From an uncultured Nitrosomonadales bacterium (GTDB taxonomy: Bacteria; Pseudomonadota; Gammaproteobacteria; Burkholderiales; Gallionellaceae), in the NCBI GenBank assembly GCA_903885165.1, contig CAISHO010000147.1:1-32345 (forward strand): a stretch of 32,345 nucleotides of DNA. The letters run 5' to 3'. Below, one piece after another: positions 1-32,345 of the stretch. The notes below the pieces were generated by a model. It saw only the letters and a list, made by a program, of their open reading frames with translations, did no database searches and was not told where the DNA came from. The position numbers and the translations under genes are program-made. Each line of letters starts with the position of its first letter. Position 1 is the first letter of the stretch.

Positions 1-493
1 ACCTACATTAATCATCGAAGCCAAAACCCGCACCGATCTGACCGAGCAACGCCGCCACAAATTATTTGCCATCGAATTCGACAAACTGCCGCTGGATCTG
101 GCCGTCAAGCGTGTGAAGGGTAACGGTCATCGCAAGATGGCCTATTTCACCGATCCGAATTGTGGCTACTGCAGAAAATTGGAGAAGGAACTTAGTAAGA
201 TCAACGATGTGACACTGTATATGTTCATCGGCCCGATCTTCTCGCCTGACTCCAAAGATCTGGTACGCGACATTATGTGTACTAAAGAACCAGGTAAATC
301 CTATGAGGAACTAATGATCAAAGGCATCGCTCCGGCGAGCGGCACCTGCGCAACCAAGACCGACAAAGTCATGGCGCTGGCTAAAAAAATGCACGTCAAT
401 GGCACGCCTAACCTGATTTTTGCCGATGGCACTCAGGTTCCCGGCTATTTACCGGCAGAAGAGCTGGAAAAATACCTGAGTCCATCCAAATAA
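1..493 (+). CDS. dsbC: Thiol:disulfide interchange protein DsbC-like, 3' part (start lies before the window)
   Basis: This is the C-terminal 163 residues of a periplasmic disulfide isomerase of the DsbC/DsbG family, which reshuffles wrong disulfides in exported proteins. The frame is open from base 2, so the gene begins upstream; an internal GTG at 113 is not the start. The active site CGYC is encoded at 161-172 within DPNCGYCRKL, as in DsbC. A GTPN segment supplies the cis-proline loop, followed by a VPGYLPAEEL segment typical of the end of the thioredoxin fold. The N-terminal dimerisation domain and signal peptide are not visible. It converges on mltA, with a hairpin (494-514) directly after the stop. 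DsbC rather than DsbG is favoured by the CGYC motif. A likely client in this window is LptD, whose mature form carries only two cysteines; that link is inference. Confidence 0.88.
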   Translation, partial: PTLIIEAKTRTDLTEQRRHKLFAIEFDKLPLDLAVKRVKGNGHRKMAYFTDPNCGYCRKLEKELSKINDVTLYMFIGPIFSPDSKDLVRDIMCTKEPGKSYEELMIKGIAPASGTCATKTDKVMALAKKMHVNGTPNLIFADGTQVPGYLPAEELEKYLSPSK

Positions 494-514
494 GCGCAAC
501 GCCAAGCGTCGCGC
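494..514. terminator. Hairpin between convergent dsbC and mltA, candidate bidirectional terminator
   Basis: The arms 494-502 and 506-514 pair over 9 bp with one mismatch and a 3-nt loop, immediately after the dsbC stop codon. There is no T-run on either side, so intrinsic termination is only a possibility. Confidence 0.4.
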
Positions 515-535
515 TCCAGACTGCGAGTACATCGT

Positions 536-1804
536 TTAGTTGAGCGCGGGTTCGGCGCCCTTGGGGAACAGCACCCACATCTGGCCGCGCTGCTTCATAC
601 GCCCGGCCTGTGTACCGGCCTGATCGCCAAACCCCCAAAAGAAATCGGCACGCACTGCACCTCGAATCGCCCCACCGGTATCCTGCGCCAACATCAAACG
701 GTTGAGCGGTTCAGTCGTATTGGGAAAAGTGGTGGACAAAAACACCGGCGAGCCCAGCGGTATGGTGCGCGGATCGATCGCGATGCTGTATTGATCAGTC
801 AGCGGCACGCCCAGCGCACCCAATGGTGCCGACAAGCCATCAGGCAATTCTCGAAAAAAAACATAGCTGGGGTTTTGTTCCAGCAGCGCCGCCAGTTTCG
901 CCGGATGTTGTTCCGCCCAGTGTTTAATGCCCTGCATCGAAGCTTGTTCCGCCTTGAGTTCGCCCATCTCAATCAGCTTTTTACCGATAGAGATATAGGG
1001 TCTGCCATTCTGGTCTGCGTAACCGACTTTCACCAGTTGACCATCCGCCAGCTCTATACGCCCAGAACCTTGAATTTGAAGAAAAAAAAGTTCAACCGCA
1101 TTTTCTACCCAGAACAGCTCACGCCCACGCAGTGCACCGCGACCTTCGTCGATTTCAGCACGATTGAAGTAGGGCACGATGCGGTGGCCATCCAACCGGC
1201 CGCGCAGACGCAAATCTTTCAATTGAGGATAAACTTCAGATAAATCAATGGTCAGCAGATCGTCCGGCGCAGCATACAAAGGATATTTAAAGCGCGCAGT
1301 TTTAACCCGACTGCCGGCCAATTTAGGCTCGTAGTAACCGGTAATCAGACCGTAATCAGACCCGTCCGGATTGAACACCTGATAAGGTGTGAACGCCTCT
1401 TCAAAAAATACGCGCAACGCGTCATTATCAGCCTTGTTCAAGTCGTTTGCCCGCGCGCATACGTCCTTCCATTCACGCTTGTTTTTCAGCGTATGGCACC
1501 CTTGCATAAAGGCGTCCCAGCTCGGTTTTAAATTGACGGCATGCCAGTCTGGCAACATTTCCCACTTGCTGACCGAAAACGGCGCAGCGACCGGTGCAAC
1601 AGGCGGCACAATGGCAGGAATACAGGTTGGCAGTGCAATCTGTGGTTTAGGCGCAACAGTACACGCCGCCAGAAACGGCAACATCGCCAGTGCTAAACGC
1701 AGCGGGAACTTAACGTTAAACGCGCGCCAGCATTCGTTCGCTCCTTCCCCCGCAAGCGGGGTGGGGGAAGGTTGAGATGGAGGAACGGGCATGGCGGGTT
1801 TCAT
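536..1804 (-). CDS. mltA: Membrane-bound lytic murein transglycosylase A (MltA), lipoprotein
   Basis: MltA cleaves the glycan strands of peptidoglycan, leaving 1,6-anhydromuramic ends, and is anchored to the outer membrane as a lipoprotein. The 3D-type C-terminal domain is clear (DTGGAIRGAVRADFFWGFGD). The central MltA domain includes LITGYYEP and FFLQIQGSGRIEL. From the ATG at 1804 the product is 422 aa with a lipobox LAAC ending at Cys48. The n-region is unusually long, about 31 residues, and contains the translated repeat PLAGEGANE (see 1732-1793). An ATG at 1792 is an alternative start. An ATG at 1846 lies inside apaG and is less likely. A ribosome-binding-like AAGGAC lies rather far (about 11 nt) before 1804. 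It follows apaG by 28 nt on the same strand, so the two are probably co-transcribed. Confidence 0.92.
   Translation of the reverse strand: MKPAMPVPPSQPSPTPLAGEGANECWRAFNVKFPLRLALAMLPFLAACTVAPKPQIALPTCIPAIVPPVAPVAAPFSVSKWEMLPDWHAVNLKPSWDAFMQGCHTLKNKREWKDVCARANDLNKADNDALRVFFEEAFTPYQVFNPDGSDYGLITGYYEPKLAGSRVKTARFKYPLYAAPDDLLTIDLSEVYPQLKDLRLRGRLDGHRIVPYFNRAEIDEGRGALRGRELFWVENAVELFFLQIQGSGRIELADGQLVKVGYADQNGRPYISIGKKLIEMGELKAEQASMQGIKHWAEQHPAKLAALLEQNPSYVFFRELPDGLSAPLGALGVPLTDQYSIAIDPRTIPLGSPVFLSTTFPNTTEPLNRLMLAQDTGGAIRGAVRADFFWGFGDQAGTQAGRMKQRGQMWVLFPKGAEPALN
1732..1793 (-). repeat. Dispersed palindromic repeat (about 62 bp) inside the mltA signal-peptide region
   Basis: This segment is nearly identical to 25728-25785 inside amgK. 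By eye the two differ by five substitutions, one 5-bp indel and one 1-bp indel. The centre is a palindrome (CCCCCGC-AA-GCGGGGG-like), and the element ends in AACGGGC[AT]TG. Translated in mltA it gives PLAGEGANE, read in the same frame as in amgK. A shorter 13-bp core, CCCCGCAAGCGGG, recurs at 2322-2334. No transposase or target duplication is visible. Confidence 0.75.
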
Positions 1805-1834
1805 TATTAGGTGTGTCCTTTTGACATGCCCGTT
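1784..1834. repeat. Inverted repeat AACGGGCATG / CATGCCCGTT across the apaG-mltA junction
   Basis: The arms 1784-1793 and 1825-1834 are perfect 10-bp inverted copies separated by 31 nt. The right arm overlaps the apaG stop codon, and the left arm coincides with the end of the palindromic repeat in mltA. The same arm sequence recurs at 2471-2505 before ilvA. Confidence 0.6.
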
Positions 1835-2210
1835 AGTGCAAAACACGCGGGACGCTCAGGACAAATTCAGGGATTTCAACCTCAAAATCGTCACCATCGT
1901 CGGTGCGCATCTGATAGCTGCCACGCATCGTACCCACCTGAGTGGCTAACGCGGTGCCACTGGTGTATTCAAAGCTCTGATTGGGTCGCAACAGGGGTTG
2001 CTCGCCAACCACCCCCTGGCCTCGCACTTCCTGCACGTGATTAAACGCATCGGTGATCACCCAGTGGCGACTGATTAGTCTGGATGTCACTGTGCCCAGG
2101 TTAGTAATACTGATGGTGTATGAGAATACAAAACGATCAGCCGACTCGTCGGACTGATCAGGCAGGTATTTCACCTGTGTTTGAATAATAATGCCATGTT
2201 GTTTTTCCAT
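1833..2210 (-). CDS. apaG: ApaG domain protein (DUF525)
   Basis: A 125-residue protein of the ApaG family, which has an immunoglobulin/fibronectin-III-like beta-sandwich fold. In enterobacteria apaG mutants affect cobalt and magnesium homeostasis, but the biochemical role is poorly defined. Family signatures visible are YTISITNLGTVTSRLISRHW and the C-terminal MRGSYQMRTDDGDDFEVEIP. The full length matches the usual size of about 125 aa. No good Shine-Dalgarno sequence precedes the ATG at 2210. It lies upstream of mltA on the same strand. In many proteobacteria apaG sits with ksgA/rsmA, pdxA and surA; here those genes are about 26 kb away, so this apaG has a different neighbourhood. Confidence 0.92.
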   Translation of the reverse strand: MEKQHGIIIQTQVKYLPDQSDESADRFVFSYTISITNLGTVTSRLISRHWVITDAFNHVQEVRGQGVVGEQPLLRPNQSFEYTSGTALATQVGTMRGSYQMRTDDGDDFEVEIPEFVLSVPRVLH

Positions 2211-2309
2211 GCGTCACATTGGAACCGATTTTACCGAGGCTAGCAAGAGATAAAGCACGCAATTGATATGAAATTTGCGAAGCAGCTCGTTTGCATGGCT
2301 GCGCCCCCC

Positions 2310-2337
2310 TCGCTACGCTCTCCCCGCAAGCGGGAGA
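2310..2337. repeat. Fragment of dispersed palindromic repeat upstream of ilvA
   Basis: The segment contains TCGCTACGC (2310-2318) followed by a near-palindrome at 2319-2337 with one bulged base. Its 13-bp core, CCCCGCAAGCGGG (2322-2334), is identical to 1748-1760 in mltA. The flanks differ from the mltA and amgK copies, so this may be a related family or a degraded copy. Confidence 0.5.
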
Positions 2338-2426
2338 TAACCAGCGACTTGGCTGGCGTACTGTGACAGCCTAGTCGAATGGCTAGTTTTTTCATCAGGA
2401 TTGCAGAGTACACGCAAGGAGTAGGC

Positions 2427-2462
2427 CGTGTTTGTAAAGCCGACAAGTCGGCAACAAACACG
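2427..2462. repeat. Strong hairpin upstream of ilvA
   Basis: The outer arms CGTGTTTGT (2427-2435) and ACAAACACG (2454-2462) pair perfectly over 9 bp. The inner arms GCCGAC (2439-2444) and GTCGGC (2447-2452) pair over 6 bp around an AA loop, with a small asymmetric bulge (3 versus 1 nt). No T-run follows, so it is not a classical terminator. It could be a leader RNA structure or a dispersed repeat unit. Confidence 0.6.
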
Positions 2463-2470
2463 CTCAGGGA

Positions 2471-2505
2471 AACGGGCATGAAAAATTTATAATGTCATGC
2501 CCGTT
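2471..2505 (+). promoter_or_regulatory. 11-bp inverted repeat around a TATAAT box, candidate ilvA promoter/operator
   Basis: The arms 2471-2481 and 2495-2505 are perfect 11-bp inverted copies with a 13-nt AT-rich spacer. The spacer contains TATAAT at 2488-2493, a perfect sigma-70 -10 hexamer, 56 nt before the ilvA ATG. No good -35 box is seen at 16-18 bp spacing. A protein bound to the arms would cover the -10 box. Because the same 10-bp arm also occurs at 1784-1834, it may instead be a dispersed repeat. Confidence 0.4.
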
Positions 2506-2549
2506 ATGCTAATCTGCACAACTGAAAAGCAAATCAACACGACGACAAC

Positions 2550-4058
2550 ATGAACGGTTATTTAAAACGCATCCTGAACGCCCGCGTCTATGACGTGGCG
2601 ATTGAAACCCCGCTGGAAGTCGCGCCGAATTTATCCGCGCGGATCGGCAACACGGTACTGCTCAAACGAGAAGACATGCAGCCGGTGTTTTCCTTCAAGC
2701 TGCGCGGCGCCTACAACAAAATGGCACAGCTCACCCCGGAACAGTTAAAGCGCGGGGTGATCGCAGCTTCCGCCGGGAATCACGCTCAGGGTGTGGCGCT
2801 GTCTGCGCAAAAATTAGGCTGCAAGGCGGTCATCGTCATGCCCACCACTACCCCGCAGATCAAGATTCAGGCCGTATCCGGTCGAGGGGCGAAAGTGGTG
2901 CTGTTTGGCGACTCCTATTCCGACGCCTACGCCCACGCGCTGGAACTCGAACAACAGAACGGCATGACCTTCGTCCACCCTTATGACGATCCCGATGTAA
3001 TCGCCGGACAAGGCACCATCGGCATGGAGATTTTGCGTCAGCGCACCCAGCCTATCCACGCCATTTTCTGCGCGATCGGTGGTGGCGGCCTCATCTCCGG
3101 CGTGGCAGCTTACGTCAAGGCCTTACGCCCCGACATCAAGATCATCGGCGTGCAGCCGGTGGATTCCGATGCGATGGATCGTTCCATCAAGGCTAAAAAA
3201 CGTGTGACGCTGGATCATGTTGGCCTGTTCGCCGATGGCGTAGCTGTCAAGCAAGTCGGCGTAGAGACCTTTCGTCTATGCCAAAAACTGGTCGATGAGA
3301 TCATTCTGGTGGATACCGACGCAACCTGTGCCGCGCTCAAAGACGTGTTTGAAGATACCCGCTCCATATTAGAACCGGCAGGTGCTTTGGCAATTGCCGG
3401 TGCCAAACTTTATGCGGCGCGCGAAGGACTCAAGGGTGAAACCTTAGTCGCCATCGCCTGCGGTGCGAACATGAATTTCGACCGCCTGCGCTTCGTCGCC
3501 GAACGCGCCGACATCGGTGAGAAGCGTGAATCCATTCTGGCCGTGACTATTCCCGAAACCCCGGGCAGTTTCCGCAAGTTCTGCACCCTGCTGGGTAAAC
3601 GCAACATCACCGAATTCAACTACCGCTTCGCCGATCCAAAAGCTGCGCGGGTCTTTGTCGGCATTCAGGTCAGAAATCAGGCTGAAACAGCCGAACTGGT
3701 CGACAAATTACAAGGCCATGAGTTGCCTACACTGGACTTATCCGACAACGAGATGGCCAAGCTACATCTACGCCATTTGGTCGGCGGTCACGCCCCGGAA
3801 GCGAAAGACGAAATCCTATTCCGCTTCGAGTTTCCGGAACGCCCGGGTGCGTTAATGCAGTTTTTAAACAGCATGAATCACAACTGGAACATCAGCCTGT
3901 TCCACTACCGCAATCACGGTGCAGATTACGGCCGCGTGCTGATCGGCATGCAAGTTCCCCTCCAGGAAAAGACCGAGTTTAGCGAGTTTCTCACCACCCT
4001 GGGCTACCGCTATTGGGACGAAACCGACAACCCGGCTTACAGGCTATTCCTCGGGTAA
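2550..4058 (+). CDS. ilvA: Biosynthetic threonine ammonia-lyase (threonine deaminase)
   Basis: IlvA uses pyridoxal phosphate to convert threonine to 2-oxobutanoate and ammonia, the first committed step of isoleucine synthesis in the cytoplasm. The 502 aa match the long biosynthetic form. The PLP-binding lysine is K50 in SFKLRGAYN, and the phosphate-cradling glycine loop is GGGG at 177-180. Two C-terminal ACT-like regulatory repeats begin near residues 328 (TIPETPGSFRKFCTLLG) and 420 (FEFPERPGALMQFLN). These are the usual site of isoleucine inhibition and valine activation. The start ATG at 2550 has no strong Shine-Dalgarno. The upstream region is dense in inverted repeats that may affect expression. 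It is followed 17 nt later by the folate gene. Confidence 0.96.
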   Translation: MNGYLKRILNARVYDVAIETPLEVAPNLSARIGNTVLLKREDMQPVFSFKLRGAYNKMAQLTPEQLKRGVIAASAGNHAQGVALSAQKLGCKAVIVMPTTTPQIKIQAVSGRGAKVVLFGDSYSDAYAHALELEQQNGMTFVHPYDDPDVIAGQGTIGMEILRQRTQPIHAIFCAIGGGGLISGVAAYVKALRPDIKIIGVQPVDSDAMDRSIKAKKRVTLDHVGLFADGVAVKQVGVETFRLCQKLVDEIILVDTDATCAALKDVFEDTRSILEPAGALAIAGAKLYAAREGLKGETLVAIACGANMNFDRLRFVAERADIGEKRESILAVTIPETPGSFRKFCTLLGKRNITEFNYRFADPKAARVFVGIQVRNQAETAELVDKLQGHELPTLDLSDNEMAKLHLRHLVGGHAPEAKDEILFRFEFPERPGALMQFLNSMNHNWNISLFHYRNHGADYGRVLIGMQVPLQEKTEFSEFLTTLGYRYWDETDNPAYRLFLG

Positions 4059-4075
4059 AACCACCCTTGCCAGTC

Positions 4076-4699
4076 ATGCTCACCCAGCTGCAAACGACAA
4101 AATCGACCTTACGCAAACAAACCTTGTTGCTGCGTGAGCAATTGCCCGTAGAAAAGAGAGTCGCCCACAACGCGATGATCACGGAAAATCTGTTGAACTT
4201 GCCCGAATATCAGCAAGCCGAAACGGTGCTGGGCTATATGAATTTCGGCAGCGAATATGCCAGCGAGCTATGGATTGCACAGGTATTAGCGGACGGCAAG
4301 CGCCTGGTTTTGCCCCGCGTGAATCGTCACACCAACCGCCTTGATTTATATCTGATAGAAGACCTAGATACGCAGTTGGCAGCGGGATTATGGAACATAC
4401 GAGAACCCGTTATCCAACGCTGCGAACGGCTGATTGACATAAATGAGGTAGAATTCGTCCTAGTGCCCGGAATTGCATTTAGCCGTGACGGCGCAAGATT
4501 AGGTTACGGCGGCGGTTTTTACGACAAATTGCTGGCTCCGTTAAAGGCAGAGGGCAAGCGGTTACTACCCGCGCTGGTAGCCGCCGGATTTGCATTACAA
4601 ATAGTAAACCAAATTCCACAAGAAGAGACAGATGTTAAAGTCCAGTGGTTAGTGACAGAAAAAGAAACAGTCAACTGTTCAGCACAAGGAAATCGCTGA
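4076..4699 (+). CDS. 5-formyltetrahydrofolate cyclo-ligase
   Basis: This 207-aa enzyme (MTHFS/YgfA family) uses ATP to convert 5-formyltetrahydrofolate to 5,10-methenyltetrahydrofolate, returning a storage folate to the one-carbon pool. The C-terminal signature GYGGGFYDKLL (about residues 142-152) binds nucleotide and phosphate. The N-terminal KSTLRKQTLLLREQL with its basic residues is also typical. The ATG at 4076 gives the standard family start; the frame is open further upstream but would overlap ilvA. In many gammaproteobacteria the homologue lies next to zapA and 6S RNA. Neither is present here. It lies between ilvA and aceE, and 76 nt separate it from aceE. Confidence 0.93.
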   Translation: MLTQLQTTKSTLRKQTLLLREQLPVEKRVAHNAMITENLLNLPEYQQAETVLGYMNFGSEYASELWIAQVLADGKRLVLPRVNRHTNRLDLYLIEDLDTQLAAGLWNIREPVIQRCERLIDINEVEFVLVPGIAFSRDGARLGYGGGFYDKLLAPLKAEGKRLLPALVAAGFALQIVNQIPQEETDVKVQWLVTEKETVNCSAQGNR

Positions 4700-4775
4700 C
4701 ATCATGCCGGCATAGACCGACAGATGACACGCGCATAGTTTCTGTTAAGCATAACTTTTAGTGAGAGAGTGAAAG

Positions 4776-7430
4776 ATGGCATCATTACCCGATTATGACC
4801 CGCAAGAAACCCAAGAGTGGCTGGATGCACTTGAGTCGGTACTGAAAAATGAAGGTGCGGAACGCGCGCATTTTCTGCTCGGACAACTGATAGACAAGGC
4901 AAGAAGCTCAGGGGCTGGCGTACCGTTCAGCGCCACGACACCGTACTGCAACAGTATCGCGTTAGGTGACGAAGAGCGCTCGGCAGGCAACAGAGAGCTG
5001 GAACATCGCATACGCGCACTGATGCGCTGGAACGCGATGGCGCTGGTTTTAAATGCCAATCGCGACTCATCAGAACTGGGCGGCCACATCGCCAGTTTCG
5101 CCTCTGCCGCGACCCTATATGACGTCGCCTTCAACCATTTCTTCCACGGCAAGACCGAAACACACGGCGGCGACCTGGTGTATTTCCAGGGTCACTCATC
5201 CCCCGGCGTTTACGCACGCGCCTATCTGGAAGGACGCATCTCTGAGGAGCAGATGTACAAATTCCGCCAGGAAGCCGAAGGTGATGGCCTGTCGTCCTAC
5301 CCTCACCCCTGGTTGATGCCGAATTTCTGGCAATTCCCGACCGTATCGATGGGCTTGGGCCCGTTAATGGCGATTTATCAGGCGCGTTTCATGCGCTATC
5401 TGCAACATCGAGGCCTGGTACAGACCGACGGACGCAAGGTCTGGGCCTACTTGGGCGACGGTGAGACGGATGAGCCGGAATCGCTGGGTGCGGTTTCCAT
5501 GGCTGGACGCGAGAAGCTCGACAACCTGATTTTTGTCGTAAACTGTAATTTGCAGCGCCTGGACGGTCCGGTGCGCGGCAATGGCAAGATCATTCAGGAA
5601 CTCGAAGGCGTATTCCGTGGTGCCGGCTGGAACGTCATCAAGGTGGTCTGGGGCAGTCATTGGGATCGCTTGTTCGCTAAAGACAAGAACGGCTTGCTGC
5701 AAAAACGCATGCAGGAAGTGGTCGACGGCGAATATCAGACCTACAAGTCCAAGGATGGCGCTTATGTGCGCGAACATTTCTTCGGAAAATATCCGGAGTT
5801 GCTGGAGATGGTTGCCGACATGTCAGATGCGGAAATCTGGCGCTTAAATCGCGGCGGCCACGATCCGCACAAGGTTTATGCGGCTTACGCGGCAGCGTCC
5901 AAGCATACCGGACAACCTACCGTGATTCTTGCCAAGACCGTCAAGGGTTACGGTATGGGCGAAGCGGGTGAAGCTCAGAACATTACCCACCAACAGAAAA
6001 AAATGGCAGGGCAAGTGTTGCTTGCTTTCCGCGACCGTTTCAACATTCCGCTGAACGACGCAGAAGTTGCCAGCCTGAATTTCTACCGCCCGCCTGAAGA
6101 CAGCTTGGAGATGAAATATCTCAAGGAACGTACCGCAGTCATGGGTTCTGTCCCCGCCCGCAATCCTACAACGGAAGCATTGAAGATTCCTGATCTGGAA
6201 GCCTTTGATTCTTTGCTAAAAAGCACGGACGGACGCGAAATTTCGACCACCATGGCTTTTGTACGGATGCTGGGCATACTGGTCAAGGACAAGAACATCG
6301 GTCGCCAGATCGTGCCGATTGTGCCGGATGAGTCACGCACCTTCGGTATGGAAGGCATGTTCCGCCAACTGGGCATCTTCTCGCAAGTGGGTCAGCTCTA
6401 CACCCCGCAGGATGCTGATCAGTTGATGTTCTACAAGGAAGACAAGACCGGTCAAATCTTGCAGGAAGGCATCAACGAAGCCGGTGCAATGTCCTCGTGG
6501 ATCGCCGCCGCCACTGCCTATGCCAACCACGGCAAAGCGATGCTGCCGTTCTTCATCTACTACTCGATGTTCGGCTTCCAGCGCATCGGCGATCTGGCCT
6601 GGGCTGCGGGTGACATGCGCGCACGCGGCTTCATGATAGGGGGCACTGCCGGTCGCACCACGCTCAACGGCGAAGGTCTGCAACATCAGGATGGTCACAG
6701 CCATTTGATGTCGGCCACCATCCCCAATTGCGTGTCCTATGATCCGACTTTCGCCTACGAAGTAGCGGTCATCATCCATGACGGTATGCGCCGCATGTAT
6801 GTCGAACAGCAGGACGTGTTCTACTACCTCACCGTGATGAACGAGAACTACGCGCATCCGGCCATGCCTGAAGGCGCAGCGAATGGCATCATCAAGGGCA
6901 TGTATCTGTTGTCTGAAGGAAAAACCGATGATGCGCCCAAGGTCCAATTGCTGGGTAGCGGCACGATACTGCGCGAAGTCATCGCAGCCGGCGAATTGCT
7001 CGAAAACGATTTCGGCGTCACCTCCGACGTCTGGAGCGTCACCAGCTTCACCGAGTTGCGCCGCGACGGCATCGATTGCGAACGCTGGAACATGCTGCAT
7101 CCGGAAGAACAACCTCGTTTTTCCCACGTTGAACAATGCATGGCGGATCGCGACGGCCCTGTGATCGCCGCGACCGACTACATGCGTTCGTTCGCCGATC
7201 AGATCCGTAGCTTCCTGCCTAAGCACTACACAGTGCTGGGTACCGACGGCTTCGGTCGTTCTGATACACGGAAAAATTTGCGTCAGTTCTTTGAAGTAAA
7301 TCGTTTCTACATTGTCGTTGCAGCCTTAAAGGCCTTAGCCGATGAGGGCACGCTCGATGCGTCCGAAGTCAGCCGGGCCATTGCGCTATACAACATCAAT
7401 CCCGACAAACCCAATCCGGTCACTGTTTAA
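4776..7430 (+). CDS. aceE: Pyruvate dehydrogenase E1 component (homodimeric type)
   Basis: AceE is the thiamine-diphosphate enzyme of the pyruvate dehydrogenase complex. It decarboxylates pyruvate and passes the acetyl group to the lipoyl arm of E2. The 884 aa match the homodimeric AceE type, not the split alpha/beta type. The thiamine-diphosphate motif begins GDGETDEPE at residues 227-235 and ends near NCNLQRLDGPV (about 257). The family-specific start SLPDYDPQETQEWLDALESV is present. The ATG at 4776 follows a purine-rich GAGAGAGTGAAAG. The 76-nt upstream gap contains a perfect 10-bp palindrome ATGCCGGCAT (4704-4713), which could be an operator but is short. aceF follows 39 nt later, so they form an operon. 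No pdhR-like regulator is in the window. Confidence 0.97.
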   Translation: MASLPDYDPQETQEWLDALESVLKNEGAERAHFLLGQLIDKARSSGAGVPFSATTPYCNSIALGDEERSAGNRELEHRIRALMRWNAMALVLNANRDSSELGGHIASFASAATLYDVAFNHFFHGKTETHGGDLVYFQGHSSPGVYARAYLEGRISEEQMYKFRQEAEGDGLSSYPHPWLMPNFWQFPTVSMGLGPLMAIYQARFMRYLQHRGLVQTDGRKVWAYLGDGETDEPESLGAVSMAGREKLDNLIFVVNCNLQRLDGPVRGNGKIIQELEGVFRGAGWNVIKVVWGSHWDRLFAKDKNGLLQKRMQEVVDGEYQTYKSKDGAYVREHFFGKYPELLEMVADMSDAEIWRLNRGGHDPHKVYAAYAAASKHTGQPTVILAKTVKGYGMGEAGEAQNITHQQKKMAGQVLLAFRDRFNIPLNDAEVASLNFYRPPEDSLEMKYLKERTAVMGSVPARNPTTEALKIPDLEAFDSLLKSTDGREISTTMAFVRMLGILVKDKNIGRQIVPIVPDESRTFGMEGMFRQLGIFSQVGQLYTPQDADQLMFYKEDKTGQILQEGINEAGAMSSWIAAATAYANHGKAMLPFFIYYSMFGFQRIGDLAWAAGDMRARGFMIGGTAGRTTLNGEGLQHQDGHSHLMSATIPNCVSYDPTFAYEVAVIIHDGMRRMYVEQQDVFYYLTVMNENYAHPAMPEGAANGIIKGMYLLSEGKTDDAPKVQLLGSGTILREVIAAGELLENDFGVTSDVWSVTSFTELRRDGIDCERWNMLHPEEQPRFSHVEQCMADRDGPVIAATDYMRSFADQIRSFLPKHYTVLGTDGFGRSDTRKNLRQFFEVNRFYIVVAALKALADEGTLDASEVSRAIALYNINPDKPNPVTV

Positions 7431-7469
7431 CAGTCCCTGATTTTCAGTTTGGAGTTATAGGAGAGAAAC

Positions 7470-8735
7470 GTGGCAGAAATGAAACAAGTATTGGTTCCGG
7501 ATATCGGGGACTACAAGGGCGTGAGCGTCATCGAAGTGATGTTTAAAGTGGGCGACACCATCAACGAAGACGACACCTTATTGACACTGGAAACCGATAA
7601 GGCGGCGATGGACATTCCGTCCCCCTATACCGGTGTAGTGAAAGAGATGCACGTTGAGATCGGCGATAAGATTTCTCGCGGATCACTGATTCTGGTGCTG
7701 GAATGCGCCGAACAAATCCCCACTCCCGCCCCTTTGTTAAAGGGGGGTAGTGATACCGCGCCAGCAGCACCCGTTGCAGCTCAAGCCGTTGCGGCACCAG
7801 TTACGCCTCCCTTTGAAAAAGGAGGGGCGGTGGGGATTTCAGCACACGCGAGTCCTGCGATACGCCGTTTCGCGCGCGAATTAGGCGTCGATATCGGTCA
7901 GGTCAAAGGAAGCGGTGAAAAGGGCCGTGTCACCAAAGACGACGTGCAGTTGTTCGTCAAAGCAGCCCTGGCGCAACCCAGAGGCGCGGCAGGCGGCAAC
8001 GGTTTGCAGGTGCTGGATATGCCAATTTTCGATTTCGCCAAATTCGGTACGATCGAAAGCCGTCCTCTGTCGCGCATCCAGAAGATTTCCGGTGCGAATC
8101 TGCATCGCAACTGGGTGACCATTCCGCACGTCACGCAGTTCGATGAGGCTGACATTACCGATATGGAAGCCTTCCGCAAGCAACTGGGTGCGGAATACGC
8201 TAAGCAGAACATCAAGATCACCCCGCTGGCCTTTATGCTCAAAGCCGTGGTTGCTGCCTTGCAAAAATTCCCGAAATTCAACACCTCACTGGATGGCGAG
8301 AACCTGATCTACAAGCAGTATTTCCATATCGGCGTGGCGGTGGATACGCCCGACGGCCTGATGGTTCCGGTGCTGCGCGATGTGGACAAAAAGGGCATCG
8401 TGCAACTGGCTCAGGAATTAGCCGAAATCAGCGCGAAGGCCAGGGACAAGAAAATCACCGCAAACGACATGCAAGGCGGCTGTTTTACCATTTCCAGTCT
8501 GGGCGGCATCGGCGGTACCGCATTCACGCCTATCATCAATGCACCTGAAGTCGCGATTCTTGGCGTGTCGAAATCGTCCATGAAACCGGTATATCAAGAT
8601 GGACAGTTTGTACCGCGCCTGATGCTGCCACTGTCGGTGTCCTACGACCATCGCGTCATCGACGGTGCCGCCGCTGCGCGCTTTACCGCCTATCTCGCGC
8701 AGGTTTTATCCGACATACGACGGTTGGCGCTGTAA
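7470..8735 (+). CDS. aceF: Dihydrolipoamide acetyltransferase, E2 of pyruvate dehydrogenase
   Basis: AceF forms the core of the pyruvate dehydrogenase complex and transfers acetyl groups from its lipoyl arm to CoA. The start is GTG at 7470, preceded by GGAGAG at good spacing. Of 421 aa, residues about 4-78 are a single lipoyl domain with lipoyl-lysine K44 (ETDKAAMDIP); E. coli AceF has three such domains. Residues about 79-125 are an Ala/Pro linker, built largely from two inverted repeat copies (7714-7747 and 7806-7839). The E1/E3-binding domain follows (ASPAIRRFARELGVDI). The catalytic domain ends with the active-site SYDHRVIDGA. The E3 gene lpd does not follow; nadD begins 2 nt after the stop, so E3 must be encoded elsewhere. 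Confidence 0.96.
   Translation: MAEMKQVLVPDIGDYKGVSVIEVMFKVGDTINEDDTLLTLETDKAAMDIPSPYTGVVKEMHVEIGDKISRGSLILVLECAEQIPTPAPLLKGGSDTAPAAPVAAQAVAAPVTPPFEKGGAVGISAHASPAIRRFARELGVDIGQVKGSGEKGRVTKDDVQLFVKAALAQPRGAAGGNGLQVLDMPIFDFAKFGTIESRPLSRIQKISGANLHRNWVTIPHVTQFDEADITDMEAFRKQLGAEYAKQNIKITPLAFMLKAVVAALQKFPKFNTSLDGENLIYKQYFHIGVAVDTPDGLMVPVLRDVDKKGIVQLAQELAEISAKARDKKITANDMQGGCFTISSLGGIGGTAFTPIINAPEVAILGVSKSSMKPVYQDGQFVPRLMLPLSVSYDHRVIDGAAAARFTAYLAQVLSDIRRLAL
7714..7747 (+). repeat. 34-bp repeat, left copy, in the aceF linker
   Basis: This copy and the reverse complement of 7806-7839 match at 27 of 34 positions without gaps, including the first 10 bases. It contains its own hairpin, CCCCTTT-GTT-AAAGGGG. 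In frame it encodes linker residues ending PAPLLKGG. It lies between the lipoyl and binding domains. Confidence 0.75.
7806..7839 (-). repeat. 34-bp repeat, right copy, inverted, in the aceF linker
   Basis: This is the inverted partner of 7714-7747, separated from it by 58 bp. In frame it encodes PPFEKGGAVGI. Similar peptides (PPFxKGG) often appear where palindromic intergenic repeats are translated in bacterial genomes; that remark is from memory and was not checked by search. Confidence 0.75.
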
Positions 8736-8737
8736 CA

Positions 8738-9391
8738 TTGAAACCCATCGGCATCCTCGGCGGCACCTTTGACCCTATACATTACGGTCATCTGCGTCTC
8801 GCCGAGGAAATGCGCGAACTAGCTGGATTGCAACAAGTTCGTTTCATCCCGACGGGGAATCCGCCGCATCGCGATACCCCGCAAGTTACCGCACATCATC
8901 GCAGTGCGATGGTGCAACTGGCGATCGCCGATCATCCTGATTTTGTACTGGATGAGCGTGAAGCAAAAAAAACAATAAAATGTTTTACAATCAATACACT
9001 GCGCGAGTTACGCAGCGAGTTAGGCGAGACACAACCGCTGTGCTTACTAATGGGGGGCGATGCTTTTTTGCAGCTGCATACCTGGCACGAATGGGAACAG
9101 TTGCTCGATCTCACCCACATCGTCGTGGGTTACCGCCCGGGCTTTACGCTGGAGGAGCGCATACACAGCGCACCGGCCCAATTGCGCAAGCATTATCAGG
9201 AACGTTTGTGCAGCGTAGACTACTTATCGCAACAAGCCGCAGGCGGCATTGCAGAATTAGCCATACCTAAACTGGAAATCTCTGCTACGCTTATCCGCAG
9301 TCGCGTCGCAGAAAACCGTACAATCCGCTATTTATTGCCCGCAACTGTAGCTGACTACATTTATCAACATCATTTATATACACCATGCTAA
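8738..9391 (+). CDS. nadD: Nicotinate-nucleotide adenylyltransferase
   Basis: NadD joins ATP and nicotinate mononucleotide to make deamido-NAD, a late step in NAD synthesis. The start is probably TTG at 8738, only 2 nt after the aceF stop, because it places the nucleotide-binding motif GGTFDPIHYGH at residues 8-18. The C-terminal ISATLIRSRV signature is also present, and the 217 aa match the family. The central region is odd: where relatives have a (S)(Y/W)T motif before TL, this protein reads KKTIKCFTINTLREL. It is encoded by an AT-rich patch with a run of eight A (8965-8972). The stop overlaps the rsfS start by 7 nt, implying translational coupling. Confidence 0.93.
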   Translation: MKPIGILGGTFDPIHYGHLRLAEEMRELAGLQQVRFIPTGNPPHRDTPQVTAHHRSAMVQLAIADHPDFVLDEREAKKTIKCFTINTLRELRSELGETQPLCLLMGGDAFLQLHTWHEWEQLLDLTHIVVGYRPGFTLEERIHSAPAQLRKHYQERLCSVDYLSQQAAGGIAELAIPKLEISATLIRSRVAENRTIRYLLPATVADYIYQHHLYTPC

Positions 9392-9747
9392 CTCCAGAAG
9401 AAAAAATCAAAGCCATCGTCGACGCCCTTGAAGACATCAAGGCCACCGACATCACCGTCATCGACACCAGCAAGCTCAGCTCCTTATTTGACAGTATGGT
9501 CATCGCCTCGGCAACATCAACACGTCAAACCAAGGCGCTGGCTGACAATGTCGTCGTCAAACTCAAAGAACTGGGTGAAGAAGTCTATGGTCGCGAAGGC
9601 GAAGACAGCGGCGAGTGGATCCTAGTCGATCTGGGCGAAGTACTGGTTCACGTCATGCAACCTGCCACCCGCACTTATTACAATCTGGAAGAACTGTGGA
9701 GCAAGGCTCAGGCCGCACGCCCCAAGCTGGCAAAATTGCCTGAATAA
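9385..9747 (+). CDS. rsfS: Ribosomal silencing factor RsfS
   Basis: RsfS binds ribosomal protein L14 and blocks joining of the subunits, lowering translation when nutrients run short. The 120-aa product has the family core: DITVIDTSKLSSLFDSMVIA, then STRQTKALADNV, then GEDSGEWILVDLGEVLVHVM. The ATG at 9385 lies inside the end of nadD, and this overlap fixes the start. The order nadD-rsfS-rlmH is widely conserved in bacteria and supports the call. The C-terminal extension after YYNLEELWS is short. Confidence 0.95.
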   Translation: MLTPEEKIKAIVDALEDIKATDITVIDTSKLSSLFDSMVIASATSTRQTKALADNVVVKLKELGEEVYGREGEDSGEWILVDLGEVLVHVMQPATRTYYNLEELWSKAQAARPKLAKLPE

Positions 9748-9777
9748 GCATTTCGCGCTGCACGCACCCGTTTTACC

Positions 9778-10248
9778 ATGAAACTCTTCATCGTCACCGT
9801 CGGGCATAAGATGCCTGACTGGATCACGACAGGATACAATGAGTACGCCAAGCGCATGCCGCGCGAGGCCAAAATTGAACTGCTGGAAATCAAGCCGGAA
9901 CCCCGCACCACAGGCAAGAACACGCTGCAAATCATGGAAGCGGAAGCACAGCGCATCCTGAACGCGCTGCCGGCCAATTGCAGAAAGATCGCACTGGACG
10001 AGCGCGGGGCCACACCGACCACCAAACAACTGGCCGCACAACTCAAAGACTGGATGGGTGAAGGGCGCGATGTAGCCTTCATTATCGGTGGCGCGGACGG
10101 CTTGCACGACTCAGTAAAACAGGCATCCGGACAACTGATGGCCTTATCCGCTTTTACCTTGCCACATGCCTTTGTCAGGGTATTGCTCGCGGAACAGTTG
10201 TATCGCGCCCACAGCCTGATGCACAATCACCCCTATCACCGTGAATAA
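9778..10248 (+). CDS. rlmH: 23S rRNA (pseudouridine-1915-N3) methyltransferase
   Basis: RlmH is a SPOUT-class methyltransferase that methylates pseudouridine 1915 in helix 69 of 23S rRNA on assembled 70S ribosomes, using S-adenosylmethionine. The 156 aa are the standard length. The trefoil-knot SAM site is visible as FIIGGADGLHDSV followed by LSAFTLPHAFVRVLLAEQLYRA. The C-terminal NHPYHRE is almost invariant in the family. It follows rsfS by 30 nt and precedes maf by 8 nt, so the block is probably one transcript. Confidence 0.97.
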   Translation: MKLFIVTVGHKMPDWITTGYNEYAKRMPREAKIELLEIKPEPRTTGKNTLQIMEAEAQRILNALPANCRKIALDERGATPTTKQLAAQLKDWMGEGRDVAFIIGGADGLHDSVKQASGQLMALSAFTLPHAFVRVLLAEQLYRAHSLMHNHPYHRE

Positions 10249-10256
10249 GCCTAATC

Positions 10257-10877
10257 ATGAGCAATAACCACCCGCGCATCTACCTTGCATCCCAAAGTCC
10301 TCGACGACGCGAATTGCTCAAACAAATTGGCGTTCATTTTGACGTGCTGCTGCTGCGCACCGCAACGCACCGCCATGTAGACGTGGACGAGACGCCGCAT
10401 CAAGAGGAATTGCCCGAAATCTACGTACAGCGTCTCTGCCGTGAAAAGGCGCAGGCAGGGTACGCGACACTCACTTATCGCAAGTTGACGTTACAACCCG
10501 TGTTAGCCGCCGACACCACTGTCACACTGAACGGGGAAATTTTTGGCAAACCGCAAAACGCTGAGCAGGCCGCGGCCATGCTGCGCGCACTATCAGGCCG
10601 CGATCATCAGGTGCTGACGGCAGTCGCGCTCGCGCTCGGTGAACACGTCGAAGTGCGACTTTCCGTCTCCACCGTTCGATTCACGCAACTGAGCGACGAA
10701 CGTATCGCTCACTACCTGGAATTCGGCGAATATTCGGACAAGGCTGGCGGCTATGGCATACAAGGTCATGCGGCCGCCTTCATTGAACATCTGGCCGGCA
10801 GTTATTCAGGCGTGATGGGGCTGCCAATATTTGAAACCGTGCAGCTGTTGAAACACTTTGATATCCCCACTCCTTAA
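10257..10877 (+). CDS. maf: Maf-like nucleoside triphosphate pyrophosphatase (YhdE type)
   Basis: Maf proteins hydrolyse non-canonical or surplus nucleoside triphosphates to monophosphates; the YhdE subgroup prefers dTTP and UTP. The product is 206 aa. It starts with the hallmark IYLASQSPRRRELL, has the catalytic segment LAADTTVTLNGEIFGKP, and has DKAGGYGIQGHAAAFI near the C-terminus. The DKAGGYGIQG sequence favours the YhdE subgroup over YceF, but the choice is from memory of the families. The ATG at 10257 lies just after the rlmH stop. In betaproteobacteria this gene is usually directly upstream of rng, as here, 68 nt away. Confidence 0.93.
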   Translation: MSNNHPRIYLASQSPRRRELLKQIGVHFDVLLLRTATHRHVDVDETPHQEELPEIYVQRLCREKAQAGYATLTYRKLTLQPVLAADTTVTLNGEIFGKPQNAEQAAAMLRALSGRDHQVLTAVALALGEHVEVRLSVSTVRFTQLSDERIAHYLEFGEYSDKAGGYGIQGHAAAFIEHLAGSYSGVMGLPIFETVQLLKHFDIPTP

Positions 10878-10945
10878 CGTGTGTGGCTAACTTTCCGATA
10901 AAAACACGTTGATACTAACGCCTTGATTAAAAAAATTAAAAACAC

Positions 10946-12400
10946 ATGAGCGAAGAAATACTGATCAATGTTACCCCGCAGGAGACCCGCGTCGCAGTGA
11001 TGCAACTGGGTGTCGTACAGGAATTACACATCGAACGCGGCAGCAATCGCGGTATCGCCGGCAATGTCTATCTGGGACGCGTCAAACGCGTGTTGCCCGG
11101 CATGCAATCCGCCTTTATCGAAATCGGCCTGGAACGCTCCGCCTTTTTACACGTGGCGGATATCTGGGAGAACAGCAACAACGGCGACACCGCCAAACCG
11201 ATCGAAAAAATCCTGTTTGAAGGTCAGTCCCTGCTGGTGCAAGTCATTAAAGAACCGATCGGCAGCAAAGGCGCACGTCTCACCACACAACTGAGTTTCG
11301 CAGGGCGGTTGCTGGTATTCCTGCCACAAGAAACCCGCATCGGTGTATCACAACGCATTGAAGGGACTGAGCAGCGCGACATTCTGCGCGCAAAACTACA
11401 GGCCACCCTCCCACCGGAACACAAGGGCGGTTACATTATCCGCACCGTGACCGAAGGCAAAGACGATGCAAACTTCACCAACGACATCGCCTATCTGGAC
11501 AAGCTCTGGAGCAATCTGCAATCGGCCTCACTGACCGCCAGCGCACCGCAATTACTGTATCAGGAACTAGATATCAGCCTGCGAGTTTTGCGTGATTTCG
11601 TGAGTCAGGAGACAACCCGTTTGCTGGTTGACTCTCGCAGCACCCACAAAAAGATGCTGGAATTTGCAGAAAATTACAACGTTGATGCGGCGCAACTCTT
11701 GGAACACTATCTGGGTGTGCGTCCGTTGTTTGACATGTACAACATCGAAGAGGAAATCGAGCGCGCCTTATCCAAACGCGTGGATTTAAAATCGGGCGGT
11801 TATCTGATCATCGATCAGACCGAGGCGCTGACCACCGTCGATGTTAACACTGGCGGTTTTGTCGGCCTGCGCAACTTCGATGACACCATCTTCAAGACCA
11901 ATCTGGAAGCCACGCAAGTCATCGCCCGGCAACTGCGCTTGCGTAATCTAGGCGGCATCATCATCTGCGATTTCATCGACATGGACAATCAGGAACATCG
12001 CGATGCTGTACTGGATGAATTCAAGAAGGCGCTGGCACGCGACCATACCCGCATCAATGTGAATAATTTTTCATCGCTGGGTCTGGTGGAAATGACACGC
12101 AAGCGTACCCGCGAGAGTCTGGCCCATGTTTTGTGCGAACCCTGCCCAACTTGCAAAGGGCGCGGTGAAGTCAAAACCGCTCAGACGGTTTGCTACGAAA
12201 TTTTGCGGGAAATTGTGCGTGAAGCACGTCAGTTCGATGCGCGCGAATATCGCATCTTAGGTTCCCAGCAAGTGATCGATCTGTTTCTCGAAGAGGAATC
12301 GCAGGCGCTGGCCGGGCTGTCCGACTTTATCGGCAAACCGATCTCGATGCTGGTTGAAAACCAGTACACGCAGGAACAATACGACGTTATTCTTATGTGA
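10946..12400 (+). CDS. rng: Ribonuclease G
   Basis: RNase G is an endoribonuclease that matures the 5' end of 16S rRNA and degrades some mRNAs. The 484 aa match RNase G; the long disordered C-terminal tail of RNase E, which scaffolds the degradosome, is absent. The N-terminal S1 domain (about residues 35-120) has NVYLGRVKRVLPGMQSAFIE. The catalytic aspartates lie in TTVDVNTGGFVG and IIICDFIDMDN, and the zinc-link cysteines in CEPCPTCKGRG. The 68-nt gap before it is AT-rich near the start (GATTAAAAAAATTAAAAAC) and has no clear Shine-Dalgarno. It may have its own promoter or be read through from maf. It converges on the yggU-like gene. Confidence 0.97.
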   Translation: MSEEILINVTPQETRVAVMQLGVVQELHIERGSNRGIAGNVYLGRVKRVLPGMQSAFIEIGLERSAFLHVADIWENSNNGDTAKPIEKILFEGQSLLVQVIKEPIGSKGARLTTQLSFAGRLLVFLPQETRIGVSQRIEGTEQRDILRAKLQATLPPEHKGGYIIRTVTEGKDDANFTNDIAYLDKLWSNLQSASLTASAPQLLYQELDISLRVLRDFVSQETTRLLVDSRSTHKKMLEFAENYNVDAAQLLEHYLGVRPLFDMYNIEEEIERALSKRVDLKSGGYLIIDQTEALTTVDVNTGGFVGLRNFDDTIFKTNLEATQVIARQLRLRNLGGIIICDFIDMDNQEHRDAVLDEFKKALARDHTRINVNNFSSLGLVEMTRKRTRESLAHVLCEPCPTCKGRGEVKTAQTVCYEILREIVREARQFDAREYRILGSQQVIDLFLEEESQALAGLSDFIGKPISMLVENQYTQEQYDVILM

Positions 12401-12410
12401 CCTCGGTTCA

Positions 12411-12458
12411 TTCCACGACCTGTGTAAGGTCGAAAGAAAGCATGTCGAATGCAGGCTT
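12411..12458. terminator. Weak hairpins between convergent rng and yggU, candidate bidirectional terminator
   Basis: A small hairpin CGACC-TGTGTAA-GGTCG lies near 12417-12433. A second weak pairing, AAAGC...GCTTT, sits near 12437-12459 and is followed by TTATTTA. Both stems are short, but the position between convergent stop codons is what a terminator would need. Confidence 0.35.
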
Positions 12459-12749
12459 TTATTTATCCGGCAGCAGTCTCTCCGGTGCTATTTTACTGCC
12501 GGTAATCGCCAGCAATTTGTGACGTGATTGCCCGCCCTGTTTTAACTCCACCTGACGCTGCGGCACCTCGAACAGCCCGGCAATATATTTGATCAGCGCA
12601 TCATTCGCCCGGCCATCGACAGGCGGTGCAGCCAGCCGTATTTTAAGTGCATCGCCATGCAAGCCCGTGATCTCACTGCGCTTCGCACCCGGCTGGACAT
12701 GCAAAGTAAGTGTGACGACATCACCGACACAACGATACCATTCAGACAT
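12459..12749 (-). CDS. DUF167 family protein (YggU-like)
   Basis: A 96-aa protein of the DUF167/UPF0235 (YggU) family; the function is not established. The family core is clear: LTLHVQPGAKRSEITGLHGD, then KIRLAAPPVDGRANDALIKYIA, then a QVELKQGGQSRHKLL segment. The start is set at the ATG at 12749 because MSEWYR begins the conserved domain and leaves 5 nt after the upstream ypjD-like stop. The open frame continues upstream to 12944, but that part overlaps the membrane-protein gene and lacks family similarity. It is probably co-transcribed with the ypjD-like gene. Confidence 0.88.
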   Translation of the reverse strand: MSEWYRCVGDVVTLTLHVQPGAKRSEITGLHGDALKIRLAAPPVDGRANDALIKYIAGLFEVPQRQVELKQGGQSRHKLLAITGSKIAPERLLPDK

Positions 12750-12754
12750 TATCG

Positions 12755-13567
12755 TTATCTGTGTAACAACACTTCCAAAACAAACTTGCTGCCTAGATAG
12801 GCTAACAACAGAAAGGCAAAACCACTGACCGTCCAGCGCACGGCGATTTTGCCACGCCAACCGTAAAAACGATGTCCCCACAACAACACGGCGAACACAC
12901 ACCATGAGATAAAGCCGAACAACACCTTGTGATTGAACTGCCACGCCTTGCCAAAAATCTCTTCGGAAAACATCACGCCGGATGCCAACGTCAATGTCAG
13001 CAACACAAAACCTATGCCTATCATGCGGAACAGCAAACTTTCCATGGTTAGCAGCGGTGGCAGGCTACGCAATACGCGCGGCAACGTGGCGTGATGCAAG
13101 CGCTTTTCAACCAGTGAAATCAGCACCGCATGCAACATGGCAATGGTAAACAGACTGTAAGCCAACATCGCGACCGCAATATGCACCCTGAACGCCAGCA
13201 AATCGGTATGCGCCAACTGATGATCAGCCGGGAACACACCGGGCAACAACAAGGTCACGGCGGCCAGCGGCAACACCAGTGCTTGCAAACCACCGATCGG
13301 GTAAAAGAATCGCGCCACCCAATACACCAGCAGCGTCAGCCAGACTATCAGCGACAAGGCATTGAACACGTTCAAATCAAAGCCGCCATCAGAGAAAATA
13401 CCCTGTTCCAGCAAATAACCATGCATAGTGATGGGAATCACCATCGAGTGACCTATGGTGCCACGACACAGCTCATCGCATTCCCCGCGCGTATGGGCGC
13501 GCCAGAAATAGACCGAAAGCAGAGAATATGCAACAAAAGCGACGAATGAGAGGAGAAGATTAGGCAT
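12755..13567 (-). CDS. Cytochrome c assembly / HemX-like integral membrane protein (YpjD-like)
   Basis: A 270-aa inner-membrane protein of the CcsA/HemX/YpjD family. About eight hydrophobic segments can be counted, from LLLSFVAFVAYSLLSVYF at the N-terminus to VSGFAFLLLAYLGSKFVL at the C-terminus. Histidines lie in likely periplasmic or membrane positions (HSMVIPITMHGYLL, FRVHIAVAMLAYSLF, WQFNHKVLFGFISW), as expected for haem-handling members. It is transcribed divergently from ffh, the arrangement seen for ypjD and ffh in E. coli and other proteobacteria; that context is the main reason for the name. A true c-type cytochrome maturation role is not shown, since no other ccm/ccs gene is in the window. 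Confidence 0.85.
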   Translation of the reverse strand: MPNLLLSFVAFVAYSLLSVYFWRAHTRGECDELCRGTIGHSMVIPITMHGYLLEQGIFSDGGFDLNVFNALSLIVWLTLLVYWVARFFYPIGGLQALVLPLAAVTLLLPGVFPADHQLAHTDLLAFRVHIAVAMLAYSLFTIAMLHAVLISLVEKRLHHATLPRVLRSLPPLLTMESLLFRMIGIGFVLLTLTLASGVMFSEEIFGKAWQFNHKVLFGFISWCVFAVLLWGHRFYGWRGKIAVRWTVSGFAFLLLAYLGSKFVLEVLLHR

Positions 13568-13635
13568 TTTTTGTCAGGATGTTTTAGACTTCACAGATTC
13601 TACCTCATTTGCAAAGATTACCTACAAGGACGGAC

Positions 13636-14988
13636 ATGCTCGACAATTTGACGCAACGCCTATCCGGTGTGATAAAAAACCTGCGCGGCCACGCCAGACT
13701 CACCGAAAGTAACATTCAAGACGCCATGCGCGAAGTGCGGATGGCACTACTCGAAGCCGACGTGGCGTTGCCCGTCGTCAAGGAATTGGCCAACCAGGTC
13801 AAGGAGGCGGCGCTGGGACAGGAAGTCATCGGCAACCTCAATCCGGGACAGGCCTTCATCGGCGTGGTACACCGCGAACTGACCAAACTGATGGGCGAAC
13901 ACAACGATGCGCTCAATCTGACCACCACCCCGCCCGCAGTGATTTTGATGGCAGGTCTACAGGGGGCGGGTAAAACCACCACCTGCGGCAAGCTGGCCAA
14001 ATTGCTGCGCGAGCAGAACAAGAAAAAAGTGCTGCTGGTCAGCTGCGACATCTATCGCCCTGCCGCGATCGAGCAATTGCGCATGCTGGCGGCACAACTA
14101 GATATCGATTTCTTTGCCTCAGATATTTCGCAAAAGCCACAGGATATCGCAGCTGCGGCGCTGGACTTTGCCCGTAAACATCATCACGACGTACTGATCG
14201 TTGACACGGCCGGTCGTCTTGCGATAGATGCGGCGATGATGGCGGAAATACAGCAACTACACGCCAGCTTAAAGCCGATCGAAACCCTGTTCGTGGTGGA
14301 TGCGATGACGGGTCAGGATGCGGTGAACACTGCGAAGGCCTTTGGCGAAGCGCTCCCGCTCACCGGGATCATCCTCACCAAGATGGACGGCGACTCGCGC
14401 GGCGGCGCGGCTTTGTCAGTGCGCCATATCACCGGCAAACCGATCAAGTTCATCGGGGTCAGCGAAAAACCCAACGGTCTGGAAGCCTTTCACCCGGAAC
14501 GGATGGCCTCCCGCATACTGGGCATGGGCGATGTACTGTCCTTGCTGGAAGAAGCACAGCGCGGCGTCGATCAGGGTGAAGCCGAAAAGCTGGCCAAGAA
14601 GATGCAGTCCGGCAAGGGCTTCGATCTGAACGACTTCAAGATGCAGATGGTACAGATGCGTAAGATGGGCGGCATGTCGGCTCTGATGGACAAACTCCCG
14701 GCCCAGCTCTCACAAGCAGCAGCGGACTCCAAGGTGGACGACAAAGCGATCAATCGTCTGGAAGGCATCATCAACTCGATGACACCCCTGGAGCGCAGCC
14801 GTCCCGAACTCATCAAAGCACAGCGCAAGAAGCGCATTGCGGACGGCGCAGGTGTCAAGGTGATGCACGTCAATCAATTGCTCAACCAGTTTGAACAGAC
14901 GCAGAAGATGATGAAGATGTTCACCAAGGGTGGCGGTATGGCCAAAATGATGCGCAGCATGGCCGGCAAACTGCCTGGGATGAGATAA
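13636..14988 (+). CDS. ffh: Signal recognition particle protein Ffh
   Basis: Ffh is the GTPase of the signal recognition particle. It binds 4.5S RNA and signal sequences of nascent membrane proteins and docks to FtsY. The ATG at 13636 has an AAGGA box at good spacing and gives 450 aa, the normal size; a further upstream ATG at 13609 adds nine residues that lack family similarity. The N domain spans roughly residues 1-100. The P-loop is GLQGAGKTT (107-115), followed by DTAGR (from 190) and TKMDGDSRGGAA (from 248). The methionine-rich M domain includes KMQMVQMRKMGGMSALM and ends KMMRSMAGKLPGM. The 4.5S RNA gene is not in the window. Confidence 0.97.
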   Translation: MLDNLTQRLSGVIKNLRGHARLTESNIQDAMREVRMALLEADVALPVVKELANQVKEAALGQEVIGNLNPGQAFIGVVHRELTKLMGEHNDALNLTTTPPAVILMAGLQGAGKTTTCGKLAKLLREQNKKKVLLVSCDIYRPAAIEQLRMLAAQLDIDFFASDISQKPQDIAAAALDFARKHHHDVLIVDTAGRLAIDAAMMAEIQQLHASLKPIETLFVVDAMTGQDAVNTAKAFGEALPLTGIILTKMDGDSRGGAALSVRHITGKPIKFIGVSEKPNGLEAFHPERMASRILGMGDVLSLLEEAQRGVDQGEAEKLAKKMQSGKGFDLNDFKMQMVQMRKMGGMSALMDKLPAQLSQAAADSKVDDKAINRLEGIINSMTPLERSRPELIKAQRKKRIADGAGVKVMHVNQLLNQFEQTQKMMKMFTKGGGMAKMMRSMAGKLPGMR

Positions 14989-14993
14989 ATAGA

Positions 14994-15044
14994 GACAGAC
15001 GTTAGCTGCAAGTTAATTTCGTCGCTACGCGGCTTTTGTCTGTC
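14994..15044. repeat. 7-bp inverted repeat downstream of ffh
   Basis: GACAGAC (14994-15000) and GTCTGTC (15038-15044) are perfect inverted copies around a 37-nt loop that contains GTCGCTACGCG (15021-15031). The same 11-mer recurs in the trpE leader at 17493-17503. With no T-run after it, a terminator role is doubtful. Confidence 0.35.
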
Positions 15045-15060
15045 CCCGGCCTCTGGATGA

Positions 15061-15088
15061 CTCACTACTCACTACTCACTACTCACTA
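15061..15088 (+). repeat. Heptanucleotide tandem repeat, four perfect copies, before cbbY
   Basis: CTCACTA is repeated four times without error. Its complement unit is GTGAGTA. Related 7-bp arrays occur in murU (24796-24816, unit GTGGGTA) and pdxA (30295-30322, unit GTGGAAA), giving the shared consensus GTGRRWA. The array ends 14 nt before the cbbY ATG, so copy-number change could alter the 5' leader. Confidence 0.9.
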
Positions 15089-15102
15089 CTTACGGCTGAA
15101 AA

Positions 15103-15813
15103 ATGATGATTAATGCGATTATTTTTGATGTGGATGGAACGCTAGCGGACACCGAAGACGGACACCGTTTATCTTTTAACAAAGCCTTTGCACAAGTTGG
15201 CCTGGACTGGAACTGGGATGTAGCGTTATACGACAAGCTGCTCAAGGTGACGGGAGGCAAAGAACGTATCAAGTATTTTGTCAGCGATTTTTTGCAAGGT
15301 TATGCAAAACCGGATGATTTTGACGGATTTGTTAAAAATCTACATGCAATCAAGACGCAACACTATACAGCGATGATCGCGGAGGGCGGCGTGCCGTTGC
15401 GCCCCGGCATCAAGCAACTCATCGAAGAAGCCCACGCGGCGGGCATCACGCTTGCGATTGCCACCACTACCACGCCTGAGAACGTTTCCGCGCTGCTGGA
15501 AGTGGGTTTAGGCAAAAACTGGGCGGATTATTTTGCGGCTAACGGTTGCGGCGATATCGTGCCGCACAAGAAGCCCGCACCGGATATCTACTTCTGGGTA
15601 ATGGAAAAACTTGGATTGACCGCTGCCGACTGCATCGCGCTGGAAGACTCCGAAAACGGCCTGCGCTCAAGCCTCGCCGCCGGTATCAAGACTTACATCA
15701 CCACCAACCATTACACGCGTAATCACAATTTCGAAGGCGCATCAGCAGTGTTTGAAGATTTGAGCGACTTGAATAAATTTTATCTGACGGCCGGTTTGAC
15801 ACTGGCCAAATAA
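15103..15813 (+). CDS. CbbY-like HAD phosphatase
   Basis: A 236-aa haloacid-dehalogenase-superfamily phosphatase. CbbY proteins of autotrophs remove phosphate from xylulose-1,5-bisphosphate, an inhibitor of Rubisco. Motif I is FDVDGTLAD with nucleophile D9 and acid/base D11. Motif II is AIATTTTPENV. The motif III lysine lies in PHKKPAPDIY, and motif IV is ALEDSENGLRSS. The region GLDWNWDVALYDKLL, followed by KVTGGKERIKYF, matches CbbY closely in my memory of that family. The start can be ATG 15103 or ATG 15106. No good Shine-Dalgarno is seen; a 7-bp tandem array lies just upstream. No Rubisco gene is in the window, so autotrophy is only suggested. Its neighbours rpe and gph act on related sugar phosphates. 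Confidence 0.82.
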   Translation: MMINAIIFDVDGTLADTEDGHRLSFNKAFAQVGLDWNWDVALYDKLLKVTGGKERIKYFVSDFLQGYAKPDDFDGFVKNLHAIKTQHYTAMIAEGGVPLRPGIKQLIEEAHAAGITLAIATTTTPENVSALLEVGLGKNWADYFAANGCGDIVPHKKPAPDIYFWVMEKLGLTAADCIALEDSENGLRSSLAAGIKTYITTNHYTRNHNFEGASAVFEDLSDLNKFYLTAGLTLAK

Positions 15814-15824
15814 CCCATTATTCG

Positions 15825-15844
15825 CGCATTCGGTTTAGAATGCG
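15825..15844 (+). terminator. Perfect 7-bp hairpin between cbbY and rpe
   Basis: CGCATTC (15825-15831) and GAATGCG (15838-15844) pair perfectly around a 6-nt loop. It begins 12 nt after the cbbY stop and ends 33 nt before rpe. The following bases are not T-rich enough for a classical terminator. It may terminate cbbY or act as a leader structure for rpe. Confidence 0.4.
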
Positions 15845-15877
15845 GGTTCTGCATTTACTTTAATTAGAGGATTTATC

Positions 15878-16558
15878 ATGTACCAAATCGCTCCGAGCAT
15901 TCTTTCAGCAAACTTTGCCCGTCTGGGCGAGGAAGTCGACAACGTTCTGGCCTCAGGCGCCGACATCGTTCACTTCGACGTGATGGATAATCATTATGTA
16001 CCTAACTTGACGATCGGCCCTCTGGTCTGCGAAGCGCTGCGCAAGCATGGCGTCACCGCCGATATCGATGTGCATCTGATGGTCAAACCAGTCGATCGCA
16101 TCATCCCAGACTTTGCTAAAGCGGGCGCGACTTACATTACCTTCCATCCTGAATCATCCGAACACGTTGATCGCACCATCGGTCTGATCAAGGAATGCGG
16201 CTGCAAGGCGGGTCTGGTATTTAATCCGGCCACCCCATTGGACATCCTGGAATACATGCTGCCAAAACTCGACATGGTTCTGCTGATGTCGGTTAACCCC
16301 GGTTTCGGCGGCCAGAAGTTCATTCCTTACGTGCTGGACAAGGCTCGCAAAGTACGCGCCATGATAGATGCGGGTGGTTATAACTGTCGTCTGGAAATCG
16401 ACGGTGGCGTAGGCCCTGCCAACATTCGCGAAGTCGCTGCTGCTGGTGTTGATACGTTTGTGGCCGGCTCTGCCATTTTCAACGCACGCAAAGAAACTGA
16501 CGCCAACAAATACGACACGGTGCTCGCTGCACTGCGCGCTGAACTGGCTAAAGTTTAA
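15878..16558 (+). CDS. rpe: Ribulose-phosphate 3-epimerase
   Basis: Rpe interconverts ribulose 5-phosphate and xylulose 5-phosphate in the pentose phosphate and Calvin cycles. The 226 aa form a TIM barrel. Visible signatures are [13 protein letters not shown] near the N-terminus, the metal/catalytic HFDVMD (H32, D34), [22 protein letters not shown] and [12 protein letters not shown]. The ATG at 15878 follows AGAGGA at good spacing. It heads a group with a small putative lipoprotein, gph and trpE. The rpe-gph-trpE order is common in proteobacteria. Confidence 0.97.
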
Positions 16559-16563
16559 ATATC

Positions 16564-16749
16564 TTGCCGATCCACCGCGCACTCGTTGTGCCGCTCATTG
16601 CGTTGGCAACCTCGGGTTGCGACAAAGTGACCGGCATGGTCGCAGGCTCTGTGGATCCGAAACCGTCTGACAAAGCATCCGACAAAACTTCGGACAAAGA
16701 ACCCGCCCAACACAAAGCGTCCGAGAAAAAATCCAATAAGTCGCTCTAA
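16564..16749 (+). CDS. Small putative lipoprotein with SDK repeats, unknown function
   Basis: I do not recognise this 61-aa product. It would start at TTG 16564, 5 nt after the rpe stop, with no clear Shine-Dalgarno. It has a basic start, a hydrophobic stretch (ALVVPLIALATSGC) and a cysteine at residue 19 that could be lipidated, although TSGC is not an ideal lipobox. The rest is very hydrophilic and carries three SDK units (KPSDKASDKTSDKEP), then KASEKKSNKSL. Such Lys/Ser-rich tails occur in small outer-membrane lipoproteins. The gene fits exactly between rpe and gph, and the gph ribosome-binding site lies just after its stop, which suggests a real gene. It could also be non-coding filler. 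Confidence 0.45.
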   Translation: MPIHRALVVPLIALATSGCDKVTGMVAGSVDPKPSDKASDKTSDKEPAQHKASEKKSNKSL

Positions 16750-16757
16750 GGAACCCT

Positions 16758-17456
16758 ATGCCAGATAACATCAAGAGATACATCACACCGGTCAGCATCA
16801 AGGCCATCGTCATCGATCTGGACGGTACGCTGCTGCACACGGCCCCCCAATTGTCGGAAGCGGCCAACCGTATGTTGCGCGACATTCACTACGCACCTGT
16901 TTCTCAGGAATTACTCGCCAGCTACATCGGTAACGGCATCAGCTGGTTAGTCAAACGCGCCCTGACCGGTGATATGCACGCCACACCTGACACCGCGCTG
17001 TACGATCACGCCCTGCCTATCTTCGAGAAGCACTATACCGAACTGTTACTCGAGAGCCGCCTGTTTGACGGCGTCATCGAAGGTCTGGAAGCCATGAAGG
17101 CCGCCGGTTACCGCTTGGGTTGCATTACCAACAAGGTTGAGCGTTATACCACCCCGCTCTTGGCTGGCATCGGTCTTGCCAAGTACTTCGAAATTGTGCT
17201 GGCGGGCGACACCCTGCCGGAAAAGAAACCGCATCCGATGCCACTGTTGCACGCTGCGAAATTTTTCGGTGTGCCGATTGAACAACTGTTGCTGATCGGC
17301 GATTCGCTCAATGACACCATCGCCGCCCGTGCCGCAGAATGCCCGGTTTTCTGCGTCCCCTACGGTTACAACCACGGCGAACCGGTAGAAACGCTGGATC
17401 TGGATGCCGTGATTGCCAATCTGCCTGCCGCATTACCACTAATAAGACTGGCCTGA
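16758..17456 (+). CDS. gph: Phosphoglycolate phosphatase
   Basis: Gph removes phosphate from 2-phosphoglycolate, which arises from Rubisco oxygenation or DNA repair. The 232 aa belong to the HAD superfamily. Motif I is VIDLDGTLLHT (D20, D22). Motif II is GCITNKVERYT, the lysine lies in PEKKPHPMPLL, and motif IV is LLIGDSLNDTIAARAA. The cap-domain SYIGNGISWLVKRAL is typical of Gph. The ATG at 16758 follows AAGGA. It lies in the conserved rpe-gph-trpE block and with the CbbY-like gene forms a local group of sugar-phosphate enzymes. Confidence 0.93.
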   Translation: MPDNIKRYITPVSIKAIVIDLDGTLLHTAPQLSEAANRMLRDIHYAPVSQELLASYIGNGISWLVKRALTGDMHATPDTALYDHALPIFEKHYTELLLESRLFDGVIEGLEAMKAAGYRLGCITNKVERYTTPLLAGIGLAKYFEIVLAGDTLPEKKPHPMPLLHAAKFFGVPIEQLLLIGDSLNDTIAARAAECPVFCVPYGYNHGEPVETLDLDAVIANLPAALPLIRLA

Positions 17457-17479
17457 GAAGCATTTGCTAGAGGCTAGCT

Positions 17480-17501
17480 CGTAGCGGCTGTTGTCGCTAC
17501 G
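17480..17501 (+). promoter_or_regulatory. Hairpin in the trpE leader
   Basis: CGTAGCG (17480-17486) and CGCTACG (17495-17501) pair perfectly around an 8-nt loop, ending 22 nt before the trpE ATG. No tryptophan-rich leader peptide is visible between gph and trpE, so classical attenuation is unlikely. The right arm lies in GTCGCTACGCG (17493-17503), which also occurs at 15021-15031. Confidence 0.4.
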
Positions 17502-17523
17502 CGAATCAGCTCAGGAGATTTTC

Positions 17524-19011
17524 ATGTTGCACCCGATTACCGAACAAGAATTCAACGCACTGGCGTCACAAGGTTACAACCGCATTCCGCTGGTCGCCGA
17601 GACCTTCGCCGATCTCGACACGCCGTTATCCCTGTACCTGAAACTTGCCAACAAGCCGTTTTCCTATCTGCTCGAATCCGTGCAGGGGGGAGAGCGTTTC
17701 GGCCGGTATTCTTTTATCGGACTGCCTGCCGAGACGCGCATCACGGTGCGCGGTAAACAGGTCACGATCACGTCCACTGATGAAGAGACTACGGAAACCG
17801 TTGCCAATCCGCTGGATTTTATCGCAAGCTATCAAGCGCGCTTCAAGGTTGCCCCTTTATCCGGCTTACCCCGTTACACCGGCGGACTTGCCGGATATTT
17901 TGGTTATGAAACAATACGTTACATAGAACCTCGACTTAGCCGCGTCGTCAAACCGGATGCCATCGGCACGCCGGACATTCTGCTGATGCTCACCGAACAA
18001 ATGGCAGTCGTAGACAATCTGTCCGGCAAACTGACTTTTATCGTCTATGCCGACCCGGCTCAGGATGACGCCTATGCGCTTGCGCGTGAACGACTGCGCG
18101 AATTAGTCGGCATGTTGCGCCTGCCGGTCGACATTCCCTACGCTCCGCCCGCGCAGCGCATGGAAGCCAAATCCGAATTCGGCGAAGCCGGGTTTAAAGC
18201 TGCGGTGGAAAGAGCCAAGCAATACATCTTCGACGGCGACATCATGCAGGTCGTGCTGTCCCAGCGCATGGCTCAGCCCTTCCCGGCCTCACCGCTGTCG
18301 CTGTATCGCGCGCTGCGCAGCATCAATCCCTCGCCCTATATGTTCTATTACGACATGGGCGACCATCACGTAGTCGGTTCATCGCCGGAAATTCTGGCGC
18401 GCCTGGAAGGCGACACCGTCACGGTGCGCCCTATTGCAGGAACCCGTCCGCGCGGCAAGTCGGCAGAACAAGATGTTGAGTTGGCAGCAGAGTTATTGGC
18501 AGATCCGAAAGAGTTAGCGGAACACCTGATGCTGATCGATCTGGGGCGCAACGACATCGGACGCGTGGCACAGAACGGCACGGTCAGGCTCACCGACAAG
18601 ATGGTGATCGAACGCTATTCCCATGTGATGCACATCGTCTCCAACGTCGATGCCAAACTAAAACCGGGGCTGACTGCGATGGATGTGCTGCGCGCCACCT
18701 TCCCGGCCGGCACGGTCTCGGGAGCCGCGAAAGTACGCGCGATGGAAATCATCGACGAACTGGAACCTTCCAAACGTGGCATTTACGCCGGCGCGGTAGG
18801 CTATCTGGGATTTAACGGCGATATGGATGTCGCCATCGCCCTGCGCACCGCCGTAGTGAAAGACAACACTTTGTATGTGCAGGCGGGTGCGGGTATCGTC
18901 GCCGACTCGGTTCCGGACAGCGAATGGCAGGAAACGCAGAACAAGGCGCGCGCCGTGTTGCGTGCCGCCGAAATGGTACTGGATGGATTAGACGCACAGG
19001 GTCACCGCTAA
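17524..19011 (+). CDS. trpE: Anthranilate synthase component I
   Basis: TrpE makes anthranilate from chorismate with ammonia supplied by TrpG, the first step of tryptophan synthesis. The ATG at 17524 follows CAGGAG and gives 495 aa; a TTG at 17491 lies inside the leader hairpin and is less likely. The tryptophan feedback-inhibition motif LLES is intact at residues 49-52. The chorismate-binding domain shows [37 protein letters not shown] and the C-terminal [14 protein letters not shown]. It follows gph by 67 nt. Its glutaminase partner trpG is 2.7 kb downstream, beyond two unrelated genes. Confidence 0.96.
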
Positions 19012-19013
19012 GC

Positions 19014-20633
19014 ATGTTACGTTTAACCGAAATCAAACTCCCCATCAGCCATCAGGATGGCGAAATCAAGACCGCCATCCTCAAAAAACTGGGGATAGCC
19101 GAATCTGAATTACTCAGCCACAGCGTATTCAAACGCGGGGTCGATGCCCGACGGGCGCACGCCATCCTGTTCACCTATACGTTGATCGTAGAGGTGAACG
19201 ATGAAACAGCGATTCTGGCGAAATTCGCGAACGATCCCCATGTGCGCATCGCGCCCGACACCAGTTACCACTTCGTCGCCCAAGCACCTGAAAAATTGCC
19301 TGCCCGTCCTATCGTAATCGGCATGGGACCCGCCGGACTGTTTGCAGGGCTGTTGCTGGCTCAGATGGGTTTCCGTCCGCTCATCCTTGAGCGCGGCAAG
19401 GCGGTACGTGAAAGAACCAAAGACACCTTCGGCTTATGGCGCCAAGGCGTACTCAACCCGGAATCCAATGTGCAGTTCGGCGAAGGCGGAGCCGGGACTT
19501 TTTCCGACGGCAAACTGTACAGCCAGATCAAGGATCCGCGCTACCTCTCGCGCAAAGTGCTCGATGAGTTCGTCAAAGCTGGTGCGCCTGGCGAAATCCT
19601 CTACGAGAGTCATCCCCACATCGGCACCTTCAAACTAGTCGGCATGGTGGAAAAGATGCGCGCCACCATCCAATCTCTGGGCGGCGAAATCCGTTTCGGC
19701 AGCCGTGTAGACGACATCGAGATCGAAAACGGTCAGGTTACAGGAATCTGTCTAGCCAACGGTGAACGAATCGCGACTAACCATCTGGTGCTGGCGGTCG
19801 GCCACAGCGCGCGCGATACTTTCGAGATGATCCACAAACGCGGCATCTATATCGAAGCCAAGCCTTTTTCCATCGGCTTTCGCATCGAGCATCCCCAGTC
19901 GCTGATCGACCGCGCACGCTTCGGCAAAAACGCCGGCAACGAATTGCTGGGCGCTGCCGACTACAAGCTGGTGCATCACGCCAGCAACGGCCGTTCCGTG
20001 TACAGTTTCTGCATGTGCCCGGGCGGCACGGTGGTCGCGGCCACCTCGGAAGTCGGTCGAGTGGTCACCAACGGCATGAGCCAGTATTCGCGCAACGAGC
20101 GCAACGCCAATGCTGGCATCGTGGTCGGCATCACACCCGAAGTAGACTATCCGGGCGACCCGCTGGCAGGCGTGGAATTCCAGCGGCGCTGGGAATCGCA
20201 AGCCTTCAAACTGGGCGGCGAAACGTATCAAGCACCGGGGCAACTGGTCGGTGATTTTATCGCTGGCCGTCCCTCGACGAAATTTGGTGAGGTGCAACCT
20301 TCCTATACGCCCGGCGTACATCTGACTGATCTGGCAACCGCCCTGCCTGAATACGCAATCTCTGCCATCCGCGAAGCGCTGCCTGCTTTTGCTAAACAAA
20401 TCAAAGGGTTCGATCTACCCGATGCGGTACTGACCGGCGTGGAGACACGCACCTCATCACCGATACGCATCAAACGCAATCTGGACGATTACCAGAGCAT
20501 CAATACCCGAGGGCTTTATCCTACCGGGGAAGGCGCAGGCTATGCGGGGGGCATACTCTCCGCCGCCGTAGACGGCATCGAAGTGGCCGAAGCTGTTGCG
20601 CTTAGCATGTTATCCGCCACCTCACCGGAGTAA
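19014..20633 (+). CDS. FAD-dependent dehydrogenase of the COG2509 type, function unknown
   Basis: A 539-aa flavoprotein starting at ATG 19014, 2 nt after the trpE stop. It has an N-terminal domain of about 95 residues (LRLTEIKLPISHQDGEI...) and then a dinucleotide-binding motif at IGMGPAGLFAGLLL (G103, G105, G108). Further features are VQFGEGGAGTFSDGKLYSQI, a second nucleotide-site part at LVLAVGHSARDTF, and a C-terminal GEGAGYAGGILSAAVDGIEV that closes the FAD site. This architecture matches an uncharacterised family often annotated as an NAD(P)/FAD-dependent oxidoreductase. The substrate is not known. The frame is open upstream to 18924 inside trpE, but that start has no support. Its tight spacing to trpE implies co-transcription. 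Confidence 0.85.
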   Translation: MLRLTEIKLPISHQDGEIKTAILKKLGIAESELLSHSVFKRGVDARRAHAILFTYTLIVEVNDETAILAKFANDPHVRIAPDTSYHFVAQAPEKLPARPIVIGMGPAGLFAGLLLAQMGFRPLILERGKAVRERTKDTFGLWRQGVLNPESNVQFGEGGAGTFSDGKLYSQIKDPRYLSRKVLDEFVKAGAPGEILYESHPHIGTFKLVGMVEKMRATIQSLGGEIRFGSRVDDIEIENGQVTGICLANGERIATNHLVLAVGHSARDTFEMIHKRGIYIEAKPFSIGFRIEHPQSLIDRARFGKNAGNELLGAADYKLVHHASNGRSVYSFCMCPGGTVVAATSEVGRVVTNGMSQYSRNERNANAGIVVGITPEVDYPGDPLAGVEFQRRWESQAFKLGGETYQAPGQLVGDFIAGRPSTKFGEVQPSYTPGVHLTDLATALPEYAISAIREALPAFAKQIKGFDLPDAVLTGVETRTSSPIRIKRNLDDYQSINTRGLYPTGEGAGYAGGILSAAVDGIEVAEAVALSMLSATSPE

Positions 20634-20637
20634 GACG

Positions 20638-21630
20638 TTGGGCGAATTGAGCGTCATCGAACTTGACTCTCCGCCCGACGATTTCCTGAGCGATGAGCCG
20701 GAAGGTGCTGCCTTTCACCAAGCGTTTTTATCCTCAGGCATTAATGAGTTTAAATGTCGTTATCTGGCGATTTACCGGGATAATCAGCGCGTTGCCGTGG
20801 TCCCCTATTTTTTGAGTACGCTACATCCGGGCACACTGTTACCCGATGGTTTTCTGCAAAAAATCCTCAGCCCTCTCAAACTGCACATCGCCTGTGTCGG
20901 CCACCCCTCTACTGATTTTGGTGCCATAGACGGGGAAGTTACAGCCGATATCATGGCACTGGTGAATGCAACGCTGGCAAAAAAAGCCGCGCTGATCGCC
21001 TATAAAGGCTTTACTAGTACGCTGCCACTTTCCGGATTTACTCGTGCGCGCGGCTTGCCAGTCGCCGTGCTCAATGTCGGCGGAGATTATTATTCCGGAC
21101 TGGATGCCAGACGGCGCAACGATTTCAAACATAAACTGGAGAAGGCGCAAAGCCTGCGCTTTGAAGAACACAAAGGTCTGCCAGAAGCACTGATATCAGC
21201 CGTTTTTCAGCTCTACCTGAACACTTATAAGCATGCGACTATGCGCTTCGAGCGTCTAACCTTGGCTTATTTTGAGAAAACTGCCGCCTTCAGCACTTAT
21301 CTGCTGTTTTTCGAAGCAGACAGATTGATAGGCTTCGCCCAGATCATCGAAAAGAATCATAAGGCGCTATTCAAATATGTCGGTATGGATTATCTGCACA
21401 ACCGTCAATACGGACTGTATTACGTCATTTGCCTCAAAGGCATAGAAACCTGTTTACGCGAAGGCTTTCACCGGCTCGAATTAGGGGTCACTTCCTACCA
21501 TTTCAAACGTCTCTTGGGCAGCGAGTTGATCGAAACCAGTCTCTATTTCCGGCACAACAATGTGTACATCAACTGGCTGCTAGGAAAGTTAAAATTTTTG
21601 ATCGAGCCCACCGATACTGAGTTGATGTAA
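20638..21630 (+). CDS. FemAB/GNAT-like N-acyltransferase, function unknown
   Basis: A 330-aa product starting at TTG 20638, with GGAG 7 nt upstream, just after the preceding stop. The C-terminal half looks like an Acetyltransf_6/FemAB-type fold: [20 protein letters not shown], then [20 protein letters not shown], then [20 protein letters not shown] and [21 protein letters not shown]. Such enzymes transfer acyl or aminoacyl groups to peptidoglycan precursors, polysaccharides or proteins. I cannot assign a substrate. No membrane segment or signal peptide is seen. It separates the FAD gene from trpG, so it appears to be a passenger in the trp operon. A later TTG at 20647 is another possible start. 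Confidence 0.6.
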
Positions 21631-21686
21631 ACTCTGCGCCCTTGGATAATGCAGCACGCAGAAACAACCTGAACTGGACACACCTC

Positions 21687-22256
21687 ATGCTTTTGATGAT
21701 CGACAATTACGACTCTTTCACCTACAACCTGGTGCAGTATTTCGCTGAACTCGGTGCCGAAGTGGAAGTCCACCGCAACGATGAAATCACGGTCGAACAG
21801 ATCGAAAAGATGAACCCGCAGCACATCGTGGTATCGCCCGGCCCCTGCACGCCGAACGAGGCCGGCATTTCAGTCGCAGCCATCAAATATTTTGCCGGAA
21901 AAATTCCGCTGCTGGGCGTGTGTCTCGGTCACCAGAGCATAGGCCAGGCCTTCGGCGGACGTATCATCCACGCCAAACAACTGATGCACGGCAAGACCTC
22001 GCTGATTCATCACACCAGCCGCAGCGTATTCACCGGCCTGCCGAACCCGTTCACCGCGACACGTTACCACTCGCTGGTCATCGAAAAGGAAACCATGCCG
22101 GATTGCCTGGAGATTACCGCCTGGACTGACGATGGCGAAATCATGGGCGTGCGCCACAAGACACTGCCAGTACACGGCGTGCAGTTCCACCCCGAATCGA
22201 TCTTGACTGAACACGGCCACGACATGCTAAAGAACTTTCTGGAAGGTCGCCCATGA
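21687..22256 (+). CDS. trpG: Anthranilate synthase component II (glutamine amidotransferase)
   Basis: TrpG hydrolyses glutamine and channels ammonia to TrpE. The 189 aa form a class-I glutamine amidotransferase: [16 protein letters not shown] at the N-terminus, the nucleophile cysteine in [15 protein letters not shown], and His-Glu of the triad in [10 protein letters not shown]. The ATG at 21687 is chosen because [10 protein letters not shown] is the family start; an ATG at 21642 adds 15 unsupported residues. The stop overlaps the trpD start as ATGA, so trpG and trpD are translationally coupled. In many bacteria the same subunit also serves folate synthesis as PabA; no pab gene is present here. 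Confidence 0.96.
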
Positions 22257-23275
22257 TTACGCCACAACAAGCACTGGTGCGCCTGATCGATCAGCGCGAA
22301 ATTTTTTACGATGAGATGCTCTCCCTAATGCGCCAGATTATGAGCGGTGAAGTGTCCGCAGCCCAAATCGCAGGCATTCTGGTCGGTTTACGCGTCAAGA
22401 AGGAAACTATAGGCGAAATCTCGGCCGCCGCATTCGTGATGCGCGAATTCTCCACCAAGGTGCCGGTCACCCGCCGCGAGCATCTGATCGACACCTGCGG
22501 CACCGGTGGGGACGGCATCAGCACCTTTAACGTTTCTACCGCCAGCGCCTTTGTCGCTGCAGCGGCCGGTGCGCGCGTCGCCAAACACGGCGGACGTTCG
22601 GTCTCATCGACCTGCGGCAGCGCGGATGTGCTGGAGAAGCTCGGCGTCAACCTGAACCTCACGCCGGAACAAGTAGCCCTGTGCGTCGACTCCATAGGCA
22701 TCGGATTTATGTTCGCCCCCAATTTCCACGGCGCGATGAAATACGCAGCACCGGTACGCCGCGAACTGGGTGTGCGCACCATGTTCAACGTGTTAGGGCC
22801 GCTGACCAATCCCGCAGGTGCGGACAATCAGGTGTTGGGCGTATTCCACCCCGATCTGGTCGGCATCATGGTGCGCGTTCTGCAACGGCTGGGCAGCCGT
22901 CACGTGCTGGTGGTACACGGCGCCGACGGCATGGATGAAATCTCGATTAACACGACGAGTTACATCGCCGAACTCAAAGACGGTGAGATCAGCGAATACA
23001 CCGTCACACCTGAACAGTTCGGCATGAAGTGTGCTACCAACGATTTGCTGCGGGTGGCGAATGCGGAGGAAGCCTGTGCGATGCTGACCGGTGTATTGAA
23101 CAATCAGGCTGGCGCACCTCGCGACATCGTGCAACTGAATGCGGGTGCAGCCATCTATGCGGCAGGATTGAGCGCGTCGCTGGCAGAAGGGATCAAACGC
23201 GCGGGCGTAGTGATCGCCAGCGGGGACGCCAAAGCCAAACTCGATCAACTGATCGGCTTATCCAACCAGCTATAA
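22253..23275 (+). CDS. trpD: Anthranilate phosphoribosyltransferase
   Basis: TrpD joins anthranilate to phosphoribosyl pyrophosphate in the second step of tryptophan synthesis. The 340 aa match the family. The glycine-rich PRPP loop is [18 protein letters not shown], followed by [39 protein letters not shown] and [10 protein letters not shown] are also diagnostic. The ATG at 22253 overlaps the trpG stop by 4 nt. The next gene expected in many betaproteobacteria, trpC, does not follow; pepP converges only 8 nt away. Confidence 0.97.
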
Positions 23276-23295
23276 CGGCAGGTTCACGCCTGCCG
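23276..23295. terminator. Hairpin at the trpD-pepP convergent junction
   Basis: CGGCAGG (23276-23282) and CCTGCCG (23289-23295) pair perfectly around a 6-nt loop that contains the pepP stop codon. It starts right after the trpD stop. No T-run follows on either strand. It is a candidate bidirectional terminator. Confidence 0.5.
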
Positions 23296-24582
23296 CATCA
23301 GCTCTTCGATCTGGGCCACCGTCTTGGGGGCGGCATCCGTCAGCACGTCGTTGCCGTCTGCAGTGACCAGCACATCATCCTCGATACGAATGCCGATGTT
23401 CCACAGCGCCAGTGGCACATCGTCGCCCGGGCGAATATAGCAACCGGGTTCGACGGTCAGCACCATGCCGTTTTCCAGCGGCCGCCACTGCTCGTTAATC
23501 TTATAGTCGCCCACGTCGTGCACATCCATCCCTAACCAGTGGCCGGTGCGGTGCATGTAGAACTTCTTGTAGCTGCCGCTCTCCAGCACGCCATCCACCG
23601 TACCCTGACACAGCTTCAGATCGATAAAGCCTTGCGCCAGCACGGCTAACGCGGCGTTATGCGGCGCTTCCCAGTCATTGCCGGGTACCGCCTTAGCGAT
23701 CGCCGCAAATTGCGCCGCCAGTACGATTTCGTACACGTGCTTTTGCGCGGCGCTGAATTTCCCGTTCACAGGGAAAGTACGGGTAATATCCGAGGCGTAA
23801 CCGTCCAGCTCGCAACCCGCATCGATCAGCAACAGGTCGCCGTCGTGTAATTTTGCATTGTTTTCTATGTAGTGCAGCACGCAGGCATTTTTGCCACCGG
23901 CGACGATAGAGGTGTAAGCCGGATCGCGCGCGCCGTGACGGCAAAACTCATGCAGCAATTCTGCCTCGACCTGATACTCGAATTGTCCGGGACGGGCAAA
24001 TTGCATCGCACGCCGGTGCGCCCCCACCGAAATATCCGCAGCCCGACGCATCGCATCGATCTCATGCAAATCCTTGAATAATCTCATTTCATTGAGCAAG
24101 ACACGCACATCACGGATTTCATCCGGCGCACGAATGCCGCTGCGCGCCTTTTGCGCCACCTCGCCGCGTATCTTGAGCACTCGCTGATCCCAGGCGGCGT
24201 CCAGACCCAACGGATAAAATAAGGTGCGCTGATTACCCATCAGTTCCGCCAGCTTCTCATCCAGTTGCGCAATCGGATAAGCCGCATCAAAACCAAACTT
24301 CTCCTGCGCCGCATCCGGCCCCGAACGATAGCCGTGCCAGATTTCGCGCTCCATATCTTTGTCGCGGCAAAACAAAATGGACCGGTGAGGCGTGCCTGCC
24401 ACCAGCACCAGCACCGATTCCGGTTCATTGAAACCGCTCAGATAATAAAAATTACTGTCGAAACGATAGGAATAATCCGCGTCGCCGTTGCGGCGCTGCT
24501 CGGGCGCGGTAGGCAAAATCGCTATACCGTGCTGCATTTTATCCATCAGACGCGCGCGGCGCTGTGCGTAACAATCAAACAT
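23284..24582 (-). CDS. pepP: Xaa-Pro aminopeptidase P
   Basis: PepP removes an N-terminal residue next to proline and is a dimanganese 'pita-bread' enzyme. The start is set at ATG 24582, which has AAGGA at 5-nt spacing and overlaps the murU stop; this gives 432 aa, close to the family size of about 440. An ATG at 24588 is also possible, but ATGs further upstream lie well inside murU. Metal-binding segments are visible: LLIDAGCELDGYASDITRTF, MHRTGHWLGMDVHDVGDY, VLTVEPGCYI and GIRIEDDVLV. It ends the minus-strand amgK-murU-pepP operon. Confidence 0.94.
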   Translation of the reverse strand: MFDCYAQRRARLMDKMQHGIAILPTAPEQRRNGDADYSYRFDSNFYYLSGFNEPESVLVLVAGTPHRSILFCRDKDMEREIWHGYRSGPDAAQEKFGFDAAYPIAQLDEKLAELMGNQRTLFYPLGLDAAWDQRVLKIRGEVAQKARSGIRAPDEIRDVRVLLNEMRLFKDLHEIDAMRRAADISVGAHRRAMQFARPGQFEYQVEAELLHEFCRHGARDPAYTSIVAGGKNACVLHYIENNAKLHDGDLLLIDAGCELDGYASDITRTFPVNGKFSAAQKHVYEIVLAAQFAAIAKAVPGNDWEAPHNAALAVLAQGFIDLKLCQGTVDGVLESGSYKKFYMHRTGHWLGMDVHDVGDYKINEQWRPLENGMVLTVEPGCYIRPGDDVPLALWNIGIRIEDDVLVTADGNDVLTDAAPKTVAQIEELMRQA

Positions 24583-25288
24583 GGGCATCCTTACGTAATT
24601 CGGCATCGAGTTCATGGAGACGCTGCGGAGTACCGACATCGACCCAGCGACCGGCATGATGTTCACCGCTGACTTTCCCTTGCGCCATCTGCGCCCTGAG
24701 CAGCGGGGCTAACGGCGATGCACTGCCACGTGGAATCTCGCTGAACATACGCGGATGGTAGAGACCGATGCCGCTGAAAGTCAGTGCAGCAGAAAGTGGG
24801 TAGTGGGTAGTAGGAAGGGTAACAACCCGGTTTACATGCAGTATAAAATCGCCATTCGGATGATGGGCCGGATTATTCACCAGCACCAGATGTGCGGCAT
24901 CCCCTGCACTGTGCATCGCAGCGGCCCTATCGTGCAAGCGCTGAAAATCATAATCACACCAGATGTCTCCGTTGACCACTGCGAAGATTTCCTCCTCACC
25001 GATCAGCGGTAACGCATTGGCGATTCCCCCTGCGGTTTCCAGCGCTAAAGTTTCCGGCGAATAACGGATGCTGGCACCAAAGCGACGTCCATCGCCCAGG
25101 GCAGACTCAATCTGCGCGCCCAAGTGAGCATGGTTGATCACAAGTTTAGTGATCCCCGCTGCCACCAGCTTTTCGATATGCCAGACGATCAGTGCCCGAC
25201 CCGCGACTTCAAGTAAAGGTTTAGGCGTATGGTCAGTCAGAGGGCGCATCCGTTCGCCGCGACCCGCCGCTAATATCATTGCAATCAT
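24575..25288 (-). CDS. murU: N-acetylmuramate alpha-1-phosphate uridylyltransferase
   Basis: MurU converts MurNAc-1-phosphate and UTP to UDP-MurNAc. It works with AmgK in a recycling route that bypasses the fosfomycin target MurA. The 237-aa product has the nucleotidyltransferase signature MILAAGRGERMRPLTDHTPK, then PKPLLEVAGRALIVWHIEKL, AVVNGDIWCDYDF, GEHHAGRWVDVGTPQRL. Start may be ATG 25288 or the in-frame ATG three codons later; GGTGA precedes the first. A segment around residues 158-165 (TLPTTHYPL), between two conserved strands, is encoded by a 7-bp tandem repeat. The gene begins 11 nt after amgK and overlaps pepP by 8 nt. The MurU name rests partly on the adjacent amgK. Confidence 0.9.
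   Translation of the reverse strand: MIAMILAAGRGERMRPLTDHTPKPLLEVAGRALIVWHIEKLVAAGITKLVINHAHLGAQIESALGDGRRFGASIRYSPETLALETAGGIANALPLIGEEEIFAVVNGDIWCDYDFQRLHDRAAAMHSAGDAAHLVLVNNPAHHPNGDFILHVNRVVTLPTTHYPLSAALTFSGIGLYHPRMFSEIPRGSASPLAPLLRAQMAQGKVSGEHHAGRWVDVGTPQRLHELDAELRKDAHV
24796..24816 (-). repeat. Heptanucleotide tandem repeat inside murU
   Basis: On the plus strand GTGGGTA occurs twice (24796-24809), followed by a degenerate third unit GTAGGAA. It belongs to the same GTGRRWA family as 15061-15088 and 30295-30322. Translated on the minus strand it gives part of a Pro/Thr/Tyr-rich loop just before ALTFSGIGLY. Confidence 0.75.
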
Positions 25289-25299
25289 AAGTTCACCGC

Positions 25300-26385
25300 T
25301 TAAAATCCATAACCGGTCGGCGCTTCCTGTGGCGGCTCCAGTTCATTGAGCAGATTAAACAAGGGTTTTAAATCGACATAACGTGCGCAGGCTGCACGCA
25401 AATACTCCATCACCAGCGGCATGTCTTTGAGATAGCCATCCTTACCGTCGCGATGAGATAGGCGTGCAAAGATGCCCAACACCTTGATGTGACGTTGCGC
25501 CCCCATCCACTCGTAGTCCCAATAAAACTGACCGAAATCTGCATGCACCGGCAAGCCCGCTTTGCGCGCCTTTTCCCAATACCCGATCAGCCAGTCGATG
25601 ATCTCCGGCTCTTCCCACTTGATGTACGCATCCTTGAACAAGGAGGCCAGATCGTAGGTGATAGGGCCATACACCGCGTCCTGGAAATCGATGACGCCGG
25701 GCGAAGTTAAACAATGATCGCGCAGCGATTCGTTTGCTCCTTCCCCCGCTAGCGGGGGAAGGTTGGGAAGGAGGGAACGGGCTTGCCCGGTGGGTTCGGT
25801 GATCATCAAATTGCGCGAGTGATAATCGCGATGTACATACACACGCGGTTGCGAGAGATTATTGGCAACGATACGGGCAAATACCTGTTCCAGTTTAGCT
25901 TGTTGTTTATCACTCAGTGTTATTCCCAGATGTTTGGCTATGTACCATTCCGGAAAAAGATTTAATTCCCGGCGCAACAGCGCCTCGTCATAGGGCGGCA
26001 GTGCATCAGGACTGGAGGCGAGCTGAATTTTAATCAGCGCATCGGTGGCAGCACCATACATCGCGCGCGCATTATCCGGCGTCAATGCCTGCAAATAGGT
26101 GGTATTGCCCAGATCAGACAAGAGTAAAAATCCCTGTGCCAGATCCTCTGCATACACATGCGGCACATGGGTTCCGGCATCCTCGAACAGGCGTGCCACA
26201 TGCAGAAAAGGACGGCAATCTTCATGCTCAGGCGGCGCATCCATGACGATGCGTGTCGAGCCATCTTCGAACGTTGCGCGGAAGTAGCGGCGGAAACTGG
26301 CATCGGCAGAAGCGGGAGCCAGCGTAAAGGGGACACCGGGAAATTGGCTTTGCAGCCAGAGGTTAAGTTGTTGCTGACGTTTCAT
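25300..26385 (-). CDS. amgK: N-acetylmuramate/N-acetylglucosamine kinase, with an in-frame repeat insertion
   Basis: AmgK phosphorylates MurNAc (and GlcNAc) at the anomeric position in peptidoglycan recycling. The 361-aa product has the aminoglycoside-phosphotransferase fold: SFRRYFRATFEDG near the N-terminus, the catalytic loop HRDYHSRNL (H185, D187, N192) and the metal-binding VIDFQDAVYGPITYDLASL (D233). Between them, about residues 199-229 form an insertion of about 31 residues containing PLAGEGANE, the translation of a dispersed repeat. Relatives as I recall them run almost directly from the TEP to the GV(I/L)DFQDA segment. Both catalytic motifs remain intact, so the enzyme may still be active. 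It is divergent from lptD across 61 bp with a 10-bp inverted repeat. Confidence 0.9.
   Translation of the reverse strand: MKRQQQLNLWLQSQFPGVPFTLAPASADASFRRYFRATFEDGSTRIVMDAPPEHEDCRPFLHVARLFEDAGTHVPHVYAEDLAQGFLLLSDLGNTTYLQALTPDNARAMYGAATDALIKIQLASSPDALPPYDEALLRRELNLFPEWYIAKHLGITLSDKQQAKLEQVFARIVANNLSQPRVYVHRDYHSRNLMITEPTGQARSLLPNLPPLAGEGANESLRDHCLTSPGVIDFQDAVYGPITYDLASLFKDAYIKWEEPEIIDWLIGYWEKARKAGLPVHADFGQFYWDYEWMGAQRHIKVLGIFARLSHRDGKDGYLKDMPLVMEYLRAACARYVDLKPLFNLLNELEPPQEAPTGYGF
25728..25785 (-). repeat. Dispersed palindromic repeat (58 bp) inside amgK
   Basis: Nearly identical to 1732-1793 in mltA, lying in the same orientation and frame relative to its host gene. It encodes most of the insertion between the kinase catalytic loop and the metal-binding aspartate. 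Its centre CCCCCGCTAGCGGGGG is a perfect 16-bp palindrome. No stop codon occurs in the translated frame. Confidence 0.8.
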
Positions 26386-26408
26386 AATGGGCTTTTAAAC
26401 GGGTCTTA

Positions 26409-26434
26409 ATGGTAAACTTACAAAAGTTTACCAT
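26409..26434. promoter_or_regulatory. Perfect 10-bp inverted repeat between amgK and lptD
   Basis: ATGGTAAACT (26409-26418) and AGTTTACCAT (26425-26434) are exact inverted copies with a 6-nt spacer. It sits 12 nt before the lptD ATG and 23 nt from the amgK ATG, in the only space available for two divergent promoters. It could be an operator for a dimeric regulator controlling both operons, or an mRNA hairpin hiding the lptD start. Confidence 0.55.
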
Positions 26435-26446
26435 CTTAACAATATT

Positions 26447-28780
26447 ATGCGGTTTCGTTTAAAGCCTGTTGTACTCACTTTGTTGTGCACTTTTGCCAAT
26501 TTTGCACTGGCGGAAGACGCGCGTACGCCTGAGTCTGATCAGCCTGCGGTTCAGCAACAGCTGTCAGATGATCCTGTTTTTGTTGAAGCGGACAACCTGA
26601 AAGGCACCAAAAAAAACCAGGTCGAAGCGACCGGCAATGCGATCATGCTTAAATCCGACCAGACGATACGTGCAGATAAGCTGCTGTACAACCAGGAAGA
26701 CGGCAACGTCGAAGGGTTTGGCTCGGTCGTCGTGGAGCAGAACGGCAACACCATGAAGGGCCCGTATATCAAGCTCAACATGGATACGCACGCAGGTTTT
26801 ATGGATCTGCCGACCTTCTTCATCAAGGAAAATGAGGGACGCGGCACTGGCGACATGCTGCACATTCAGGATCAGCAGCATTTCACCCTGGATCAAGCGA
26901 CCTATACCACTTGCCCTGCGGACAATCAGGACTGGCTGATGAAGATGGATAGCCTGGAAATTGATCGCGATCAACAAATCGGCATTGCGCATCATGCACG
27001 CGTGGAATTTATGAACGTGCCTATCCTGTATTCGCCCTGGATGGACTTCCCGTTAGGCGATCATCGCAAGAGTGGCTTTCTATCTCCTATCATAGGCAGC
27101 ACCTCTAAAGGCGGCAGCCAGGTCACCCTGCCCTATTACTGGAACATTGCGCCCAATTACGATGCAACGATAGCACCACGCATACTGACCAAGCGCGGCG
27201 TAATGCTGAACAACGAATTTCGTTACCTGCAACCGGGATATACCGGTGAAGTACATGTCGACATACTGCCGAATGACACTATCACCAATACCAATCGCAC
27301 ACGATTCGGCTTAAAACACGCGGAATCCTTCGGTGGCGGATTTAACGGCACGATCAACTACAACCGTGTTTCAGACAACGCCTATTACCGCGATCTGGCC
27401 GACGTAGTAAACATCACCTCGCAAGTCAATCTGTTACAGGATGCTGCCTTGAACTACAACGGAGGCTGGTGGAGCAGTGCCGCACGCGTGCAACGCTATC
27501 AGACCCTGCAAGACCCTTTAGCACCGATCGGCGTGCCTTATGCCCGTATGCCGCAATTGACGGTGAATGCCGGCCAGGATTATTCCGGATCAAATGCCGC
27601 CTTGTTCGGCGAATATGTGAGTTTTACGCATCCGACCGCACTGAACGGCCAGCGTCTGGTGCTAAAACCCAGTATCAGCTACCCGCTAATCAGTTCACCG
27701 TCCTATTACGTGACACCTAAGTTCACACTGCACAGCACCTACTACACGATGGGAGTCAATAATACGAGCGCATTGCCAGACTCTACACGCACGCTCCCCA
27801 TGGCGAGTCTGGACAGCGGCGTCACATTCGAACGTGACGTAAATCTATTCGGCAAAGACTACCTCAACACGCTGGAACCGCGCGCCTATTATGTTTATGT
27901 GCCGTACCAGAACCAGAACTTGTTGCCGGTCTTCGATACGGCCCAAGCACCTTTCAGCTTTGCCCAGATGTTCACGGAAAACCGCTTTTTCGGCAATGAC
28001 CGTGTCGGTGATGCAAACCAGGTAACACTGGCGGTATCTTCACGCTTTTTAGGGCCGGAAGATGGCACAGAACATTTGAAATTGATGCTGGGTGAACGCT
28101 TCAGTTTTACTGCGCCACAGGTGAATCTGGTTGCGCCGACCTCATCGACCAATAAGTCGGATATTTTGCTAGGCGCATCAGGACGCATCAATACAGCCTT
28201 GTCATTCGACAGTGAGTTGCAGTACAGCCCAACCACGTCTACCGTTCAACATTACAACATCATGGCACGCTATCGCCCCGAAGCCGGAAAAGTCATCAAT
28301 TTAGGCTACCGTTTCATCAGCGACACGCTGGGCGCGCTGATTCCCGGTGCGCTCACGCCGACTGGCACGACCACCATCAATGGCATCGTCTATCCGACCA
28401 CCAACGGAATGGCTTACACTACGATAGCTGGAAACAATTACTCCGTGGCGTCTCCTGCTGTCCGGCAAATTAACGCATCGGGACAATGGCCGCTGTCCAG
28501 TCACTGGTTTGCGGTCGGACAGTGGAACTATTCCTTCCTGGATAAGCGACTTTTGAATGGCGTGGCAGGTCTGGAATACAATCAAAGCTGCTGGATGTTG
28601 CGACTGGTCGCGCATAGCTTTACCATCGGCACAAATCAAACCAGCACGGGTATATTCCTGCAACTTGAGTTAAATGATTTGGTAAAAGTAGGCTCCGACC
28701 CACTGACTTTACTCAAGCAGAGTGTTCCGGGCTACACGAAGATGAATGAAAAACCCGCAAGCGGCTCCGTATTGCGATAA
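26447..28780 (+). CDS. lptD: LPS-assembly protein LptD
   Basis: LptD is the outer-membrane barrel that, with the plug lipoprotein LptE, inserts lipopolysaccharide into the outer leaflet. The 777-aa product has a signal peptide (MRFRLKPVVLTLLCTFANFA, cut near LAED). An OstA/LptA-like periplasmic domain follows (about residues 40-160: VEADNLKGTKKNQVEATGNA), then the barrel (from FPLGDHRKSGFLSPIIGSTS). The mature protein has only two cysteines, C156 (TTCPADNQDW) and C715 (NQSCWMLRLV), so one long-range disulfide is possible, against two in E. coli. A Thr/Gly-rich stretch at about 625-672 looks like an enlarged surface loop. No Shine-Dalgarno is visible before ATG 26447. surA follows 14 nt later. 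Confidence 0.96.
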   Translation: MRFRLKPVVLTLLCTFANFALAEDARTPESDQPAVQQQLSDDPVFVEADNLKGTKKNQVEATGNAIMLKSDQTIRADKLLYNQEDGNVEGFGSVVVEQNGNTMKGPYIKLNMDTHAGFMDLPTFFIKENEGRGTGDMLHIQDQQHFTLDQATYTTCPADNQDWLMKMDSLEIDRDQQIGIAHHARVEFMNVPILYSPWMDFPLGDHRKSGFLSPIIGSTSKGGSQVTLPYYWNIAPNYDATIAPRILTKRGVMLNNEFRYLQPGYTGEVHVDILPNDTITNTNRTRFGLKHAESFGGGFNGTINYNRVSDNAYYRDLADVVNITSQVNLLQDAALNYNGGWWSSAARVQRYQTLQDPLAPIGVPYARMPQLTVNAGQDYSGSNAALFGEYVSFTHPTALNGQRLVLKPSISYPLISSPSYYVTPKFTLHSTYYTMGVNNTSALPDSTRTLPMASLDSGVTFERDVNLFGKDYLNTLEPRAYYVYVPYQNQNLLPVFDTAQAPFSFAQMFTENRFFGNDRVGDANQVTLAVSSRFLGPEDGTEHLKLMLGERFSFTAPQVNLVAPTSSTNKSDILLGASGRINTALSFDSELQYSPTTSTVQHYNIMARYRPEAGKVINLGYRFISDTLGALIPGALTPTGTTTINGIVYPTTNGMAYTTIAGNNYSVASPAVRQINASGQWPLSSHWFAVGQWNYSFLDKRLLNGVAGLEYNQSCWMLRLVAHSFTIGTNQTSTGIFLQLELNDLVKVGSDPLTLLKQSVPGYTKMNEKPASGSVLR

Positions 28781-28794
28781 ATTAAGAGATCATT

Positions 28795-30117
28795 ATGTCG
28801 AAAATTAATTTCACCCTGTTTTTGAGCGCAATCCTACTGGCATCCTCCCCCGCCTTTGCGGACGAGAAGATCGATCCACAACTCCAGGTCGCCACCATCG
28901 ATGCCGTGATCGCCGTCGTCAATGACGATGTCATCACACAGCATGAGCTGGATGAGCGCTTGCGCACCGTCATCGGTCAACTCAAGAAACAGGGCACCCC
29001 TTTGCCGGAACACGCTGTACTGGAAAAACAAATATTGGAGCGCATGATTACCGAGATGCTTCAGGCGCAATACGCTAAGGAAAGTGGTGTGCGTGTCGAT
29101 GATACGCAACTGGATCTGGCACTGACGCGTATCGCTCAACAAAACAACTTTCAGACTCTGGCCGAATTCCTGGTCAAACTCGAATCCGAGGGCGTGAACG
29201 TCAAAAAATTCCGCGAGGAAATCCGCAGCGAGATCGTATCGACCCGTTTGCGCGAACGTGAAGTCGAAAGCAAGCTAGTCATCAGCGATACCGAGGTTGA
29301 CAACTATCTGGGCAATAAAGAGAAGATGGTACTGGAAAACGAGGAATATCATCTGGCGCACATTTTGGTGGTCGTTCCTGAACAGGCCAGTGCCGACAAG
29401 ATCCGTGCAGCTCATGATAGAGCCGAACAGGCGCTGGCACAACTGACCTCCGGCGCCAGCTTTGCCCAAGTATCAGCAGGGTTTTCCGATGCGAAAGATG
29501 CCTTAAAAGGCGGCGACTTGGGCTGGCGTCAGGGCGATCGTATCCCGCCGCTATTTTTGACCGAGTTGCAAACCCTGCAACCGGGGCAAAATACCGCCGT
29601 GCTGCGTAGCCCGAGCGGTTTTCACATACTCAAACTGGTCGAAAAACGTAACGGCAGCGCACCGGTGGTGATCACCCAGACGCACGCACGACATATTCTG
29701 ATCAAGACTAGCGAGATTGTCACCGAGGCCGAGGCGCAAAAACGCATACTGGAAATCAAACAGCGGCTTGACGGAGGAGCTGCCTTTGCTGAGCAGGCCA
29801 AACGCTATTCTCAAGACGGCAGCGCGCAACAAGGCGGCGATCTGGACTGGTTATCGCCGGGACAGACAGTTCCTGAATTTGAAGAGGCGATCAACAAGCT
29901 GAAAATCGGCGAAACCGGCATGGTTCAGACCCAGTTCGGCTGGCATTTGATTCAGGTGCTGGAGCGACGCAGCACCGATGTCAGTGAACAACAAAAACGC
30001 CAGCAGGCGCGCGTCTCGATCGGATCATTCAAGTCTGAAGAACTGTATCAAGACTGGTTGCGTCAATTGCGCGACCGTGCGTTTGTTGAATATCGTCTGG
30101 ATGACGGACAAAAATAA
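28795..30117 (+). CDS. surA: Periplasmic chaperone and peptidyl-prolyl isomerase SurA
   Basis: SurA escorts unfolded barrel proteins, including LptD, across the periplasm to the BAM complex. The 440-aa product has a signal peptide (NFTLFLSAILLASSPAFADE). An N-terminal chaperone module follows (about residues 35-180: DAVIAVVNDDVITQHELDER). Two parvulin domains come next: about 183-286 (YHLAHILVVVPEQ ... SPSGFHILKLVEKR) and about 293-395 (THARHILIKTSEI ... TQFGWHLIQVLERR). A short C-terminal helix completes the chaperone. The ATG at 28795 follows AAGAGA. Its place directly after lptD and before pdxA-rsmA is a conserved proteobacterial order. Confidence 0.97.
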   Translation: MSKINFTLFLSAILLASSPAFADEKIDPQLQVATIDAVIAVVNDDVITQHELDERLRTVIGQLKKQGTPLPEHAVLEKQILERMITEMLQAQYAKESGVRVDDTQLDLALTRIAQQNNFQTLAEFLVKLESEGVNVKKFREEIRSEIVSTRLREREVESKLVISDTEVDNYLGNKEKMVLENEEYHLAHILVVVPEQASADKIRAAHDRAEQALAQLTSGASFAQVSAGFSDAKDALKGGDLGWRQGDRIPPLFLTELQTLQPGQNTAVLRSPSGFHILKLVEKRNGSAPVVITQTHARHILIKTSEIVTEAEAQKRILEIKQRLDGGAAFAEQAKRYSQDGSAQQGGDLDWLSPGQTVPEFEEAINKLKIGETGMVQTQFGWHLIQVLERRSTDVSEQQKRQQARVSIGSFKSEELYQDWLRQLRDRAFVEYRLDDGQK

Positions 30118-31146
30118 GTGACCGGGCTTAGCGCACCGCTGGTCATCACGGCAGGCGAACCGGCCGGAATTGGCCCGGAGTTATGCGTACAGCTGGCCGC
30201 CGCGTCTCCAGACTTACCGTTGCTGGTTATCGCCGACAAGCATCTGCTGCAGCAGCGCGCGGATCAACTCGGCATCCAGATAAATATAAACGAAGTGGAA
30301 AGTGGAAAGTGGAAAGTGGCAAACCAGCCACCGACCACACCCCACTCAGCAGAATTTCCGTATCTTGATGTCATCCATGTTCCGCTGGCTGTCCCTTCCG
30401 TTGCAGGTGTGTTGAATGCCGCTAACAGCGCATATGTCCTGAACACGTTGCGCCGTGCAATCGCTGGCTGTCAGTCGGGAGAATTTTCCGGCATGGTCAC
30501 AGCCCCGGTGCACAAGGGCATCATCAACGATGCGGGCATCCCCTTCACCGGCCACACCGAATTCTTAGCCGAACTCACCTCCACCCCACAGGTCGTGATG
30601 ATGTTGGCCGGCGGCGGCATGCGCGTCGCGCTGGTAACGACGCACTTAGCCTTACGCGAAGTACCCGATGCCATCACAGCGCCGCTACTGGAAAAAGTCG
30701 TGACGATCGTTCATCGCGATTTACAACGACGCTTCGGCATCCAAAATCCTCGCATCCTAGTCGCGGGCTTAAATCCGCATGCAGGTGAAGGCGGACACAT
30801 GGGGCGCGAAGAGATCGACATCATGATACCGGTACTGGATAAACTGCGCGCTCAGGGCATGGATGTCAGCCCACCGCTCCCGGCCGACACCCTATTTACC
30901 CCGCACAAATTAGCGCAATGTGACTGTGTGCTGACTATGTATCACGACCAGGGCCTGCCCGTGCTCAAACATGCCAGTTTTGGCCAGGGCGTCAATATCA
31001 CACTCGGCTTGCCGATCATACGCACCTCGGTCGATCACGGCACGGCGCTGGATCTGGCCGGCACGGGAAAATCCAACTGCGGCAGCCTGCTCGAAGCCAT
31101 CACCGTCGCCAGACAAATGGCGCAATTTGAACGCATCGCTCCCTAA
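30118..31146 (+). CDS. pdxA: 4-hydroxythreonine-4-phosphate dehydrogenase
   Basis: PdxA oxidises 4-phosphohydroxy-L-threonine in pyridoxal 5'-phosphate synthesis; the product condenses with deoxyxylulose phosphate through PdxJ. It starts at GTG 30118, directly after the surA stop, giving VITAGEPAGIGPEL at the expected place. Other signatures are TAPVHKGIINDAGIPFTGHT, GLNPHAGEGGHMGREE, MYHDQGLPVLK and TSVDHGTALDLAGTGK. At 342 aa it is near the family size. A variable surface segment at residues about 58-80 (NEVESGKWKVANQPPTTP) is partly encoded by a GTGGAAA tandem repeat. ilvA in this window needs the cofactor this pathway makes. Confidence 0.96.
   Translation: MTGLSAPLVITAGEPAGIGPELCVQLAAASPDLPLLVIADKHLLQQRADQLGIQININEVESGKWKVANQPPTTPHSAEFPYLDVIHVPLAVPSVAGVLNAANSAYVLNTLRRAIAGCQSGEFSGMVTAPVHKGIINDAGIPFTGHTEFLAELTSTPQVVMMLAGGGMRVALVTTHLALREVPDAITAPLLEKVVTIVHRDLQRRFGIQNPRILVAGLNPHAGEGGHMGREEIDIMIPVLDKLRAQGMDVSPPLPADTLFTPHKLAQCDCVLTMYHDQGLPVLKHASFGQGVNITLGLPIIRTSVDHGTALDLAGTGKSNCGSLLEAITVARQMAQFERIAP
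30295..30322 (+). repeat. Heptanucleotide tandem repeat inside pdxA
   Basis: GTGGAAA occurs three times perfectly (30295-30315), followed by a fourth variant GTGGCAA. Three 7-bp units equal 21 bp, so adding or losing three copies keeps the frame while single-copy changes shift it. It encodes ESGKWKVA-type residues in a variable region. It belongs to the same family as 15061-15088 and 24796-24816. Confidence 0.9.
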
Positions 31147-31191
31147 TCATCCATAGTCACTGGATTCATCTGCACATCACGGTTTTATATA

Positions 31192-31983
31192 ATGCATAAG
31201 GCAAAAAAGAAGTTCGGGCAAAATTTTCTGGTCGATGAAAATATCATCGCCGACATTATCAGCACCATCCGTCCGGAGCCAGATGACAATCTGGTCGAAA
31301 TCGGCCCTGGGCTGGGCGCGCTCACACGCCCGCTGCTGAAAAGATTAAAGCATTTACATGTAGTGGAGATCGACCGCGACATCATCGCCCGTCTGGAAAA
31401 TGATTATCCGCAGAATCTGCCCAATTCAAAGCTGATTATTCATGCCGGCGACGCGTTGCGCTTTGATCTGGCCACGCTGGACGCGCCGCTGCGCATCGTA
31501 GGCAACCTGCCCTACAACATCTCGTCGCCGCTGCTGTTTTATTTTGCAGAATACGCAGAGCGCATCACCGACATGCACTTCATGCTGCAAAATGAAGTCG
31601 TTGAACGCATGGTGGCCGATCACTCGACCCCCGCATACGGCCGGCTTTCCGTGATGTTGCAATATCGTTTTTACATGGAAAAGCTGCTCGACGTGCCGCC
31701 TGAATCATTCCGCCCGGCACCTAAGGTAGATTCCGCCATCGTGCGCATGATTCCACTGCCCGCCGAGCAAATCATCGTTAAAAACGAAAAGTTATTCAGC
31801 GAAATCGTCGGCACCGCATTCGGTCAACGCCGCAAGACCCTGCGCAACACCCTGAAAGCTTTTTTGAGCGAAGCCGAGTTTCTACAGCTGGATATCAATC
31901 CCCAGTTGCGCGCAGAAAACCTGTCCGTGACCGATTTTGCAAAAATTGTGGCCTATGTGGATGGCAGGACAGCGACTGTTTAA
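31192..31983 (+). CDS. rsmA: 16S rRNA (adenine-1518-N6, adenine-1519-N6)-dimethyltransferase
   Basis: RsmA (KsgA) dimethylates two adjacent adenines in the 3' loop of 16S rRNA during late assembly of the small subunit. The 263 aa match the family. It starts KKKFGQNFLVDENII. The SAM site is LVEIGPGLGALTRPLL, with VVEIDRD next, and the catalytic motif is NLPYNISSPLLF. The C-terminal helical domain contains PAPKVDSAIVRM and FGQRRKTLRNTLK. The ATG at 31192 lies 45 nt after pdxA. The lptD-surA-pdxA-rsmA order is conserved; in enterobacteria apaG would follow, but here it is elsewhere in the window. Confidence 0.97.
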   Translation: MHKAKKKFGQNFLVDENIIADIISTIRPEPDDNLVEIGPGLGALTRPLLKRLKHLHVVEIDRDIIARLENDYPQNLPNSKLIIHAGDALRFDLATLDAPLRIVGNLPYNISSPLLFYFAEYAERITDMHFMLQNEVVERMVADHSTPAYGRLSVMLQYRFYMEKLLDVPPESFRPAPKVDSAIVRMIPLPAEQIIVKNEKLFSEIVGTAFGQRRKTLRNTLKAFLSEAEFLQLDINPQLRAENLSVTDFAKIVAYVDGRTATV

Positions 31984-32082
31984 CTACTCCTGGCTTTACC
32001 AAACCGGAACGAGGCCCCCGAACCGCCTTTTATTGTCTCACTCGGTGACTATCGGTGCATCGTTGCCGCAGCATGGCTCCAT

Positions 32083-32110
32083 TTGGATGAGCGGCATTTC
32101 ATAGTAAAAT
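32083..32110 (+). promoter_or_regulatory. Candidate sigma-70 promoter for prlC
   Basis: TTGGAT (32083-32088) and TAAAAT (32105-32110) are separated by 16 bp, matching the consensus at 4 of 6 and 5 of 6 positions. The prlC ATG lies 31 nt downstream. The rest of the rsmA-prlC gap (31984-32082) shows only a weak AGGC...GCCT pairing with a short T-run near 32014-32032, which could end rsmA. Confidence 0.45.
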
Positions 32111-32141
32111 ACACGGACAATAATTTATCTTCAGCCTAACC

Positions 32142-32345
32142 ATGAATCCATTACTCGACTTCTCAGGCCTGCCGCGCTTTGCGGAAATTAAACCCGAACA
32201 TGTAGCCCCTGCCATCGAACAATTGCTGGGCGAATGCCGCGCTCTGATCGCCCGCCTACTGGCCGACAGCGCCACGCCGACTTGGCAAAACTTCGTTGTC
32301 CCCATGGAAGATACGCATGAACACCTGTCGCGCGCCTGGGGACCG
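32142..32345 (+). CDS. prlC: Oligopeptidase A, 5' part (runs past the window end)
   Basis: The first 68 codons of a gene resembling oligopeptidase A, a cytoplasmic M3-family zinc endopeptidase that degrades short peptides and cleaved signal peptides. The N-terminal sequence MNPLLDFSGLPRFAEIKPEH, then VAPAIEQLL, then TWQNFVVPMEDTHEHLSRAW matches that family's start. The HEXGH zinc site lies beyond the window. The ATG at 32142 is preceded by a candidate promoter. The frame is open to the last base. Confidence 0.85.
   Translation, partial: MNPLLDFSGLPRFAEIKPEHVAPAIEQLLGECRALIARLLADSATPTWQNFVVPMEDTHEHLSRAWGP

Follow-up and report, generated by a model that had tools for sequence, protein, structure and literature searches.

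The window analysed here is a stretch of 32,345 nucleotides from an uncultured bacterium of the Gallionellaceae, and it contains three copies of one palindromic repeat, two of them within minus-strand genes (Table 1). One gene encodes an APH-type kinase, for which we keep the name AmgK assigned in the initial annotation, and the other a protein with MltA and 3D domains. The initial annotation had described elements of 58 bp in amgK and 62 bp in mltA that yield the same peptide, and both copies proved to be real, PLAGEGANE being read in frame in AmgK (...NLPPLAGEGANESLRD...) as well as in the MltA ORF (...SPTPLAGEGANECWR...). The sizes given were too small, since the mltA copy matches a 123-bp consensus from end to end.

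Table 1 Features of the window related to the palindromic repeat
Feature	Position	Strand	Remarks
mltA ORF as listed, GTG start; MltA and 3D domains within residues 167-426	536..1846	-	
Long-form element, full length, at the 5' end of mltA	1710..1836	-	81% identity to the 123-bp consensus, end-to-end match
Third, diverged copy with extra internal sequence	2269..2506	+	Placed by eye; between the ORF at 1833-2210 and the ORF at 2550
amgK ORF (APH-type kinase, 361 aa)	25300..26385	-	Pfam APH, 8.7e-33
Net in-frame insertion in amgK, 87 bp (29 codons, residues 199-227)	25705..25791	-	Match of relatives splits between about 198 and 228
Collapsed element in amgK	25718..25789	-	90% identity to the short consensus, its positions 3-73 of 85

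The Pfam APH match of AmgK falls into two stretches, the best of which covers residues 22-198 and stops at the insert. The minus-strand reading around the insert is ...HRDYHSRNLMITEP TGQARSLLPNLPPLAGEGANESLRDHCLT SPGVIDFQDA..., which places it between HRDYHSRN and DFQDA, as had been proposed; the net gain is 29 residues rather than the originally estimated 31 or so (199-229). AmgK is present in 59 of 61 genomes, and most matches split at the insert with contiguous DNA, representing an empty site. The loop in most relatives is short (e.g. VTEPNPGII), and it measures 38 aa in the window genome against 9-10 aa in most near relatives. Further measurement of the HxDxxxRN-DxQDA loop at 116 single-ORF loci (out of 118 loci, some being one assembly entered twice) gave 9-17 aa at 96 and 26-72 aa at 20, so the long loop is far from being common to all homologues. 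In an AlphaFold2 model of AmgK based on 59 sequences (mean pLDDT 91.1), residues 200-225 and the last four residues scored below 50, and the insert is accordingly modelled as a disordered loop. The best PDB match is 3csv, a putative aminoglycoside phosphotransferase.

Roughly 45 codons at the beginning of the listed mltA ORF, which near its start reads ...MKPAMPVPPSQPSPTPLAGEGANECWRAFNVKFPLRLALAMLPFLAAC..., belong to the element, and a lipoprotein-like signal (LALAMLPFLAAC) comes after it. Because the MltA match begins at residue 41 of the window ORF or later in 15 of 15 relatives searched, the element forms an N-terminal extension rather than an internal insertion, and it probably also supplies the start region. 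The claim that one element is translated within two unrelated proteins thus holds for AmgK, where the insert is internal, and is weaker for MltA. The third copy, whose ends were located by eye (left TGAAATTTGCGAAGC..., right CATGCCCGTTA), is absent from the BLAST list obtained when the window genome was searched with the amgK segment. It contains extra palindromic sequence (ACTTGGCTGGCG...TAGTCGAATGGCTAG), and by eye a related piece also occurs at locus L018 and in the AmgK inserts of L107 and L133.

When 23 loci were aligned with their flanks, the 58-bp amgK segment turned out to be the core of a longer dispersed palindromic unit. In the orientation that gives the peptide, the long form starts at TAACGGGCATGG, followed by a loop, CCATGCCCGTT and a C-rich linker; then come the CCCCCGCAAGCGGGGG hairpin and GGCAAACGAATCGCTACGCGAGTTTCAC, and the unit ends in GTTAA after about 123 bp. 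A collapsed form of about 85 bp, in which AACGGGCAAGCCCGTT is fused, is found in amgK and several other genes. The unit, spanning roughly TAACGGGC to GTTAA, could fold as two strong hairpins. Hairpin z-scores were -5.4, -3.5 and -3.25, the last being that of the amgK copy (-19.1 kcal/mol), for which equally good folds appeared in 2 of 200 shuffles. The 20-bp core has three matches in the window, two of which are one palindromic site seen on both strands, and none in any of 100 shuffles, which is beyond chance.

A search of the window genome (2.44 Mb in 151 contigs) with the amgK segment returned 33 matches, corresponding to 25 distinct places at E ≤ 10 and 19 at E ≤ 0.001 once both-strand and split hits were merged. 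The short consensus gave 35 matches in this genome and 40-43 in each of four relatives, in a DNA census of five genomes in which 40 candidates per genome were scored and part of the listed places were fetched. The dispersed character suspected in the initial annotation is therefore evident in the window genome and in its relatives. The 123-bp consensus was detected at E ≤ 0.01 in 32 of 37 genomes of the genus (its own included) and in 1 of 24 genomes from other families of the order. Across 399 genomes sampled from the order, the 85-bp form matched 61 at E ≤ 1e-6; many of the matches outside the family span just the C-rich hairpin core (about positions 17-60), which belongs to a wider repeat superfamily. 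In several species (L055, L057, L122, L144, L148 and L153), the C-rich repeat core is also found at the junction of amgK with its downstream gene. Among the fetched loci, 132 distinct copies were classed, 34 as ORF-internal (in ORFs of 120 aa or more, with 40 or more codons remaining on either side; unverified ORFs included) and 98 as not. Since the form classifier placed 73 of the 132 in the class "other", we make no claim about short versus long forms in genes. Four ORF-internal loci (L203, L233, L294 and L244) have no Pfam match.

Names of the insert-bearing proteins other than AmgK come, unless said otherwise, from Pfam matches and partly from known motifs, and are what we take these proteins to be. 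Internal in-gene cases in the window genome are AmgK, a MidA-type methyltransferase and HisH, the last with a core-related repeat on the opposite strand. Peptide matches and ORF scans in relatives revealed inserts in an SDR protein, HsdR (two sites), FtsY and a DsrO-like Fe-S protein, and on the N-terminal side of AmpD. According to Pfam, inserts lie within, between or beside the domains of a HyfG/NuoC-like protein, ComEC, GlnE (two sites), CysH, Ogt, MidA, FtsY, HsdR and the HisH of the window genome; a helicase has two on the opposite strand. The best copies of relatives further include BioF in two genomes, a NasA-like protein and a KTSC-domain protein in which the insert lies after the domain. 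An alignment of 12 inserts showed likeness across these unrelated proteins, the peptides resembling [N/D]GQARxPxPNPLPQAGEGANESLR. The hsdR genes of G011 and G010 (L116, L308) each have two element copies, at the same two sites in both species.

Empty sites were found for several of these genes. The ftsY gene is exactly 84 bp shorter, between CCGGA and TGCG, in 8 of 11 other genomes searched, and MidA is 38-39 aa shorter in 9 genomes (117 bp, or 114, at the DNA level). Further DNA-level empty sites were identified for the SDR, Fe-S protein, KTSC and BioF genes. The element adds an apparently floppy loop of about 30 residues while the gene stays open, the enlarged proteins being putatively translated and active. 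In G008, some 0.9 kb downstream of the complete ftsY, there is a further fragment (C7:258826-259026) that matches the C-terminal 67 residues of FtsY.

The initial annotation had suggested a small mobile or dispersed element. The dispersal and the empty sites agree with mobility; mobilising machinery was not found. In a set of 17 copies selected because both ends are present, TAA is found to the left (before CGGGC) in 12 and to the right (after the final GT) in 15, and 11 copies have both. Candidate terminal inverted repeats amount to just TTAACG/CGTTAA, about 6 bp. No target-site duplication was detected in these 17 copies, a three-base match occurring in 11 against 10.6 in shuffles and none reaching four bases. 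One explanation would make the element a MITE with the ends TTAACG and CGTTAA, mobilised by a DDE transposase for which TAA is the target or the duplicated sequence. An insertion sequence with the ends TAACGGGCATG and CACGTTAA would be a candidate mobiliser. The TAA on both sides of 11 copies speaks for it, as does the 5' region of mltA in G029, which reads TGCATTAACTT where the window has TGCACTAACGGG...CGTTAAGTT; but the empty sites in ftsY and the KTSC gene have no TAA target, nor did an insertion sequence with these ends turn up incidentally, and we regard this explanation as possible without favouring it.

A RAYT or IS200-type HUH (Y1) transposase as mobiliser, which would make the element a REP/REPIN-type repeat, seems unlikely to us. 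Strong hairpins would suit such a system, and Y1 transposase matches exist in the five genomes searched; in addition, a different, GTAGG-bearing palindrome in the MidA gene of G008 occurs at 11 distinct places of that genome at E ≤ 0.001, MidA included. Against this, the full element was present at none of 17 Y1 loci in the five genomes, where flanks of up to 1.5 kb (shorter at contig ends) held one 38-nt core match, and the copies with both ends show TAA-type ends instead of a GTAG tag beside the stem. RAYT was thus rejected as the cognate transposase, and no transposase or autonomous partner of the element emerged from these 17 loci. The reading that we prefer, a non-autonomous repeat, would have it moved by a transposase acting in trans.

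The orientation and reading frame of the in-gene copies were compared with those that the element itself allows. Thirteen of 16 verified sites are in sense orientation, against 13.6 expected from the frames left open in 89 full-length copies. The terminal repeats of the consensus carry stops in all three antisense frames, and an open sense frame exists in 62 of the 89 copies, an open antisense frame in 15. The copies in genes are therefore mostly in sense orientation because of the antisense stops in the terminal repeats. The frame containing ANESLR is used at 11 of the 16 sites (HsdR at two sites, FtsY, MidA, HyfG-like, ComEC, CysH, the second GlnE site, BioF, NasA-like and KTSC), while its share of open core frames is 0.223 (P = 9.5e-5). 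The other five sites are the first GlnE site, Ogt, the helicase twice and HisH. These 16 omit AmgK, the starting point, and the SDR and Fe-S proteins, seen only through peptide similarity. A stricter count without FtsY, MidA and one HsdR site, which DNA searches had found and peptides also matched, gave 8 of 13 (P = 0.0026). The short consensus was partly built from in-frame copies, so some bias remains in the frame test.

Stops alone account for the orientation and leave the frame choice unexplained, as ANESLR is used at 11 of 13 sense sites and makes up 28 of 83 open sense frames (P = 2.4e-4). This remaining preference likely reflects tolerance of, or selection for, the peptide of the ANESLR frame. 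A stronger version, that the insert is kept as a useful peptide in the manner of a portable linker, could draw on the similar peptides at insertions in unrelated proteins, on a frame share where about a third was predicted and on the many species whose AmgK has the insert. The same bias results if a disordered peptide is simply tolerated, and AmgK works without the insert in most relatives, as far as conservation shows; we therefore consider usefulness beyond mere tolerance quite improbable.

The history of the AmgK insertion was examined with a tree of 71 distinct rows from which the loop had been removed (84 supplied, 13 duplicates dropped, 32 more distant rows left out). Eighteen rows have the insert, and the insert label changes 15 times, close to chance (shuffled mean 16.3), with at least five changes forced by well-supported branches. 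The insertion looks old rather than recent, and patchily kept or lost, because the right junction TCGCC is found in 15 of 18 distinct filled alleles (exceptions L124, L132 and L133). One gain with many losses or exchanges cannot be separated from several gains, while independent insertions as the sole cause of the patchiness are disfavoured by the junction common to 15 of 18 alleles. Local recombination was also considered as the cause of the patchiness and rejected, as no breakpoint appeared between the window genome and G003 (identity 55-86% per 100 nt); the 95% identity of the C-terminal AmgK protein is conservation. Further repeats are nested in frame within the AmgK insert at L107, L131, L132, L133 and L141. 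Other repeats are inserted in frame elsewhere in AmgK, near residues 40 and 102 in G010 (L052), near 40 in G026 (L108) and near 102 in G013 (L107). That the loop is an ancestral kinase feature resembling the repeat by chance is highly implausible: the similar right junction of the 15 filled alleles would fit it, but the loop DNA is 90% identical to a dispersed repeat whose copies already contradict it, the same peptide is found in unrelated proteins, and no loop exceeds 17 aa at the 33 distant single-ORF loci (L166-L199).

Some loops have received different repeats. At about the position where MidA of the window genome has the element, G008 (L321) has the GTAGG-bearing, REPIN-like palindrome mentioned above, translated in frame (DNA CGTGTAGGTCGGGATTCATCCCGAC...). 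In FtsY, the site is occupied by a TTCGACCCGGCTCAGG palindrome in G007 and by a few extra residues in G013 and G009. At the HisH site, three different inserts occur in the window genome, G010 and G003, the region is short in G015 and G011, and about 26 residues are missing in six other genomes. As a counter-case, the foreign repeat of MidA in G013 lies at another position of the protein, and the SDR and Fe-S sites showed no second repeat among the few relatives shown. We read the reused loops as permissive sites under selection, rather than as evidence of targeted insertion. It is a tentative suggestion, which we hold to be somewhat improbable, that a few loops (AmgK, MidA, FtsY and HisH) serve as shared landing pads in the Gallionella lineage, receiving at about the same place across species the element, the GTAGG-bearing palindrome, TTCGACnnGGCTCAGG-type repeats and nested combinations, all in frame. 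If so, core enzymes would keep gaining new loops from palindromic repeats, and every filled and empty pair would be a natural loop-insertion experiment.

The analogy with Rickettsia palindromic elements (RPE) drawn in the initial annotation fits the behaviour of the element. Passages of PMC2229807 and PMC10969869 describe RPE and Wolbachia palindromic elements (WPE) as short dispersed palindromes that are intergenic and also in frame in unrelated conserved proteins, with a recurring peptide; WPE-like inserts are covered in part of PMC4224334, and an RPE-bearing Rickettsia guanylate kinase is translated and active according to a passage of PMC2229807. The element is likewise a short palindromic repeat dispersed in the genome, inserted in frame in unrelated conserved genes with insert-free homologues, and its preferred frame gives related peptides (11 of 16 sites; 8 of 13 in the stricter count). 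Its host, in contrast, is a betaproteobacterial lineage outside the Rickettsiales, several repeat types use the same protein loops here, and the likeness is one of behaviour. By behaviour, it may be called an RPE-like protein-invading palindrome.

Two other known systems are comparable. Intragenic GTAG/CGTC REPs are also palindromes inside ORFs of known proteins; in the passages of PMC3733652 concerned, more than half form dimers or groups encoding 20-30 residues, and they occur in O. terrae, Thioalkalivibrio and others, so the phenomenon is not confined to Rickettsiales. Their hallmarks are a tag of four nucleotides at the base of a stem of 20-40 bp and, for GTAG-class copies, a position flanking a RAYT gene, whereas the element has no GTAG/CGTC tag at the stem end, has mostly TAA-type termini (17 copies), consists of two hairpins in a unit of 85-123 bp, and has no adjacent RAYT at the 17 Y1 loci. 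ERIC/RU-1, Yersinia RU-2 and the Neisseria Correia/NEMIS MITEs are, in passages of PMC2229807, MITE-like units of about 100-170 bp whose open reading frame is joined to host ORFs in frame, and the intragenic form of NEMIS is the one without stops. They differ from the element in their unrelated hosts; the element further shows no target-site duplication and is inserted internally in several core enzymes. We found no published description of the element in the open-licence literature, and the passages of PMC4886054, a paper in which the words Gallionella and palindromic both occur, concern CRISPR or genomic-island repeats. The kind is already known from RPE/WPE and intragenic REPs, and the element looks like a new family of it.

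Taken as a whole, we consider it highly probable that the element represents a palindromic repeat family of the Gallionella lineage that is dispersed and non-autonomous, behaving as follows. Most sampled copies lie outside ORFs and a minority in frame within conserved proteins, where a surviving copy has to keep the frame and is usually in sense, the antisense frames carrying the terminal stops. Among the sense frames the Pro/Gly/Ala/Glu-rich one is preferred, probably as the best-tolerated disordered loop. Purifying selection would act on insertions, those that remain being nearly neutral for the protein, and the AmgK insertion looks like an old one; it is patchy among species and itself invaded by further repeats.

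Palindromes that invade proteins are familiar chiefly from Rickettsia and Wolbachia, with intragenic REPs reported in some other bacteria, and Gallionella-type bacteria are environmental iron oxidisers. The family described here has many copies, lies in frame in about a dozen protein families and has empty counterparts in close relatives, which provides unusually clear before-and-after pairs. The cases in AmgK, FtsY, CysH and BioF are open to direct assay. If translated, the inserts would give peptides such as SLLPNLPPLAGEGANESLR. With the element, the odd inserts of about 30 residues and the extended N-termini of Gallionella-type proteins find an explanation; both affect alignments, start calls and structure models.
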